In this document: piece by piece, positions 1 through 64,000 of the stretch
How the letters are laid out: each line of letters opens with the position of its first letter
Numbering within the stretch: position 1 is the first letter of the stretch
Assembly (NCBI RefSeq): GCF_001807485.1
Contig: NZ_KV789173.1
Coordinates: 1-64,000, forward strand
Origin: Corynebacterium sp. HMSC08A12
GTDB taxonomy: Bacteria; Actinomycetota; Actinomycetes; Mycobacteriales; Mycobacteriaceae
Length of the DNA: 64,000 bases
Reading direction: 5' to 3'
Program-made: the position numbers and the translations under genes
The notes under the pieces: model-generated
Told to the model about the DNA's origin: nothing
The model's database searches: none
Seen by the model: the letters and a program-made list of their open reading frames with translations, nothing else

Positions 1-345
1 GCAAGCGTTACACCACACTAAGGGACGCAACCCGCTCCTAGTCGCAGCACTCCACTCGCAACACCAGTCTCAGCACCTCCACCTGCAAAGCCAGTCGCAG
101 CGCCTCCACCCACAGCGAAGACAGTTAACCACCGCACACCAGGCGAACCCGTATGAAAAATCACACAAATATTGCACTGGATATACCTTTGCACTGGGTG
201 TAACTTTGTTCGAGTGATGCATTCGAACCGCTCCGATCCCCCAGCTCCCCCAGAGTCCACGGAGCCCACGGAACCCACGGACCACACAACTCCCCCAGAC
301 CCCACGGAACCTCCAGCTCCCCCAGAGCCCACGGAGCCTACAACC
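1..345. other. Left-edge stretch without a convincing gene; possible control region of the TetR-MFS operon
   Basis: No gene could be supported here. Positions 172-180 and 189-197 are a 9-bp direct repeat (TTGCACTGG), the first preceded by AAATA. This resembles the AAATATTTGCACA half-site at 53821-53833 in front of the MmpL gene, so it may be a regulator site. From about 240 to 340 the DNA is a degenerate repeat of CCCCCAG/CCCACGGA units. It would encode a Pro/Thr/Glu-rich leader if the regulator started at 172 or 220 rather than 346. Confidence 0.4.
172..197. promoter_or_regulatory. Direct repeat TTGCACTGG, candidate operator of the TetR-MFS operon
   Basis: TTGCACTGG occurs at 172-180 and again at 189-197, 17 bp start to start, upstream of the TetR-MFS operon. 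The similarity to the MmpL upstream site suggests a related TetR binding site, but this is inference. Confidence 0.3.
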
Positions 346-1077
346 ATGGGACTGCGCGAGCGCAAACGCCTGGAGACCAGGTTAAGGATCGAGGACGAGG
401 CCACTCGCCTCTTCCTCGATCGTTCCTTCGATGGAGTCACCCTGGAGGAAATCTGCGAAGCAGCGGACATCAGCCGCCGCACCTTCTTCAACTACTTCTC
501 CTCAAAGGAACACGTTGCGGTCGGTAAACAACCCCCATTGCTCACCAAGGACGACTTCAACAAGCTCGAAAGCTTCTCCCCGGCACGGGGCAGCCTGCCT
601 CAATACCTCTACGCCATGCTGACCAAGAAGCGCATCGAGGAGGCCAAGAAGTCGGACAATGCCAACCTCGATCCGGAACTGGCGGAGTCGATAAGGTGGC
701 GTCGTTCCCAAATAATAAAGAGATTCCCCAGCCTGGCACTTGCGAAGCTCGCCAGCTACGAAAAGCTACGCAGCGACCTCGCCGAAGCGGTGTGCAAGAA
801 CCTCGAAGGCCACCCGGGCAACCGCAGCACCGACATGGAGGCGATGGAGGAAGCGCACCTCATCGTCACCGCGGCAACAACGGTGCAATGGGCCGCAGCA
901 ACCTCAGCCACACGGCGCGGCAGAACCCTGAACAGCACAAAGGACTTTGACGTTGCTTTAACCGGGCTACGGCAAGTCTTCAGTGCCATCGAACCGGCCA
1001 CCCTCAAGCCGTCAACAGACTCAACCGCAGAAAACATCTCGCAGAAAGCACAAAAATCCAAGGAGAACCGCCCATGA
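346..1077 (+). CDS. TetR family transcriptional regulator
   Basis: This is a 243-residue TetR-type repressor. The N-terminal DNA-binding domain holds the helix-turn-helix around residues 29-52, with the recognition-helix segment SRRTFFNYFSSKE typical of the family; the rest is a ligand-binding domain of unknown specificity. I chose ATG 346 because GGAG lies nine bases upstream and the family core begins at once (MGLRERKRLETR). The frame is open upstream to 172 and would add a Pro/Thr/Glu-rich leader, probably untranslated. The stop overlaps the start of the MFS exporter gene (ATGA), so the two are translationally coupled. The likely job is drug-responsive control of that exporter. Confidence 0.85.
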   Translation: MGLRERKRLETRLRIEDEATRLFLDRSFDGVTLEEICEAADISRRTFFNYFSSKEHVAVGKQPPLLTKDDFNKLESFSPARGSLPQYLYAMLTKKRIEEAKKSDNANLDPELAESIRWRRSQIIKRFPSLALAKLASYEKLRSDLAEAVCKNLEGHPGNRSTDMEAMEEAHLIVTAATTVQWAAATSATRRGRTLNSTKDFDVALTGLRQVFSAIEPATLKPSTDSTAENISQKAQKSKENRP

Positions 1078-2663
1078 AAGATACTCGCGAAGAAGCCGCA
1101 GCAGCCAAGGCGCGGCTCGACGCGGCGGAAAAGCAGCGCCAGGAAAACCACAACAACGTCCCCCTAGTCTTCGGCTGCCTGATGCTCGGCATGCTGATGT
1201 CTTCCCTGGGGCAGATGATCTTCTCCACCGCCCTGCCCACCCTCGTCGGCGAGCTCGGCGGCGCCAACAAGATGAGCTGGGTCATCACCAGCTTCCTGCT
1301 GACCATGACCATCGGCATGCCCGTCTACGGCAAACTGGGTGACCAGATGGGTCGTAAGCCGCTGTACCTGGTGGCGGTAACCCTGTTCCTGGTCGGCTCC
1401 GTCCTGGGCGCGCTGGCGCAGAGCATGGACATGATGATCGTCGCCCGCGGAGTGCAGGGCCTCGGCGCCGGCGGCCTGATGATCGGCGCGCAGGCCATCA
1501 TCGCCGACGTGGTTCCCGCCCGCGATCGAGGCCGCTACATGGGCATCATGGGCGCCGTCTTCGGTCTGAGCTCCGTGCTGGGGCCGCTGCTGGGTGGCTT
1601 CTTCACAGACGGCCCCGGCTGGCGTTGGGCACTGTGGTTCAACGTGCCACTGGCTGTGATCACCATCCTGATGGTCTTCTTCAACCTCCAGCTGCCGAAG
1701 CGCGGCTCGGGCGCCCGCCTGGACGTCCCCGGCACGGTTCTGATGGCTGGGGCCACTAGCTCGCTGATTCTGCTACTCACCTGGGGTGGCCGCGATTATG
1801 CCTGGTCCAGCCCGGTCATCATCGGCTTGGGCATCGCAGCGGCCGTGTTGGCCACACTGTTCGTGCTGGTGGAACGCAAGGCGAAGGATCCGCTGATCCC
1901 GATGGAGCTGTTCACCGTTCGCAACTTCGTGGTCACTACTGCGGCGGGCACGATCACGGGTGTGGTTATGTTTGGCGTGCTGGCTTACATGCCGACGTAC
2001 ATCCAGATGGTGCACGGCATGACCCCCACCAAGGCCGGTCTGATGATGATCCCGATGATGGCCGGCATGATCGTCACCGCCACCGCCTCCGGCCAGTACG
2101 TTTCCCGGACAGGTCGCTACAAGTGGTTCCCCGTCGCGGGCCTGCTCGTTGCCGCCACTGCGGTTGGTCTTATGGGGCTTTTTGACGCCCACGATTCCCT
2201 CGTGCACCTCGGTCTTGTCTTGGCCCTGATGGGTGTTGGCCTGGGGCTTTCGATGCAGATCCTGGTGCTGATCGTGCAGAACTCTTTCCCGATTTCGATG
2301 GTGGGCACTGCGACGGCTTCGAATAACTTCTTCCGCCAGATTGGCGGTACGGCTGGCTCAGCTATCATCGGCTCGCTGTTCACCCACCGCGTGGCGGATC
2401 TCATGGGCCAGCGGGTGCCCGGCGCGCTGCAGGAGCTGGGTCCGCAGGGGGCTGAGTTCGCCAAGGACTTCCAGGGCGGCGGCAGTGCGCGACTAACCCC
2501 GGAGATCGTCGATACGCTGCCTGGCCCGTTGCATGACGCGATCACTACCTCGTATAACGACGCCCTCGTCCCAGTTCTCGGGGCTATGGCGCCGGTGGCC
2601 GTGTTGGCTGCGCTGATTCTGGTGTTGGTGCGCCAGGACAATTTGAAGGAAACTATCGAATAG
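1074..2663 (+). CDS. MFS drug:proton antiporter, DHA2 family, 14 TM segments
   Basis: This 529-residue protein has the size and layout of the EmrB/QacA (DHA2) family of 14-helix proton-driven multidrug exporters. Motif A of the major facilitator superfamily is visible near residue 81 as GKLGDQMGRKPL. A motif-C-like segment (GLSSVLGPLLGGFF) follows in the fifth helix region. About 30 charged cytosolic residues precede the first helix. It is the second gene of a coupled operon with the TetR gene, which points to inducible efflux of a toxic compound, though the substrate cannot be read from sequence. A TTTTTGACGCC motif lies inside the gene at 2183-2189. Confidence 0.9.
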   Translation: MKDTREEAAAAKARLDAAEKQRQENHNNVPLVFGCLMLGMLMSSLGQMIFSTALPTLVGELGGANKMSWVITSFLLTMTIGMPVYGKLGDQMGRKPLYLVAVTLFLVGSVLGALAQSMDMMIVARGVQGLGAGGLMIGAQAIIADVVPARDRGRYMGIMGAVFGLSSVLGPLLGGFFTDGPGWRWALWFNVPLAVITILMVFFNLQLPKRGSGARLDVPGTVLMAGATSSLILLLTWGGRDYAWSSPVIIGLGIAAAVLATLFVLVERKAKDPLIPMELFTVRNFVVTTAAGTITGVVMFGVLAYMPTYIQMVHGMTPTKAGLMMIPMMAGMIVTATASGQYVSRTGRYKWFPVAGLLVAATAVGLMGLFDAHDSLVHLGLVLALMGVGLGLSMQILVLIVQNSFPISMVGTATASNNFFRQIGGTAGSAIIGSLFTHRVADLMGQRVPGALQELGPQGAEFAKDFQGGGSARLTPEIVDTLPGPLHDAITTSYNDALVPVLGAMAPVAVLAALILVLVRQDNLKETIE

Positions 2664-2690
2664 TCACCGTTGGGGTTCCATACAACGCAG

Positions 2691-2721
2691 AAAGGCGACC
2701 GCGCTAATGCGGTCGCCTTTT
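2691..2721. terminator. Intrinsic terminator, bidirectional
   Basis: A perfect 12-bp stem (AAAGGCGACCGC, 2691-2702, with its complement at 2709-2720) encloses a six-base loop. It has T/A runs on both sides and lies between the convergent MFS and acetyltransferase genes. Confidence 0.85.
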
Positions 2722-2758
2722 GATATGCCTGAGCTCGCTCGGGAGCGAATGTGCAAAG

Positions 2759-3496
2759 TTACTCGGACTTCTCTGCCGATCCCTCGCCGTTGCCAGCGTT
2801 GTCGTCGTCGCTAGCGCTGCCTTCGGCGCCGCCCTCGTCGGAGCGCTCCAGGTTTTCCTGGTAGTACTTCCAGGCCGGGCCACCCTCAAGGATCTTCTCC
2901 ATCACCATGTTGTGGCGCCACGTGCCCTTCTTCGGCCCGTAGTTCATGTGGGACATGCAGTGGAATACGCCCACTTCCTCGAATCCTCGGGAGACGTGCA
3001 GCCGCACGGAGCCCTCGTTCTCCGGGAAAATGCTGGAGTGCATCGCCCAGTGGCCCTGCTCGGCGGCGTCCTTAAGCAGCCTATCGAGCAGGCTGCCGGC
3101 CACACCCTTGCCTGCGGCATCCTTGTGGACGTAGATCGAGTCCTCCAGCACTCCGTCGAACACGTCACGGTGGCTGGCGGATGTGGCGGTGATCCACCCC
3201 AGGATCTTCTCCCCCTCCTCGCCCAGCCCTGCGGCTGCGGCGGCTGCGGGATCCGTGTCGATGGCAACGAAAGAGAGCTCGGGCAGGCGGTGGCGCATAA
3301 AGTCTTCCCACGCTTCGGGCGCGTTTTCCTCAAAGGTCGCCTCGCCCGTATCCATACCGGTCTGCAGGATCTTCTGGACTTGCGGATAGTCCTTCTCCTC
3401 CATCAGGCGGATGGAGATTGCCTGCTTGGCACTGTTCTGGGCGTTGTTGCCAGCACTGCTATCTGCAGCGCTCCCGGCCGTGTTCGCGGAAGTCAT
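2759..3496 (-). CDS. GNAT family N-acetyltransferase (phosphinothricin acetyltransferase-like)
   Basis: The protein has 245 residues. A GNAT domain spans roughly residues 27-215, with an acetyl-CoA pyrophosphate-binding loop at about 126-137 (DAAGKGVAGSLL). The segments SIYVHKDAAGKG and SRGFEEVGVF resemble phosphinothricin/methionine-sulfoximine acetyltransferases of the Pat family. It carries Ser/Ala/Asn-rich N-terminal and Asp/Glu/Gly/Ser-rich C-terminal low-complexity tails that are unlikely to be catalytic. It converges on the MFS exporter. The acceptor substrate is not determined; an amino acid or small amine is the family expectation. Confidence 0.8.
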   Translation of the reverse strand: MTSANTAGSAADSSAGNNAQNSAKQAISIRLMEEKDYPQVQKILQTGMDTGEATFEENAPEAWEDFMRHRLPELSFVAIDTDPAAAAAAGLGEEGEKILGWITATSASHRDVFDGVLEDSIYVHKDAAGKGVAGSLLDRLLKDAAEQGHWAMHSSIFPENEGSVRLHVSRGFEEVGVFHCMSHMNYGPKKGTWRHNMVMEKILEGGPAWKYYQENLERSDEGGAEGSASDDDNAGNGEGSAEKSE

Positions 3497-3559
3497 GGAA
3501 GAAATTGTGCCCTAAGACCCATCATTTACGCCACCTGGCTGCCGGCAGCTGTGAGCGAA

Positions 3560-4951
3560 CTATCCTTTTTCCAGCAGGTTCGTCACCAGTTCAGCGATCG
3601 CGGAGCGCTCGGATCGGGTCAGCGTGACGTGTGCGAACAGCGGATTGTTCTTCAGCTTCTCAATTACTGCCTGAATGCCGTCGTGGCGGCCCACGCGCAG
3701 GTTATCGCGCTGCGCAACGTCGTGGGTCAGAACGACGCGGGAGTTTCGCCCCAGGCGCGAGAGCACGGTCAGCAGGACGTTGCGCTCGAGCGACTGGGCT
3801 TCGTCCACAATGACGAAGCTGTCGTTCAGACTGCGGCCGCGGATGTGCGTCAGCGGGAGTACCTCCAGCAGCCCGCGGGCGTCGATCTCCTCCAGCACAT
3901 TGTCGCTGACCACCCCTTCCAGGGTGTCGTACACAGCCTGCGCCCAGGGGTTCATCTTCTCCGTCTCGCTACCGGGTAGATAGCCCAAGTCCTGGCCACC
4001 GACGGCATACAGAGGGCGGAAAACGACGATGCGCTTGTGTTCACCGCGTTCCAGCACTGCCTCCAACCCGGCGCACAGTGCCAGAGCGGACTTGCCGGTA
4101 CCGGCGGAGCCGCCGAGGCTTACGATGCCAACCTCGTTATCCAGCAGCAGATCCAGCGCCACGCGCTGCTGAGCGCTGCGCCCGCGGATACCGAAGGCTT
4201 CCAGGTCGGTGGGAACCTGGCGCACCATGCCGTCGCCCATCGAGCGTGCCAGAACGGACTGGCTACCCGCGGTCAGCTGCAGACCGCAGTGGATCGGCAG
4301 CTCGTCAACCTCGTCACCGTCTACCGTCAGGGCGCCGGAGATGTCGGCCTCCCCCACGTCATACAGCTCGTCGATGATGCTGGAGGGCACCTCCGCGCGG
4401 GCCATGCCGTTGTATCCGGTGAGCACAACGTCCTGGGCGTGGTATTCGTCGGCGTCCAGACCAACGGCACCGGCCTTCACGCGCAGCGGCACGTCCTTCG
4501 TAACCAGTGTGACGTTGTGCCCCTCGGCCCGCAGGTTCAAAGCGCAAGCCAGGATGCGGTGGTCGTTTTGCTCTCCGCGCAGACCCGTAGGCAACACGGA
4601 CTGGTCAACGTGGTTCAGCTCCACCTGGACGGTGCCGCCGTCTTCGTTGACGATGCTGGGCATGTCCAGCCGGCCGTGCTCCTGACGGAAGTCTTCGAGC
4701 ATGCGCAGGGCCTGCCGGGCGAACCATCCGAGTTCCGGATGGTGGCGCTTGCCCTCTAGCTCACTGATGACGACAACGGGGAGGATGATGCGGTGTTCCG
4801 CAAACTTGATGAGTGCCCAGGGATCGGAAAGCAACACCGAGGTGTCAAGGACATAGGTGCGTAGGCCGAGCTCTGCGTCGGAATGCGCGTTGAGAGCCTG
4901 CTCTGCCTGAAAGTTCTGATGTGCCTGATCGGTGGGCGCGGCGGAAGTCAT
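3560..4951 (-). CDS. phoH2: PhoH family PIN-domain ATPase (PhoH2)
   Basis: This 463-residue protein joins an N-terminal PIN ribonuclease domain to a C-terminal PhoH ATPase, the PhoH2 toxin-like RNA helicase/ribonuclease arrangement known from mycobacteria (Rv1095). The PIN domain begins near residue 31 ([11 protein letters not shown]) and includes acidic ELEGKR and LVTKD segments that probably hold metal ligands. The Walker A motif is GGSAGTGKS at about 280-288, and Walker B is FVIVDEAQ near 380. The gene sits in the same broad neighbourhood as glyA and coaA, as in mycobacteria. An AAGGAG ribosome site lies upstream of the start. Confidence 0.9.
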
Positions 4952-5133
4952 GGAGGTGGTGCTCCTTGTAAGGGATTATGAGTCGATCAACCCGGACGTT
5001 CCACGCCGCAAAAGCTACGCTTTACATCCGGGAAACGGATGAGGTGGGTAGTTGTTACTTGCTTCGGACACCCTCGACGCTATGCGCACCGCATGGAAAT
5101 TACATTGTTGTCAGATGAACTCTGGGTAAACAT

Positions 5134-5179
5134 AAAAAGCCCCAGGCTTCGGGGCAGTTCCTGCCCCTCACCTGGGGTT
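5134..5179 (-). terminator. Intrinsic terminator of the lipoprotein gene
   Basis: On the minus strand, CCCCAGG (5171-5177 read backwards) pairs with CCTGGGG (5140-5146) around an internal GGGGCAGGAACTGCCCC hairpin. A CTTTTTATG tail follows. It lies about 30 bases downstream of the lipoprotein stop codon. Confidence 0.75.
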
Positions 5180-5205
5180 ATCAAGCTCTACTTTAAGGTT
5201 AGAAC

Positions 5206-5856
5206 TTAGCGCTTCTCGATGGTCTCGGTGTACTGACCGGACTCATCCTTTGCCCACGTGATGGTGCCGTTTTCGAAGGACTGGGTCCAGCCGTTAGCTG
5301 CGTCGCCCTTCTCCGGAGCGGTCGGCAGGCCCAGCTCATTGTCCAGACCGCCACCGTTGTTCCAGGTCTCGCCGATCTTGCCGATCAGCGGAACTGCACC
5401 GTGGTCCTTGGAGTTAGCGATCCAACCCTTCTCGAAGGTTGCCAGGGAGCCGTTCTCGCCCTCGGTGAACTCGGCCAACTTACCGAAGGAACCGGACTCG
5501 CCGCCCTCGTTATCCCAAGCGGTCTTGACGTCCTTCGGCAGCTCCACCTCTTCACCGCTAGCGGTCTGGACCTTCTCGGTCTCGCCCTCAGCATCTGCGC
5601 CCTCGGCGCCCTCTGCACCCTCAGCGTCAGCGTTCTCGGAGCGCTCAGCCTCGGACTCGCCGCCCTCGCCTTCACCGGCCTTAGCGGTAGCGGAGTCGGC
5701 AGCCTCGCCTGCCTTCTCGGTGGCGGAGTTAGCTGCGTCGCCAGCCTTGTCCTTGGCGTCCTCTGCATCGTCAGAGCACGCAGCAACGCCGAATACCAGG
5801 GATGCGCCTGCAGCCAGTGCCACTGCGGAACGACGGAAACGCTTGTTGGAGTTCAT
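5206..5856 (-). CDS. LGFP-repeat lipoprotein
   Basis: This is a 216-residue predicted lipoprotein. The signal peptide (RFRRSAVALAAGASLVFGVAAC) ends in a VAAC lipobox with the lipidated cysteine at residue 27. Next comes an Ala/Glu/Lys/Asp-rich region (about 28-110) with 11-residue coiled repeats (KAGDAANSATE, KAGEAADSATA). The C-terminus carries an LGFP-type module (WNNGGGLDNELGLPTAPEKGDA). LGFP modules are found on actinobacterial cell-wall proteins, so it probably sits between membrane and arabinogalactan. ATG 5856 was chosen because it starts the signal peptide and has AAAGG upstream. The gene is monocistronic, with a terminator downstream and a 17-bp palindrome in its leader. Confidence 0.85.
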   Translation of the reverse strand: MNSNKRFRRSAVALAAGASLVFGVAACSDDAEDAKDKAGDAANSATEKAGEAADSATAKAGEGEGGESEAERSENADAEGAEGAEGADAEGETEKVQTASGEEVELPKDVKTAWDNEGGESGSFGKLAEFTEGENGSLATFEKGWIANSKDHGAVPLIGKIGETWNNGGGLDNELGLPTAPEKGDAANGWTQSFENGTITWAKDESGQYTETIEKR

Positions 5857-5891
5857 TACTAATACCTTTCTGTCAGTTCTTTTTCCGCTCT

Positions 5892-5908
5892 CGCTTTTCG
5901 CAAAAGCG
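5892..5908. promoter_or_regulatory. 17-bp perfect inverted repeat upstream of the lipoprotein gene
   Basis: CGCTTTT (5892-5898) and AAAAGCG (5902-5908) flank CGC. The palindrome is centred about 45 bases upstream of the lipoprotein ATG, in the promoter or untranslated leader, and may be an operator or short mRNA hairpin. Confidence 0.45.
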
Positions 5909-5988
5909 CTACCCCTCCAGTCGTAATAGCCCTCCAGCGAAGAATGCACGCCCTGTTTAGGATTTTTAATCCAATCGAAATCAATCCT

Positions 5989-6696
5989 TTATTTTCGCCG
6001 CAGGCCTTGGGAGGTCTTTTTCTTCCCTCTTTTCTTTGTTTTATCTGCACTTTTATTGACGCCACCACGTCCCTGTTTAGCCACCTGTCGCGAGCTGCTC
6101 GCGGTGCGCCCTTTACATATCCCGACGAAGTCCTGGATGACGTCACTGTCGGATTCGGTGAGCCACATCAGGGCCACGCGGGTGCGGGGGCACGTGGTGG
6201 CGTCAATCCCTAAAAGATCCCGATGCACCACCCCGCGCTGGTTAATAGCCCGCAGCAAGGGGCGCGGCGCGACGGCGATACCAACGTTTGCGGCAACAAC
6301 CTGCAGGGCTTCGCGCAGAGCTGCCACATCATCCCAGCCGGTAGGCGGGGTGACGTACATGAGTTTCTCGTCGGCCAGCTCCCGGAAGTTGATGGAATCC
6401 ATGACCTTGACGGGATGCTCCTTGGGGGCGGCAACGCCGATCTGCTCCTCGTAGAGGGCAACCTCGTGCATGTCGGCCGGGCGTTCGAGCCCCTCCGCCG
6501 GGAGGCGAACCAATGCAACATCCGCCTGGCCTGCGCGAATATAGGGCAACGGATCGTCGGTGCCCGCGCTGGCGATCTTCCACCCGGGAACCCGCTCGTC
6601 GAAGCGCCGGAACCATTTGTCCGGCTGCACACCCGTGCTAAAGACAACTTTTAGGTGCTGGCGCGGCTTCGCGGCGCGGTTTTGCTGAGTGGGCAT
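5989..6696 (-). CDS. LysR-type substrate-binding domain protein without helix-turn-helix
   Basis: The 235-residue protein matches the periplasmic-binding-like effector domain of LysR regulators (LKVVFSTGVQPDKWFRRFDERVPGW, ADVALVRLP, LYEEQIGVAAPKEHPV). The usual 60-residue N-terminal helix-turn-helix is absent. The C-terminus is a Lys/Arg-rich tail (KSADKTKKRGKKKTSQGLRRK). ATG 6696 is seven bases from a TATTAT -10-like element on its strand, suggesting a leaderless transcript; ATG 6720 is an alternative. It is divergent from the DUF5997 gene with overlapping promoters. This pairing recurs in actinobacteria as far as I recall, so the two may act together. Its ligand is unknown. Confidence 0.75.
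   Translation of the reverse strand: MPTQQNRAAKPRQHLKVVFSTGVQPDKWFRRFDERVPGWKIASAGTDDPLPYIRAGQADVALVRLPAEGLERPADMHEVALYEEQIGVAAPKEHPVKVMDSINFRELADEKLMYVTPPTGWDDVAALREALQVVAANVGIAVAPRPLLRAINQRGVVHRDLLGIDATTCPRTRVALMWLTESDSDVIQDFVGICKGRTASSSRQVAKQGRGGVNKSADKTKKRGKKKTSQGLRRK
6057..6063 (+). repeat. T-rich TGACGCC motif
   Basis: ACTTTTATTGACGCC occurs near the 3' end of the LysR-like gene. An oppositely oriented copy lies 140 bp away at 6199-6205. Confidence 0.5.
6199..6205 (-). repeat. T-rich TGACGCC motif, TTTTAGGGAT variety
   Basis: Read on the minus strand the sequence is ATCTTTTAGGGATTGACGCC. It is nearly identical to the copy inside ppx at 29040-29046, although the two genes are unrelated and read it differently. 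Confidence 0.5.
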
Positions 6697-6720
6697 GGCA
6701 CCAATAATAGAGCCGTTCAT

Positions 6721-6726
6721 TAGAAT
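6721..6726 (+). promoter_or_regulatory. -10 box of the DUF5997 gene (leaderless start)
   Basis: TAGAAT fits the corynebacterial TANNNT -10 pattern. It ends seven bases before ATG 6734, so transcription would begin at or next to the start codon. Confidence 0.45.
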
Positions 6727-6733
6727 GATGAAC

Positions 6734-7102
6734 ATGACTGACGCGAACCCGAGTTACAAGTCCGGCCCGCCAATGAAGCCCGCCACCGCCGCAAAGAAGC
6801 TGGCCATTTACCTTCCGGCTACGCCGCAGGAGTTTCAGGATTCCGCACTTACCCACGAGCAGTTTGTGGAGTTGCAGAAGAACCCGCCCGAGTGGCTGCA
6901 GACGCTGCGCCGGGAAGGCCCGCACCCCCGCCCCGAGGTGGCTCGCAAACTGGGCATTAGCATTACTTCACTAAAGAACAATGACATGGATAAGCCCCTC
7001 ACTACTGCGGAGATTAAGGCGTTGCTTGAAAAGCAGCCGGAGTGGCTGCGGGAGGCTCGCCATAAGTTGGCTAGTGAGCGCGAGGAGACGGGGCGTCAAT
7101 AA
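6734..7102 (+). CDS. DUF5997 family protein
   Basis: This is a 122-residue conserved actinobacterial protein of the DUF5997 type, recognised by its core (KPATAAKKLAIYLPATPQEFQ) and the central PPEWLQTLRREGPHPRPEVARKLG segment. The latter has the look of a helix-turn-helix (RPEVARKLGISITSLKNN). Function is unknown; a DNA-binding role is only a guess. ATG 6734 was preferred over ATG 6725/6728 because a TAGAAT -10 box lies seven bases upstream. It is divergent from the HTH-less LysR effector protein, which would complement a small DNA-binding partner. The stop codon lies beside a TGACGCC motif on the opposite strand. Confidence 0.75.
   Translation: MTDANPSYKSGPPMKPATAAKKLAIYLPATPQEFQDSALTHEQFVELQKNPPEWLQTLRREGPHPRPEVARKLGISITSLKNNDMDKPLTTAEIKALLEKQPEWLREARHKLASEREETGRQ
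7092..7098 (-). repeat. T-rich TGACGCC motif next to a stop codon
   Basis: The minus strand reads GCTGAACTTATTGACGCCCC. The motif covers the last codons of the DUF5997 gene, and the TTATTGACGCC variety recurs at 6057, 13960, 15416 and 47618. Confidence 0.45.
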
Positions 7103-7124
7103 GTTCAGCTAGAGGCGGCACAAG

Positions 7125-7370
7125 AATAAGAAAAAGGCGAGGATAAGCCCGATATTTCGGACCTTTCCTCGCCTTTTCGCCTTTGGCCATTGACCTTCGG
7201 CCTTCGATGGTGACGAGCCATCAGAAGCTTTATCCGGTAAGCAACCTCCAGGTGACGAGACTGAAGGTTGCCGAGTAACCGGATGAACAACCACAGCACC
7301 TCGGAGGAGAAAGTGGCTACCGATGCTCATGCGCTTCGGGGAGAAGAGAGAAACCCTCATCGCATGAATA
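7125..7370 (-). ncRNA. Possible structured small RNA ending in an intrinsic terminator
   Basis: Read on the minus strand, four hairpins come in order. They are CGCATGA/TCATGCG (7361-7367 with 7327-7333); CCAC/GTGG (7313-7316 with 7291-7294); a two-level stem ACCGGAT/ATCCGGT (7278-7284 with 7232-7238) enclosing AGGTTGC/GCAACCT (7265-7271 with 7241-7247); and GATGG/CCATC (7218-7222 with 7206-7210). The last two present the same loop sequence, CTCGTCACC. A 12-bp terminator stem and TTTTTCTTATTC follow. It matches no riboswitch or RNA family that I recognise. Promoter and expression are unproven, and a leader or a convergent terminator cluster are alternatives. Confidence 0.4.
7132..7177. terminator. 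Intrinsic terminator, usable in both directions
   Basis: AAAAGGCGAGGA (7132-7143) pairs with TCCTCGCCTTTT (7166-7177). On the plus strand it ends the DUF5997 gene 30 bases upstream; on the minus strand a TTTTTCTTATTC tail would end any RNA from the structured block. Confidence 0.8.
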
Positions 7371-7457
7371 CTGCGCCGGCAACTGAACTTTCGACAGGTG
7401 CTGCAACATATTCCACAACTGCAGTGCGCCTCAGGTGACTAGCCTGCGACACACCCA

Positions 7458-7476
7458 AGAGGTTAGCCAAGCCTCA
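7458..7476. promoter_or_regulatory. DtxR-box-like sequence
   Basis: AGAGGTTAGCCAAGCCTCA agrees with the 19-bp corynebacterial DtxR consensus at about 13 positions, including the AGGTTAG and GCCT blocks. It could place the structured RNA or the fadE promoter under iron control, but the match is imperfect. Confidence 0.25.
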
Positions 7477-7630
7477 CCTGGCTTGTCAATATTTAAACAA
7501 CAAAAATGTTGAATAAATCGCTGAGCTGGGCTTTTGCTTGGCGGGGGTAGCTAAATGGGCCCGCAGGGGTGAAGCAACAACCATGTGTGGCACATAACAG
7601 CGTGTTTTCGCCCAATATCGAGGGGTTTTC

Positions 7631-7661
7631 TTGTACTTTCGCCCCAAAGAAATGCTATTCT
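7631..7661 (+). promoter_or_regulatory. Promoter-like pair upstream of the acyl-CoA dehydrogenase
   Basis: TTGTAC (7631-7636) and TATTCT (7656-7661) are separated by 19 bases. The spacing is slightly long, but they lie in the AT-richest part of the gap. Confidence 0.3.
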
Positions 7662-7763
7662 CATAAACAACGCAGAGATGCACGTCACAATAGCGATGTA
7701 ACATCGAGCTGCAACACACAGAAATCTCTATAACCGACATTGCTGCCACTGGCGCTACGCACG

Positions 7764-7781
7764 CTACTGGTATTCCAGTAG
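7764..7781. promoter_or_regulatory. Perfect 18-bp palindrome, candidate operator of fadE
   Basis: CTACTGG (7764-7770), TATT, CCAGTAG (7775-7781) is a perfect inverted repeat 50 bases before the acyl-CoA dehydrogenase start. It is directly followed by two copies of AGTTCAAG. The size and symmetry fit a TetR- or GntR-type fatty-acid regulator, identity unknown. Confidence 0.5.
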
Positions 7782-7830
7782 TTCAAGTTCGGCAGTTCAA
7801 GCAGCCAACGTCTTGGTTTGAAAGGAACCC

Positions 7831-9006
7831 ATGAAGAACTTCCTGCCACGCAACATTTTCGAAGAAGAGCACAACATGTTCCGCGAGGCCTGCGCGGACT
7901 TCGTGAAGGCCGAGATCGCCCCGAACGTTGACCGCTGGCACGAGCAGGGCTACTGCGACCGCGAGATGTTCCAGAAGGCCGGCCAGCAGGGCCTGCTGGG
8001 CATGATGGCTCCGGAGGAGTTCGGCGGCGGCGGTATGGAGAACGACTACCGCTTCAACGCTGTGCTGACCGAGGAGCTGGCTAAGGCTGACTCCGGTTCC
8101 GTTATCGTGGGCATCCAGACCATCAACGACCTGGTCATCCCCTACCTGCAGCGCTTCGGCAACGACGAGCAGAAGGAGCGTTTCCTGAAGCCGCTGTGTG
8201 CCGGTGAGAAGATCGCCGCACTGGCAATGACCGAGCCGGGCGCAGGTGCCGACCTGGCTGGCATCCGCACCTTCGCTAAGAAGGACGAGAACGGCGACTA
8301 CATCGTCAACGGCGCGAAGACCTTCATCTCCAACGGTGTCCAGGCAGACTTCACCCTGCTGGTCGTCGTCACCAACCCGGAGAAGGGCCGCGCAGGCGTT
8401 TCCATGCTGATCGTTGAGGACGGCATGGAGGGCTACACCAAGACCGGCCCGCTGAAGAAGGTCGGCCTGAAGTCCCAGGACACCGCTGAGCTGTCCTTCG
8501 AGGACACCCGCGTTCCGAAGGAGAACCTGCTGGGCGAAGAGGGCGCCGCATTCGGCTACCTGCGCACCAACCTGGCACAGGAGCGCCTGTCCATCGCCGT
8601 CGGCTCCATCGCTACCTCCCGCCGCGCATTCGACCTGGTTTACAAGCACTCTCAGGACCGCAAGACCTTCGGTCAGCGCCTGATCGACCACCAGGCATAC
8701 CGCTGGGAGCTGGCCAAGATGGCCACCAACATCCAGGGCTCCCAGTCCTTCGTTGATGCCTGCATCATGGAGAAGGTCAACGGCACCCTGGACGAGGTCA
8801 CCGGTGCAATGGCTAAGTACCAGACCACCGAGCTGCAGATCGAGGTTGTCAACGAGGCTCTGCAGCTGCACGGCGGCTACGGCTTCATGCTGGAGTACCC
8901 GATCTCCACCCACTACCTGGACTCCCGCGTCCAGCCGATCTACGGCGGCCCGAACGAGATCATGATCGAGATCATCTCTCGCCGCCTGGCCAAGGGCGAT
9001 AGCTAG
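7831..9006 (+). CDS. Acyl-CoA dehydrogenase, long-chain/isovaleryl type
   Basis: This 391-residue FAD enzyme performs the first, alpha-beta dehydrogenation step of acyl-CoA oxidation. Visible signatures are AMTEPGAGADLAG near residue 132 and the C-terminal LHGGYGF and YGGPNEIM segments. The medium-chain catalytic glutamate position is glycine here (YGG). The ERL glutamate used by long-chain and isovaleryl enzymes is present at residue 251 (AQERLSIA), so the enzyme should be active. AAAGGA lies just upstream of ATG 7831. The long regulated upstream region with an 18-bp palindrome suggests control by a fatty-acid-responsive repressor. An enoyl-CoA hydratase gene converges on it. Confidence 0.9.
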   Translation: MKNFLPRNIFEEEHNMFREACADFVKAEIAPNVDRWHEQGYCDREMFQKAGQQGLLGMMAPEEFGGGGMENDYRFNAVLTEELAKADSGSVIVGIQTINDLVIPYLQRFGNDEQKERFLKPLCAGEKIAALAMTEPGAGADLAGIRTFAKKDENGDYIVNGAKTFISNGVQADFTLLVVVTNPEKGRAGVSMLIVEDGMEGYTKTGPLKKVGLKSQDTAELSFEDTRVPKENLLGEEGAAFGYLRTNLAQERLSIAVGSIATSRRAFDLVYKHSQDRKTFGQRLIDHQAYRWELAKMATNIQGSQSFVDACIMEKVNGTLDEVTGAMAKYQTTELQIEVVNEALQLHGGYGFMLEYPISTHYLDSRVQPIYGGPNEIMIEIISRRLAKGDS

Positions 9007-9015
9007 GGTCTAGCC

Positions 9016-9816
9016 TTACTCCCCCTTAAACTGCGGTGGTCGCTTTCCTAGGAAGGCGGCCACCGCTTCGCTATGGTCGGCGGTGTTAAACAGGCGCAGC
9101 TGTGCCTCTGCCTCCGCTGCGGCAGCCTCGCTGATCGCCGCAGTGTTCTTCACCAGTGCCTTCATCTCCTTGTACGCCGCGGTCGGGCCGGCGGCGAAGT
9201 TGTTCGCCAGCTCCTCCACCGTTGCCTCGAGCTCCGTCGGCTCCACGAGCTGTTCTACCAGGCCCAGCTCTGCGGCTTCCTCGGCGGGCACCTTGCGGTC
9301 CAAGAGCAGCAACTGCAGGGCCTTCGCACGGCCCACGCAATCCACGAGGGTCTGTGACAGGCCCGAATCCGCCGCCAGCCCCACGCCTGTGAAAGCGCCC
9401 TTGAAAGAGGCGGCGGTGGACATCACGCGGAAGTCGCAGGCCATTGCCAGTCCCCAACCCGCGCCTGCCGCCGGCCCCTGCAGCGCGGCGATCGTCGGCA
9501 CACTGATCCCGGCGAGGAGCTCAGTCATCGGGTTGTACTCCTCCACCACCTTTTCCATCCCCGTGCGGTTTTGCGTATCCCGCAGCTGTTCCTTCAGATC
9601 CTGCCCAGAGCAGAACGCCTTGCCATTGGCACGCAGAACCACTGCGCGCACTGCGGAGCCGAGTTCTTCCGAATCCTTTTGCGCATTGCGGAATGCCTCG
9701 ATCAGCGCGAGACGCAGCCCTTGGTCTAGGGAGTTGTATGCTTCTGCGCGGTTGATGGTGATGTAACGTACGCCGGCTTTGTCTTCGACCAGTACAAGAT
9801 TAGTGTTTTCGCTCAT
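9016..9816 (-). CDS. Enoyl-CoA hydratase/isomerase family protein
   Basis: The 266-residue protein belongs to the crotonase superfamily and resembles PaaG/PaaB-type isomerase-hydratases. The CoA-binding and oxyanion-hole segments are visible as ANGKAFCSGQDLKEQL (about 64-79) and AGAGWGLAMACDFRVMS (about 116-132). It should act on enoyl-CoA intermediates of fatty-acid or aromatic-acid breakdown. Only nine bases separate its stop from that of the convergent acyl-CoA dehydrogenase, which supplies the preceding beta-oxidation step. Exact substrate and reaction (hydration or isomerisation) cannot be settled from sequence. Confidence 0.85.
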   Translation of the reverse strand: MSENTNLVLVEDKAGVRYITINRAEAYNSLDQGLRLALIEAFRNAQKDSEELGSAVRAVVLRANGKAFCSGQDLKEQLRDTQNRTGMEKVVEEYNPMTELLAGISVPTIAALQGPAAGAGWGLAMACDFRVMSTAASFKGAFTGVGLAADSGLSQTLVDCVGRAKALQLLLLDRKVPAEEAAELGLVEQLVEPTELEATVEELANNFAAGPTAAYKEMKALVKNTAAISEAAAAEAEAQLRLFNTADHSEAVAAFLGKRPPQFKGE

Positions 9817-9876
9817 ACTGGATACGCTACGTGGAGCGGCTGCGTAAAGCTGTGCTTTGGGCAGATGCTGTCGTGG

Positions 9877-9895
9877 TTTCTTGTTTAGTGACGCC
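9877..9895 (+). repeat. 19-bp TTTCTTGTTTAGTGACGCC element
   Basis: This intergenic copy between the enoyl-CoA hydratase and nicotinamidase genes agrees at 18 of 19 bases with inverted copies at 43204-43222 (inside an MFS gene) and 47704-47722 (start of pth). Confidence 0.55.
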
Positions 9896-9937
9896 CCCTC
9901 GCCATCGCCCTCTTATGTACCCGCTAGCGCGGGATGG

Positions 9938-10576
9938 CTAGCGTGGTTGGGCGATAACCTCGGCGCCGGCAGCCTTGAGGGCGTCCAGAGCCTGGGTAGC
10001 GCCGTCCTCGCTCACCGCGGCGCAAAGATCCTCGATGACCGTCACGCCGAAGCCCGCCCGGAGCGCATCTTCGGCTGTAGCGCGCACGCAGAAGTCGGTG
10101 GCGATACCCACGATCGTCACGTTTTCTACCTCGTGGGAGTTCAGCCACTGCTCAAGTGTCTGCTCCTCGCCCGCGAGATGACCTTCGAAGCCAGAATATG
10201 CGGCGGTGTATTCGCCCTTGTGGAACCAGGCGTCCACCAGCTCGGGGTTCAGCTCGGCACAGACCTGCGCGCCGTGCGTGTCGGCTACGCAGTGGACCGG
10301 CCAGGTGTCCTTGTAGTCCGGCTCCTCCCCCTCTGGCGCGAAGTGGCCTTCGGGCTTGATGTGCCAATCCTTTGTGCCGACGATAAGCGGGCGGGCGGCC
10401 ACGGAAGAACCGTCGCCTGTTCCAGCTTCCTGCCCCTCGGTGTGCACCAGGTCGCCCAGCCAGGCGTTGATCCCCCGCGCCACCTCTAGGCCCCGGTCGG
10501 TTCCCAGGGAACCATCGACGAAGTCGTTTTGAACGTCGACGACGATGATTGCATCCTTCACCTGCGTGCTGACCAT
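9938..10576 (-). CDS. pncA: Nicotinamidase/isochorismatase family hydrolase
   Basis: This 212-residue hydrolase should convert nicotinamide to nicotinic acid for NAD salvage. The catalytic aspartate lies in VVDVQNDFVDGSL near residue 12. The metal-binding D-x-H-x5-H pattern is visible in GTKDWHIKPEGHF, and the nucleophilic cysteine in IATDFCVRATAEDALRAG near residue 157. ATG 10576 directly precedes the first beta strand; an upstream ATG adds only five residues. It follows glyA on the same strand with a gap of about 36 bases and may be co-transcribed. In many actinobacteria this enzyme activates pyrazinamide. Confidence 0.88.
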   Translation of the reverse strand: MVSTQVKDAIIVVDVQNDFVDGSLGTDRGLEVARGINAWLGDLVHTEGQEAGTGDGSSVAARPLIVGTKDWHIKPEGHFAPEGEEPDYKDTWPVHCVADTHGAQVCAELNPELVDAWFHKGEYTAAYSGFEGHLAGEEQTLEQWLNSHEVENVTIVGIATDFCVRATAEDALRAGFGVTVIEDLCAAVSEDGATQALDALKAAGAEVIAQPR

Positions 10577-10612
10577 AGTGCTAAACCCCAATCCTTATAG
10601 CCGCCGGGCTTC

Positions 10613-11932
10613 TTAGACCAGCTTCCAGTCTTCCAGGCCCTCGTACAGCGGGAAGTCCGCGGCAATCTTATCCACGCGGGCGCGCAGCGCAGCAATGTCC
10701 GCGTTGCCGGCCAGAGCAGTACCAATGATGTCCGCAACCTCGGTGAAAGCCTCGGTATCCAGGCCACGGGAAGCCAGGGCGGAAGTACCAATGCGCAGGC
10801 CGGAGGTGACCATCGGCGGGCGCGGGTCGAAAGGCACTGCGTTGCGGTTGACGGTGATGCCGACCTCGTGCAGCAGGTCTTCGCCCTGCTGGCCGTCCAG
10901 CTGAGAGTTGCGCAGATCCACCAGCACCAGGTGCACGTCAGTGCCGCCGGTGAGCACCTGCACGCCAGCGTCCTTCGTATCCTGAGCGTTCAGTCGCTCA
11001 GCCAGGATCTTCGCACCCTCGAGGGTGCGCTGCTGACGGTCGCGGAACTCGTCGGTCTGTGCGACCTTCATGGCGACAGCCTTGGCTGCGACGGCGTGCA
11101 TCAGCGGGCCACCCTGCTGTCCCGGGAATACGGAAGAATTCAGCTTCTTGGCGTACTCCTGCTTAGCCAGAATCATGCCGGAACGGGGGCCACCCAGGGT
11201 CTTGTGCACGGTGGTGGAGACCACGTCGGCGTGCGGAACCGGGGACGGGTGCAGGTCCGCGGCAACCAGGCCAGCGAAGTGAGCCATGTCCACCCACAGC
11301 TTCGCCCCGACCTCATCGGCGATGGACTTGAAAGCTGCGAAGTCCTGGTGGCGCGGGTAGGCGGACCAGCCGGCGATCAGCACCTGTGGCTTCTCTGCAA
11401 TGGCCTGCTCGCGGATCTTGTCCATATCCAGGCGGAAGGTCTCCGGATCCACCTCGTAAGCGGCGACCTCGTAGAGCTTGCCGGAGAAGTTCAGGTGCAT
11501 GCCGTGGGTCAGGTGGCCACCGTGTGCCAGGGACAGACCCATGATCTTGTCGCCCGGGTTAGCCAGGGACATCAGGACTGCTGCGTTGGCCTGTGCACCA
11601 GCGTGCGGCTGCACGTTGGCGAACTCTGCACCGAAGACCTGCTTGGCGCGGTCGCGGGCCAGATCCTCGACGACGTCCACGTGCTCGCAACCACCGTAGT
11701 AACGACGGCCCGGGTAGCCCTCGGCGTACTTGTTGGTGAGCACCGAACCCTGTGCCTGCAGCACGGCGCGCGGCACGAAGTTCTCCGAGGCAATCATCTC
11801 CAGGGTGGTGCGCTGGCGGCGCAGCTCACCTGCGATGGCTTCTGCGACCTGAGGATCCAGCTCCGCCAAAGGAGTGTTGTGCTGTTGCGAGTTCTGAGTG
11901 GACGAATTCTGCGGAGAAGTCACGTCTACCAA
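10613..11932 (-). CDS. glyA: Serine hydroxymethyltransferase
   Basis: This 439-residue PLP enzyme interconverts serine and glycine and loads one-carbon units onto tetrahydrofolate. The PLP lysine lies in [17 protein letters not shown], the family signature. Segments [37 protein letters not shown] near the N-terminus and the C-terminal domain match housekeeping GlyA in length. The start is TTG 11932 after a GGAAGG site; GTG 11923 is an alternative losing three residues. It is divergent from coaA, the same pairing as glyA1-coaA in mycobacteria. Confidence 0.95.
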
Positions 11933-12075
11933 GGCCTTCCATTGTGGATGAATCTAAGAAAGATAAAACCGGTTGCTTATCTGCCTCACCATCATAGCGA
12001 GTGCCCGCAGCGCCCTATACCCAACCCATACCTCACCCCAACCCCAGCCCACACCCACCCCACTGCCAAACTATC

Positions 12076-12097
12076 GCGACCCCATTGCGACCCCATT
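12076..12097. repeat. 11-bp tandem repeat in the glyA-coaA gap
   Basis: GCGACCCCATT occurs twice head to tail and is followed by another partial GCG copy. The surrounding 100 bases are CCCA-rich. No function is apparent. Confidence 0.4.
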
Positions 12098-12136
12098 GCG
12101 TTCCCATGACAAACCCAAAGCGATCCAATTTCACCT

Positions 12137-12157
12137 TGCCCCATTTTCGGGGCACAA
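12137..12157. promoter_or_regulatory. Inverted repeat just before coaA
   Basis: TTGCCCC and GGGGCACAA face each other around ATTTTC, immediately upstream of the first coaA ATG. It might be an operator or a hairpin covering the ribosome site. Confidence 0.3.
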
Positions 12158-12165
12158 TGGGTGCT

Positions 12166-13083
12166 ATGACTTCCCCCAGCCCTTACATTGAGCTGGACCG
12201 TACTCAGTGGCGCACCTTGAGAAAGTCGATGCCCCAGGTCCTCACCGAAGATGAACTGGAACAGCTCCGCGGTATCGGCGACGAAATCGACCTAGAAGAA
12301 GTCTCCGAGGTCTACCTGCCACTGTCCCGCCTCATTTTCCTGCGCGTCGAGGCGCACCGTAGGCTCAACGCCGCAACCGAAACATTCCTCGGCGAGGCAA
12401 TGCCACCCATTCCTTACATCATCGGCGTCTGCGGCTCCGTAGCCGTCGGCAAGTCCACAACTGCCCGCGTGCTGCAGGTTCTGCTGCAGCGTTGGGAGAC
12501 AAACCCGCGGGTAGACCTCGTAACCACCGACGGCTTCCTGCTGCCCACTGCAGAGCTCGAGCGCCGCAAGCTCATGCACCGCAAGGGCTTCCCGGAATCC
12601 TACGACCAGGCAGAACTGCTGAGCTTCATCACCAAGGTGAAGTCCGGCACGCAAAAGGTGCAGGCCCCGGTGTACTCCCACGAGGCCTACGACCGCATTC
12701 CGGACCAGACCATCACCGTCGACCGCCCGGACATCCTCATCGTCGAGGGGCTGAACGTTTTGCAGACTGGCCCCACCCTCATGGTCTCCGACCTCTTCGA
12801 CTTCTCCGTTTACGTCGATGCCCGGCGCGAGGACATCGAGGATTGGTACATCGACCGCTTCCTGCGCCTGAAGAACACCGCGTTTAAGGATCCGAAGGCG
12901 CACTTCCACCACTTCGCCAACTTCAGCGATGAAGAGGCCACCGTGGTCGCTAGGGAAATCTGGCAGACCGTGAACCTGCCGAACCTCATGGAGAACATCC
13001 TGCCCACCCGCGTGCGCGCCTCTCTGGTTCTGCGGAAGGGCCCAGACCACCTGGTGCAAAAAGTGCGGATGCGGAAGATCTAG
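12166..13083 (+). CDS. coaA: Pantothenate kinase, type I
   Basis: This 305-residue ATP-dependent kinase phosphorylates pantothenate, the first and regulated step of coenzyme A synthesis. The P-loop GSVAVGKST lies near residue 91. VTTDGFLLP, the FPESYD segment and [16 protein letters not shown] at the C-terminus are typical of the CoaA family. ATG 12166 ([15 protein letters not shown]) is preferred; an in-frame ATG at 12157 would add three residues. The gene is divergent from glyA. A short TTGCCCC/GGGGCAC inverted repeat lies directly upstream. Family members are feedback-inhibited by CoA. Confidence 0.95.
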
Positions 13084-13140
13084 CCCCGCGCTCTATCGCG
13101 GGCAGTTATCGTCCGCGCCCTATCGCCGGCTATCCCCGGC

Positions 13141-13911
13141 TTAAAGCCCGAAGCGCCGGTGCCGCTGCGAGTAGTCGCGCAGCGCGCGCAGGAAATCCAC
13201 GCGACGGAAAGCCGGCCAATAAGTATCGGTAAACCAGATCTCCGAGTACGCGGACTGCCACAACAGGAAACCAGATAGGCGCTGCTCCCCCGACGTGCGG
13301 ATCACCAGGTCCGGATCCGGCTGCCCCGAGGTGTACATGTGATTCCCCAGCGCCTCGGCGGTGATTGCCTCCGCCATATCCTCCGGCGCGGTCCCCTTTT
13401 CCGCCAGCTCGGCCACGAGGGTCTGCACCGCATCCACGATCTCCTGGCGTCCGCCGTACCCCACGGCCACGTTCACGCGCACGCCCGTGTGGTCGTCCGT
13501 CTTGGCCTGGTTTTCCTCCAGGCGAATGCGCAGCTGTTCAGGCAGTAGCTCTAGGTGGCCGACGGTGCGCAGCTGGAACCCGGCGTCAGAATCCGCCAAT
13601 TCCTCGGCAACATCACCAATGATGCTGCACAGCAACGACAGCTCCTCCGGAGAGCGCTTTAAGTTTTCGGTGCTGAGCAGGTACACCGTGACGGTTTCGA
13701 TCCCCAGCTCATCGCACCAACCGCACATTTCCGCGATCTTCTTCGCCCCCACGCGGTGGCCGTGCGATACATCCGTAAACCCGTTCTCGCGCGCCCAGCG
13801 GCGGTTGCCGTCGGCCATGATGGCGACGTGCTTCGGCCGCGGCTTATCGCGCAGCGAGCGCGCCAGGCTGGCCTCGTACGCTGGGTATAGCAGCTGGGGG
13901 ATGCGGTTCAC
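13141..13911 (-). CDS. uppS: Z-prenyl diphosphate synthase (undecaprenyl diphosphate synthase family)
   Basis: The 256-residue cis-prenyltransferase condenses isopentenyl diphosphate onto allylic diphosphates to make lipid carriers. The catalytic aspartate motif is MADGNRRWARENG near residue 33. The C-terminal block SGEQRLSGFLLWQSAYSEIWF binds the homoallylic substrate. It resembles mycobacterial Rv1086, the short-chain (2Z,6E-farnesyl) synthase, but product length cannot be fixed from sequence. GTG 13911 was chosen because it has AGGA upstream and aligns with that protein's start. ATG 13953 would add 14 residues and overlap the upstream membrane-protein gene by 32 bases. Confidence 0.88.
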   Translation of the reverse strand: MNRIPQLLYPAYEASLARSLRDKPRPKHVAIMADGNRRWARENGFTDVSHGHRVGAKKIAEMCGWCDELGIETVTVYLLSTENLKRSPEELSLLCSIIGDVAEELADSDAGFQLRTVGHLELLPEQLRIRLEENQAKTDDHTGVRVNVAVGYGGRQEIVDAVQTLVAELAEKGTAPEDMAEAITAEALGNHMYTSGQPDPDLVIRTSGEQRLSGFLLWQSAYSEIWFTDTYWPAFRRVDFLRALRDYSQRHRRFGL

Positions 13912-13921
13912 GGTGTTGATC

Positions 13922-14341
13922 CTACTGATGCTGGTTCGGGGGTTCTTCGCCATCCTTATTGACGCCCTTAGCCCGCGCCCGTTCAGCGTCAATAGCAGCT
14001 GGGCCGGTCAGTGTGCCGGAGGAGGGCAAGAAACGCTCATCGGTCTGCGGCACCTCAGTGCGGGCGAACATGGATCGCTTGCTGGCGGTCTCGTCGAACC
14101 CCTCGGCCTTCATTGCAGCTTCCAGCTTCTCCGTGTCGAACAGGTCGATGCCACGCGCGTCGGCGAATGCTCGGCGGCGTTCCAGGCGGCGGATGCGCTT
14201 GTTCATGGCGAAGCCGATGAGCAGCACAACCAGCAGCAAGATGACGATCACGAACAGGCCGACTGGGGCGGCCTTACCGAACTCGGCGCCCTTCGGGCCG
14301 GTGCGCTCTGCCTGCGCAATGATCCAGGTGGCGGTGTTCAT
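13922..14341 (-). CDS. Conserved small membrane protein
   Basis: This 139-residue protein has one predicted membrane helix at about residues 27-46 (VGLFVIVILLLVVLLIGFAM). A basic stretch follows (NKRIRRLERRRAFADARG), then a soluble, charged tail. Position between mca and the Z-prenyl synthase is shared with mycobacterial Rv1083, a protein of unknown function. It probably belongs to one transcription unit with uppS, whose favoured GTG start lies 11 bases past its stop. No enzymatic motif is visible. A role beside the prenyl synthase at the membrane is only suggested by context. Confidence 0.7.
   Translation of the reverse strand: MNTATWIIAQAERTGPKGAEFGKAAPVGLFVIVILLLVVLLIGFAMNKRIRRLERRRAFADARGIDLFDTEKLEAAMKAEGFDETASKRSMFARTEVPQTDERFLPSSGTLTGPAAIDAERARAKGVNKDGEEPPNQHQ
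13960..13966 (+). repeat. TTATTGACGCC motif
   Basis: CATCCTTATTGACGCCC lies within the 3' end of the membrane-protein gene (opposite strand), just upstream of the uppS start. Confidence 0.45.
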
Positions 14342-14436
14342 CGCTCGAAACTCCTTCTTGTTATCTGCCCATTAACTGTAGTTTGTCGCTCGCCTGTGGG
14401 GAAACCCTGCGCTGCGTGAATCAGCCCAGTACTGCG

Positions 14437-15345
14437 CTAATCCGCTGATTCCAACCCGGCGAAGAGTTCCGTCTCCGGTAGCTCGCTGTGCACACGCGAC
14501 TGCGCGAGCTCGAACTCCTCGGTCGGCCACACCTGCTGCTGCAGATCCGTGTCCGCCAGAAAGAATGCACCCTTTGGGTCAATCTGGGTGCGGTGGGCAC
14601 GCAGCGCATCATCGCGGCGCTCGAACCAGTCGGCCACATTCACGCGGGTGGTCACGCGGGAGAAAATATCCGGCAGCTGCCTCCACAACTCCAAGTGCCG
14701 CAGGACGTGCTCCGGCAGCTGCGCGCCACGCTCGTACATGGCGGTGGCCAAGTTCTCGAAACGCTCGCGGATGAACCCATGGGTGTAGTACAGCTTCTTC
14801 ACCTCCCACGGTTCGCCCAGTTCCGGGTGGTAATTTGGGTCGCCGGCAGCCTCCCAGGCACGGACGGAAACCGCATGCACCTTGATGTGATCCGGGTGCG
14901 GGTAACCGCCGTGCTCGTCGTAGGTGATGATGACATGCGGGCGGAACTCACGCACCACCCGCACGACGTTCTGTGTGACCTCTTCCGTGTCCTGCAGGGC
15001 AAAGCAGCCCTCCGGCAACGGTGGCTTCGGGTCGCCCTCCGGCAGACCGGAATCCACATAGCCCAGCCACTCATGCTCCACGCCCAAGATGGAGGCCGCC
15101 TGAGCCATCTCCTCGTGACGCACCTCAATCATCTCTCCGATGCCCTGTTCAGCCAGCTCCTGCATCTCAGGATTCAGGATGTCCCCGCGCTCACCGCCGG
15201 TGCACGTCAGTACCTTGACCCGGTGGCCTTCATCGACATAGCGGGCCATGGTGGCCGCCCCCTTGCTGGATTCGTCGTCCGGGTGTGCGTGAATCGCCAG
15301 CAGGCGATAACGCGGCATATCTACGGAAGATGTCTTTTCACTCAC
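14437..15345 (-). CDS. mca: Mycothiol S-conjugate amidase
   Basis: This 302-residue zinc amidase cleaves mycothiol conjugates of electrophiles and drugs, releasing a mercapturic acid for export and glucosaminyl-inositol for recycling. The zinc site is visible as [12 protein letters not shown] near residue 17, with a second histidine pair in [11 protein letters not shown]. The paralogue MshB is shorter and lacks the PxYG-rich C-terminal block seen here (KKLYYTHGF onwards), so Mca is the better call. GTG 15345 is preferred, with a TAGATT -10-like element close upstream; ATG 15318 is possible. It is divergent from the DUF4307 gene, as in mycobacteria. Confidence 0.9.
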
Positions 15346-15415
15346 GCCAATACAATCTACTACCCAGCCCTCCCCTACCCAATAGAGCCATCCGTCCAGG
15401 CAAGCCGGGGACGTG

Positions 15416-15422
15416 GGCGTCA
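15416..15422 (-). repeat. ATATTATTGACGCC motif in the mca-DUF4307 gap
   Basis: The minus strand reads CCTTATATTATTGACGCCCA. It sits 18 bases upstream of the -10 box of the DUF4307 gene, where it could affect transcription. Confidence 0.5.
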
Positions 15423-15439
15423 ATAATATAAGGGTGGGC

Positions 15440-15445
15440 TAGACT
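15440..15445 (+). promoter_or_regulatory. -10 box of the DUF4307 gene
   Basis: TAGACT matches the corynebacterial TANANT consensus and ends nine bases before the ATG, leaving almost no leader. Confidence 0.45.
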
Positions 15446-15454
15446 AGAGGCATC

Positions 15455-15889
15455 ATGAACGCGGCGAAGAAGAGCATCCAAAAAGAGCGCTACGGCGAAA
15501 CGCGCAACCAGAAATTCTCCGGGAAAATCGTTGTAGTAATCCTGGCCGTAGTGTTGGCGGCAACGCTTGCTTACGCGGTCACGCAGTTCATGCGCAATTC
15601 GGAAGCGGATGTTACGGCGCAGGAGTCCGGTGGCGAGATCGTCTCGGACGAGCGCATGACCATGAGCATCGACGTCACCCGCAAGGATCCCTCCAAGCCC
15701 GCGTACTGCATCGTCACCGCCCTGGACTACGACAAGAACGAAGTCGGCCGCCGCGAGTTCGTCGTGCCACGCGGCGGCGAAGAAGTAGAACGCTTCCTAG
15801 TGGACATCCCCACCCGCGAGCGCGGCTACGCAGCCACCGCCTACGGTTGCTCCGCCACGCTACCGCCGCACCTCGACCCGCGCGACTAA
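15455..15889 (+). CDS. DUF4307 membrane-anchored protein
   Basis: This 144-residue protein has a basic cytosolic start, a single membrane helix at about residues 24-47 (GKIVVVILAVVLAATLAYAVTQF), and an external beta-rich domain. It matches the DUF4307 family of actinobacteria, which sits between mca and greA (Rv1081c in M. tuberculosis). Function is unknown. The last codons and the next bases are duplicated 31 bp downstream (GACCCGCGCGACTA at 15875 and 15906), a recent small tandem duplication. Confidence 0.8.
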   Translation: MNAAKKSIQKERYGETRNQKFSGKIVVVILAVVLAATLAYAVTQFMRNSEADVTAQESGGEIVSDERMTMSIDVTRKDPSKPAYCIVTALDYDKNEVGRREFVVPRGGEEVERFLVDIPTRERGYAATAYGCSATLPPHLDPRD

Positions 15890-15954
15890 GCCGGAAGGCT
15901 AAGCAGACCCGCGCGACTAGGCCGGGCAGCCCAGGTAGCCTGGCGCCCAGGTGC

Positions 15955-15960
15955 TACACT
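15955..15960 (+). promoter_or_regulatory. -10 box of greA
   Basis: TACACT precedes the greA start by about 76 bases. A TTGACGCC motif (15985-15991) lies in the intervening leader. Confidence 0.35.
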
Positions 15961-15984
15961 TTGCACGCCTACTTAATAATCTAT

Positions 15985-15991
15985 TGACGCC
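15985..15991 (+). repeat. TCTATTGACGCC motif in the greA leader
   Basis: AATAATCTATTGACGCCCAC is intergenic, 46 bases upstream of the greA ATG, and shares the TTGACGCCCACG ending with the 15416 copy. Confidence 0.5.
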
Positions 15992-16036
15992 CACGTGAGA
16001 GACCGCGTCAACCTTCAACGAAGATGGGAGAACCCA

Positions 16037-16558
16037 ATGGCCGAGAACCAGACTCGCTGGCTGACCCAGGAATCTTACGACCGACTGAATGCAGAGCTGA
16101 CGGCTCTGAAGGAGAACCGTCCGGTGCTGGCAGCCGAGATTAACGAGCGCCGCGAAGAGGGCGACCTCAAGGAGAACGGCGGCTACCACGCAGCCCGCGA
16201 GCAGCAGGGCCAGGAGGAGGCTCGCATCACCTACCTGGAGGAACTGCTGGATAACGCCACCATCGGTGAGGCTCCGCAGGAGTCCGGCGTGGCACTGGTT
16301 GGTTCCGTGATCCACGTCTACTACGACGGCGACGAGGACGATAAGGAGACCTTCCTGATCGGCACCCGTGGCCTGGAGTCTTCTAACCCGGACCTGGAGA
16401 CCTACTCCACCGATGCTCCGCTGGGTGCGGCCATCGTCGGCGCCAAGGTCGGCGAAACCCGCGAGTACCAGACCCCGACTGGCGATACTGTATCTGTGAC
16501 GATCGTGGCAGCTGAGCCTTACGACCCAGACCTGGACGTTCCGCGCGCGGAGCAGTAG
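16037..16558 (+). CDS. greA: Transcription elongation factor GreA
   Basis: The 173-residue factor rescues backtracked RNA polymerase by stimulating cleavage of the nascent RNA 3' end. The N-terminal coiled coil (about 8-85) includes the acidic tip segment [23 protein letters not shown]. The C-terminal FKBP-like domain ends with [28 protein letters not shown] (16026-16030) precedes ATG 16037. Gene order mca, DUF4307, greA is the mycobacterial one. A strong terminator at 16692-16722 is the first clear one downstream. Confidence 0.95.
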
Positions 16559-16691
16559 TTCCTGCCGGTTGATCTGGGCTTTAGCTGGAGTGGCTGGGCT
16601 TTAGCTGGGCTAGTTTGCGGCTGGCTGGGCTTGCCCGGGCTAGTTTGCGGCTGGGCTTTTAGCTGGGGCTGGCTGAGCCGGTTGCATTTAT

Positions 16692-16722
16692 GAAGGGCGC
16701 CTGCGGGCGCCCTTCTTGTTTT
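16692..16722 (+). terminator. Intrinsic terminator downstream of greA
   Basis: GAAGGGCGCC (16692-16701) pairs with GGCGCCCTTC (16706-16715), followed by TTGTTTT. Confidence 0.8.
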
Positions 16723-16820
16723 CCTCTGCCTTGCGGGCCTCCCCCCTGCAGGGTCCAATGCCACCCCGGCTGCACTTTTCCCACCCAGGCAGCGCCCTGT
16801 GCGCCCCCTCGGAGGGTTAA

Positions 16821-16973
16821 ATGTCGGAAAAGTTGCAATTTGTTATTGGGAGACATTCTCACTTACCTAAACTTGCAGGTCAGAGCGTTTTGGTATTCAC
16901 GCATCGATAGCAGGAATTTTAGTTTTGCAACTTTTCCGACATCTAGGCCTGAGAACTGCAATTTTTCCGACAT
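16821..16973. repeat. Inverted repeat family ATGTCGGAAAAGTTGCAA (three copies)
   Basis: One forward copy lies at 16821-16838, and two reversed copies at 16925-16942 (TTGCAACTTTTCCGACAT) and 16957-16973 (one T inserted). They could fold into long hairpins. The ends share TGTCG with the neighbouring array. Confidence 0.6.
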
Positions 16974-17050
16974 TCTCCCGTCCCGCACTCCCCTTTTCTC
17001 TACCCCGCCATTCCCCTTAGCCCCACCCTGAAAGAGGTTAAACCTCCAGA

Positions 17051-17345
17051 TGTCGCCAGATCGAGAATACGCAGGGGGAAGTGTCGCTAGTTCGGGAATA
17101 CGCAGGAGGGAACCCCGCCAAATCAGGGCAATACCGGGCTGGATGTCGCTAGAACGGGAATACATTCTTGATAACTATTCTCAACTATAAGAAAATGCAG
17201 GTCAGAGCGCTGCGCTTTTGTCAGGCTGATTGGTCGCGCCCGCGTATTCCCGATCTAGCGACATCTGTCCATGTCCACGCCCGCGTATTCCCGATCTAGC
17301 GACACTTCCCCCTGCCGGCACCCGCGTATTCCCGATCTAGCGACA
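17051..17345. repeat. Facing array of TGTCGCTAGATCGGGAATAC repeats
   Basis: Forward copies start at 17051, 17082 and 17144, with a decayed one near 17113, on a 31-bp period. Three reversed, mutually identical 23-bp copies occupy 17241-17263, 17282-17304 and 17323-17345 on an exact 41-bp period with unrelated 18-bp spacers. The two halves face each other across about 78 bp. No associated gene or protein is visible. Confidence 0.75.
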
Positions 17346-17460
17346 TTTCCCCCCCTTAGCTGCGAAACCTCCCGCATACAGACAGCAAAATTCCCCGCCC
17401 TAGCGGCAATATCCCCCGCACAAGAGCAGCCAACTCCCCCTCTCCGCACACCGGCAGCAG

Positions 17461-17490
17461 AAAAGGGCTCCCGGTAAACCGGAAGCCCCT
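17461..17490 (-). terminator. Intrinsic terminator of the BI-1 gene
   Basis: On the minus strand GGGGCTTCCGG pairs with CCGGGAGCCC around TTTA, followed by TTTTCT. It lies 36 bases past the BI-1 family stop codon. Confidence 0.75.
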
Positions 17491-17525
17491 CAACTAACAG
17501 CGCCCCAGCGCTAGCTCCTAAAGCG

Positions 17526-18431
17526 CTAGTCCCTGAAGTAGGACAGCAGGCGCAGGATCTCGGTGTACAGCCAGACCAGGGTGACGGCCAGACCCAGTGC
17601 CACGCCCCAAGCCATCTTCGACGGAGCACCCGCGCGGACCAGACGATCCGCCTGGTCGAAGTCCAGCAGGAAGCTCATTGCTGCAATGCCGATGCAGAAC
17701 AGGGAGAAGATGATAGCGATCGGACCACCGTCACGCAGGATGCCTGCGGAGCCCGTAACCAGTGCAAACACCAGGTTGCCCAGCGCCAGAACCAGGATGC
17801 CGATCATGGCGCCCACCAGGAAGCGAGTGAACTTCGGAGTCACGCGGATAGCACCGGTCTTGTACACAAACAGCATGCCAATGAACACACCAATGGTTCC
17901 CAGAACCGCCTGGGCGATGAGCATGCCGGCGTCAGTATCACCAACCGCAGCACCAGACAGCAGGAACGTAAAGCCACCAACGAACAGACCCTCGAAGGCC
18001 GCGTAGGTCAGCGTGACCGGCGCGGAGTCGTACTTCTTGCCGAATGCAGAAACCAGAACGGCGATCAGGCCACCGATCATGCCGACGAAGGTCAGGATCA
18101 TCGCCAGGCCGGGGTTGCTCAGGCCAATGATGAAGTTCACCACTGCCAGAGCGATGATCACGGCCAGCGTGATACCGGTCTTGGTAACAACGTCATCGAC
18201 AGTCATCGGACGGTCGGCGCTGCCGGCCTGGCCGTAGTTGGCTGCGTCCTGCATGCCGTAACCCATAGCGGCGGTCTGTACACCGCCGTGAGCGGAGGTC
18301 GCGTAGGGGTTCATCCCCTGCTGGCCATAACCGCCCTGCTGGCCGTAGCCACCCTGGTTGCCCTGTTGTGCGAACGGGTGCTGGCCCTGGTTCTTGGCCA
18401 GCGACCCCATGAACGGGTTCGAGCTCTTCAT
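17526..18431 (-). CDS. Bax inhibitor-1/YccA family membrane protein
   Basis: This 301-residue protein has a Gly/Gln-rich cytosolic start (QQGNQGGYGQQGGYGQQGMNPYA) and then seven predicted membrane helices between about residues 80 and 300. The conserved BI-1 features MAWGVALGLAVTLVWLYTEILRLLSYF and LLDFDQADRLVRAGAP are present. Family members form a pH-sensitive calcium leak in some bacteria, but the role in actinobacteria is unknown. The start is ATG 18431 and the gene is followed by its own terminator. Confidence 0.85.
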   Translation of the reverse strand: MKSSNPFMGSLAKNQGQHPFAQQGNQGGYGQQGGYGQQGMNPYATSAHGGVQTAAMGYGMQDAANYGQAGSADRPMTVDDVVTKTGITLAVIIALAVVNFIIGLSNPGLAMILTFVGMIGGLIAVLVSAFGKKYDSAPVTLTYAAFEGLFVGGFTFLLSGAAVGDTDAGMLIAQAVLGTIGVFIGMLFVYKTGAIRVTPKFTRFLVGAMIGILVLALGNLVFALVTGSAGILRDGGPIAIIFSLFCIGIAAMSFLLDFDQADRLVRAGAPSKMAWGVALGLAVTLVWLYTEILRLLSYFRD

Positions 18432-18623
18432 TCTTTAGTACTCCAAAGTTGTGCTGGTCATTTTCGGTGCCGGAGCCTAGCAATAAGCCACCGGCGCTTT
18501 CGCGTACATCCTACCAACGGCTAAGCCTGCTTAAAGGTTCCCACAAGCAAAAGTTCGTGCTCTCGCGACTATTCATTTGCTTAGAAATGTTCTAGATCGA
18601 ACACACTCCCCCGGCCTTTTAGG

Positions 18624-18629
18624 TAGTCT
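18624..18629 (+). promoter_or_regulatory. -10 box of the aldehyde dehydrogenase gene (leaderless)
   Basis: TAGTCT ends seven bases before ATG 18637, so the mRNA should start at the initiation codon. Confidence 0.4.
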
Positions 18630-18636
18630 CCCAAAC

Positions 18637-20238
18637 ATGAAACGAACCAACTACAAGCGCCTATCCGTAGCCGCTCTGCCCGCCGACCTGGAAGTAGAGC
18701 TGCGCGAGCTCACCACCAACGCCCGCCTGCACAACCTCAACGACGATTACGACGGCAAGCGCCTGGAGATCGAGGCTCCCTTCCTCGGCGAGACGATCGG
18801 CTGGGTCGCCAGCGGTGACGCCGACGATGTCACCGAAGCCTTCCGCTTCGCCCGCCGCGCCCAGCAGTCCTGGGTGCATGTCCCCTTCGCCGAGCGCAAG
18901 CGCATCTTCCGCCGCTTCCACGACCTGGTTTTAAAGAACGCCGAGCTGCTCTGCGACATGGTGCAGCTGGAGACCGGCAAGAACCGCGCCAGCGCCTTTG
19001 ACGAGGTCATGGACGTCGCCAACAATGCGCGCTACTACTCCAACAACGTGGAGAAGTTCATGAAGCCGCGCAAGCGCGCCTCGGCGATGTCGATCATGGC
19101 GAAGTCCATCGAGTACCGTCACCCGCTGGGCGCGGTCGGCCAGATCAGCCCGTGGAATTACCCGCTGTCCCTCGGCATTGGCGACGCGATCCCCGCGCTC
19201 CTCGCCGGAAACGCTGTGGTCGCTAAGCCCGACTCTGCTACGCCTTTTACCTCGCTTTTGGTCTTTAAGTTTCTTTTTGACGCCGGACTGCCGCGCGACC
19301 TGGTGCAGTTAGTTACCGGGTCCGGCCGCGTGGTTGGTAGTGCCATTGCGGATCAGTGCGACTTCTTGATGTTCACTGGCTCCACCGCAACGGGCAAGGT
19401 TTTGGGCGAGCAGGTTGGCCGTCGCCTGATCGGCTACTCGGCCGAGCTGGGTGGCAAGAACCCGCTGATTATCGCCAACGACGCGGACGTCAACTACGCA
19501 GCCCGCGGAGCTATCGATGCGTGCTTCTCTAACTCCGGTCAGCTGTGTGTTTCCATCGAGCGCATCTACGTCGAGCGTGCATCCTACGAGGATTTCGTGG
19601 GCGCGTTTTCCTCTCGCGTGCAGTCCATGAGCCTAGGCAGCGGCTTCGAGTGGGAGACGCAGATGGGTTCGCTGGCTTCCGCCAGCCAGCTGGAGACCGT
19701 GGAGAAGTACGTGGAGGACGCCCGCGAGAAGGGCGCGAACATCCTGTGCGGTGGCAAGAAGCGCCCAGATCTGGGGCCGTACTTCTACGAGCCGACGGTC
19801 ATGGTGGACGTTCCAGAGGATGCGCTGCTACGCACCGAGGAGGTCTTCGGGCCGGTGGTGTACATCGAGCCGGTGGAGGATCTGTACGACGCGATCGAGC
19901 TGGCCAATGACACGGACTACGGCCTGAACGCTTCTGTGTTTGCCGCCGACGACACTGCCTGGAAGATCGGCCCGAAGATCGAGTCCGGTTCGGTGGCTCT
20001 GAACGATGGCTACACCTCCAGCTGGGCGGCCATCGATAACCCCATGGGCGGCATGAAGGAATCCGGTGTCTCCCACCGCCACGGCGCGGAGGGGCTGCAG
20101 AAGTACACGGCAACACAGAACGTCACCTCGCAGCGCTTCATGTACTTCCGCGGACCGGAGTCCCTCAGCCGGAAGAGCTTCTCCAAGGTCATGCTCACCC
20201 TGCTGAAGGCCGGCAAGACCTTCCGCATGCTGCCGTAA
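18637..20238 (+). CDS. gabD2: Succinate-semialdehyde dehydrogenase (NADP+)
   Basis: The 533-residue aldehyde dehydrogenase oxidises an aldehyde to its acid; the closest family by eye is actinobacterial GabD2, which feeds succinate into the TCA cycle. The general base glutamate lies in GYSAELGGKNPLI and the catalytic cysteine in FSNSGQLCVSIERIYV. Glycine-rich FTGSTATGKVLGEQ contacts the cofactor. ATG 18637 is preferred over a TTG 60 bases upstream because a TAGTCT -10 box sits in between. A TTTCTTTTTGACGCC motif lies within the gene at 19278. Its terminator lies within the 3' end of the convergent monooxygenase gene. Confidence 0.85.
   Translation: MKRTNYKRLSVAALPADLEVELRELTTNARLHNLNDDYDGKRLEIEAPFLGETIGWVASGDADDVTEAFRFARRAQQSWVHVPFAERKRIFRRFHDLVLKNAELLCDMVQLETGKNRASAFDEVMDVANNARYYSNNVEKFMKPRKRASAMSIMAKSIEYRHPLGAVGQISPWNYPLSLGIGDAIPALLAGNAVVAKPDSATPFTSLLVFKFLFDAGLPRDLVQLVTGSGRVVGSAIADQCDFLMFTGSTATGKVLGEQVGRRLIGYSAELGGKNPLIIANDADVNYAARGAIDACFSNSGQLCVSIERIYVERASYEDFVGAFSSRVQSMSLGSGFEWETQMGSLASASQLETVEKYVEDAREKGANILCGGKKRPDLGPYFYEPTVMVDVPEDALLRTEEVFGPVVYIEPVEDLYDAIELANDTDYGLNASVFAADDTAWKIGPKIESGSVALNDGYTSSWAAIDNPMGGMKESGVSHRHGAEGLQKYTATQNVTSQRFMYFRGPESLSRKSFSKVMLTLLKAGKTFRMLP
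19278..19284 (+). repeat. TTTCTTTTTGACGCC motif inside the dehydrogenase gene
   Basis: The reading frame is TTT CTT TTT GAC GCC, using AT-rich Phe and Leu codons within a mainly GC-ending gene. Confidence 0.5.
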
Positions 20239-20322
20239 CTGTGCTGAAGTAGCGCCGAAACTGCGCCGTAGTTTCACAGTAGGCCTTGCGGCAAAGCCCG
20301 CCACGCGATGCTCGCGCGACCG

Positions 20323-21441
20323 TCACCCTCGGGTGGCCGCCACTACCTCGGCGGCCACCCTTTTTGCATGCACTCCAACGCCAGTGATGGTGGCGGAGCC
20401 TGGACCCACCCAATCGCCATAGCCCACGAGGAAGAGGCCGGGGTGCTGGGGCGAGGGGGCGTCACCACGAAAAGAGAGCAACCCGCGAAAAGGGCCGAGG
20501 GCGGGGCGGAAGCCGGTGCACCAGATCAGGTGGTCGGTGGTGACTTCGTCGAGGGAGGAGAACATCGGGGTGGGGCGCAGGTGTCCGGAGTCCCGGGCGC
20601 GGCGGACCGCGGGAAGCATGACGATGTCCCCGAGGCTGGAATCGGCGCCGGGGTCTTCCTTACCTGCGGAAACGGCGAGGTAGCGTTCGCGGTTGCGGCG
20701 GAAGAGCTCCGCGCCATCGACGTCGTCCGGCATCCAGCGGGGCGGGTGGCGGACGAACCAGGTGACGTCGGCGACGTCGGCGCCGTCGGCCAGGTCGGCG
20801 GCGATCTGTGCTCCCGAGTTAGCCGCTCCCACGACGGCCACGGAGGAACCGGCGAACGGCTCCGGCCCCGGGTAGGTGGCGGTGTGCCACTGCTGGCCAG
20901 CAAACTTGCCGGGATAATAGGGAACGAAAGGCGCGGACCACGTGCCCGTGGCGGCGACGACGGTGCGGGCACGCCAGGTGTGGGAGCGCAGGGTGTGGGA
21001 GGAGCTAGTCGGGCGGGCAGCGCCGCTACCCGGGCGGGCGTGCAGATGAAACAGCCCGGTCGGCTCGTCGTACTCCACCCGGTCGATATGCACGGGACGG
21101 ATGACGGGCAGATCGTAACGGCGCTCGTATTCGCGCAGGTAGTCGACCACATGGCCGGGCGGTGGATAGCCCTTAGACCCTTCGTAACTGGGCATCGGCA
21201 TGCCCGGAAGGTTGGAGAAGTTGGCGGCGGAGAACAACGTCATCGACGGCCACATGTGCCGCCAGGCCCCACCCGGTTCCGGCTGATCGTCGAACACCGC
21301 AAAGTCGGGAGCTTTGCGGCCCCGCCTTCCCTCCCGGCGCAGGTAGAAGGCCGTGGCCAGTGCGGACTGGCCGCCGCCGACAATGGCGCAGTCCAGGATG
21401 CGGTTTGGATCGCGGTTTAGGTCTGGAGCTGAGTGTGCCAT
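20323..21441 (-). CDS. Flavin-containing monooxygenase-like NAD(P)/FAD oxidoreductase
   Basis: This 372-residue flavoprotein has an N-terminal FAD-binding Rossmann motif (CAIVGGGQSALATAFYLRREG) and a second nucleotide-binding motif mid-protein (VAVVGAANSGAQIAADLA). This is the two-dinucleotide layout of class B monooxygenases and YUCCA-like enzymes. The GTWSAPF and GF/YGDWVGPGSATITGVG segments fit the family. The substrate is unknown. It starts eight bases after the SDR gene on the same strand, so the two form an operon that may oxidise one compound in successive steps. The downstream end doubles as a terminator stem for the convergent dehydrogenase gene. Confidence 0.8.
   Translation of the reverse strand: MAHSAPDLNRDPNRILDCAIVGGGQSALATAFYLRREGRRGRKAPDFAVFDDQPEPGGAWRHMWPSMTLFSAANFSNLPGMPMPSYEGSKGYPPPGHVVDYLREYERRYDLPVIRPVHIDRVEYDEPTGLFHLHARPGSGAARPTSSSHTLRSHTWRARTVVAATGTWSAPFVPYYPGKFAGQQWHTATYPGPEPFAGSSVAVVGAANSGAQIAADLADGADVADVTWFVRHPPRWMPDDVDGAELFRRNRERYLAVSAGKEDPGADSSLGDIVMLPAVRRARDSGHLRPTPMFSSLDEVTTDHLIWCTGFRPALGPFRGLLSFRGDAPSPQHPGLFLVGYGDWVGPGSATITGVGVHAKRVAAEVVAATRG
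20331..20366 (+). terminator. Intrinsic terminator of gabD2 inside a convergent coding sequence
   Basis: A perfect 11-bp stem, GGGTGGCCGCC (20331-20341) with GGCGGCCACCC (20350-20360), is followed by TTTTT. It occupies codons at the 3' end of the monooxygenase gene on the other strand. Confidence 0.75.
20458..20464 (-). repeat. Pyrimidine-rich TGACGCC motif
   Basis: The minus strand reads GCTCTCTTTTCGTGGTGACGCC, inside the flavin monooxygenase gene. Confidence 0.4.
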
Positions 21442-21448
21442 GTAATAC

Positions 21449-22147
21449 TTAGCGCCCGTTGGCCGGGCGGATCGTCAGAGACTCGACCATGGCATCGTCC
21501 GTCGCATCAATGGCCAGGCGCACGGCCTTCGCCACCGATTCCGGGCGCAGGTACTGGGTTTCGTCGTAATCCGCTTCGGCCACACCGCGGTGGGTCTGGA
21601 TCTGGCGCTGCATGTCGGAATCGACCTTGCCCGGGTGGATGGAGCTCACGCGGATCTTGTCGCGCTGCTCCTCCCGCAGAGCATCGGTGTAGGCACGCAG
21701 GGCGAACTTCGTGGTGGCGTACGGGCCAAAGCCCACGCTGGAGCGGTAGCCCGCGCCGGAGTTGATCGTCACCACGGTTCCGTGCGCCGACTGCAGTGCG
21801 CCGAGGAGCTGCCGGGTGAGCTCCGCAACCGCAAACAGGTTGATGTCGAAAGCGTGTTTCCACTGTTCAGGAGTGGTTTCGGTGACCGGGTCGTGGGCCA
21901 CCACACCCGCGGAGTGCACCAGCACATCCAGACTATCGAGCCCCAGTTCTGCCACAGCTGCACCGATGCCTTCCGTATCGGCGAGATCCGCCACGAAGCC
22001 TTGCGCGCTTGGGAACTGGGAGGCAACGTCGTAGGCCTTCTCCGAGCTTCCGCCGATGATCAGGTGGTAGTCGTCCTGCAGTTCGCGGGCAATCGCCAGG
22101 CCGATGCCTCGCGTGCCGCCGGTGATCAGTGCGATCTTGCGATCCAT
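21449..22147 (-). CDS. Short-chain dehydrogenase/reductase
   Basis: The 232-residue enzyme is a classical SDR: cofactor loop ITGGTRGIGLAIA at residues 8-20, the VHSAGV strand, a serine region (VTINSGAGYRS), and the catalytic YATTK near residue 151. It should oxidise or reduce a hydroxyl/carbonyl group with NAD(P)(H); the substrate is not known. ATG 22147 begins the Rossmann strand directly (MDRKIALITGG). The next gene, a flavin monooxygenase, starts eight bases downstream, and nnr ends about 79 bases upstream on the same strand. Confidence 0.88.
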   Translation of the reverse strand: MDRKIALITGGTRGIGLAIARELQDDYHLIIGGSSEKAYDVASQFPSAQGFVADLADTEGIGAAVAELGLDSLDVLVHSAGVVAHDPVTETTPEQWKHAFDINLFAVAELTRQLLGALQSAHGTVVTINSGAGYRSSVGFGPYATTKFALRAYTDALREEQRDKIRVSSIHPGKVDSDMQRQIQTHRGVAEADYDETQYLRPESVAKAVRLAIDATDDAMVESLTIRPANGR

Positions 22148-22226
22148 TGTTGCTTTCCCTTCTATTGCTCTCGTGTTCTCTTGCTCTGTGCCCTTGCGCG
22201 TTCTCGCGTTATTCGTGGTCGGGCGC

Positions 22227-23873
22227 CTACCCCTGCACCACTGTGCCCAGCCACGCCGTCGCATGCGGGATGTGCTGCGCGATCTTCAGCGCCGAGGTCG
22301 GTGCCGGGCCGTACGGGGTAAGGGAGGATATATATGACGCCGCAGCGTGGATAGCCACACCAACCGCAGCTGAATCGACCACGTAGTCTGCCTCGTGCGC
22401 CTCCAACTCGTACTGGCCGGCTTCTGTGTATCCGGTGTCCCGAGCCCGCTTGCCGGCATCGCGCGCCACCAGCGCGCCCAGAATTCCCGCTAATACGTCG
22501 CCGGATCCGGGAGTAGCGGCCCAGGACGATGCGGTATCGACAACCACAGTGCGCTGTGGGTTGGCGATGATGGTGAAGCGGCCCTTCAGCAAAACCGTGC
22601 AGTTCAGTTCACCTGCCAGCCGTTCTGTGGAGGTGATCCGGTCCGGCGATTCCGCCGGCAGTCCGGCCGCCTTAGCCAGCCGGTCAAACTCCCCGTCGTG
22701 CGGGGTGAGCAGCGTGGGAGCGTTGCGAGCACGCAGGATCTCTAGAACGTCAGGGTTCTTCGCCAGGACGGTGATCGCGTCGGCGTCCAGAACCAAGGGC
22801 TGCACCATGTCTAGAACGGCGAGCAGTTCGTCGCGGGCATCGCGATCCGTGCCACGACCGGAGCCAACCATGCGCGCCTGCACCTGCCCCGCCCCGCGAA
22901 CCACAGGGTGCACAACGACTTCCGGGGTGCTCGCCAGAACGTATTCGGGGTGCTCGCCGATGTAGCGCACCATCGAGCTGGTGGTGTTCACCGCCGCGAG
23001 CGTGGCCAGCACGCCTGCTCCCAGATAGTCCTTGCTGCCCGCGCAGATGCCCACTACCCCGCCGGAGTATTTGTCGTCCACTGCCCCCGGCTCGCCGGGC
23101 AGCTCCCCGGGCAGAGGTTCCGGACTGCCGAGCAGCTGCGCGGCCAAACCTTCCGGCGCAAGGCGCTCGACAGGCGTGTGCCACAAAGAGACGGCGCTTT
23201 GGAGCCTGGACAGCTCGGCGGAAAGCATAGAACCATCGTCCAGGTTGATGTCCTCGCACAGCACCGTCCCGCACGCCGCGCTCAGGCCGTGTGCCCGGCG
23301 CAACCCACCGAAAGTGACGGTCACGTCGGCACTAACGTGCCTGCCCGGCGCCTTGCCGGTATCAGCAACCACACCGCTGGGAAGGTCGATGGCCAACACA
23401 AGCGGCCGGCGCTTCCTTCCAGCGCGCACCCCCTGGGCCTCTCGCAGGAACTCGTCGACCTCCACCGGGATCTCACCACGCCCGCCGAGGCCGAACATCC
23501 CGTCGACGATCACGCGATAACTGTCTGCTCGCTCCAGGCCGACGAAGCTGCCACCCGCCGCAGTGAAGGCCCGCGCGGCGCGCTCGTGCACGCGGTCGGC
23601 GCCTTCGAGCGGGAAGGCCTCGACCTTCCTACCCTGCATCGCAAGAACCGCGCCAGCGTACAACGCATCGCCGCCGTTGCCACCCGGGCCGACCAGCAAC
23701 AACACGGAACCTTCCGCAGCGCCCGCCGACTCCTCTGCTTTGGCCAGCATCTTTTCCGCTACGACCGCCACTGCGTGCGCGGCAGACTGCATCAGCTCGT
23801 CCTCTCGCTGCTCGCGGGGGAACAAAGCCGCCTCGGCCGTGCGGATGTCCTGGGCTGTATAAAGAGTGCGCAT
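22227..23873 (-). CDS. nnr: Bifunctional NAD(P)H-hydrate epimerase/dehydratase
   Basis: This 548-residue repair enzyme rescues hydrated NADH and NADPH. The N-terminal YjeF epimerase domain (about 1-230) shows VGPGGNGGDALYAGAVLA. The C-terminal ADP/ATP-dependent dehydratase domain (about 265-540) has the ribokinase-like signature AATPGSGDVLAGILGALVARDAG. ATG 23873 (MRTLYTAQDIRTAE) was chosen; an upstream in-frame start would add nine residues of no family character. It is the first of three same-strand genes with an SDR and a flavin monooxygenase. Confidence 0.9.
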   Translation of the reverse strand: MRTLYTAQDIRTAEAALFPREQREDELMQSAAHAVAVVAEKMLAKAEESAGAAEGSVLLLVGPGGNGGDALYAGAVLAMQGRKVEAFPLEGADRVHERAARAFTAAGGSFVGLERADSYRVIVDGMFGLGGRGEIPVEVDEFLREAQGVRAGRKRRPLVLAIDLPSGVVADTGKAPGRHVSADVTVTFGGLRRAHGLSAACGTVLCEDINLDDGSMLSAELSRLQSAVSLWHTPVERLAPEGLAAQLLGSPEPLPGELPGEPGAVDDKYSGGVVGICAGSKDYLGAGVLATLAAVNTTSSMVRYIGEHPEYVLASTPEVVVHPVVRGAGQVQARMVGSGRGTDRDARDELLAVLDMVQPLVLDADAITVLAKNPDVLEILRARNAPTLLTPHDGEFDRLAKAAGLPAESPDRITSTERLAGELNCTVLLKGRFTIIANPQRTVVVDTASSWAATPGSGDVLAGILGALVARDAGKRARDTGYTEAGQYELEAHEADYVVDSAAVGVAIHAAASYISSLTPYGPAPTSALKIAQHIPHATAWLGTVVQG

Positions 23874-23943
23874 GTCTCCCATGATAGGTGTGCAACGCAC
23901 CTACCCTGCGCTCGAACCAGACCCCAAGCCCCGCCCGCGTGAG

Positions 23944-24000
23944 GGCGTCCTAAAAAAATCGTTTCCCAAAGGTTCCCCAAAGGGCTAGACTGCATAGTCT
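23944..24000. promoter_or_regulatory. nnr/acyltransferase divergent control region
   Basis: It contains a GGACGCC variant of the T-rich motif on the minus strand (CGATTTTTTTAGGACGCC, core 23944-23950) and a short palindrome AGACT-GCAT-AGTCT (23987-24000). Confidence 0.3.
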
Positions 24001-24073
24001 GAACTGACGCGCCGGCGGCGCGCATAAAACCTCATAAGCGCCTCACTTTTGGAAAAAGGTTCATTCGCTTCAC

Positions 24074-26158
24074 ATGCCTCGCCCAATAAACAAGAATCAG
24101 CGGTACGTATCCGGACTCGACGGGCTGCGGACGATCGCAGTTGCCGTGGTTGTGCTGTACCACCTGCACGTTCCCGGCTTCGTCGGGGGACTCATGGGCG
24201 TGGGCGTGTTCTTCACGCTCTCGGGTTACCTCATCACCGCGAACCTCATGCGTTCGTGGGATAAGAAGGGCAACTTGACGCTCCGCACCTTCTGGCTGCG
24301 CAGGTTCCGGCGCCTTATGCCGGCGGTGATAGTCACGCTGCTTGCCACTCTGATTCTGACTGCGGCGCTTGCCCGCAACGAGCTCACCAATCGTTTCTGG
24401 GAAGCACTTTCCGCCCTGTTCTACGTGAACAACTGGCACACCATCTTCCAGGAAAAGTCCTACTGGGATAACTTTGGCGGGCCGAGCCCGCTGAGCCACA
24501 TGTGGTCACTGTCCGTCGAAGAGCAGTTCTATCTGCTCTGGCCCCTGGTGCTGCTTGTACTGCTGGTTGTTACCCGCTCGCGGATTGGTGCACTGATTGG
24601 CTCTTTGCTGCTGACGGGCGCCTCCTTCGCCTGGATGTGGGTGCTGGCAACCCCGGGGGTGGACAACACCCGCGCATACGAAGGCACCGATACCCGTGCC
24701 GGCGGCCTGCTGCTGGGTGCGTGCCTGGCGATTTGGCTATCCTCCCGCCGCCAAGCGGGTAAGTCCGTCGAACCTGCGAAAAGCACCGCGAACCTGTTTG
24801 GCCTTATCGGCCTGGCGGGCATCGTGGCGCTTGTTGTGCTGGTGGAGCAGGAATCGATGTTCCTGTACCACGGCGGGCTAATTCTGCTTTCCGTAGCTTC
24901 CGTGCTGGCGATCTTCTCCGTTCTGCACCCGCAGAGCCTGTGGAGCCGGGTGTTGGGCTTTGGCCCGATCCGCTGGCTCGGCGAGCGTTCCTATGGCATT
25001 TACCTGTGGCACATGCCGGTAATTGCCTTCATGCCGCAGTCGTGGCTGGAGAACAACAAGCTGCTGGCCAGCATCATCACCATCGGCGTGAGCGTGGCTC
25101 TGGCCGCCATCAGCTGGACGCTGATCGAGGATCCAATCCGCAAGCACGGCGTGATCCCGCCGATCAAGGCATGGCTGCGCAGCCGCAAAGCAGACCGCGA
25201 GGTCGGCGACAACCGCGACGGCTCTGGCACGCCTGTGGGCATTTTCCGCCAGCCGTTCCCCACCTACTTCACTTCCGGTGCCGCTGTGGTGCTGGCCGCG
25301 GTGGTCGCTATTGGTGCGACGCCCATTAGCATCAACCCCACGGCATCCCAGCAGGAAGCTGGCGCGGGCAAGGGCGGTGAGCCCGCAATGGAACTGGATC
25401 CGTCGCAGCGCCCGGGTGGCGCTGGGAAGGCTGCGGGGCCGCAGAACCCCAATGCTGAGGGGCCTGCCGAAGATGTCGACCAGGAACCGGATTCCAAGCT
25501 GATGAGCTGCAAGCGCGTGGTGCATGTCGGCGATTCCACGTCCATCGGCATGTTCGCCAACGACATGGTGAATGACCCCGAGAACACGGCCTTCGAGACG
25601 TATCTGAAGTACGGCGCAGAGGAAGTCATCGACAGTGTCTTCGGCGCGCGCAACACCACCGAGGGATGGCAGTCCGAGGACGGTTCACAGAGCTACCCGC
25701 CGGCCATCGACTCCGTACAGGAGCTGCTGCCCACCGCCGCTGGCCCGGATACCTGCTGGGTTATCGCTACCGGTGTGAACGATGCGGCTAACTACGCGGC
25801 GGGCGCAAACCTGGCAGCCCCGGAGCGCATCAAGATCATGATGGACATTCTGGGCGACCAGAAGGTCATGTGGCCGACGGTCACCACCAACACCAACGAG
25901 GGCTACTACGCGAACTCCAACATGGAGGAGTTCAACCAGGCTCTGCGTGACGCGCAGAAGGATTACCCGAACCTGCGGATCTACGACTGGGCCGCCGAGG
26001 CGAAGCCCGAGTGGTTTGCCGAGGGCGATTTCGCCCACTACGGCCCCGAGGGCAACAGCCAGCGCGCCGAGCGCTTCCCCGCTGCCCTGGCCAAGGCCTA
26101 CCCGAAGTCGAAGGGCGGCCAGCCCTCCGACGAGTTGGTGGTGAACTCCGGACTGTAG
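24074..26158 (+). CDS. OatA-like acyltransferase 3/SGNH membrane protein
   Basis: The 694-residue protein starts with an acyltransferase-3 domain of ten or more helices (about 10-370; signature GLDGLRTIAVAVVVLYHL and SLSVEEQFYLLWPL). A linker follows, then a C-terminal extracellular SGNH esterase-like domain (about 470-690). In that domain the nucleophile serine is in VVHVGDSTSIGM, the asparagine in ATGVNDAAN and the Asp/His pair in GDFAHYGPEG. Such enzymes move acetyl or other acyl groups across the membrane onto cell-wall glycans or lipids. The acceptor is unknown. It is a paralogue of the gene at 49132. Confidence 0.85.
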   Translation: MPRPINKNQRYVSGLDGLRTIAVAVVVLYHLHVPGFVGGLMGVGVFFTLSGYLITANLMRSWDKKGNLTLRTFWLRRFRRLMPAVIVTLLATLILTAALARNELTNRFWEALSALFYVNNWHTIFQEKSYWDNFGGPSPLSHMWSLSVEEQFYLLWPLVLLVLLVVTRSRIGALIGSLLLTGASFAWMWVLATPGVDNTRAYEGTDTRAGGLLLGACLAIWLSSRRQAGKSVEPAKSTANLFGLIGLAGIVALVVLVEQESMFLYHGGLILLSVASVLAIFSVLHPQSLWSRVLGFGPIRWLGERSYGIYLWHMPVIAFMPQSWLENNKLLASIITIGVSVALAAISWTLIEDPIRKHGVIPPIKAWLRSRKADREVGDNRDGSGTPVGIFRQPFPTYFTSGAAVVLAAVVAIGATPISINPTASQQEAGAGKGGEPAMELDPSQRPGGAGKAAGPQNPNAEGPAEDVDQEPDSKLMSCKRVVHVGDSTSIGMFANDMVNDPENTAFETYLKYGAEEVIDSVFGARNTTEGWQSEDGSQSYPPAIDSVQELLPTAAGPDTCWVIATGVNDAANYAAGANLAAPERIKIMMDILGDQKVMWPTVTTNTNEGYYANSNMEEFNQALRDAQKDYPNLRIYDWAAEAKPEWFAEGDFAHYGPEGNSQRAERFPAALAKAYPKSKGGQPSDELVVNSGL

Positions 26159-26447
26159 GAGCAAACCCCCAAGAACGTAAACTCCCAAGAACGTGCGGAA
26201 ACACACTAAGCTTCTGTACGTTCTTCTTTAATGCAATGCTTATGCAACGCTCGTGAGATTAGCGCCCATAAGCAGTCCAACGTGTAGGAGCCCAGGCGTG
26301 GAATCACCGGAAAACGGCAGCCGGAACCAGCGAGACCAGCGAAGCCAAAGAAACCAGTGGAACTCGCAGAGCTCAGGGCCATCGAATAACACTCGCAGTT
26401 CGCGCGACTCGCGGAACGAGTGGAGTTCGCGGAACGAGTGGAAGACC

Positions 26448-27473
26448 ATGGTGCGCTCGGACGAGACCCCGGCCGCCGACACCGATGCGAAAACCGGCTC
26501 CACCACGCACCCCTCCACAGAGCCTTTCGAGCCGGTATCGCCGCCCCAACAGCCAGCTTTCAATCCCATTTCAGCCCCAGGCCCCAGCCCCAGCGCAGGC
26601 CCCGCACCCGTGTTCGGCCCGGGCATGGCTCCCCCACCTGCGGCAGCCCAGGCCATGGCGCAGGTTCAGCCTCCGAAGAAAAGCTCGGCACTTCTGCCAG
26701 CAATCGTCACCTTCATCGTCTGCGTCCTGCTGCTGGCAGGTGGCCTGTTCGGATACAAGAAGCTCACCGAGACCTCCGGTAACGAAGCTGACCCCGGCAA
26801 GCCCTCCGCAGCCTCCGGCGCAGCACCTGACGCAAGGGACGACGAGGGGGCTGACGCAGATCCAGTGGCAGAAGACTCCGACGACGGGGGCGACTCCGAC
26901 GGATCCAGCGAGTCCGGGGAGCAGTTCGACGCCGCCGACCTAGTCCCACGGATGGCCTCAATGACGGTGCCCGACTTCAGCGTGCTCGAAGATGCCGAAC
27001 GCTCCGATGAAACGAACTTTCCGGCAGTCACTTTGAGCGATGGCGTGTACGGCGAACCCGGCTATGGTTTCAACATCAGACTCGGCAGCAACGATCCAAG
27101 CGGCGATCGCGACAAAATCTCCCCAATCTACGCTCAAGGCGACCTTAACGGTGACGGGGAGGACGAAATCGTCGTGCAAATGTACAGCAACCGGGGAGGA
27201 AACAGCTTCGTCAACCACTTCGTGGTGTACGACAAGAACCTCACCCCGATGGGCTACACCCAGGTGGATGACCTCGACGAAGATCTGCCGACGATGGGTC
27301 TGCGAGGCCAGACGGCCGACGAGGTGAAGATCGAGGATGGAAAGCTGTTCTTCGACTACCTCGGATACGGCGATTCAGACCCGATGTCCTCCCCCTCCCA
27401 GCGCACGCAGGTCTACCTGACCTGGAACGGCGGCACGGACTTCGAGCTAGCCGAGCCGCCGACCTTCCTCTGA
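26448..27473 (+). CDS. Membrane-anchored protein with FG-GAP-like calcium motif, unknown function
   Basis: I do not recognise this gene. From ATG 26448 it encodes 341 residues. There is a Pro/Ala-rich cytosolic part (1-80), a membrane helix near 82-103 (LLPAIVTFIVCVLLLAGGLFGY), an Asp/Glu/Ser-rich linker (about 110-165), and an external domain with a D-x-N/D-G FG-GAP/dockerin-like loop (GDLNGDGEDEIVV). The frame is open upstream to GTG 26298 and 26253, in an Asn/Arg/Ser/Gln-rich repetitive stretch that could be a longer N-terminus. It follows an OatA-like gene by about 290 bases, so a cell-envelope role is plausible. Confidence 0.6.
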   Translation: MVRSDETPAADTDAKTGSTTHPSTEPFEPVSPPQQPAFNPISAPGPSPSAGPAPVFGPGMAPPPAAAQAMAQVQPPKKSSALLPAIVTFIVCVLLLAGGLFGYKKLTETSGNEADPGKPSAASGAAPDARDDEGADADPVAEDSDDGGDSDGSSESGEQFDAADLVPRMASMTVPDFSVLEDAERSDETNFPAVTLSDGVYGEPGYGFNIRLGSNDPSGDRDKISPIYAQGDLNGDGEDEIVVQMYSNRGGNSFVNHFVVYDKNLTPMGYTQVDDLDEDLPTMGLRGQTADEVKIEDGKLFFDYLGYGDSDPMSSPSQRTQVYLTWNGGTDFELAEPPTFL

Positions 27474-27491
27474 CCCCCTGGCCCAGTCTCG

Positions 27492-28655
27492 CTAGTCCTG
27501 CTTAAACTCGCGGGCGATCAGCAGCTTCATGATCTCGTTCGTGCCGCCGTAGATGCGCTGCACGCGAGCATCCGTGTACATGCGGGAGATCGGGTACTCG
27601 CGCATGAAGCCGTAGCCGCCGAATAGCTGCAGGCAGCGGTCTGCCACGGAGCTCTGCAGGTCGGAGGCCAGGTACTTCGCGGCCGAGGCCTGCGCGGGCG
27701 TCAGCTTGCCCTCAATGTGTAGCGCCGTGCAGTGGTCGGTCAGAGTCTTCGCCGCCAGCGTCTCACTCGCGCACTCGGCCAGAACGAACTGGGTGTTTTG
27801 GAATCCCAGGATCGGGCGGCCGAACGCCTCACGGTCGTTGACGTAGCGGATGGTTTCGCGCACGGCGCCCTCGCAAGCGGATGAACCGGCGATGGCCAGG
27901 ATCAAGCGCTCCTGCGGCAGCTGCTGCATCAACTGCAGGAAGCCCATACCTTCCTTGCCTCCCAGCAGGTTATCGGCGGGCACTCGCATGTCGGTGAAGA
28001 AGAGCTCGCGGGTATCCTGACCACGCTGGCCGATCTTGTCCAGCACGCGGCCACGCTCGAAGCCCTCGAGATCCTTGGTTTCGGCGACGATCAGGGACAG
28101 TCCCCTGCCGCCCGGCTGGTCGTTGGTGCGGGCGACGATCACCACAACGTCGCAGTGCGTGCCGTTAGTGATGAAGGTCTTCGAGCCGTTGATTACCCAC
28201 TCGTCGCCATCCAGCTCCGCGCGGGTCTTGATGGCCTGCAGGTCGGAACCGGTTCCGGGCTCGGTCATGGCGATCGCGCCGACCAGCTCACCGCTAGCCA
28301 TTCCCGGCAGCCAGCGCTTACGCTGCTCCTCCGTGCCGAGGTGGTAGATATAGTGGGCGACGATCACCGAGTGCACACCGTTGTGCCAGGCGGAGTCGCC
28401 AGCCAGGGCAAGCTCCTGCTGGATCACTGCCTCGTGGGCAAAGGTACCGCCACCCCCGCCGTACTCCTCGGGGATGGAGGCGCACAGCAGGCCAGCATCG
28501 CCGGCCTTGTTCCAGAACTCGCGCTCGACCTGGTGGTTTTCTTCCCACTTCAGCTCGTTGGGAGTCACCTCCCTGGCGATGAACTCGCGGGCGTGCAGGC
28601 GTAGGGCGTCAGTTTCCTCGGTTTCCCAAGGTGCGCGGTAGTTATCCAGAATCAT
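27492..28655 (-). CDS. Acyl-CoA dehydrogenase, long-chain type
   Basis: This 387-residue FAD enzyme resembles long-chain acyl-CoA dehydrogenases. AMTEPGTGSDLQAI lies near residue 129, LFGGYGFMREYPISRMY near the C-terminus and YGGTNEIMK at the end. The catalytic glutamate is most likely E249 in the LPQERLIL segment, because the medium-chain position is glycine. ATG 28655 (MILDNYRAPWETEE) is favoured over an alternative 13 codons upstream. It is a single gene whose stop is 18 bases from that of the convergent FG-GAP-like gene. It probably serves fatty-acid or branched-chain acyl-CoA oxidation. Confidence 0.87.
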   Translation of the reverse strand: MILDNYRAPWETEETDALRLHAREFIAREVTPNELKWEENHQVEREFWNKAGDAGLLCASIPEEYGGGGGTFAHEAVIQQELALAGDSAWHNGVHSVIVAHYIYHLGTEEQRKRWLPGMASGELVGAIAMTEPGTGSDLQAIKTRAELDGDEWVINGSKTFITNGTHCDVVVIVARTNDQPGGRGLSLIVAETKDLEGFERGRVLDKIGQRGQDTRELFFTDMRVPADNLLGGKEGMGFLQLMQQLPQERLILAIAGSSACEGAVRETIRYVNDREAFGRPILGFQNTQFVLAECASETLAAKTLTDHCTALHIEGKLTPAQASAAKYLASDLQSSVADRCLQLFGGYGFMREYPISRMYTDARVQRIYGGTNEIMKLLIAREFKQD

Positions 28656-28794
28656 GTCGATGGCTCCCTCAAAAGTGAATCGAAACGCCAGCATGTGATT
28701 TTGCCAGCAAAATACTTTCTCGGAAACAACGCTACAACAGTGCGATCGTGAGCTAGCTCACTTTCGAAAAGAGGTTTTAAAAGAAAACAAAAAG

Positions 28795-28868
28795 TCCCCC
28801 CAGTCGGACTCGAACCGACACTGAACGGATTTTAAGTCCGCTGCCTCTGCCAATTGGGCTATAGGGGG
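28795..28868 (-). tRNA. tRNA-Leu (anticodon UAA)
   Basis: The minus strand folds into a tRNA. The acceptor stem is CCCCCTA with TGGGGGG, then a D-arm with AATTGGCAGA. The anticodon arm is GCGGA-CTTAAAA-TCCGT (anticodon TAA), and the T-arm GTCGG-TTCGAGT-CCGAC. The variable region is only about five bases, unusual for leucine tRNAs, which normally have a long arm. CCA is not encoded. The gene overlaps the last ten bases of ppx, and a T-rich stretch follows. Its place next to ppx is the same as leuX in mycobacteria. Confidence 0.9.
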
Positions 28869-29854
28869 CGTGCCATGACCTCAGCCAGCATCCCGTCCAA
28901 TATATCCTTCTCGCTGACCGTGATCTCACTAAGCCCCCAATCAAGGAACTGGCTCGTGAAGGCGTCCACCACGATAGAACCGCCACCGATCACATCCGCG
29001 CGGCCCGGGTGCATAGGCCCGTACTCGCAGCGCTGGGGTGGCGTCAATCCCAAAAGATTGCGCGCCGTGGCGCGGAAGTCCTCCAGCGACAGGGTGGCCA
29101 TGTGGATAGCCCGCGAGTCGTACTCGGAAAGCCCCAGGGTAATGGCGGCGAGGGTAGTCATCGTGCCCGCCACACCCACGACCTGATCCACGTCGCGCAG
29201 ATCCACGTTAGAACGCACCTGCTCCATCAGCTCCCCAACAAAGGCGCGAGCCTCGGCGACCTGCTGCTCCGCCGGTGGCTGGTCGTGTAGGAATCGCTCT
29301 GTCAGGCGCACACAGCCCATGTCCGCCGAGAAAGCCTGCGGCTCGCGCCCCGGACCGTGTAGGACGAACTCGGTGGAGCCACCACCCAGGTCGATGACGC
29401 ACACGGTGCGGTCTTGCGCATTTGGCAGATCTGTGATGGCTCCGTGGAAGCTCAGCTCCGCCTCTTGCTCGCCGGAGATCACCTGCGCCACCGCCCCCTC
29501 GCGCACTCGCCCCAGGTGTCGGCGGGTGATGTCGAAGAACTCCTCGCGGTTTGCCGCATCGCGGGTGGCGGAGGTCGCCCCCATCATTACGTCAACCACG
29601 CCGTACTCGACCATGCGGTCGGTGTAGATCTGCAGAGCCTTGTCCACGCGCTGCAGGGCCTCGTCGGCGAAGCGACCCGTGGCATCCACGCCCTGACCCA
29701 GGCGCACGATGATGTTATCCCTGTTGAGCTCGTTAATCTGCCCGTCCGGTGTCCGCTCGCTGATCAGCAGGCGGATGGAATTCGTACCGCAGTCGATGGC
29801 GGCGAAGCGGGGAGTCTGGGACTCGTTCTGGGGCTGGTTCTGGGCGGTGCTCAT
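28859..29854 (-). CDS. ppx: Exopolyphosphatase/guanosine pentaphosphate phosphatase family
   Basis: This 331-residue protein belongs to the Ppx/GppA phosphatases that degrade polyphosphate or pppGpp. It carries the actin-like ATPase fold phosphate loops AAIDCGTNSIRLLI (residues 18-31) and VIDLGGGSTEFVL. The short length matches the actinobacterial type (Rv1026 and its paralogue), several of which prefer short-chain polyphosphate. It lies downstream of the DUF501 gene. The stop codon TAG lies within the tRNA-Leu gene. A TCTTTTGGGATTGACGCC motif occurs inside it at 29040. Confidence 0.88.
   Translation of the reverse strand: MSTAQNQPQNESQTPRFAAIDCGTNSIRLLISERTPDGQINELNRDNIIVRLGQGVDATGRFADEALQRVDKALQIYTDRMVEYGVVDVMMGATSATRDAANREEFFDITRRHLGRVREGAVAQVISGEQEAELSFHGAITDLPNAQDRTVCVIDLGGGSTEFVLHGPGREPQAFSADMGCVRLTERFLHDQPPAEQQVAEARAFVGELMEQVRSNVDLRDVDQVVGVAGTMTTLAAITLGLSEYDSRAIHMATLSLEDFRATARNLLGLTPPQRCEYGPMHPGRADVIGGGSIVVDAFTSQFLDWGLSEITVSEKDILDGMLAEVMARPL
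29040..29046 (-). repeat. T-rich TGACGCC motif, TTTTGGGAT variety, inside ppx
   Basis: The minus strand reads ATCTTTTGGGATTGACGCC. It is almost the same as the copy in the LysR-like gene (6199) but is read in another frame after the GGG run, so protein similarity cannot explain it. Confidence 0.5.
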
Positions 29855-29919
29855 GGTACCCAGGCTACCCCGCGACAGCCCTGGGGTTACGCTGCGGTCA
29901 CTCTGCGGCAGCCTTGCGA

Positions 29920-30486
29920 CTACTCCGCGATGCTCGCGGCATCCATGGACGTACCCAGCGAGGCCGCCGTCGGCCAGTCCGCAGGCAACGCCGTGCCCTC
30001 AAGCTTCGGGTTGTTCTCGATGGCCAACGCAACGGCCTCGGTGCCCAGGCGCACCCGCTGTGGCCCTTCCGCCAGCGCGTAGGCAATCAGCACGTGCAGG
30101 CACTTCACCCGGTCGGGCATGCCGCCGCCGGAGAAGTCCGTGCCCAGATCCTCCATCTTGTTGCGCTCGGCCAGGTAGTGCTCGTGCGCGGCCTGGTAAT
30201 CGGCAGCCAGATCTTCGTCTTCGGGCAGCCGAGCCTGCATCGTCTTCATCACACCTGCAACCTCTAGGCGGGAGGCTTCGGCGGTCAGACGCGGGTCCGT
30301 CAGGTAGTACAGCGTGGGGAACGGTGTGCCATCCGGTAGCTTCGGCTGGGTCTTCACCACTGCGGGAACACCATCCGGCGTGTAGTAGCTGACCTCGACC
30401 ACACCGCGAAGCGGGCGGCCGAGCTGCTGGCGCATTACCTCCAGGTCGTCGTCGGTCGGCGGGCCGGGCTGGCGTTGGTTGGTCAT
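29920..30486 (-). CDS. DUF501 family protein
   Basis: The 188-residue protein matches the DUF501 family, which in actinobacteria always seems to lie between a DivIC/FtsB-like gene and ppx (Rv1025). Core segments are LGRPLRGVVEVSYYTPDGVPAVVKT and FSGGGMPDRVKCLHVLIAYALAEGP, the latter with an invariant-looking cysteine. No function is known. ATG 30486 (MTNQRQPGPPTDDDLEVM) starts the conserved region; the upstream open frame is a low-complexity shadow of the FtsB-like gene. The gap to the upstream gene is about 76 bases and co-transcription is likely. Confidence 0.85.
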   Translation of the reverse strand: MTNQRQPGPPTDDDLEVMRQQLGRPLRGVVEVSYYTPDGVPAVVKTQPKLPDGTPFPTLYYLTDPRLTAEASRLEVAGVMKTMQARLPEDEDLAADYQAAHEHYLAERNKMEDLGTDFSGGGMPDRVKCLHVLIAYALAEGPQRVRLGTEAVALAIENNPKLEGTALPADWPTAASLGTSMDAASIAE

Positions 30487-30562
30487 GGATTCCCTCGGTT
30501 CCTTGGTTGGAATGTCTCGCTCTAGTTTTGGTGCTCTAGTTAGCTGGTCTAAGTCAGTCGCT

Positions 30563-31300
30563 CTAGTTACCCGGTGCGGGCGCTGGCGCCCCTTCTGGCG
30601 CTGCGGGCTGTTCCTCAGGTGCGGGCGCTGCGGGCTGTTCCTGCTCCGGCTTCTCCTCCGGCACCGTCGGCAGTTTGTGGTCTTCGGTCGCCGGATCGTC
30701 TTCCTTGAGCTCTGCCTCCGGCGTGGAGATCGCATCCCACAGCTGGGCGTACCAGTCGCGGTTGCCGTCACCCTCACCCTGGGACTCTTCGTCCGTTTCG
30801 GTACCTAGCTCGTCTGCGTGAATCTTCGGGGAGATGATGCGGAATGCCGACTCCCCCGGCTCAATCAACCCCAGTCGCGTGCGCGCCTGTTCCTTGATGA
30901 AGTCTTCGTCGCGGTAGCGGTTGAGCTCGCTGGTGAGCTCCGCTTTCTCTTTCTCCTGTGCCTCGATCTTCTGGTTCAGCTGCGCCAGCTCGGCGCGTTG
31001 CTCGAAGTAGTTACGCAGCGGGTTGGCTATGGAAACCGCCAGGAAAATCACCAACACCAGCGTCACGAGCCACGTGGTGGGGCTCATGTTCTTGGGCACT
31101 TCTACAAAGGAGCGCGCCATGCGTTTCGGCGCGGTTTGCGCGCGGGCTCGGCGCCTTTCGCGCCTCTCGATCGACCGTGCTCGGGGCAGGTGGGCGGACT
31201 CGGGGCGGCTGTTTTCTGGCCCCTCTTTTTCGGACGCCACGTCTGCGCGCGGCTGATCCTCCGGCTCCTTGTCCGGTTCGCCCTTGGTCGATTTGCTCAT
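30563..31300 (-). CDS. FtsB/DivIC-like septum formation initiator
   Basis: This 245-residue bitopic membrane protein has a charged, Arg-rich cytosolic start (about 1-70), one helix at about 75-97 (TTWLVTLVLVIFLAVSIANPL), and an external coiled coil with leucine-heptad pattern (YFEQRAELAQLNQKIEAQEKEKAELTSELNRY). A GYARxxLG-like turn follows (RTRLGLIEPGESAF). These are the marks of the FtsB/DivIC division proteins that bridge FtsQ and FtsL. The C-terminal tail is Pro/Glu/Ala-rich. It follows eno, as Rv1024 does in M. tuberculosis. Confidence 0.85.
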   Translation of the reverse strand: MSKSTKGEPDKEPEDQPRADVASEKEGPENSRPESAHLPRARSIERRERRRARAQTAPKRMARSFVEVPKNMSPTTWLVTLVLVIFLAVSIANPLRNYFEQRAELAQLNQKIEAQEKEKAELTSELNRYRDEDFIKEQARTRLGLIEPGESAFRIISPKIHADELGTETDEESQGEGDGNRDWYAQLWDAISTPEAELKEDDPATEDHKLPTVPEEKPEQEQPAAPAPEEQPAAPEGAPAPAPGN

Positions 31301-31337
31301 GGTCTACAGAGTCTAGCGAAGCGAGACTGAAATGCGA

Positions 31338-31374
31338 GTAGCCCACGGCCATCGGCTGGATGGCGGTGGGCTAC
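31338..31374 (-). terminator. Stem-loop between eno and the FtsB-like gene
   Basis: A 16-base arm (31338-31353, GTAGCCCAC...) pairs with 31359-31374 almost perfectly. No T-run follows on the minus strand, so it may be an mRNA stability or Rho-type element rather than a simple terminator. Confidence 0.55.
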
Positions 31375-31419
31375 TTGGGGCTACTTGATTGCCTTACGCG
31401 CTTGGAGAGCGCCTAGCAC

Positions 31420-32742
<1,323 letters not shown>

Positions 32743-32911
32743 TTATCTGTTCTTGGGTTAACAGCTAACAAAGGTCTCCACCGCAGCGCTGGGCAGCCCA
32801 CGGGTGGCACCGAGCACAGCGGTCTACTTCCATTGTGGCACCGCCAGAAATTTTTCGCCGTCACGGGCGCAAAACCTGGCCAAAACCACCCCTCCCTAAA
32901 GGGGGATTGGC

Positions 32912-33781
32912 TTACTGCGGCGACTGGCCGATCGCGTAGTTCGCCGCTGCGTCGCGTACCTGCATGACGTATTCGTTGGAGAGGTTGTAGCCCTTGATCG
33001 CGCTCTTCCAGCCGCTTTCGGTGCCGAGGTCGCGTCCCTCGTTGCACAGCAGCTTTGCCGCGGTGGCGGCAGCATCATAGACGCTTTGCGGATTCTTCTT
33101 GCCATCGCCGTCCGCGTCCACCCCGTAGATCTTCCAGGATTCGGGGATGAACTGCATCGGCCCCAGCGCTCGGTCGTACTCGCGGTCGCCGTCCAGGCGC
33201 CCGTCGTCGGTGTCCTCCACCTTGGCGAACTCGCGGCCGTTGAGCTGCGGGCCGATGATGTCAGGTTCGGCGATGCCGTCGTCGTTGAGTTTGGACGCCC
33301 CGAAGCGCTGGCCGTCATAAGTCCCGTGGCGGGTCTCTACGTAACCGAGCCCGGCCAGCGTATTCCAGGACAGATTGCAGTCGGGGGTTTCCTTCCGGGC
33401 GAAGCCTTCGGCCTTTCCGTAGGCCATGAGAGCCTGCAGAGGGATATGCAGTTCCTCGGACTTCGGTTTAGCCCAGTCCAGCGCCTGCTGGTATGCGCGG
33501 TCGCTGTCGTTCGGGTCGAAGTCCGGCGCCGGACTCGCAGCCTTCGGCGGGATATCCGTGGGCACCGGCAGGCGGTCGGATTCGGAGCCGCGGTCACTGG
33601 TGACGAACCCTGCCACCAGGTAACCGACCAGGGCGATGATACCCAGCAGTGCGATGACCACGACGAAGAATCCGCAACCACCCAGCAGCCCCCGGTTCGG
33701 GCGGCTTCCGACTGCGTCGTCATCCCACACAGAATCGTTTGGTTCGATCCTCTGCGGGCGGCGATAGTGGTTCGACGCCAT
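32912..33781 (-). CDS. Lytic murein transglycosylase (MltB/LpqU-like)
   Basis: This 289-residue protein has a cytosolic start, one membrane helix at about 32-58 (GLLGGCGFFVVVIALLGIIALVGYLVAG), a short linker, and an external lytic transglycosylase domain (about 90-285). The segment YDRALGPMQFIPESWKIYGVDADGDG is the MltB-type signature. GLGYVETRHGTY and AATAAKLLCNEGRDL also match. It should cut glycan strands of peptidoglycan. In mycobacteria the gene upstream of eno is the lipoprotein lpqU; here no lipobox is evident and the anchor looks like a transmembrane helix. Confidence 0.85.
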   Translation of the reverse strand: MASNHYRRPQRIEPNDSVWDDDAVGSRPNRGLLGGCGFFVVVIALLGIIALVGYLVAGFVTSDRGSESDRLPVPTDIPPKAASPAPDFDPNDSDRAYQQALDWAKPKSEELHIPLQALMAYGKAEGFARKETPDCNLSWNTLAGLGYVETRHGTYDGQRFGASKLNDDGIAEPDIIGPQLNGREFAKVEDTDDGRLDGDREYDRALGPMQFIPESWKIYGVDADGDGKKNPQSVYDAAATAAKLLCNEGRDLGTESGWKSAIKGYNLSNEYVMQVRDAAANYAIGQSPQ

Positions 33782-33819
33782 GAATATCCTTCCTACTTCC
33801 TAAGCCTTCTTATGCCTTC

Positions 33820-34536
33820 TCATGCCTTCTTGGGCTTCTCAGTGCGACCGCTCTGCGAGTTCTTATCGGCTGCGCTTACCAACACTGCGCTTAGGCTACT
33901 AGCTGGAAGTTGAACCCGCGTTTCCGACTCGGTGATGTGCAACTCCGCCATATCTGCAAATACGCGTTCGCCGACAGTGATGTGCACCCCGGGGAGCACG
34001 CCATGCTCGGTGAGATAACGCACCAGGGCAGCATCCCTGTCGCTGATGCGATCCACGATAAGCTGCTCGCCCGTGTGGGCGTCCGAAAGAAGGAAAGCCG
34101 AGCTCGCAGGAATGTGTCCACCCTCGTCGGGAATAGGGTCACCGTGCGGGTCACGGGTGGGGTTATTTAGCAGGCTGGCGATGCGATCGACGAAGGTGTC
34201 GGAGACCGCATGCTCTAAAACCTCGGCCTCGTCGTGCACCTCATCCAGGCCGTAGCCCAAGTGGTTGCACAGAAAAGTCTCGATCAGGCGGTGGCGGCGA
34301 ACCATGGTAAGGGCGATTCTGCGACCCGCTTCACTGAGCTCGATGTCCCCATAAGGGGCGTGGTCGACGAGCCCTTGGGTGGCGAGGCGCTTGATCGCCT
34401 CCGAGGCAGTAGAAGGTCGCTGGTCCATGTGGCTGGCTAAGACGGAGAGGGAAACCCCACCTCCGGACCACTCCTGCAGATCGAAGATCTTCTTCAGGTA
34501 ATCCTGGGACCTCTCGGGAAGGTCTGTGACATGCAT
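33820..34536 (-). CDS. mntR: DtxR/MntR-family metal-dependent repressor
   Basis: The 238-residue regulator has an N-terminal winged helix (about 1-60, with SLSVLASHMDQRPSTASEAIKRLATQGLV as the helix-turn-helix). The metal-binding/dimerisation domain (about 65-140) contains VRRHRLIETFLCNHLGYGLDEVHDEAEVLEHAVSD. A C-terminal SH3-like/FeoA part follows. The histidine and glutamate pattern is that of DtxR relatives. It is divergent from a Mn/Zn-type ABC importer, whose promoter carries an 18-bp palindrome, so it most likely acts as the manganese repressor MntR. Confidence 0.85.
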   Translation of the reverse strand: MHVTDLPERSQDYLKKIFDLQEWSGGGVSLSVLASHMDQRPSTASEAIKRLATQGLVDHAPYGDIELSEAGRRIALTMVRRHRLIETFLCNHLGYGLDEVHDEAEVLEHAVSDTFVDRIASLLNNPTRDPHGDPIPDEGGHIPASSAFLLSDAHTGEQLIVDRISDRDAALVRYLTEHGVLPGVHITVGERVFADMAELHITESETRVQLPASSLSAVLVSAADKNSQSGRTEKPKKA

Positions 34537-34598
34537 GTCGACCAGTGTACGGGGGTAATCGGGGTTTTAAGAACTCAAGGGTGTGGATTAAGCTGCAC

Positions 34599-34621
34599 TA
34601 TATTGTTCAATACATTGAACA
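34599..34621 (+). promoter_or_regulatory. Metal-importer promoter with MntR-type operator
   Basis: TGTTCAATACATTGAACA (34604-34621) is a perfect inverted repeat. It abuts a TATATT -10-like hexamer (34599-34604) ahead of the binding-protein gene and close to the divergent repressor gene. It is the natural site for metal-loaded repressor binding. Confidence 0.65.
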
Positions 34622-34659
34622 TTATGCCCCTCACTATCGGAAGGTTTATTACCTTGCAA

Positions 34660-35574
34660 ATGAAGCCCAGTAAGAAGCTAGTGGCAACTCTGTGCACCAC
34701 AATCCTCGCAGTTGCAGGCACCACCGCCTGCAATAGCGAGAACACACCCGATGAAAAAGCCGAGGTTCTAACGACTTTCACCATCTTGGAAGACATCACC
34801 TCCAACATCGCCGGCGATACCCTCACCGTGCGCTCACTGACCCAACCCGGCGCGGAGGTTCACGGCTACGACCCCACCCCCAGCGACATCGCCGCCGCGT
34901 CCGAAGCGGAGCTCATCATCAACAACGGACTGGGACTGGAACACTGGCTGGACAAGCTGACCGCAGACAGCTCCGCCCAGCGCACCACTGCCAGCGACGG
35001 CGTGAAGCCCATCAACATCAAGGGCACCGATCAGCCCAACCCACACGCCTGGATGAGCCCCCCCCTCGCCAAAACCTATGTGGACAACATCGTCCAGGCC
35101 TTGAGCGACCTGCGTCCGGAAAACGCAAAGACCTACGAGGACAACGGCAAGAAGTACAAAGACAAGCTCGACGACGTGCAGACCGAGCTCCAGGACGGCC
35201 TGAAATCCCTGCCTCGCCACCAGCGGACACTGATGAGCTGTGAGGGTGCCTTCAGCTACCTCACCCACGATGCCGGCATGAAGGAGGGCTACATCTGGCC
35301 TGTCAACACCGAGGGCGAGATCACTCCCCAGCAAATCACCCAGGCAGCCGATTTCGTCAAGGACAATGACGTCCCCGCTGTTTTCTGCGAATCTACAGTG
35401 GAGCCCGGGCCGAAGGAACAGCTCATGCGAGATACCGGTGCCCGCGACGGCGGTACACTGTACGTCGACTCGCTCTCCGAAGCCGACGGTCCTGTACCGA
35501 CCTACCTCGACCTTCTTTCTTACGACGCTCAAACCATCGTCAGCGGACTCACGGGCAAGAATCCGAAGGAATAG
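34660..35574 (+). CDS. mntA: Metal ABC transporter substrate-binding lipoprotein (Mn/Zn family)
   Basis: This 304-residue protein belongs to the cluster A-I metal-binding lipoproteins (ZnuA/PsaA/TroA type). The signal peptide ends at a TTAC lipobox near residue 22. Likely metal ligands are the histidines in EVHGYDPTPSD and NPHAWMSPP, glutamate in SCEGAFSYLTHDAG and aspartate near the C-terminus. There is no long His-rich loop, which speaks for manganese more than zinc. It starts an operon with the ATPase gene (adjacent) and permease gene (overlap). ATG 34660 follows an operator-like palindrome and a short leader. Confidence 0.88.
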   Translation: MKPSKKLVATLCTTILAVAGTTACNSENTPDEKAEVLTTFTILEDITSNIAGDTLTVRSLTQPGAEVHGYDPTPSDIAAASEAELIINNGLGLEHWLDKLTADSSAQRTTASDGVKPINIKGTDQPNPHAWMSPPLAKTYVDNIVQALSDLRPENAKTYEDNGKKYKDKLDDVQTELQDGLKSLPRHQRTLMSCEGAFSYLTHDAGMKEGYIWPVNTEGEITPQQITQAADFVKDNDVPAVFCESTVEPGPKEQLMRDTGARDGGTLYVDSLSEADGPVPTYLDLLSYDAQTIVSGLTGKNPKE

Positions 35575-36384
35575 ATGAACTCGCCACACTCTTCCCCCTC
35601 CCCCGCGCTGGTCGTCGACAATGTGCACGTGAGTTACGGCCACGTCGATGCTCTCACCGGCGTAAACCTGCAGCTCGGCTTCGGCCAGATCACCGCCTTG
35701 ATCGGCATGAACGGCGCGGGCAAGTCCACCCTGTTCAAAGCCATCATGGGGCTGGTGCGCCCCACTTCCGGGAGCATAACGGTCAACGCCACCGGCTCAC
35801 GCGGCACGGTGGCCTACGTCCCTCAACACGACCACGTGGACTGGAACTTCCCCATCAGCGTGCGCGACATTGTTGCCAGCGGACGGCGCCGCGCACGCTC
35901 CAAGGTAGGCCTGCTACCGCAGGGTTCGGCGCTATGGGGGCTGAAGAGTTGGCGTCAAGAGAAAAGAGAAAACAACCGCATCATCGACGCGGCATTGCGG
36001 CAGACCGGACTGACCGACCTGCAGAACCGCCCCGTCGGCGCGCTATCAGGTGGCCAGCGCAAGCGCGTTTTCGTAGCACGCGGCATCGCGCAGGAGGCGA
36101 AAATCATGCTGCTGGACGAACCCTTCGCAGGGGTGGATACGCAGTCACAATCGCAGATCACCGCACTGCTACACGAGCTCGCCGAGGCCGGGACAGCGCT
36201 ACTGATCTCCACACACGATTTGGACCGGCTGCCGGAACTGTGCGACAACGTGGCTATGCTCAACCGGCGGATCGTGGCCGAAGGGGCGCTGGAAGAGGTT
36301 CTGACAGCAGAGAACCTCGCGCGCACCTTCAGCACCAACACGGCGGACGCACAGCTGGTCGCTAGTGAGGAGGCGCAGCGATGA
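35575..36384 (+). CDS. mntB: Metal ABC transporter ATP-binding protein
   Basis: The 269-residue ATPase energises the Mn/Zn importer. Walker A is IGMNGAGKSTLFKAI near residue 44. The Q-loop is YVPQHDHVDWNFP, the ABC signature LSGGQRKRVFVARGIAQEA near residue 158, Walker B IMLLDEPFAGVD, and the switch histidine is in ISTHDLDRL. The start codon follows the lipoprotein stop directly, and its own stop overlaps the permease ATG by four bases. A motif rich in TCTCTTTTC plus TTGACGCC on the minus strand lies inside it at 35951. Confidence 0.92.
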   Translation: MNSPHSSPSPALVVDNVHVSYGHVDALTGVNLQLGFGQITALIGMNGAGKSTLFKAIMGLVRPTSGSITVNATGSRGTVAYVPQHDHVDWNFPISVRDIVASGRRRARSKVGLLPQGSALWGLKSWRQEKRENNRIIDAALRQTGLTDLQNRPVGALSGGQRKRVFVARGIAQEAKIMLLDEPFAGVDTQSQSQITALLHELAEAGTALLISTHDLDRLPELCDNVAMLNRRIVAEGALEEVLTAENLARTFSTNTADAQLVASEEAQR

Positions 36385-37238
36385 GCACACTTTCGACTCT
36401 TTTCGACCCAATCCTGGTGCCCCTGAGCTACAGCTTCGTACAGCGGGCGGTGCTCGCCGCCAGCGTGATGGCCGTGGTCGCGGGACTACTGAGCTGCTGG
36501 CTGATCTTGGTGGGCTGGTCACTGCTAGGCGATGCGGTCTCCCACGCCGTGCTGCCCGGTGTGGTGCTGGCCTACATCACCGGAGCGCCCTTCGCCGTCG
36601 GTGCGATGCTGGCCGCACTCATCGCCGTCGGCCTGGTCGGCTCGGTAAAGGAAAGAACCACCCTGCGGGAGGACACCTCCATCGGCATTGTCTTCACCAC
36701 CTTCTTCGCCCTCGGACTAGTGCTTCTTTCTGTGACGCCTAGCGGCACGCACTTACAGGAGATCCTGTTCGGCAACCTGCTGGGCATAACGCAGTCCGCA
36801 CTGTGGCAGATCCTGGCCATTGGAGGCATCGCGTTTGTGGTGTTGCTGGCGAATGCACGCACGTTTACTCTGTGGGCTTTTGACGCCGAACACTCCAGAA
36901 CCATGGGCTTCAATACGAAGGCCATACGGTGGGCACTGTTGGCGTGCCTGGCGTGCGTGGTGGTGGCCAGCGCCCAGGCCGTTGGCGTGATCTTGGTGGT
37001 AGCAATGCTGATTACCCCCGGCGCAACCGCTTACCTGTGGACGCGCCGCTTCCGCCACATGCTGCTTATTGCCCCGTTGGTGGCGTGGGTCAGCTGCATC
37101 ACGGGCATCCTGCTGAGCTTCAACGTAGACGTATCCACTGGCGGCACCATCGTGCTGGTACAGTCGGCCATCTTCGGGCTGACGTACCTCTTCGCCCCAC
37201 GTGAAGGCCTGGTACGCAGTTTTCTAACGCGGCGCTAG
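36381..37238 (+). CDS. mntC: Metal ABC transporter permease
   Basis: This 285-residue integral membrane protein has about eight helices and belongs to the ABC-3 permeases for manganese/zinc. The segment WSLLGDAVSHAVLPGVVLAYITG is the family signature near residue 37. Only one permease gene is present, so a homodimer is expected. The stop codon TAG shares its bases with the stop of the convergent mazG gene (CTAG, 37235-37238). It carries two T-rich TGACGCC motifs (36733 and 36881). Confidence 0.9.
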   Translation: MSTLSTLFDPILVPLSYSFVQRAVLAASVMAVVAGLLSCWLILVGWSLLGDAVSHAVLPGVVLAYITGAPFAVGAMLAALIAVGLVGSVKERTTLREDTSIGIVFTTFFALGLVLLSVTPSGTHLQEILFGNLLGITQSALWQILAIGGIAFVVLLANARTFTLWAFDAEHSRTMGFNTKAIRWALLACLACVVVASAQAVGVILVVAMLITPGATAYLWTRRFRHMLLIAPLVAWVSCITGILLSFNVDVSTGGTIVLVQSAIFGLTYLFAPREGLVRSFLTRR

Positions 37239-38560
37239 TTGCCCTGCTGCTGGCTCCCTGGCTGCTGGGGGTTGGGATGCTGAGGCTTGTGCTGTTGGGA
37301 CTGCAGCTTCTCGCGGAACGCCGCAACAGCTTCGTGTAGGCGGCGCTCTGCCTCACCGGGGCTATCTAGCTCCAGGCCAACCATCGGGTAGCGGATGTCG
37401 GTCGGGATGTCCTTATCCGGGATTCCCTGCTCCCGCGCCTCAGCGATGACGGCCTCCGCTGCGGTCAGGGCGCTGGTGCCAGTCGAGCCGACAGCTGTGC
37501 CAACAGAGCCGGCGGGGACTGCCGGACCTGCCGTTTCAGCGAGCGCTTGGACGGCCGGGAACTGTTCCGCGTGCGGCTCCTGGCGGGGCTGTGCAGACTG
37601 AGCAGGCTGTGCAGGCTCAGCCTGCTTCTCGGCCGCCTTCCGCTCAGCTTCCTTCTTGGCCTCGCTGTAGCGCAGGTAATCCTCGCCGAAACTACGGATT
37701 CGCTGGGCTTCCTCTTCCTTCTTGCCCTCCTCCCACAGGCGGTCCTGCTCCTGGCGCGGAACCTGGCGCTCGACCTCCTCAAACAGGTAGGGGGCGCGGG
37801 CGCGCAGCTTCGCCGAAAACGCCCCGGCCACGTGGCCAATGTCGAAGGCGCCACGGCGGTTGGCGATCTCCGCGTGGAAGAGCACCTGCAGAAACACGTC
37901 CGACAGTTCGGAGCACAGATCCTGCTCTATCCACTCCGGGCGCGCAGCAGCCTCACCCTCGCCCTCGCGCTTCCAGCTCTCCATCAGTTCGATGGTGCGA
38001 GCCAGCTCCTCTGTTTCCTCCCGCAGGAACTTCACCAGGCTGGTGTGGGTCATGGACTGCTCCCACTCCCCCTGGCGCAGAGCACGTGCCATCAGCGCCA
38101 CCGCGTCCTCGATTTCATCCATCACGGAAGCCGGCACCTCGGTGCGCGTCGTGCGGCGCAGGCCGGCCACGGCCGCAGTGTGCTCGTCGGTCCCGACGAT
38201 CTCGCCGTCCACCACGCCATCGCCCGAGTGGGTGATCTCGGCTGCGTTTTCCCCGTCGGTGGCGTCACTAACAGAAGAGCTACCGGCCTCCAGCTCGCGG
38301 GCGGGCTCCATGTGCACCTTGAGGCTCGGTGCGGTAATGAGTTCCTCACCAGCCTCGATGCGGGTAACGACAGCTTCGTTTTCCAGATCCGTCGTGACGA
38401 TAATGTCGGACTCATCGACCGTGTGGCCGCCCAGATCCGCGATAACCCAGCGGACGCGGATGGGCACCTCCTCCGTGTAGCACACATCTCCACGGAGCAG
38501 ATCGACGGCCTCCACGGGAATCATCGCGGGGAAACGGGGATCTAGTAATACGACTGACAT
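37235..38560 (-). CDS. mazG: MazG-type nucleoside triphosphate pyrophosphohydrolase
   Basis: The 441-residue protein has an N-terminal alpha/beta segment (about 1-80), then a linker and a MazG core (about 165-290). The helical metal-binding motifs are visible as REETEELARTIELMESW and LCSELSDVFLQVLFHAEIANRRGAF (the EExxE and ExxD pattern). It should hydrolyse abnormal NTPs to NMPs and pyrophosphate. It is longer than the M. tuberculosis homologue, mostly through an Ala/Glu/Gln-rich tail after residue 300. It follows mfd by 25 bases and is probably co-transcribed with it. Confidence 0.87.
   Translation of the reverse strand: MSVVLLDPRFPAMIPVEAVDLLRGDVCYTEEVPIRVRWVIADLGGHTVDESDIIVTTDLENEAVVTRIEAGEELITAPSLKVHMEPARELEAGSSSVSDATDGENAAEITHSGDGVVDGEIVGTDEHTAAVAGLRRTTRTEVPASVMDEIEDAVALMARALRQGEWEQSMTHTSLVKFLREETEELARTIELMESWKREGEGEAAARPEWIEQDLCSELSDVFLQVLFHAEIANRRGAFDIGHVAGAFSAKLRARAPYLFEEVERQVPRQEQDRLWEEGKKEEEAQRIRSFGEDYLRYSEAKKEAERKAAEKQAEPAQPAQSAQPRQEPHAEQFPAVQALAETAGPAVPAGSVGTAVGSTGTSALTAAEAVIAEAREQGIPDKDIPTDIRYPMVGLELDSPGEAERRLHEAVAAFREKLQSQQHKPQHPNPQQPGSQQQGN
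38261..38267 (-). repeat. Pyrimidine-rich TTAGTGACGCC motif inside mazG
   Basis: The minus strand reads GCTCTTCTGTTAGTGACGCC. It shares TTAGTGACGCC with 9877, 43204 and 43594. Confidence 0.45.
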
Positions 38561-38585
38561 GGCGGTTATTCTAGCGCGTCGGTGT

Positions 38586-41500
38586 TTAGGACGTGCCCTT
38601 ATCCTTGCCTGCCCCCTTACTTGAGCCCTTGCCAGCCCCCTTGCCGGCGCCACCCGTCATGCTGCGAATCGGGATGCCGGCCAGCTGCGTCAACGCATCG
38701 GCGCACCACTGCACCAGCTCCGTATCGCGCAGCGGAACCGCGCGCATGCCCTGGCCGCGCTTCGGAGCCGGGATCAGCACAATCTTGGTGGTCGCGCGGT
38801 AGTTCGCCGCGGGGAACAGGCGCTTCAGGCGCACCTGGGTGGAATCCTGCAGCTCGATGGGGCTGAAACTGATCTTCGAGCCCGTGGCCACCACCTCCGT
38901 GACCTGCAGATCGCGGCACAGCAGGCGCAGGCGCGAGAGCACCGCGAGCATCTGGATCTGCTCCGGCGGCTCGCCGTAGCGGTCACGCAACTCCTCGAGG
39001 ACCTTCTCGATCTGCTCCTCGTCCTGTATCTCGGCGAACTTGCGGTAGGCCTCCAGGCGCAGGCGCTCCGAAGCGATGTATTCGGCCGGGATGTGCGCAT
39101 CCACCGGCAGGTCGATGCGGATCTCCTTCTTTTCCTCCTCCCGGCCGTCGACGGGCTTGCCGTCGGCCATCGCGCGGAACGCTTCCACGGCCTCGCCGAC
39201 CAGGCGCACGTAGAGGTCGAAGCCCACGCCCGCGATGTGTCCGGATTGCTCGGCGCCCAGAACGTTGCCGGCACCGCGCATCTCCAGGTCCTTCATGGCC
39301 ACCGCCATGCCCGCGCCCAGGTCGTTGTTCTGGGCGATGGTGGTCAGGCGGTCGTAGGAGGTCTCGGTCAGCACCTCCCCCTTCGGGTAGAGGAAGTAGG
39401 CGTAGCCGCGCTCACGGGAACGCCCCACGCGCCCGCGCAGCTGGTGCAGCTGGGAAAGGCCCATGTGGTGGGCATTTTCCACGATCAAGGTGTTGGCGTT
39501 GGCGATGTCCAGGCCAGTCTCCACGATGGTGGTACACACCAGCACGTCGAACTCGCGATCCCAGAAGCCCTTCACCGTGGTCTCCAGCTGTTCCTCGCTC
39601 ATCTGGCCGTGTGCGACCACTACCCGGGCCTCCGGTACCAGGCGGCGAATGTCCGCAGCGGTCTGCTCGATGCTGCGAACCTTGTTGTGGACGTAGAACA
39701 CCTGCCCGTCGCGCAACAGCTCGCGGCGGATGGCCGCGGCCACGTGCTTATCCTCCTGCGCACCCACATACGTCAGCACCGGGTGGCGATCCTCCGGCGG
39801 GGTGAGGATCGTCGACATCTCGCGGATGCCCGCCATCGACATCTCCAGCGTGCGGGGAATCGGGGTTGCGGACATCGTCAGCACGTCCACGTGGGTGCGC
39901 AGCGACTTGATGTGCTCCTTGTGCTCCACGCCGAAGCGCTGCTCCTCGTCCACGATGATCAGCCCCAGGTTCTTCCAGTGCACGCCCGTCTGCAGCAGGC
40001 GGTGGGTACCGATCACGATGTCCACCGTGCCGTCGGCCATGCCATTGATAACCTTCTTGGACTCCGCCGGGGTGGTAAAGCGGGACAGCTCCTTGATGGT
40101 GGTGGGAAAGTCCTGCATGCGCTCGCTGAACGTGTTGAAGTGCTGCTGCGCCAGCAGGGTGGTAGGCACCAGCACGGCCACCTGCTTGCCCGACTGCACG
40201 GCCTTGAATGCGGCGCGCACCGCCACCTCGGTCTTGCCATAGCCCACGTCGCCGACGATCACGCGGTCCATCGGCACCGGCTTTTCCATGTCGGCCTTCA
40301 CGGCCTCGATGGCGTTGTACTGGTCCTCGGTCTCTGTGAACGGGAAGGCATCTTCCATCTCCCGCTGCCAGGGCGTATCCGGGGCAAAGGCATAGCCCGG
40401 CGCGGCCTGGCGGCTGGCGTAGAGCTGCACCAATTCGCCCGCGATCTCGCGCACAGCACCGCGGGCCTTACGCTTGGTGTTCTTCCAATCCGCGCCGCCC
40501 ATCTTCGACAGCGCGGGCTTCTCCCCGCCGACGTAGCGCGACAGCATATCCAGCTGATCCATCGGCACATAGAGTTGATCGCCCGGCCCACCCCGCTTGC
40601 TGGGAGCGTATTCCAGCACCAGGTATTCACGGCGGGAGGCGTCCGGCCCCTTGCCCACCGTGCGTTCCGTCATCTTCACGAACTTTCCGATGCCGTGGGA
40701 ATCGTGCACCACCAGATCACCCGGCTCCAGCGCCAGCGGATCCACGCGGTTGCGCTTCTTCGCGGGCTTGCGCTTACCCGTGGCCTTCGCGTCCACGCGG
40801 TTGCCGGTCAGATCCGTTTCCGTGAAGAACAGCAGGCTAGGGCGCTTGTCGTCCCCGGCGAAGGGGAACACCAGCCCCTCGTAGGCCACCGCGTGGTAGA
40901 TGCTCACCTGGTGCGGCGCGGGCTCGTCGGCGGTGGTGTGCTTGGACTTCTTGATCCGCCCCAGGCCCCGGCTGCCGCTGAGGTCCACGCCGATCGCCTC
41001 GGCCGCAATGCCGGCTTCTTGGAAGCGCCGCAGCATGCGGGCCGCCACGGCCGGGGTTGGGGCCGCGAAGGCCACCCTTCCGCCGGATTCGACGCGCTTG
41101 CGGATGTCGCTCATCAGCGCACCGATGGCCTCCATCTCGCCGTGCGGTCGGGGCGCCGAGTCGTAGTTGAGTTCCAGAACATCGGAAGTGTCGGCGTCAA
41201 AATCGGCCATCCCGAGCGTAGACAACGTCCACCAGGGCCGCCCCAGCTTCTGCTGTACCTTCTGCACCGCGTCGATCGATAGGTAAGCCACGCCCTCCAT
41301 CGGCGCCGAACCTCCCATCGCCGCAACATCCCAGCCGGCCTCGAGGAACTGCTGGCCGGTTTCGCGCAGGTCGTGAGCACGGCGTTCGACGGCTGCGGGC
41401 GCCATCACCAGCGTGTGCGTACCTTCCGGCATAAGCTCCGGCAGCGCCACTAGCTCGGCCGTGTGCAGCGCCGGGATCAGCGATTCCATCCCCTGCACCT

Positions 41501-42341
41501 GGATCTTCTGGCTGATCTTGTCGAGGATCTCGGCCAATTCCGCGTTGCCGGCGTGCTCTTGGGCAAGGTTTTTTGCTTTGGACGCCACCTCGTCCGTGAC
41601 AACCAATTCCCGGCACGCATAGACCATCACCTGGTCCGGCTCCACCCCGGGGATGGTCCGCTGGTCGCCGACGCTAAAGGCGCGCACCTCCGTGATCTCG
41701 TCGCCCCAGAAGTCCACGCGGACGGGCATTTCCTCGGTCGCGGGGAAGATGTCCACAATGCCGCCGCGAATGGCGAAGTGGCCGCGCTTGCCGACCACGT
41801 CGACGTGCGTGTAGCCGAGCTCTTGCAGGCGGTGGGTCAGGGAGTCGAAGTCGATCTCCTCGCCCACCTTCAACCGCGCCGGGGTGACCTCGCCCAGGTT
41901 CGACTGCACGGGTTGCACAGCTGCGCGGGTCGGAGCCACCACCACCTGCAGGTCCTCGTCTCCCTCGTGCAGGCGGCGCAGTACGCGCATGCGGGTGGAG
42001 ACTGTCTCCACGGCCGGGGAAAGCTTCTCGTGCGGCAGGGTCTCCCACGACGGGAATAGTTCCACCCGGTCACCCAGCATGTAGCGCAGCACCGTGGTGA
42101 GGTCCTGAGCCTGGCGCCCCGTGGCAGTCACCACCAGCAGCGGGGTGCGCTGCGCCAGCGTGCCGACCGCGAAAGGCCACGCGCCCTCGGGGGCCTGCAT
42201 GTGAAGGGAACGCTCCCCCAGGTGCGTCATCATCCCACGCAGTTTCCCGTCCTGCGCAGCGGCTTTCAGCAGCCCCGCCAGGCTAGGCGCCGGGTTCGAA
42301 GAGCGGTTGGCGTTGGCTTTGGGCGTGGCTGTCTGACTCAT
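38586..42341 (-). CDS. mfd: Transcription-repair coupling factor
   Basis: This 1251-residue ATPase removes RNA polymerase stalled at DNA damage and recruits UvrA. The N-terminal UvrB-like domains come first, then the polymerase-interaction domain ([20 protein letters not shown]). The helicase part has Walker [19 protein letters not shown], the DEEQRFGV box, [14 protein letters not shown] and [14 protein letters not shown], followed by the C-terminal TRCF domain. ATG 42341 ([14 protein letters not shown]) fits the mycobacterial start. The last 40 residues are Gly/Lys-rich. It is divergent from tRNA-Gln and sits 25 bases before mazG. Confidence 0.96.
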
Positions 42342-42412
42342 GGCCAACAGTTTATCCTCCACGCCACACTGCGGTTTATGCGCCCGGTTGGGCGTGCTGT
42401 AAAGTGTTCGCT

Positions 42413-42428
42413 GCACATTAATATGTGC
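42413..42428. promoter_or_regulatory. 16-bp palindrome containing the tRNA-Gln -10 region
   Basis: GCACAT-TAAT-ATGTGC is perfectly symmetric. TAATAT (42419-42424) lies seven bases before the mature tRNA-Gln 5' end and is a good -10 hexamer. Confidence 0.5.
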
Positions 42429-42431
42429 GCT

Positions 42432-42503
42432 TCTCCCATGGTGTAATTGGCAACACTACGGTTTTTGGTACCGTCATTCTAGGTTCGAGTCCTGGTGGGA
42501 GAG
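42432..42503 (+). tRNA. tRNA-Gln (anticodon UUG)
   Basis: Acceptor stem TCTCCCA pairs with TGGGAGA. The D-arm holds GTAATTGGCAAC, and the anticodon arm is ACGGT-TTTTGGT-ACCGT, with anticodon TTG. The T-arm is CTAGG-TTCGAGT-CCTGG, and the discriminator base is G. CCA is not encoded. It lies between mfd and an MFS gene next to glmU, as in mycobacteria. Confidence 0.95.
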
Positions 42504-42532
42504 CTTTTTCATTTGGAAGGGTGGGGCGATAC

Positions 42533-43915
42533 ATGTCCGGCAAATCCAGCACAGAATCCAGCAGGTTCTGGCACACATTCACCACGAAATTCATCGGCAC
42601 GCCACCCGAGAGCGACCTGAAGCACGTCGAGGAAAACGCAGGCCGCTATTCCCTGGGCTTCGGCACACAGAACATCGGCGATCAGATCGTTTCCGCTAAG
42701 ACGGTTCTGCCGTGGTTCCTGTCTGTCGTCGCCGCCCCGGCGTGGATCATCCCGCTGCTGGTGCCTATCCGTGAGTCCGGTTCGATGCTGCCGCAGGCCC
42801 TGTTCCGCCCGTGGCTGCAGACAAAGACCTCGCGGCTGGGTTTCATGCTTGTCGGCACGCTCGGCCAGGCGCTGGCGTGCGCGATCATGGTCGCCGCCGC
42901 GCTTCTGACCGACGGGCTGCTGGCCGGGTTGATCATTCTGTTCGCCCTCGCCCTGCTGTCCACCTGCCGCTCTTTGGTTTCGCTGACCAGCAAGGACATT
43001 GCCGGGCGCACGGTTCCCAAGGGGTTCCGCGGGCGGCTGACCGGCTTTGCCACCACCTTGTCCGGCGCGGTGGCGATCCTGGTGGGTGTGGCCATTCAGG
43101 CCGCCCGCGGCGAGCTGACCCCTACCCTCTTCGCAGTGCTCTTCGCCATCGCCACCGCAGCCTGGCTGGCCAGCGCATGGCTGTTTAAGGGGATCCGTGA
43201 GGGCGTCACTAAACAAGAACAAAAAGAGCTACCACAGGGCACGAACTACCTACGCGATGTGTTCGACGACATCGTGGACCTCGTGCGTTCTGACCGTGAC
43301 TTTAGGCGCTTCGTGCTGGTCCGATCACTGCTGCTGGCCTCTGCACTGTCGCCGACGTTCCTGGTGACGATGGCGAACCAGCAGAGCGTGACGGAGGAAT
43401 CCTCGCTGGCCAGCGCCATCTTCACGGGCCTGGGAACGTTCGTGATCGCCTCCGGCGTGGCCTCGCTGCTCGCGGGCAGGATCTCCGGCTTACTGTCCGA
43501 TGTGAGCTCCCGCAACACCCTGTCCGGCGCCGCACTACTGGCGACGATCGTGCTCATCATCACCGTGGCACTGGGTTACGCTTCTTCGCTTAGTGACGCC
43601 CATGCGTGGACCACCGCCCTGGTGTGGTGGCTGCCCATCGCGTTCTTCATCATCTCGCTTGCCCACGCCGCGATTAGGGTCGCCCGCTCTACCTACATCG
43701 TGGACATGGCAGAGGGCACGCAACGCACCCGCTATGTCTCGGTGGCGAACACCCTGATGGGCGTGTTGCTTCTGATTGTGGGTGCGCTGACCAGTGTGTT
43801 GGCACTGGTTTCCCCCGAGGTCGCACTGGCTGCGCTGGCGCTTTTCGGGCTACTCGGCGCCGCGCTGTCGAAGACCCTGCCGGAAGTCTCGGTGGGCAAA
43901 AACAAGATTTCCTAA
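42533..43915 (+). CDS. MFS transporter of unknown substrate
   Basis: This 460-residue protein has about 12 membrane helices and the loop pattern of the major facilitator superfamily, without a recognisable drug or sugar signature. The central loop between the two halves is charged (GIREGVTKQEQKELPQGTNYLRDV). ATG 42533 lies 30 bases after the tRNA-Gln gene, with GGAAGG upstream, so the two may share a transcript. It precedes glmU by 88 bases. Two inverted TTAGTGACGCC motifs lie inside it (43204 minus, 43594 plus). Confidence 0.75.
   Translation: MSGKSSTESSRFWHTFTTKFIGTPPESDLKHVEENAGRYSLGFGTQNIGDQIVSAKTVLPWFLSVVAAPAWIIPLLVPIRESGSMLPQALFRPWLQTKTSRLGFMLVGTLGQALACAIMVAAALLTDGLLAGLIILFALALLSTCRSLVSLTSKDIAGRTVPKGFRGRLTGFATTLSGAVAILVGVAIQAARGELTPTLFAVLFAIATAAWLASAWLFKGIREGVTKQEQKELPQGTNYLRDVFDDIVDLVRSDRDFRRFVLVRSLLLASALSPTFLVTMANQQSVTEESSLASAIFTGLGTFVIASGVASLLAGRISGLLSDVSSRNTLSGAALLATIVLIITVALGYASSLSDAHAWTTALVWWLPIAFFIISLAHAAIRVARSTYIVDMAEGTQRTRYVSVANTLMGVLLLIVGALTSVLALVSPEVALAALALFGLLGAALSKTLPEVSVGKNKIS
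43204..43222 (-). repeat. 19-bp GTTCTTGTTTAGTGACGCC element
   Basis: It differs in one base from the intergenic copy at 9877-9895. It is embedded in the linker of an MFS gene, and with further T-rich bases reads CTCTTTTTGTTCTTG on its 5' side. Confidence 0.55.
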
Positions 43916-44003
43916 ACGCCCGCGGGCGCCCCTCCCCGATGCGGTAGCTAAGCGGCGCTATGCTGGTATTCGCTTTTAACCGAAAGTAAGGAATGCCAAC
44001 AAC

Positions 44004-45533
44004 GTGACTGATGCTGCTCAGAACCCCGAAGCTCAACCAAAGGCCCAAGACAAGCCTGTGGCAGTGATCGTACTGGCCGCAGGGGCGGGCACGCGGATGA
44101 AGTCCGCAACCCAAAAGACCCTGCACTCCATCGGCGGGCGCACCCTGCTTTCCCACAGCCTGCACGCTGCCGCTGGCATCGACCCCGCCCGCATCGTGGC
44201 TGTTATCGGCCACGGGCGCGAGCAGGTCGGCCCGGCGGTGGAAGAGGTAGCCGAGCAGCTGGGGCGCAGCATCGACACTGCGATCCAGGAGCAGCAGAAC
44301 GGCACCGGCCACGCCGTGCAGTGCGCAATGGAGGAGCTGGAGGGCTTCGAGGGCACCGTAGTGGTCACCAACGCGGACGTGCCACTGCTGTCTCCGGAGA
44401 CCCTGCAGGAACTTACTGCCACCCACGACGGCGCCAGCGTGACCGTGCTCTCCGTCAACCAGGACAACCCCACCGGCTACGGTCGAATCCTGCGCACCAA
44501 CGACGGCATGGTTACCGCCATCGTGGAGGAAAAGGACGCGACGGAAAAGCAGAAGGCAATCACCGAGGTTAACTCCGGCGTGTTCGCCTTCGACGCGGCC
44601 ATCCTGCGCGATGGCCTGGCGCAGTTGAACACGGATAACGCCCAGGGCGAGCTGTACTTGACGGACGTGCTGAGCATCGCCCGCCGGGCGGGTCACCCCG
44701 TTCGGGCCCACATTGCCGCCGACGCGGCGGAACTCGCGGGCGTCAACGACCGAGTACAGCTTGCCGCCGCCGGCGCTGAACTCAACCGCCGCACCGTGAC
44801 CGCCGCGATGCGGGGCGGGGCCACCGTCGTGGACCCGGCGACGACCTGGATCGACGTGGACGTACAGGTCGGCCAGGACGTCACCATCCTGCCGGGAACG
44901 CAGCTGCTGGGCACCACCACCATCGGCGATAACGCGCAGATCGGGCCGGATACCACTCTGGAAAACGTCACGGTCGGCGAAGGCGCGCAGGTGGTGCGCA
45001 CCCACGGGTTCGATTCCACCATCGGCCCGCGCGCCGAGGTAGGCCCCTTCACCTACATCCGCCCCGGCACGGTGCTGGGCGAAGATGGCAAGCTCGGCGG
45101 CTTCGTCGAGGCGAAGAAGGCGAACATCGGTCGCGGCTCGAAGGTCCCGCACCTGACCTACGTCGGCGATGCGACGATCGGCGAGTACTCCAACATCGGC
45201 GCCTCTAGCGTGTTCGTGAACTACGACGGTGTGAACAAGCACCACACCACCGTAGGTTCCCACGTGCGCACCGGTTCCGATTCGATGTTCATCGCCCCGG
45301 TCGTCGTGGGCGATGGTGCCTACTCTGGCGCCGGCACCGTCATCAAGGAAGACGTGCCACCGGGCGCGCTGGTGGTATCCGGCGGCAAGCAGCGCAACGT
45401 CGAGGGCTGGGTGGCTAAGAAGCGCCCCGGAACCCCGGCGGCGGAGGCCGGCGAGGCCGCAGCCAAGCGTGTGGCGGAAGGTGGTTCCCCGGCTTCCACA
45501 CCGCAGGCAGACCAGCAGGCAGACCAGAAGTAG
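44004..45533 (+). CDS. glmU: Bifunctional UDP-N-acetylglucosamine pyrophosphorylase/glucosamine-1-phosphate acetyltransferase
   Basis: The 509-residue enzyme makes UDP-GlcNAc for peptidoglycan and arabinogalactan linker. The N-terminal pyrophosphorylase domain shows [22 protein letters not shown] at about 15-36. The C-terminal half is a left-handed beta helix of hexapeptide repeats ([24 protein letters not shown]) with the acetyltransferase histidine region [25 protein letters not shown] Pro/Ala/Gln tail ends the protein. The start is GTG 44004 with AAGTAAGGA upstream. Confidence 0.97.
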
Positions 45534-45596
45534 CGCACGCAAGCTACGCTGGTTTTTGTTGATATGTCTGGGCGCGCCCTAAAATAGGGAGCGCCT
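45531..45596 (+). terminator. Two stem-loops between glmU and prs
   Basis: GTAGC (45531-45535) can pair with GCTAC (45544-45548) before a TTTTTG run, a weak terminator overlapping the glmU stop. A second hairpin, GGCGC-G-CCCTA with TAGGG-A-GCGCC (45572-45596), lies before the prs start. Partial termination or processing between the two genes is suggested. Confidence 0.45.
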
Positions 45597-45643
45597 AGTA
45601 AAAGTGAATAGTCCAGCTCTTCGACCGGAAGGTTAAAGCACAA

Positions 45644-46615
45644 GTGTCCACCACCCACTGGATCGACAATCAAAAGAACCTGATGCTGTTTAGCGGCCGG
45701 GCTCATCCGGAATTGGGGGAGGCTGTTGCCCGCGAATTGGGCATCGAGGTCACTCCGACCACCGCCCGCGACTTCGCTAACGGCGAGATCTTCGTCCGCT
45801 TCGAAGAGTCCGTCCGCGGTTCCGATGCCTTCGTGCTGCAGTCCCACCCGCAGCCGCTGAATAACTGGCTGATGGAGCAGCTGATCATGATCGATGCACT
45901 AAAGCGTGGCTCCGCCAAGCGCATCACCGCGATCCTGCCCTTCTACCCCTACGCCCGCCAGGACAAGAAGCACCGCGGCCGCGAGCCGATCTCCGCCCGC
46001 CTGGTTGCCGACCTGCTGAAGACCGCCGGTGCGGACCGCATCGTCTCCGTGGATCTGCACACCGACCAGATCCAGGGCTTCTTCGACGGTCCGGTGGATC
46101 ACATGCACGCCATGCCGATCCTGACCGACTACGTGAAGGCCAACTACAACCTGGACAACATCTGCGTGGTCTCCCCCGACGCTGGTCGCGTGAAGGTGGC
46201 CGAGAAGTGGGCCAACGTGCTGGGCGATGCCCCGCTGGCGTTCATCCACAAGACCCGCGACGTGGACGTGGCCAACAAGGTCACCGCCAACCGCGTGGTC
46301 GGTGACGTGAAGGGGCGCACCTGTGTACTGTTGGACGACATGATCGATACCGGTGGAACCATCGCCGGCGCCGTCGGCGTGCTGCGCGAGGCTGGTGCAG
46401 GCGACGTGATCATCGCCACCACCCACGGCGTATTCAGCGGTCCGGCGCGCGAGCGTCTGAGCAGCTGTGGCGCCCGCGAGATCATCACCACCGATACTCT
46501 GCCGCAGTCCACCGAGGGCTGGGACAACCTGACGGTTCTGCCGATCGCCCCACTGGTGGCCAAGACCATTCACGAGATCTTCGAGAATGGCTCCGTGACC
46601 ACGCTGTTTGAGTAG
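45644..46615 (+). CDS. prs: Ribose-phosphate pyrophosphokinase
   Basis: This 323-residue enzyme makes PRPP from ribose 5-phosphate and ATP for nucleotide, histidine and NAD synthesis and, in this group, for decaprenyl-phospho-ribose of the cell wall. Signatures are YPYARQDKKHRGREPISARLVADLL (ATP and metal site), RIVSVDLHTDQIQGFF and the PRPP-binding loop VLLDDMIDTGGTIAGA. The start is GTG 45644, preceded by GGAAGG. It is followed by rplY after a 279-base gap, the usual actinobacterial order. Confidence 0.97.
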   Translation: MSTTHWIDNQKNLMLFSGRAHPELGEAVARELGIEVTPTTARDFANGEIFVRFEESVRGSDAFVLQSHPQPLNNWLMEQLIMIDALKRGSAKRITAILPFYPYARQDKKHRGREPISARLVADLLKTAGADRIVSVDLHTDQIQGFFDGPVDHMHAMPILTDYVKANYNLDNICVVSPDAGRVKVAEKWANVLGDAPLAFIHKTRDVDVANKVTANRVVGDVKGRTCVLLDDMIDTGGTIAGAVGVLREAGAGDVIIATTHGVFSGPARERLSSCGAREIITTDTLPQSTEGWDNLTVLPIAPLVAKTIHEIFENGSVTTLFE

Positions 46616-46894
46616 TTTTAATCCCCGGTTGGGGGTGTGCTAACATACTTTCGAATCTCGGCGAGGGCTGAATTCCTACATAGAATTTGGCCGTTATCGG
46701 CGCGAAAAGCACACTCCCCCTTCTTTTTGTGTGACGTAACCTTTCAAAGCGAGTCCGCTCGTGTGCGGGTGCGTGACCAATGAAACTGTGGGATGCATAC
46801 ACGCCGCGAGATATCGCGGCATTTTTTATGTCCGCGGTAGAAACGCAAGAGCGATTCAGAGCAATCTGAAACACAAAATTTGAAGGAGAAAATC
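46616..46894 (+). promoter_or_regulatory. rplY leader with attenuator-like hairpin
   Basis: CCGCGA-GATA-TCGCGG (46803-46818) followed by CATTTTTT is a compact intrinsic terminator about 70 bases before the rplY start. It could end prs transcripts or act as an attenuator of rplY. The remainder has a CACACTCCCCC...GTGTG pairing and no gene. Confidence 0.5.
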
Positions 46895-47539
46895 ATGGCT
46901 GACATTACCCGCCTGAAGGGCGAGCTGCGCACCGAGTTCGGCAAGGGCGCTTCCCGCCGCCTGCGTCGTGACTTCCGCGTTCCAGCTGTTGTCTACGGCA
47001 ACAAGCTGGACCCGATGCACGTTCACGTGGACATCCTGGAGTTCCAGGCAATCCTGCGTAACGAGGGCGTGAACGCCGTTCTGGAGCTGGAGATCGAGGG
47101 CCAGGACCACCTGGTCATGATCAAGGCTGTGGACCAGAACGTGCTGACCCTGGACGTGGACCACGCTGACCTGCTGAACGTTAAGCGCGGCGAGAAGGTT
47201 GAGGTTGACGTTCCGGTTATCTTCACTGGTCAGCCTGCTCCGGGCGCCCTGGTCACCCAGGAGGCAGACGTCATCACCATCCTGGCCGACGTTCTGAACA
47301 TTCCGGAAGAGATCACCGTCGACATCGAGGGCAAGGAAATCGGCGACCAGGTTCTGGCCGGCGACCTGCAGATGCCGGGCAACGCAACCCTGGTATCCGA
47401 GGAAGACACCCTGATCATCAACGTTGTGGAGCCGGAGGAAGAGGAACTGCCGGAGCCTGACGAGGAGGGCGAAGGCGCCGAGGGCGAGGCTGCCGAGGCA
47501 GCCGAGGACGAGTCTGCAGAGGGCGAGTCCGAGGAGTAA
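46895..47539 (+). CDS. rplY: 50S ribosomal protein L25/general stress protein Ctc
   Basis: This 214-residue protein has the two domains of the CTC form of bL25: an N-terminal 5S rRNA-binding domain (ADITRLKGELRTEFGKGASRRLRRDFRVPAVVYG) and a TL5-like beta domain (about 95-185). An acidic Glu/Ala tail follows (EPEEEELPEPDEEGEGAEGEAAEA). ATG 46895 with GGAG upstream was chosen over a TTG 15 bases earlier. It lies between prs and pth as in mycobacteria. A good terminator follows. Confidence 0.95.
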   Translation: MADITRLKGELRTEFGKGASRRLRRDFRVPAVVYGNKLDPMHVHVDILEFQAILRNEGVNAVLELEIEGQDHLVMIKAVDQNVLTLDVDHADLLNVKRGEKVEVDVPVIFTGQPAPGALVTQEADVITILADVLNIPEEITVDIEGKEIGDQVLAGDLQMPGNATLVSEEDTLIINVVEPEEEELPEPDEEGEGAEGEAAEAAEDESAEGESEE

Positions 47540-47560
47540 TTCACTCCCCCTTCACACACT

Positions 47561-47605
47561 GGGCCACTCCGCGTGCACTTTTCACACCGGGTGGCCCTTT
47601 TTGTT
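47561..47605 (+). terminator. Intrinsic terminator of rplY
   Basis: GGGCCAC (47561-47567) pairs with GTGGCCC (47591-47597) around a partly paired loop, followed by TTTTTGTT. Confidence 0.7.
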
Positions 47606-47617
47606 GCTCTTTTTTAT

Positions 47618-47624
47618 TGACGCC
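47618..47624 (+). repeat. TTGCTCTTTTTTATTGACGCC motif in the rplY-pth gap
   Basis: The core TGACGCC is preceded by CTCTTTTTTAT. An inverted 19-bp copy begins 86 bp downstream over the pth start codon, making a facing pair around the promoter. Confidence 0.5.
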
Positions 47625-47701
47625 CACCCCACGGCCGCGGGGGCTGTCCGGGGTGGACAGTACAATAACCGTCAGTGAGCTAGAGAGAGGGCTGGGAGAC
47701 G

Positions 47702-48283
47702 GTGGCGTCACCAAACAAGAAACAACACACCAACAGCGACACGTGGCTGATCGTCGGCCTGGGCAACCCCGGCGATAAATACGCCAATACCAGGCACAAC
47801 GTTGGACGAATGGTGATCGGCGAACTGCTGGATCGACAGGTACCGGCAGCCAGCCTGAATGCCCACAAGAAGACGAACACGGACATCGCCGAGGTGACTA
47901 TCGCGGGGCGCAAGGTGGTGCTGGCGCAGCCGCGGACCTACATGAATGTGTCGGGCGGGCCGGTGCAGCAGCTGGCGGCGTTTTTCAAGATCCCGGCGGG
48001 TAACATCATCGTCGCCTACGACGACCTCGAGGGCGATCCGGGGGCGGTGAAGCTGCGGCAGTCCGGTGGCGACAAGGGGCATAACGGGTTGAAGTCCATT
48101 ACGAAGTCCCTGGGCACGAAGGACTACTGGCGCCTTTCGTGCGGCATTGGACGGCCGCCCGGGCGCATGGATCCGGCGGCCTATGTGTTGAAGCCCTTCC
48201 CCAAGTCGGAGGCGGCGGATGTGGCGATCATGTGCGCTGACGCAGCCGACGAGGTTGAACGCACCCTCGGTGTGGGAAACTAG
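47702..48283 (+). CDS. pth: Peptidyl-tRNA hydrolase, first copy
   Basis: This 193-residue hydrolase frees tRNA from prematurely released peptidyl-tRNA. The family motifs IVGLGNPGDKYANTRHNVG (with catalytic His), PRTYMNVSGGPV, YDDLEGDPGAVKLRQSGGDKGHNGL and YWRLSCGIGRPPGRMDP are all present. GTG 47702 is the start. A second pth gene follows immediately, its GTG overlapping this stop codon (TAGTG). The two share the catalytic residues but differ widely elsewhere, so this looks like an old duplication rather than a recent one. Confidence 0.9.
   Translation: MASPNKKQHTNSDTWLIVGLGNPGDKYANTRHNVGRMVIGELLDRQVPAASLNAHKKTNTDIAEVTIAGRKVVLAQPRTYMNVSGGPVQQLAAFFKIPAGNIIVAYDDLEGDPGAVKLRQSGGDKGHNGLKSITKSLGTKDYWRLSCGIGRPPGRMDPAAYVLKPFPKSEAADVAIMCADAADEVERTLGVGN
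47704..47722 (-). repeat. 19-bp TTTCTTGTTTGGTGACGCC element over the pth start codon
   Basis: It begins at the third base of the GTG start and agrees at 18 of 19 bases with 9877-9895. Here it encodes residues ASPNKK. Confidence 0.55.
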
Positions 48284-49017
48284 TGACTGTGTCTTTCCTC
48301 CAATCTCTATTTTCCGTTTTCCGAAAGAACCCCGCACCGCAGGCGCATGTAGATAAAAGTGCTGGTGCTAGGCCAGCTAAGCCTGTTAAGCGTGCCAAGC
48401 TCACCGTCGAGCAGCTGCGAGAGTTCGCCCCTGAATGGATTGTGATCGGCCTGGGCAATCCCGGTGCCAAGTACGCGGAAACCCGGCACAATATCGGCTA
48501 TTGGCCGATTGATCGTCTGGTTGAGCGGTATGAGGCGCAGTGGCTGCCGGTGGAGGGGCAGAAGGCTCATGCAGCGTTGATCACGGTGGAGGAAACCCCC
48601 GTGGTGCTGCTCCGCTCCACGACGTACATGAACAATTCCGGTGAGGCGGTGGGGCCGCTGGCTTCTGCTTTGAGCCTGCCGGCGGGGCGGGTCATTGTCT
48701 GCCACGACGAGCTGGACATCGCCACTGGCCAGGTGCGCATCAAGGATAAAGGTGGCGAGGGTGGCCACAATGGGCTGCGTTCAATGACTGCTGAGTTGGG
48801 CACCCAGCACTACGTGCGCGTCCGCATGGGCATCGGCCGCCCGCCTAAGGGCACATCTGTGATTGATTTCGTTTTGAGCCCGTTCGAGGATGCAGACATC
48901 GACCTGGAGAGCGGGTGGATGGAGAACACGCTTCAAGATTCGGTGGACTCAGTGACGCTCATCGTGAACAATGGCACAGACATTGCGCGAAACGATATCC
49001 ACACACGCAAGCACTAA
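48283..49017 (+). CDS. Peptidyl-tRNA hydrolase, second copy
   Basis: This 244-residue paralogue of the preceding gene keeps the motifs VIGLGNPGAKYAETRHNIG, STTYMNNSGEAV, CHDELDIATGQVRIKDKGGEGGHNGL and HYVRVRMGIGRPPKG. It should therefore also hydrolyse peptidyl-tRNA. It has an extra basic N-terminus of about 45 residues (FRKNPAPQAHVDKSAGARPAKPVKRAKL). The GTG start overlaps the first pth stop codon, so translation is coupled. Why two copies are needed is unclear. This copy resembles the actinobacterial housekeeping enzyme at least as well as the first. Confidence 0.88.
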   Translation: MTVSFLQSLFSVFRKNPAPQAHVDKSAGARPAKPVKRAKLTVEQLREFAPEWIVIGLGNPGAKYAETRHNIGYWPIDRLVERYEAQWLPVEGQKAHAALITVEETPVVLLRSTTYMNNSGEAVGPLASALSLPAGRVIVCHDELDIATGQVRIKDKGGEGGHNGLRSMTAELGTQHYVRVRMGIGRPPKGTSVIDFVLSPFEDADIDLESGWMENTLQDSVDSVTLIVNNGTDIARNDIHTRKH

Positions 49018-49131
49018 TAAATGCTGCGGTGCAGGTAGCGCGCAGTAACGAGAATACTCGCGGGTTTTCGAGCCTCCTAGCGTTAGTATTGATGAATCAA
49101 TGCACTCGATATTGCCTTTGGGAGATGCAAA

Positions 49132-52116
49132 GTGAAGCAGGTTTTTGGACTACTGCGCGCTGTTCGTAACGCACGAACGGGTTCAGCGAAGTCGTCTCCC
49201 GACCAGCAGAAACGCCAGAAATCTGGTGCGCCTTCCGGGCCTTCTGTGCCTTCTAAGCCGTCTGCGAATTCCGAACCGTCAGCGGCCTCCAAACCGTCTG
49301 CGGCTTCCAAACCTTCCGAGGCGAAAAAGGCGGCTCCTGCGAAGGCGGAACCAAAGGAGGTAGCTCCGGCGAAGCCCGCGCAGCCGCCGATCAAGCTCTC
49401 CGCAGTCGGCGCCCCCAAGGCTCCCTCCGCTCCGAAGCCACCAAAGGCTTCCGCTTCTCAGAGGCAGGAGCCGCCGAAGGCAACCGCAGCCTCGCAGGAT
49501 CCCAAGAAATCCACTACGACTGCGAAGGCCCCTAAAACAGACAAAAACAAGAAGCAGACAAGCACTAGCCCCAAGCAGGCTGCTACTGCCCGGCCAGCTG
49601 CGGCTGCTCCGGCCATCAAACTCGGTAGCGTAGGTGCGCCGCCTGCCCCGGGGGCTGCCCCTGGCACGACGCGAAAGACCCCGGCTGCCAAGGAGGCGGC
49701 CGCCGCGAAGCCTGCTCCCAAACAGGAGCCCAAACAGGAGCCCAAGCAAGCGGCGAAGTCACCCGCAGCGAAGCCTGCACCCAAGGAGGCCGCGAAGACG
49801 GCGCCCAAGCAGGTCGCCAAGCCCGCTCCCAAGCAGGCGCCTGCAGCAAAGGCCACGCCGACTACAAAGCCGAAGGCTGAACAGAAACCGGCTGCCAAGC
49901 AGGCTCCCAAGAAGGCGCCTGCAGCAAAGGCCACGCCACCCGCGAAGCCGAAAGCGGAGCAAAAGCCGGTACCCAAACCGGAGCCCACACAGGCGCCCGC
50001 AGCGAAGCAAGCGCCCAAGCCAGCCGCGAAGACGGAGCCGAAGCCGGTACCGCCAGCGGCGGAAAAGTCGGCGTCACAACCAAAGAATCTGCCCGAACCA
50101 AAGCAGGTGGCAACGGCACAACCTGCACCACAGCAGCACCCCGCACCACAGCAGCACCCTGCGCCACAGCAGAACAACGTTCCGGAAGCGCTGGCGATCC
50201 CGCCCGAGAACAAGACGGTTAAGAAGGATCGCCGTGCGCGCCTGCGCCAGGTGAAGGGACTAGATGGCCTGCGTGGCCTCGCCGTGCTCGCCGTGGTGAT
50301 CTACCACTTCTTCGGCGATATTCTGCCCGGTGGCTACCTGGGCGTGGACCTGTTTTTCGTCCTATCGGGCTTCCTGATCACCTCGCTGCTGGTGCGCGAG
50401 TACCGGGTAAACAACACGATCAGCCTGAAAGACTTCTGGATCAGGCGTTTCCGCCGTATCCTCCCCGCCGCGCTGGTCACGCTGTTTATCGTCACCGCAA
50501 TCGTCACCGCCATAGGTGGGGACATCGCCGTGGGCATCCGCGAGCAATTCCTGGGCACGCTGTTCTTCGTCAACAACTGGACGCAGATCGCCACCTCCCA
50601 GTCGTACTTTGCGGAAAACGAGGTCCAGGTTTTCGCCCACTACTGGTCGCTGGCGGTCGAAGAGCAGTTCTACATCATCTGGCCGCTGGTGACACTCGGA
50701 ATCTTCGTATTCACCCAGCGCCGGCTCCGCCGTAGTCCACGCCGCGTCCCGATGCTGGTCACGGCGGTGCTGGCCGTGCTTTCCGCTGCGGCCATGGCGC
50801 TGCTTTTCACCCCCGGCGAGGATCCGACGCGCGTCTACTACGGTACGGATACGCACGCTTTCGGCCTGCTCATCGGCGCTTTCCTCTCGCTGGCTGTAAC
50901 CTCCACGCGCAACGATCCACGAGTGGATTCCTGGCCGTCGGCAGGAAAGTTTGAGGCTCGCGTTGCCGGAGCCATCGGTGCCCTGGCGCTTGTCGGCTAC
51001 ATCATCCAGCTGCTGTTTATGGGCGACGACCTGGCGGTGACCTACCAGGGTGGCCTGCTGCTGACCAGTGTGCTGGGCGTGCTGATGATCTGGGGCGTGA
51101 TCCGCGAGACCGGCCCGCTGACGTGGATCTTCCGCACCAATGTCATGCGCTGGCTCGGCCAACGCTCGTTCTCGTTGTACCTGTGGCACTGGCCGGTCAT
51201 CATGATTCTGCGTGCTCTTTTTGACGCCGACGGTCACATGGACCACAAGTGGATTCTCGGGCTGGCAGCGGTGCCGATCGCTCTGCTGATCTCCGAGATT
51301 TCCTACCAGCACGTGGAAAACCCCTTCCGCCGCCGCGGCTACAAACAGACGTGGAAGGACTACTGGGCTTCCCGCCCGAGCTTCCACGAGATCAACGAGG
51401 GGTTCAAGAAGGTCGCGTGGCCTGTTGTGCCACTGCTCGTCGTAGCTTGCGTGGGCGGTGTGGTCTACGGCGTGGTGAACTCCAACGACAAGACCGAGCT
51501 GGAGCAGGAACTGGACCAACTGCAGCGCATGAACCAGGAGGCCAACAAGGGCAATGCCCCCGCCCCCGCTACTCCACCGCCGCCGAAGGAAGAGAAGGCC
51601 GCGGCCGTGCAGGGCAAGGACATCACCGCCGTGGGTGACTCCGTGATGCTGGCAGCCAGCGAAGCGCTGAACACCAACTACCCGGGCATCTACATCGATG
51701 CGGACGTTTCCCGCCACTACACCGCCGGTATGGACGTGCTGCGGCAGCTGAACGATTCCGGCAAGTTGCGCAAGAACATATTCCTCGGCTTCGGCACCAA
51801 CGGCCCGGCCTTCCCGAACCAGTTGGAGGAGATGATCAACCTCATCGGCCCCGACCGCCAGATCTTCATGGCCATGCCTTACGGCGATCGTGAGTGGATG
51901 GCGCAGTCCCGCCAGGAAGTGCTGGACGCAGCCAAGGCGCACGACAACGTCTACATCGCGGACTGGTGCGGCCATGCTCAGTCCCACCAGGATCTGTTGT
52001 TCGAGGATGGTGTGCACCCGATGCCCGAGGGCGCGCAGGAATACGCGAAATCCTTCGACGAGGCGCTGGCCCAGGCCGCGAACCACGAGAAGAAGACCAC
52101 GACTACCTGCGCCTAA
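49132..52116 (+). CDS. OatA-like acyltransferase with long Lys/Pro/Ala-rich N-terminal region and SGNH domain
   Basis: This is a 994-residue protein in three parts. Residues 1 to about 365 are low complexity, rich in Lys, Pro, Ala and Gln, with APKQ/APAAKATP repeats and no membrane helix. Residues about 370-780 form an acyltransferase-3 domain (GLDGLRGLAVLAVVIYHFFGDILPGGYLGVDLFF, SLAVEEQFYIIWPL). An external SGNH-like domain ends the protein, with VGDSVMLAAS, FLGFGTNGPAF and DGVHPMPEGAQEYA supplying Ser, Asn and Asp/His. It should acylate cell-envelope glycans or lipids. It resembles the gene at 24074, which lacks the tail. The start is GTG 49132 after GGGAG. Confidence 0.83.
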   Translation: MKQVFGLLRAVRNARTGSAKSSPDQQKRQKSGAPSGPSVPSKPSANSEPSAASKPSAASKPSEAKKAAPAKAEPKEVAPAKPAQPPIKLSAVGAPKAPSAPKPPKASASQRQEPPKATAASQDPKKSTTTAKAPKTDKNKKQTSTSPKQAATARPAAAAPAIKLGSVGAPPAPGAAPGTTRKTPAAKEAAAAKPAPKQEPKQEPKQAAKSPAAKPAPKEAAKTAPKQVAKPAPKQAPAAKATPTTKPKAEQKPAAKQAPKKAPAAKATPPAKPKAEQKPVPKPEPTQAPAAKQAPKPAAKTEPKPVPPAAEKSASQPKNLPEPKQVATAQPAPQQHPAPQQHPAPQQNNVPEALAIPPENKTVKKDRRARLRQVKGLDGLRGLAVLAVVIYHFFGDILPGGYLGVDLFFVLSGFLITSLLVREYRVNNTISLKDFWIRRFRRILPAALVTLFIVTAIVTAIGGDIAVGIREQFLGTLFFVNNWTQIATSQSYFAENEVQVFAHYWSLAVEEQFYIIWPLVTLGIFVFTQRRLRRSPRRVPMLVTAVLAVLSAAAMALLFTPGEDPTRVYYGTDTHAFGLLIGAFLSLAVTSTRNDPRVDSWPSAGKFEARVAGAIGALALVGYIIQLLFMGDDLAVTYQGGLLLTSVLGVLMIWGVIRETGPLTWIFRTNVMRWLGQRSFSLYLWHWPVIMILRALFDADGHMDHKWILGLAAVPIALLISEISYQHVENPFRRRGYKQTWKDYWASRPSFHEINEGFKKVAWPVVPLLVVACVGGVVYGVVNSNDKTELEQELDQLQRMNQEANKGNAPAPATPPPPKEEKAAAVQGKDITAVGDSVMLAASEALNTNYPGIYIDADVSRHYTAGMDVLRQLNDSGKLRKNIFLGFGTNGPAFPNQLEEMINLIGPDRQIFMAMPYGDREWMAQSRQEVLDAAKAHDNVYIADWCGHAQSHQDLLFEDGVHPMPEGAQEYAKSFDEALAQAANHEKKTTTTCA
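49836..49991 (+). repeat. 78-bp in-frame tandem duplication
   Basis: Segments beginning at 49836 and 49914 share GGCGCCTGCAGCAAAGGCCA and continue to match imperfectly over 78 bp (26 codons). This shows how the Lys/Pro/Ala region of the acyltransferase expanded. Shorter 18-bp repeats (APQQHP) follow near 50124-50170. Confidence 0.6.
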
Positions 52117-52143
52117 TGCCCACCCGCTAGACTTGTGGGCATT

Positions 52144-53790
52144 ATGAGTTCAACCGCATCCGAAGCCTCGCGCCGCCGCACATTCGCCGTCATCGCCCAC
52201 CCGGATGCCGGTAAATCCACCCTCACCGAGGCGCTCGCGCTGCACGCCCACATGATCAAGGAGGCCGGCGCCGTACACGGCAAGGCCGGCCGCAAGTCCA
52301 CCGTCTCCGACTGGATGGACATGGAAAAAGACCGTGGCATTTCCATCGCCTCCTCCGCGCTGCAGTTTGAGTACGCCCCGGAGGGTCACGACGGCGAGCC
52401 CTTCATGATCAACCTTGTCGATACGCCTGGCCACGCGGACTTTTCGGAGGATACCTACCGAGTTCTGTCCGCCGTGGATGCCGCAGTGATGCTCATTGAT
52501 GGCGCGAAGGGCCTGGAGCCGCAGACGCTGAAGCTGTTCCGCGTGTGCAAGGCCCGCGGTCTGCCGATCGTGACCGTCGTGAACAAGTGGGACCGCCCCG
52601 GCCGCAGCCCGCTGGAGCTGGTGGACGAGATCGTCAACGAGATCCAGCTGCAGCCCACTCCCCTGTTCTGGCCGGTTGGCGAGGCCGGCGACTTCCGCGG
52701 GTTGGCGCGCATCAACGACGACGGCGAGGCCGAGGAGTACATCCATTTCCTCCGCACCGCCGGTGGTTCGACCATCGCCCCGGAGGAGCACTACACCCCG
52801 GAGCAGGCCGCAGAGCGGGAAGAGGACGTGTGGGAAACCGCCGCCGAAGAGGTCGAGCTGCTGGCCGCCGACGGCGCGCTACACGACCAGGAGCTGTTCC
52901 TGGAGTGCACCACTTCCCCGCTGATCTTCGCCTCTGCGATGCTCAACTTCGGCGTGCACCAGATTCTGGATACCCTCTGCGCGTTGGCGCCCGCCCCAGC
53001 GGGCCGCGATTCCGACCCGAAGGTGCTCGAGGCCGCCGCTGGCGGAAACTCCGTCGCGGTGGACGAGCACCGCGACCCCACCGATGATTTTTCGGGCGTG
53101 GTGTTCAAGGTACAGGCCGGCATGGATCGCAACCACCGCGACTCCCTGGCTTTCATGCGCGTAGTCTCCGGCGTGTTCGAGCGTGGCATGCAGGTCACAC
53201 ACGCGCAGTCGGGCCGGTCTTTCTCCACGAAGTATGCGCTGACTGTCTTCGGTCGCACCCGCGCCACCGTGGAGGCCGCCTACCCTGGCGACATTGTGGG
53301 CCTGGTCAACGCTGGTTCGCTCGCCCCGGGAGACACGATCTACGCCGGCAAGAAGGTGCAGTTCCCGCCCATGCCGCAGTTCGCTCCGGAGCACTTCCGC
53401 ACGCTGCGAGCCAAGTCCCTGGGCAAGTACAAGCAGTTCCGCAAGGCCCTCGAGCAGCTGGATTCCGAAGGTGTTGTGCAGATTCTGCGCAACGACGCTC
53501 GCGGTGACGCTAACCCGGTCATGGCCGCCGTCGGCCCCATGCAGTTCGAGGTTATGCAGGCCCGGATGGACGTTGAGTACAACGTGGAGACCGTGGCCGA
53601 CCCCGTCCCTTACTCTGTCGCCCGTCGTACTGACGCCGAGTCCGCGCCGGTGCTGGCCAAGCAGCGAGGTGTGGAGATCTTCACCCGCACGGACGGGGAG
53701 CTGATTGCCCTGTTCGGCGACAAGTGGAAGTTAGCCTTCGTGGAGAAGGAACACCCGGAGCTGACGATGGAGACTCTGGTCGCCGACTAG
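52144..53790 (+). CDS. prfC: Peptide chain release factor 3
   Basis: This 548-residue GTPase recycles class I release factors after peptide release. The G1 motif is AHPDAGKSTLTEAL near residue 19, G2/switch I has DRGISIASSALQFEY, G3 is VDTPGHADFSEDTYR and G4 is VNKWDRPGRSP. C-terminal domain 3 motifs (AVGPMQFEVMQARMDVEYNVE) distinguish it from EF-G. ATG 52144 (MSSTASEASRRRTFAVIAHPDAGK) was chosen. It lies 27 bases after the acyltransferase gene on the same strand. Confidence 0.94.
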   Translation: MSSTASEASRRRTFAVIAHPDAGKSTLTEALALHAHMIKEAGAVHGKAGRKSTVSDWMDMEKDRGISIASSALQFEYAPEGHDGEPFMINLVDTPGHADFSEDTYRVLSAVDAAVMLIDGAKGLEPQTLKLFRVCKARGLPIVTVVNKWDRPGRSPLELVDEIVNEIQLQPTPLFWPVGEAGDFRGLARINDDGEAEEYIHFLRTAGGSTIAPEEHYTPEQAAEREEDVWETAAEEVELLAADGALHDQELFLECTTSPLIFASAMLNFGVHQILDTLCALAPAPAGRDSDPKVLEAAAGGNSVAVDEHRDPTDDFSGVVFKVQAGMDRNHRDSLAFMRVVSGVFERGMQVTHAQSGRSFSTKYALTVFGRTRATVEAAYPGDIVGLVNAGSLAPGDTIYAGKKVQFPPMPQFAPEHFRTLRAKSLGKYKQFRKALEQLDSEGVVQILRNDARGDANPVMAAVGPMQFEVMQARMDVEYNVETVADPVPYSVARRTDAESAPVLAKQRGVEIFTRTDGELIALFGDKWKLAFVEKEHPELTMETLVAD

Positions 53791-53820
53791 GCGGAGTAGC
53801 GATTCGTCGCGACCCTATCG

Positions 53821-53868
53821 AAATATTTGCACAAGCCTTGTAATATTTCGCATTCTGTGCAAATATTT
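53821..53868. promoter_or_regulatory. Operator-like inverted repeat before the MmpL gene
   Basis: AAATATTTGCACA (53821-53833) and TGTGCAAATATTT (53856-53868) are perfect inverted arms around 22 bases that contain a smaller palindrome, ACAAGCCTTGT. The second arm ends five bases before ATG 53874. It is the likely binding site of the TetR regulator encoded downstream. Confidence 0.7.
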
Positions 53869-53873
53869 TGCGC

Positions 53874-56300
53874 ATGGCTAAATTCCTGTATCGAGTAGGC
53901 CGCTCCGCCTACCTCCACAAGTGGCGCTTCCTCGCCGTCTGGCTGATCGTGCTGATCGGCGTGGGCACCGCCTCCGCACTGTTAACCAAACCAACCTCGC
54001 AGTCCTTCACCATCCCTGGTCTGGAATCCATTGAGACTCAGGAGAGGATCAAAGAGGAGTTCCCCAATGGCGAAGATTCTGACCAGTTAGAGGCAGCCAC
54101 GGGCAAGCTCGTGCTACAGGCTCCTGAAGGCCAAACCCTTGCCGAGGGCGAGGCTGCACAATCGACCGAAGACATCCTTCAGGCGCTGCAAGAGCTCGAT
54201 TTCCTGAAGGACAAGGAAAAGCTCGTCTCCCCCGTGCTGGCCAGCGAAGGCATGCACCAGCAAATGGCTCCCATGAAGCAGAAGCAGGGAATGCCGAAGG
54301 AGCAGATTGCATCCGACATCGCTGCTCTAAGCCCGCTGAGCCCCGACAAGCGCACTGGCACCATCGAGGTTTCCTTCGATGCGGAAACTGCAGCAGACGT
54401 GCCCGCAGAGGATGTGCAGAAGTTCGAGGATGCAGTAAAGAATAACGAGGGCAACCTCAAGGTTGGATGGAGCGGTAACGCATTCCAGCAGCCGGAGATG
54501 AGCATGGCCTCCGAAGCCATCGGCCTGGCGGTCGCTGCCATCGTTCTGATCGTCACCTTTGGCAGCCTCGTGGCTGCAGGCCTGCCGCTGCTCTCCGCAG
54601 TGATTGGTGTGGGCACCGGCATCGGCATCGTCATGGCAGCCACCTCCGTCACGGACAGCATCAACTCCATGACCCCCACCCTGGCCTCCATGATCGGCCT
54701 GGCCGTGGGCATCGACTATGCGCTGTTTATCCTCTCCCGCTTCCGCAACGAGCTGGTCGCCCATGTGGATGGCCAGGATCTGGAACCGAAGGAACTACAC
54801 CAGAAACTCAAGACGATTCCCGTCAAGGAACGCGCCCACCTGGCCGGCCTCGCAGTCGGCAAGGCCGGTTCCGCAGTTGTCTTCGCTGGCCTTACGGTCC
54901 TGATTGCACTGGCAGCACTGTCCATCATCAACATTCCGTTCCTCACCGCGATGGCCTTGGCCGCCGCCGGTACCGTTGCCATTGCCGTGATCGTCGCGAT
55001 CACGCTTCTGCCCGCCATCATGGGCCTCATTGGCACGAAGGTCTTCGCAGGACGCGCGCCTTTCGTCAAGGCTCCGGACCCAGAGAACGAGAAGCCGACC
55101 ATGGGGCTGAAGTGGGTGCGCATCATCCGCAAGAAGCCCGCCCTGTGGTTGGTAGGCTCTGCAGTGTTGTTGATTCTGCTGGCCATCCCCGCAATGAACC
55201 TGCGTCTGGCCATGCCCTCCGATGGTTCTATGGCCAAGGGCACCCCCAACCGTGTCGCCTACGAAATGACGGAGGAGGGCTTCGGAGCTGGCCGCAATGC
55301 CCCGATGGTCGCCCTCGTTGAATACCCCGACCTCAACGACAAGGAGAAGGCTGCCGCCACCCAGGAGGCCGTCGCGACCCTCCAGGGCACCGAAGGCGTG
55401 GAGAACGCCCAGGTAGTGCAGACCAACGGCGATCCGCGCAACCCAGCCGACCTGGGTACTGCGGCTCAGGTGATGATCACCCCGTCCTACGGCGCGACGG
55501 ACGCCCGTGCCGCCGATGTCCTTGAGCAGATGCGCGCCGAGGAAGCCGGCTATACCGAAAAGACCGGCGCATCCTACGCCATCACCGGCGTCACCCCGAT
55601 GTACGAGGACATTTCACAGCGCCTGTCGGACGTCCTCATCCCCTACATCGCCATCGTCCTCGTGTTGGCTTTCATCCTGCTGATGGTCGTCTTCCGTTCC
55701 ATCTGGGTGCCACTGATCGCGGCACTGGGCTTCGGCCTGTCGGTGGCCGCCACGTTCGGCGTCACCGTCGCACTGTGGCAGGAGGGCTTCGGCGGCATCA
55801 TCGACGACCCGCAGCCCATCATCTCCTTCCTGCCCATCATGCTGATCGGCATCGTCTTTGGCCTGGCCATGGACTACCAGGTCTTCCTGGTTACCCGCAT
55901 GCGCGAGGGCTGGGCGCACGGCAAGACCGCCGGCAACGCCACCGCCAACGGTTTCAAGCACGGCGCGCGCGTGGTCACTGCAGCCGCGCTCATCATGATT
56001 TCGGTCTTCGCCGCCTTCATGATGGCCGATGAGCCGTTTATTAAGGTGATGGGCTTTGCCCTGGCTGCCGCCGTATTTTTTGACGCCTTCATCGTCCGCA
56101 TGACGTTTATTCCAGCAACGATGTTCCTTCTCGGTGAGCGCGCGTGGAAGTTCCCCAAGTGGCTAGCGAAGATCATTCCCGCTGTCGACGTCGAGGGCGA
56201 GAGCCTGGTGGGATTGAACGCTGACGGTAGCCGCACTTCGGATACACTTACCGAATCAAGTGAAGCAGGTCCGCGAGACGCACAGGCAGCCGTAAAGTAA
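53874..56300 (+). CDS. MmpL-family RND transporter
   Basis: This 808-residue protein is an MMPL/RND-type membrane exporter with two repeats, each having one helix, a large external loop and five clustered helices (helices near residues 15-35, 205-340, 425-445 and 575-745). The pattern GLAVGIDYALFILSRFRNEL and GIVFGLAMDYQVFLVTRMREGW, with Asp-Tyr proton-relay pairs, is characteristic. Such proteins export lipids, trehalose mycolates or drugs. It is followed by a TetR gene after 20 bases. A long inverted repeat covers its promoter, so substrate-induced autoregulation is likely. The substrate is unknown. Confidence 0.9.
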   Translation: MAKFLYRVGRSAYLHKWRFLAVWLIVLIGVGTASALLTKPTSQSFTIPGLESIETQERIKEEFPNGEDSDQLEAATGKLVLQAPEGQTLAEGEAAQSTEDILQALQELDFLKDKEKLVSPVLASEGMHQQMAPMKQKQGMPKEQIASDIAALSPLSPDKRTGTIEVSFDAETAADVPAEDVQKFEDAVKNNEGNLKVGWSGNAFQQPEMSMASEAIGLAVAAIVLIVTFGSLVAAGLPLLSAVIGVGTGIGIVMAATSVTDSINSMTPTLASMIGLAVGIDYALFILSRFRNELVAHVDGQDLEPKELHQKLKTIPVKERAHLAGLAVGKAGSAVVFAGLTVLIALAALSIINIPFLTAMALAAAGTVAIAVIVAITLLPAIMGLIGTKVFAGRAPFVKAPDPENEKPTMGLKWVRIIRKKPALWLVGSAVLLILLAIPAMNLRLAMPSDGSMAKGTPNRVAYEMTEEGFGAGRNAPMVALVEYPDLNDKEKAAATQEAVATLQGTEGVENAQVVQTNGDPRNPADLGTAAQVMITPSYGATDARAADVLEQMRAEEAGYTEKTGASYAITGVTPMYEDISQRLSDVLIPYIAIVLVLAFILLMVVFRSIWVPLIAALGFGLSVAATFGVTVALWQEGFGGIIDDPQPIISFLPIMLIGIVFGLAMDYQVFLVTRMREGWAHGKTAGNATANGFKHGARVVTAAALIMISVFAAFMMADEPFIKVMGFALAAAVFFDAFIVRMTFIPATMFLLGERAWKFPKWLAKIIPAVDVEGESLVGLNADGSRTSDTLTESSEAGPRDAQAAVK
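56081..56087 (+). repeat. GTATTTTTTGACGCC motif inside the MmpL gene
   Basis: It is read as GTA TTT TTT GAC GCC, with two TTT phenylalanine codons in succession in a GC-rich gene. Confidence 0.5.
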
Positions 56301-56320
56301 GTCGTCACTCGAGAAAAGTT

Positions 56321-56989
56321 GTGAAAGTGAGCTTCGAAGGCGGAAAAAGCGTAGAGGCAGCAACACCGGGCCTACGGGATCGCAAGAAAGCCGAAACCCG
56401 TGAGCGCATCGCCTACGCCGCCGTTGACTTACTAGTCAACGAGGGAGTTGAGAATGCTACCATCGCGAAGATCGCAGAAAGAGCTGATATTTCTCCGCGC
56501 ACTTTTCACAACTATTTCCCTCATCGAGAGGCTGCTTTACTGTTCACGCTTAATCAATTCGTTGAGGAAATGGTTGGAATGGTGGATACCGCACAACCTG
56601 GGCAACAATTGATATCGATCGGCGAGAATATCGCGGTGGACTTCTTTAATCGAACGACGGGCAGCCCGAACAGCATTCAAACCCTCTCCCGTCTTGCGGA
56701 CCACTTACTCTCTATCCCCGCCCAAGCTCGTACAGAGCTTTTCACAGAGAACGATGGCCTTCCCCGCAACGCCGTGGAGTTCTTCTCTCCGCTCGTACAG
56801 GCTTTTCAGCGGTACAGCGAGCGCGAAGGTCGGACGCTCAACACCGCCCACGCGCTGTTGCTCATCAATTCGATCATGGTTGTGCCCAAAGTTTACGTGG
56901 AACTCAACGAGGGTGGAGAGCGTGCGGCGGAAGAAGAAATTCGAGGCGCTTTCCAACTACTAGCGGGCGGGCTTTCCCAGCTCGGCTAG
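56321..56989 (+). CDS. TetR family regulator of the MmpL gene
   Basis: This 222-residue repressor has its helix-turn-helix at about residues 43-66 (ATIAKIAERADISPRTFHNYFPHREA), with an effector domain behind. GTG 56321 is the probable start (KVSFEGGKSVEAATPGLRDRKKAETRERI), with the conserved DNA-binding part beginning near residue 18. It is 20 bases downstream of the MmpL gene and should bind the inverted repeat at 53821-53868. Codon and base use is more AT-rich than its neighbours, so the gene may have a different origin from the flanking housekeeping genes. Confidence 0.85.
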   Translation: MKVSFEGGKSVEAATPGLRDRKKAETRERIAYAAVDLLVNEGVENATIAKIAERADISPRTFHNYFPHREAALLFTLNQFVEEMVGMVDTAQPGQQLISIGENIAVDFFNRTTGSPNSIQTLSRLADHLLSIPAQARTELFTENDGLPRNAVEFFSPLVQAFQRYSEREGRTLNTAHALLLINSIMVVPKVYVELNEGGERAAEEEIRGAFQLLAGGLSQLG

Positions 56990-57115
56990 CTGAGATGAGA
57001 AACAATTAAGCACCTGACCTCCGTTTTGTGAATATCAGATTTGCTACGCTAGTCTGCATCGAGCGATATCCATCAAATCGGATCATCTGGGCGTAATGAA
57101 AGGTTTCTCACTCAC

Positions 57116-57831
57116 ATGTCATCGAGTTCGACGATCCCCGAGCCCTCCGCTTCCCGGCGCGAACAGAAGAAGGCCGAAACGAAGCAGAATCTCATCGATG
57201 CAGCTATTGAGCTGTTCATGGGCTACGGCCCGGAGGAAGCGACGGTCCAGGCCATCACTAAGCGGGCGGGCGTATCCACGCGCACATTCCACAACTACTT
57301 CGAGCGCCGCGACGATGTCTTCGCCTACTACCTGCACGAGGTCTTCGAGCACTTCGCTTGCCGCATCCGGGAGATTGCGGTGGACCACCCCACCGGCCGC
57401 ATCGTGGACATCATGCGCGACGCAATGTGGATCTACTGCTTCCCGCCGCACGTTGATCAGGGCGAATCGGTTAGCCAGACGGGCTCGGCCGAATTTTCTG
57501 AGCTGGTGGATCCCACCACCCCGGATATCCGCAAGTTCAAGCCTCTGCTCATCATGCTGGAGAACCCGCAGGATAAGGGCAGCAGCGAACACCTGGATGT
57601 GGACCTACCTACCCTCACAGAACCTGGAACCAAGGCGCTGTGCGATGTCGCCCCCGACCTCTCCCCCCCTTCAAGGCATTCCTGTTGCTGGATGTTTCCT
57701 TCAGCATCGCCATGCGCGCCGTAGAGGCAGCTGCGAACGAGCGGCTATCCGGTGGCCTCAGCCCCGAGGAGCTCTACAACCAGGCCTTCGACATGCTGGC
57801 CCGTGTCGATCGCATTGAGGACGAGGAGTAG
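57116..57831 (+). pseudogene. TetR family regulator with a poly-C frameshift
   Basis: The first reading frame (57116-57724) encodes a normal TetR start with helix-turn-helix ATVQAITKRAGVSTRTFHNYFERRDD and most of an effector domain. It then turns into unrelated sequence after DVAPDLSP. The missing C-terminus (FKAFLLLDVSFSIAMRAVEAAANERL onwards, ending at 57831) continues in another frame. The switch occurs at a run of seven C residues (57663-57669), and adding one C rejoins the frames. This may be a recent mutation, a sequencing error, or a phase-variable switch. The regulator may control itself or the following pnuC gene. Confidence 0.75.
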
Positions 57832-57885
57832 TCGCCTCACCAAGAATCAAACCCGGTTTCCTTTGCCCAACCCCGATAAGGGAAG

Positions 57886-58632
57886 ATGGGCACTGTGGAA
57901 TCAGAGGGAATCTTTACAACGCTTCTCAACGCAACGCTGATCATCGGTGGCTACCCGATCCTCTGGCGCGAAATCATCGGCAATCTCTTCGGCCTAGCCT
58001 CCGCCGTCGGCGGGATGAAGCGCGTGGTGTGGGCCTGGCCCGTGGGAATCGTCGGCAATGTGCTGCTGTTCACGGTGTTCCTGGGTGGACTGTTCCACAC
58101 CCCACAGGATCTAGACCTCTACGGCCAGGCAGGCCGCCAGGTGATGTTCCTCATCGTCTCGCTGTACGGCTGGTATCAATGGAGCCGCGCCCGCACTGCC
58201 GGCATGCGCGAGCCTGATAACACCGACCCCTCCCGCTCCATCGTCAGCGAGCCCGCCGCCGACAGCGCCGCAGTGCAGCCCAGCTGGGCCAGCACCAAGG
58301 AACGCCTCGGCATGCTCGCCTTTGCGGTGATCGGCACCGTAGTCTTCGCGCTGATCTTCGACGCGCTAGGTTCGTGGGGGCCGTGGGCAGACGCCTGGAT
58401 CTTCACCGGCTCCATCCTGGCCACGTTCGGCATGGCCCGCGGCTGGACGGAGTTCTGGCTGATCTGGATCGGCGTGGATATTGTCGGCGTACCGCTGCTG
58501 CTCGCCGCGGGCTACTACCCCTCCGCGGCGCTATACGTGGTCTACGGCGCGTTCGTGCTGTGGGGCTTCTTCGTGTGGTTGCGGGTGCAACGCACGAAAA
58601 CCACCGGCGCCGCAAGCGCCGCCAGCAGCTAG
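57886..58632 (+). CDS. pnuC: PnuC-type nicotinamide riboside/mononucleotide transporter
   Basis: This 248-residue membrane protein matches the PnuC family, with about seven helices and the segments WREIIGNLFGLASAVGGMKRVVWAWPVGIVGNVLLF and VSLYGWYQWSRA (the substrate-binding W-x-x-W-like region). It would import nicotinamide riboside for NAD salvage, in line with the nicotinamidase at 9938. ATG 57886 follows GGGAAG. It lies 54 bases past the reconstructed end of the TetR gene. Confidence 0.87.
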   Translation: MGTVESEGIFTTLLNATLIIGGYPILWREIIGNLFGLASAVGGMKRVVWAWPVGIVGNVLLFTVFLGGLFHTPQDLDLYGQAGRQVMFLIVSLYGWYQWSRARTAGMREPDNTDPSRSIVSEPAADSAAVQPSWASTKERLGMLAFAVIGTVVFALIFDALGSWGPWADAWIFTGSILATFGMARGWTEFWLIWIGVDIVGVPLLLAAGYYPSAALYVVYGAFVLWGFFVWLRVQRTKTTGAASAASS

Positions 58633-58635
58633 TAC

Positions 58636-59715
58636 CTAGCCCACCAGCGCCCGCCATTTCTCCACGTCCACGTCATCCGTGGAAGCCGGCTCGAACTGCG
58701 CGTTGTGATCCTTGTGCTCCAGCACTGCGCGCACTCCCTCGATGAAGTTCGGCCCCCGGCGCAGCTCGCCACCGACCTTGAATTCCATATCCAACGCCTC
58801 GCGCAGCGTTGCACCCTCCGCGCGGCGGAAAAGCTCCACCGTGGCCACAAGACTCTCCGGGTTGGCACCCTTCAGGGAATCGGTCACCTTGGTTATAAAC
58901 TGCGCCAATTCGGCGTCCGAAACAGAACCCTCATCCCGCACGATCCGAGCTTCGATGTCTGCCCAAGTACCTTCGGCGAAGGTCCGCTCGATCCACTCCG
59001 CGTGCTGCTGCAGCGTAGACGTGGGCTCCTCCAGCTTCTGCGGGTCGAGAGCGTTAGACCGCAGTGCCTCTGGAAGATCGCCCGAATGCAGGTCGGATTC
59101 GAAAGCATGCACATCGGCCACCAGGTTCGTGGCCAGGCCGGTGTACAACATGTCCGCAGGGCTTAGGCGCCAACCCGTGGCGGCGATAAAGAGCCCCACT
59201 GCGGGCGAGCAATCCAGGTGCGTCAGCCGGTAAGACATACCCACGTCGGGCACAAACCCGATCGCAGCCTCCGGCATTGCCCCCAGGGTGCGCGGAGTGA
59301 TCACGCGGTGCGAGCCATGCATGGAAATGCCCATGCCCCCTCCCATCACGATGCCCTCCAGCAGTGCGATAACAGGCTTGTTTACCCGCGACAGCCGCTC
59401 GTTGAGGTCGTACTCTTCCTCAAAGAAGGAGTCCCCGAAGCGGTACATGCGCTTCATGTCTCGCATCCGCACGTAGCGCACGTCCCCGCCTGCGCAGAAG
59501 GCCCGGTCGGAGGACGACTTGATTACGATGAACTGAATCCAATCATCGTCGGCCCATTTGTCGACCGCCTCGCGGATTAGGCGGATCATCTCCACGTTTA
59601 AGGAATTCAGAGCCTTAGGGCGATTCAGCTCGATAACCCCGACGTGACCTGCAACGACGGTCGTTACTTCCGCATCCGGGTCGTACGTCGGGTGCTTCCT
59701 TCTCTTGTCTGCCAT
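58636..59715 (-). CDS. 3-hydroxyisobutyryl-CoA hydrolase family protein
   Basis: The 359-residue protein is a crotonase-fold enzyme with the length and motifs of HIBYL-CoA hydrolases in valine breakdown: NRPKALNSLNVEMIRLI, SDRAFCAGGDVRYV, EGIVMGGGMGISMHGSHRVIT and MPEAAIGFVPDVGMSYRLTHLD, with the catalytic glutamate in PEAAIGF. It could also act as an enoyl-CoA hydratase. It converges on pnuC with four bases between the stops. The start is ATG 59715. Confidence 0.85.
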   Translation of the reverse strand: MADKRRKHPTYDPDAEVTTVVAGHVGVIELNRPKALNSLNVEMIRLIREAVDKWADDDWIQFIVIKSSSDRAFCAGGDVRYVRMRDMKRMYRFGDSFFEEEYDLNERLSRVNKPVIALLEGIVMGGGMGISMHGSHRVITPRTLGAMPEAAIGFVPDVGMSYRLTHLDCSPAVGLFIAATGWRLSPADMLYTGLATNLVADVHAFESDLHSGDLPEALRSNALDPQKLEEPTSTLQQHAEWIERTFAEGTWADIEARIVRDEGSVSDAELAQFITKVTDSLKGANPESLVATVELFRRAEGATLREALDMEFKVGGELRRGPNFIEGVRAVLEHKDHNAQFEPASTDDVDVEKWRALVG

Positions 59716-59769
59716 GTCACCATAATTACAGGAACGACAAGGAAGTGCAGCCTAATTTAAATCTAAGGT

Positions 59770-60750
59770 CTACTTAGATTTCTTGCCCTTCTTGGACTTC
59801 TTGCCCTTCTTCTTTTTGTCGCCCTTGTTCTTTTTGGACGCCGCAGCCTCCTTGTCCTTGGACTTCGAATCCTTCTTGGAGTTCTCCTCGGACTCAGCTT
59901 CCTTGGCCTGCTTGGCTTCCTCGGCCTGCTTCTTCAACAGGTCCTTCTCCAGCAGCTTCGCCACGTCGGGCACGTAGCGGAACTGGGTGCGCGGCGGGCG
60001 CTCGTAGGTGGACTCGGATGCCGGGCGCTCCGGAATCTTCGGCACGTTCTTCTCCACGTACTCCCACGGGATCGTGTTCAGCAGGTGGTTGATCACGTTG
60101 ATGCGGGAGCGCTTCTTGTCCTCGGACTCCACGGTGTACCACGGGGCAGACGGGATGTCGGTGTGCACGAACATCTCATCCTTCGCGCGCGAGTAGTCCT
60201 CCCAGCGCGTGATGGACTGCAGATCCATCGGGGAGAGCTTCCACTGGCGCAGCGGGTCGGACTGGCGGGACTGGAAGCGGCGGATCTGCTCTTCATCGGA
60301 CACGGAGAACCAGTACTTGCGCAGGATAATGCCGTCCTCAACCAGCAGGCGCTCGAAGATCGGAGCCTGGTGCAGGAAGCGGCGGTATTCCTGGGTGGTG
60401 CAGAAGCCCATCACGCGCTCCACGCCAGCGCGGTTGTACCAAGAGCGGTCGAAGATGACGATCTCTCCGGCGGTGGGCAGCTTCTCGATGTAGCGCTGGA
60501 AGTACCACTGGCCCTTCTCGCGCGAGTTGGGGGCTGGCAGAGCCTCAATGCGGCAGACGCGCGGGCTGAGGTACTGGGTGATGCGCTTAATCGCGGACCC
60601 CTTGCCCGCCGCATCGCGCCCCTCCATCACGATGACGATGCGGGCTCCGGTTTCCACCACCCACTGCTGCATTTCGACGAGTTCCGCTTGGAGCCTTTTG
60701 AGCTCCTTTTCATAGGCCTGTTTGTCCAGCTTGGGAAGTCTATTGCTCAT
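59770..60750 (-). CDS. ppk2: Polyphosphate kinase 2
   Basis: This 326-residue class I PPK2 transfers phosphate between polyphosphate and nucleotides. Walker A is EGRDAAGKGSAIKRI near residue 43, the lid and Walker B are RSWYNRAGVERVMGF and VIFDRSW. QWYFQRYIEKLP and WKLSPMDLQSITRWEDYSRAKDEMF also match. The C-terminal 50 residues are a Lys-rich tail (KKNKGDKKKKGKKSKKGKK) that could bind polyphosphate or nucleic acid. The window also carries ppx, so both ends of polyphosphate turnover are represented. Confidence 0.92.
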   Translation of the reverse strand: MSNRLPKLDKQAYEKELKRLQAELVEMQQWVVETGARIVIVMEGRDAAGKGSAIKRITQYLSPRVCRIEALPAPNSREKGQWYFQRYIEKLPTAGEIVIFDRSWYNRAGVERVMGFCTTQEYRRFLHQAPIFERLLVEDGIILRKYWFSVSDEEQIRRFQSRQSDPLRQWKLSPMDLQSITRWEDYSRAKDEMFVHTDIPSAPWYTVESEDKKRSRINVINHLLNTIPWEYVEKNVPKIPERPASESTYERPPRTQFRYVPDVAKLLEKDLLKKQAEEAKQAKEAESEENSKKDSKSKDKEAAASKKNKGDKKKKGKKSKKGKKSK

Positions 60751-60860
60751 TGTTCCAAGCTTAGTTCTTCGCAGGCCGAACGCCTAATAATCTCTTAGCT
60801 TTTGGGCCTTACTAAACCTGGGCGCGAGCGACCTCACAGATAGTGCAATAATTAGCCCTT

Positions 60861-62144
60861 ATGCAGACAAAGGAAGTCGCTTCGGCGCGATTGGAAAACT
60901 TCAGACATCTCAAGATCAACCTCCCGGTTAAGATCGCGTTGAGTGTGCTGCTGGTGCTTTCTGTCCTACCGAAGATCTTCAACACTCGCGGCTTCCACTA
61001 CAACCTGGACTTGGACGTCTACCGGGTGGGAGCCCAGCGCGTTCTGGACGGCCAGGAGCTCTACAGCGGCCACTTCCACATCATCGGCGATACGTATCTG
61101 CCGTTTACGTACCCGCCGATTTCGGCCCTCTTGTTCACTCCCCTGACGGTGATGCCCTATAACCTGGCCGCCGTTTTGCTGGTCTGCGCCACGGTGACTG
61201 TCACCTGGTGGGTGCTCGCCCACACCGTGCACGCGGCAGCGCGCCTGGATCGCCCCTCCGCAGGCTGGGTCGCGGTAATCCTCACCGCTGTGCTGATCCA
61301 CTTAAGCCCCATCCACACCACCCTGGCCTATGGGCAGATCAACGTTTTGCTGATGGGTATGGTCTTCGTCGATGCGCTCGTCGTGCCTCGTCGCTACCGC
61401 GGCCTGCTCACGGGTGCTGCGGTTGCTATCAAATTGACGCCCGCAGTTTTCGGCCTGTGGTTCCTTCTGCGCAAGGACTGGGGTTCCATCCTGCGCATGG
61501 GCGTAGGCACGCTCGGCACTACAGCTTTGGCGTGGCTGATCCTGCCGCGGGATTCTCTAGAGTATTGGACGCACACGCTGCGCGAAACCGGGCGTATCGG
61601 CAACCACGAATACGCCCTGAACCAGAGCATCAACGGTCTGCTGTACCGCTTCGGCCTGCGTACGGATGATTCCTCCAGCTTGTTGTGGGTAGTCCTGGTG
61701 TGCGTTTCGCTGGCAGTCATCACCTTCGTCATGATCAAGCTGCTGGAGGCACAGGCGCCGGTCGTCGCGCTGTGCGTCAACTCGTTGTTTGCACTGCTGG
61801 CCAGCCCGATCTCCTGGAACCACCACTGGTCGTGGGCTCCGGTGCTGCTGGTGGCCCTGGCCTGCTACGCGATCGCGGACCCCACTTCCCCGCTGGCCAC
61901 CCCGCGCTGGCTGTGGGTTGCCCTGGTTGCCTTGGGCTTTGCCGCCTTCGCCTTCGAACCCACCGCTTTCGTTCCCTTCCAGGAGCAGCGCGAGTTCGAG
62001 TGGAACGCCTGGCAGGCGCTCCTGGGTAACTCCTACCTGTGGTGGACAATCTTGGCCCTGTTAGTGATGACGGTTCGCCTCGCGCTTTACCACGGCAAGA
62101 CTTCCGACAAGACCCCAGTCTCTGAGGCAAGCGCCGGAGCTTAA
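60861..62144 (+). CDS. GT87 family polyprenol-phosphate-mannose-dependent glycosyltransferase
   Basis: This 427-residue protein has about ten membrane helices and the GT87 (DUF2029) loop after the first helix (NLDLDVYRVGAQRVLDGQELYSG) with the catalytic aspartate. ISWNHHWSWAPVLLVALACYA is another family mark. In corynebacteria such enzymes add alpha-1,2-mannose side chains to lipomannan or lipoarabinomannan, or arabinose to the wall, from lipid-linked sugars. The exact acceptor is unknown. It is divergent from ppk2. Confidence 0.85.
   Translation: MQTKEVASARLENFRHLKINLPVKIALSVLLVLSVLPKIFNTRGFHYNLDLDVYRVGAQRVLDGQELYSGHFHIIGDTYLPFTYPPISALLFTPLTVMPYNLAAVLLVCATVTVTWWVLAHTVHAAARLDRPSAGWVAVILTAVLIHLSPIHTTLAYGQINVLLMGMVFVDALVVPRRYRGLLTGAAVAIKLTPAVFGLWFLLRKDWGSILRMGVGTLGTTALAWLILPRDSLEYWTHTLRETGRIGNHEYALNQSINGLLYRFGLRTDDSSSLLWVVLVCVSLAVITFVMIKLLEAQAPVVALCVNSLFALLASPISWNHHWSWAPVLLVALACYAIADPTSPLATPRWLWVALVALGFAAFAFEPTAFVPFQEQREFEWNAWQALLGNSYLWWTILALLVMTVRLALYHGKTSDKTPVSEASAGA
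61435..61441 (+). repeat. ATCAAATTGACGCC motif inside the GT87 gene
   Basis: It is read as ATC AAA TTG ACG CCC, a frame different from the Asp-Ala (GAC GCC) reading of other copies. Confidence 0.45.
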
Positions 62145-62146
62145 GA

Positions 62147-62175
62147 GGCTTAAGGGGGGTTTAGGGATTTAAGCC
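62147..62175. terminator. Stem-loop between GT87 and sdaA genes
   Basis: GGCTTAA (62147-62153) and TTAAGCC (62169-62175) flank a G-rich loop between two convergent genes. T-runs are poor. Confidence 0.45.
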
Positions 62176-62183
62176 CCTTGCCT

Positions 62184-63665
62184 TTAGCACTCCGGCACGT
62201 TGACGGAGACGTTCGTCGCTAACCCGCCGCCGGCCGTTTCCTTGTACTTCTCGGACATGTCCCTGCCGGTCTGCCGCATGGTCTCAATGACTTCATCAAG
62301 GGTGACGTGATGGTCCCCGTCGCCGCGCATCGCCATCTTGGCGGCGTTGATGGCCTTGCCCGCACTGATGGCGTTTCTTTCGATGCACGGGATCTGCACC
62401 AATCCCCCAATGGGGTCACAGGTGAGCCCCAGCGAATGCTCCATCGCAATCTCCGCCGCGTTCGCCACCTGCCGCGGAGACCCTCCCAGCACCTCCGCCA
62501 GCCCGGCGGCGGCCATGGAGGCCGCAGAGCCGACCTCGCCCTGGCAGCCGACCTCCGCGCCGGAGATGCTGGCGCGCTCCTTGTACAACGAACCAACCGC
62601 GCCTGCGGCCAGCAGGAAGCGCCGGTTCACCTGGAAGGGGTCCTGCTTGCCGGCGGGCGTGAACTCGCGGGCGTAGAACATCACGGCGGGGATGATTCCC
62701 GCGGCGCCATTCGTCGGCGCGGTGACCACCCGCCCACCAGCTGCGTTCTCCTCGTTTACCGCCAAGGCGATCAGGTTTACCCAGTCCTCGGAGAACTCGG
62801 CAGTGCGGTGCGGGTCCTCCTCCATCAGCTGGTCGTACCAGCGCTTCGCGCGACGGCGAACCATCAAGGCTCCGGGCAGCACTCCGGCGAAGGTTACTCC
62901 GCGCTTGGCGCAATCCTGCATGGCCTGGGCGATGGCATCCAGGTTCGCATCGATCTGCTCGTCGGTGCGCAGCGACTGCTCGCAGCGCCGCTGCACCTCC
63001 CCCAGGCTGATGCCCGCGTGCTCCGCCAGGGAGATCAGCTTGTCACCGGACTCGAACAGCCACTGCCCGCTGAGCTCGTCCAGGGTGGGGACTTCCTCCT
63101 CGGTACGGATGAAGCCACCGCCAATGGAGTAAAAAGTCTGCTTCAGCGGCTCCGACAGGCCACTGACCACGAACGTCATGGCATTCGTGTGAATCGAACG
63201 GCGCACGGTCGGCCGCAGCACAATGTCTTCGAAACCGCAGGTGACGGGCAGGCTCTTATCGCCCGCCAGATAAATGGTGCGAGTCTGGCGGATCTCATCC
63301 AGCCGGGACTGCATGTAATCCGGATCGACCTGCGCCGGATCGGCGCCGTCCAGGCCCAGCAGGCAGGCTCCCAGCGTGCCGTGTCCGGCACCCGTAGCGG
63401 CTAGCGAGCCATACAGGACAACGCTGATGCTCAGCGGGTGTTCACCCTCATCGGGCAGGCTCACCACGTCGGCCAGCTTGTCGGAGCCCAGCGGGCGCAG
63501 CCCCTCCTCGGTTGCTGAGTCGGCGGCGCGGGGAGACGTGGCGTCATCCCCCAAAAATGCCTTGACCCGGCGCGCGAAGGACAGTCCCGCGCGCATCGGC
63601 CCGACGGTGTGCGAAGAAGACGGGCCGACGCCGATCTGGAAGAGGTCGAAAACGCTGACAGTCAT
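62184..63665 (-). CDS. sdaA: L-serine ammonia-lyase (iron-sulfur dependent)
   Basis: This 493-residue single-chain enzyme turns L-serine into pyruvate and ammonia using a 4Fe-4S cluster. The N-terminal beta domain starts [20 protein letters not shown]. The alpha domain shows [19 protein letters not shown] and cluster-region cysteines in [17 protein letters not shown] and [20 protein letters not shown]. The polypeptide ends in a cysteine (NVPEC), thought to plug the active site in this family. It opposes GlyA in serine metabolism. A TTTTTGGGGGATGACGCC motif lies inside at 63540. Confidence 0.93.
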
Positions 63666-63693
63666 AGTGGTGTTAAGGGGGCGAGACTACGGG

Positions 63694-64000
63694 CTAGTTA
63701 TTCTCGACGCGGAACTCGGCCATGCGGTCCCACTCGGTCTTGCCTGGGATCTTCGTGTTGATGATCTCCGGGGTCTCCAACAGGTACTTCGGCATCTCGT
63801 CGCAGGCGCGCTTGAAGTGCTCGGACTCTACGTGGGCGACGTCGGCATCGTCCTGGAAAGCCTCGATCAGCAGGTACTCGTTTGCGTTCTCCGGGTCGCG
63901 GAACCAGTCGAAGAAGATGTTGCCTTCCTCGGCGCGGGTGGCCTCGGTAAACCAGGAGACCTCCTGCAGGAAGTTGTCGGCGAACTCGGGGCGGACCTTG
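63694..64000 (-). CDS. Putative quinol monooxygenase (ABM domain), truncated by the window edge
   Basis: The last 101 codons of a gene on the minus strand enter the window. Its N-terminus lies beyond 64000. The visible part (KVRPEFADNFLQEVSWFTEATRAEEG, NIFFDWFRDP, YLLIEAFQDDADVAHVESEHFKRACDEMP) is the antibiotic biosynthesis monooxygenase fold as in YgiN, a small dimeric cofactor-free oxygenase. It ends 28 bases before sdaA on the same strand and may be co-transcribed with it. The substrate is unknown. Confidence 0.8.
   Translation of the reverse strand, partial: KVRPEFADNFLQEVSWFTEATRAEEGNIFFDWFRDPENANEYLLIEAFQDDADVAHVESEHFKRACDEMPKYLLETPEIINTKIPGKTEWDRMAEFRVENN

Follow-up and report, generated by a model that had tools for sequence, protein, structure and literature searches.

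A dispersed 120-bp intergenic element with facing terminal sites as a candidate site of protein assembly in the Corynebacterium jeikeium group

Between positions 17051 and 17345 of the stretch of Corynebacterium sp. HMSC08A12 DNA analysed here (64,000 nucleotides, hereafter the window), copies of a short sequence point towards one another across a gap in which a simple gene caller found no gene, as the first-pass annotation had stated. Two convergent genes flank the array; judging from their translations rather than from a family search, we take these to be greA and a Bax-inhibitor/YccA-like gene. What kind of element does this arrangement represent, and is it confined to this site? The rightward copies previously described at 17051, 17082 and 17144 were confirmed, with 2, 1 and 1 mismatches to a 20-mer, respectively, as were the three leftward copies, which are all exact, lie 41 bp apart and share an identical stretch of at least 23 bp. 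A further rightward copy, described as decayed, is a weak case: the possible site (17113..17132, +), at the 31-bp position between those at 17082 and 17144, agreed at 9/18 positions, a score equalled by 2.3% of random window positions (P 0.023). The spacers had been called unrelated, which is not entirely so: 11 bp (CTTCCCCCTGC) beside the second right-hand copy are the exact reverse complement of left spacer sequence (GCAGGGGGAAG) and sit within a 43-nt inverted match of 88%. Such an inverted match between a right and a left spacer suggests copying between the facing arms.

A discrete unit within the array, a second unit nearby and the spread of both through the genome had been overlooked. 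The inner facing pair delimits an element of exactly 120 bp (17144..17263, +), termed type 1, that consists of a left site, an asymmetric core, a variable spacer and an inverted right site. The left inner site, TGTCGCTAGAACGGGAATAC (17144..17163, +), is followed by a partly symmetrical AT-rich stretch at element positions 34-50 (17177..17193, +), where the family tends towards TTTgCA-N5-GCAAAa as judged by eye and where this copy is degenerate. The central conserved motif, GCAGGTCAGAGCGCT (17197..17211, +; element positions 54-68), corresponds to the family version GCAGGTCAGAGCGTT. It is succeeded by a spacer of constant length (17212..17243, +; positions 69-100), whose bases are barely conserved past the first positions, and by the right inner site (17244..17263, -). 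Outside this core, an outward left site (17082..17101, +) lies 62 bp from the left inner site, and the outermost left site (17051..17070, +) is found 31 bp beyond it. The outward (17285..17304, -) and outermost (17326..17345, -) right sites each follow at a 41-bp step.

On the greA side lies an element with other ends (TGTCGGAAAAGTTGCAA) and a related core at the same offset, also of exactly 120 bp (16822..16941, +) and termed type 2, accompanied by an outward type-2 site at a 31-bp step (16956..16972, -). Terminator-like hairpins occur on both sides of this locus: one resembling an intrinsic terminator between greA and the elements (16692..16715, +), and one belonging to the convergent gene on the far side of the array (17464..17489, -; coordinates read off the sequence), which was missed by the stricter of two terminator scans. 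An Rfam scan of positions 16500-17600 returned no match overlapping the elements and two sub-threshold matches at 17454-17520.

The 2.21-Mb genome (30 contigs) was searched with the 20-mer. At up to 3 mismatches it occurs 70 times, in forward orientation in 39 cases and in reverse in 31, and its reversed control pattern not once; the array is therefore not a chance arrangement, and it represents one locus of a dispersed family. A near-universal rule governs the clusters, namely a facing pair with outer edges 120 bp apart and optional same-pointing copies outside. Of these type-1 sites, 67/70 lay no more than 260 bp from a 120/121-bp core, and the remaining three, as judged by eye, adjoin a core of 120 bp in which one end is damaged; a damaged copy, a core with one mutated end, lies at C28:163237. 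Using the open pattern TGTCG-N110/111-CGACA, 41 places were found compared with 4 for the control. After two places without any end type were left out, 39 elements remained (26 type 1, 11 type 2 and 2 type 3), 37 of them 120 bp and 2 of them 121 bp long. In a set of fetched loci, 109 of 113 distinct elements measured 120 bp and four measured 121 bp. Two type-2 sites on contig C12 had no 120-bp partner that could be found.

Each element has two facing sites of approximately 20 bp (TGTCG...) around the asymmetric centre GCAGGTCAGAGCGTT, and the central motif TGCAGGTCAGAGCG recurs in the type-2 element at 16822-16941. A profile built from 49 dissimilar elements had information in the ends (positions 1-18), in CGTTAnTG (20-27), in the AT-rich stretch described above (34-50) and in the centre (54-68), after which approximately 30 positions carried almost none before the inverted end. 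Terminal inverted repeats and uniform size are features shared with miniature inverted-repeat transposable elements (MITEs). Neighboring elements less than 700 bp apart had the same orientation in 31/31 pairs when orthologues were included and in 10/10 pairs within the HMSC08A12 genome, and across the chromosome both orientations occur. Contigs C6, C18, C19, C20 (at both ends) and C29 end within approximately 500 bp of an element, so that arrays may break the assembly. On contig C28, a gene for a HicB-like protein lies between two element arrays (L035:1538-2991).

The sites outside the cores proved to be placed at regular distances. For each outward site the distance to its neighbor on the inner side was taken as the step, and units containing N or having spacers at least 60% identical were removed, leaving 43. 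The steps were 31 bp (7), 41-43 bp (8), 53 bp (1), 61-64 bp (22), 72 bp (1) and 82-85 bp (4). The best-fitting period was 10.4 bp (R 0.91), with 0/20,000 random sets scoring as high, and the HMSC08A12 genome by itself gave R 0.85 (n = 28), again with 0/20,000 random sets as high. Common descent may account in part for the equal steps, although the spacers are now unrelated, and the 43 units therefore fall short of full independence; in general, the extra outward sites carry mostly unrelated spacers. A single HMSC08A12 step of 110 bp, containing N, was out of phase. The sites are hence direct repeats at whole helical turns, as in phased, iteron-like clusters. Between whole neighboring elements phasing at 10.4 bp was not clear (R 0.37; p 0.09), and a hidden site midway in the 62-bp units was not convincing, with a mean of 6.1/18 at offset 31 against 4.1-6.3 elsewhere.

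Among 60 orthologue pairs, both members measured 120 bp in 58 and 121 bp in two. The set leans towards equal lengths, since a pair was accepted only at an identity of at least 75% without gaps and patterns of fixed length had been used to find several of the loci. The type-1 20-mer sites of HMSC08A12, found without any length pattern, obey the same 120-bp rule. Flanks of the orthologue pairs had approximately 4.9 gap openings per 100 bp on either side, and the nine gap openings within core alignments compensated one another in length. Spacer identity in these pairs (84%) was near that of the flanks (77 and 82%). Mismatches per site over 58 pairs were 0.056 and 0.049 for the ends, omitting ten positions forced by the search, 0.078 for the central motif and 0.170 for the spacer; bases of the sites therefore change approximately three times more slowly than those of the spacer. 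A similar comparison of outward units (site identity 0.912, spacer identity 0.814, 90 pairs) was set aside because the pairs had been picked by spacer identity and many of the 31-bp pairs were non-orthologous.

The two ends of an element are predicted to form a strong RNA hairpin (z of -4.6 to -5.9 over four strands). Left/right covariation was not significant for type 1 (p 0.08 overall; one position p 0.011), where ends agreed slightly more than shuffled ends, nor for type 2 (p 0.85), and for this reason the ends look like protein sites rather than paired strands. Together with the fixed core and the helical phasing, this favors the protein-binding cluster among the readings originally offered for the array. 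A further likeness offered, to REP/BIME repeats, was not supported: the 20-mer is not palindromic, left and right ends show no significant stem-like covariation, and the associated transposase (RAYT), suggested as a check, had no match to PF01797 (Y1_Tnp) in any of 8 genomes, with the control positive in 5/14 known genomes.

By the simple gene caller none of the 39 elements lies inside a gene, and nine of them are by a contig end, which leaves one neighbor unassigned; being extragenic and in many copies, they resemble REP/BIME repeats in this respect. The elements form 29 clusters, of which 23 have both neighbors, and a hand tally from simple gene calls placed 12 between convergent, 10 between tandem and 1 between divergent genes. 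Compared with the 53 adjacent gene pairs of the window (9 convergent, 36 tandem and 8 divergent), convergent contexts were in excess (Fisher p 0.004). The 14 window gaps of at least 150 bp, a small base for comparison, comprised 1 convergent, 4 divergent and 9 tandem cases. At the 12 convergent clusters a simple terminator scan found a left hairpin in 2 and a right hairpin in 4; elements may sit at weak terminators, or the simple scan may miss terminators. Pfam domains were matched in 44 of 50 flanking proteins (6 had none), many being housekeeping enzymes or ribosomal proteins, and within these 50 neither a recombinase nor a candidate cognate binder was recognized. Clusters in G080, a related genome, showed a slight origin-side bias (KS p 0.036, 22 clusters) that was not relied on, and its two largest empty arcs, summed, were not significant (p 0.12).

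The array locus was next compared among related genomes. The nearest named relatives of HMSC08A12 are Corynebacterium jeikeium strains, and the genomes aligned here include G080, G081 (C. jeikeium Cj47444), G100 (C. jeikeium Cj37130), G176 (C. sp. ACRPH) and G174 (C. sp. ACRQK). The type-2 element at 16822-16941 was kept in 6/6 orthologous loci. Its outer 31-bp site was present in HMSC08A12, G080, G081 and G176 and absent from G100 and G174, where a clean 31-bp loss could not be upheld as the flank was too diverged to size the gap. The type-1 element was found in HMSC08A12, G080, G081 and G100 and not in G174; the G176 contig stops before this position. Both outward left sites recur in G080 and G081, and the one at 17082 has a degenerate copy in G100. 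Among the four orthologous loci with the core, the two 41-bp right units occur only in HMSC08A12, whose right arm exceeds those of G080 and G081 by 82 bp and that of G100, with a 121-bp core, by 81 bp. This agrees with the recent amplification proposed for the right-hand copies, the two extra copies being lineage specific.

Within the genus, the strict pattern found the element in 7/242 genomes, and a profile search that scored up to 14 candidates per genome recovered the same seven, a weak partial match in G241 being excluded from the count. Pattern counts against control were 41/4 in HMSC08A12, 38/3 in G080, 38/7 in G081, 42/6 in G100, 25/5 in G176, 9/6 in G174, 7/5 in G082 and 0/3 in G241. 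No 120-bp peak was found in either G082 or G241 in a 200-kb sample of each. The single profile match in G082 lies beside rpsQ (L104:2323-4060), in a stretch 92% identical to HMSC08A12 compared with 76-78% for the genes neighboring the array. Recombination or introgression is a possible source on this sequence evidence, and ribosomal genes are conserved in any case. G241 carries a different dispersed sequence, a near-perfect hairpin of approximately 52 bp (TGTTCGACCAAAACGCC...; L162, L164 and L166, e.g., L166:5793-5890), with six copies within 200 kb.

Beyond the genus, no match at E 1e-5 was obtained in 250 other genomes of the family (31 genera, many genomes being of the same genus) with up to 14 candidates scored per genome under strict filters, by which weak matches can be lost. 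A scan of named sequences gave 50 stretches, 39 from Corynebacterium, 1 labelled Brevibacterium and 10 from other organisms; of these 10, only L066 (122 bp) passed a 13-of-20 end match, and it had none of the end types. An earlier, stricter pattern had no match in the named sequences. The contig labelled Brevibacterium sp. HMSC07C04 (L071) carries the element and shares 97.5% identity with the rpsQ locus of HMSC08A12 across 1249 bp; mislabelling or contamination of a Corynebacterium record is the probable explanation. Origin from a phage or plasmid was rejected, as there was no plasmid match and the 20-mer was absent from IMG/VR; a 41-base match occurred in two records of one Lactobacillus phage, and one 121-bp pattern match (L146) was obtained.

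Identity between copies bears on when the family spread. Among 723 dispersed pairs in HMSC08A12, whose members lie on separate contigs or at a distance of more than 10 kb, identity never exceeded 77.5%, whereas orthologue pairs average approximately 90% and the closest pairs within the genome are local copies. This ceiling implies that the spread looks old and that recent change is local; from the sequences, such change looks like tandem copying, gain or loss of sites, and a difference of type between genomes at two loci. At the latter (L040, L075 and L132; L121 and L113), type 1 and type 2 occupy a common slot in the same orientation in different genomes, by in-place replacement or differential loss.

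An old, dispersed family with inverted ends, a short fixed unit and intergenic positions, without a match in most genomes of the genus, could consist of fossil copies of a MITE-type transposon, and the combination of several end types with a related core is reminiscent of transposon ends drifting apart. We consider this unlikely. At a ceiling of 77.5% no trace of recent spread is visible. Type-1 ends were not seen on any longer element, and no type-1 site in HMSC08A12 stands away from the 120-bp cores, though the two type-2 sites on C12 lack a partner; Y1_Tnp was the transposase family searched. Of 313 element-by-foreign-locus comparisons, 33 were flagged as possibly element-free; four loci were aligned in detail (three, plus the greA locus), and in none was a clean insertion accompanied by a short duplication seen, though intergenic flanks align poorly. 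Constraint in place, on length and on sites, would moreover be unexpected for fossils, and an ancient MITE origin is compatible with a present function. The single conserved asymmetric centre, the helical register of outer sites and the shared orientation of neighbors could instead describe attP-like sites. An integrase would then bind the outer TGTCG repeats as its arm-type sites, and the crossover would fall in the central WGGTCAGR, between imperfect inverted arms. Such a role is improbable, since the presumed crossover varies (GTTCAG, GGTTAG, GGTCAC), the elements take both orientations across the chromosome and no recombinase was recognized among the 50 flanking proteins scanned.

Two further proposals were weighed. 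The element might be a docking site at which gyrase or another topoisomerase relieves supercoils between convergent, highly expressed genes, for which BIME-2 in E. coli is an analogue. Gyrase footprints agree with how long the conserved motif is and with its place at the centre, 12/23 clusters lie between convergent genes and some neighbors (ribosomal L9, L17 and S17) belong to kinds that are highly expressed, but the enzyme is universal while the element occurs in few genomes, and several end types argue for specific binders; we give this proposal little credence. Least probable, and very much so, is a REP/BIME-type hairpin acting in RNA, by stabilizing mRNA 3' ends or by termination. It would suit the location of most elements downstream of genes and the strong predicted fold, yet despite that fold it is disfavored by the lack of significant covariation between left and right ends of a type and by a fixed length for which a hairpin has no need. 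At the array locus, furthermore, the elements already lie between two terminator-like hairpins and overlap no Rfam match. The form of this proposal that depends on RAYT was rejected on the ends, which do not covary significantly, and on the empty PF01797 search of 8 genomes.

The array is best explained as belonging to a family of protein-assembly elements that is dispersed and vertically inherited in the C. jeikeium group, a sequence-based reading to which we assign a probability of roughly 0.55. The host, a Corynebacterium of the skin type, carries approximately 40 chromosomal copies of this 120-base element. The evidence supports a selected, multi-site element that is predicted to bind protein. 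Each TGTCG site would be taken by a predicted DNA-binding protein, or by paralogues specific to each end type, on one face of the helix. The two end-bound proteins would bracket the core, to which that protein or another would bind, and outer sites would lengthen the predicted nucleoprotein complex. On this reading the element would be a clade-specific site of nucleoprotein assembly, often between convergent genes, with a probable architectural or insulating role.

What the complex does is suggested less firmly, by position. As elements lie mostly downstream of genes and often between convergent ones, it may serve less as a promoter switch than as a boundary, whether architectural, insulating or transcription-blocking; against this, 10/23 clusters lie between tandem genes. 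More tentative still is a hitherto undescribed chromosomal boundary system in which clade-specific proteins would form helically registered complexes on approximately 40 elements, act as insulators or as barriers to supercoils or transcription at gene ends, and have arms that change by whole turns. Many dispersed bacterial repeats have been taken as selfish hairpins or left unexplained. Here, fixed core length, whole-turn spacing and unpaired ends give a quantitative signature, read from sequence, that argues for a multi-protein complex held in place over species divergence. If true, the family offers a system for finding a new architectural or insulating protein and for testing how bacteria separate convergent transcription.

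No description of a 120-bp element of this kind was found in a literature search that included abstracts and mostly left subscription papers outside its scope. ERIC sequences are palindromic elements of enterobacteria. These enterobacterial intergenic repeat units measure 127 bp (PMC2759123). The present element is similar in its size near 120 bp, inverted ends, intergenic position and conserved interior, but differs in showing no significant covariation between its ends, in combining several end types with one core and in having outward sites in helical register. REPs are palindromes of 20-40 bp, many with a GTAG or CGTC tag, and BIMEs are REPs in alternating orientation, the GTAG types going with RAYTs (PMC2817692, PMC3733652). 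Intergenic repeats in composite clusters are common to both, and protein binding of BIME/REP is reported in the same sources (PMC2817692, PMC3733652). Unlike these, the 20-bp sites here are non-palindromic, neighboring elements point in one direction and no RAYT was found in the 8 genomes searched. Correia elements of Neisseria, at 100-150 bp, have inverted ends, intergenic positions and a protein-binding interior and behave as MITEs. The Corynebacterium element matches their size range, ends and position and, by prediction, their protein-binding interior, and differs in that neither recent spread nor an insertion duplication was seen. Iteron and attP arm-site arrays serve as control sites of one replicon or one integrase. 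With these the element shares direct repeats of approximately 20 bp in helical register beside a fixed core, and is set apart from them by its approximately 40 dispersed copies.
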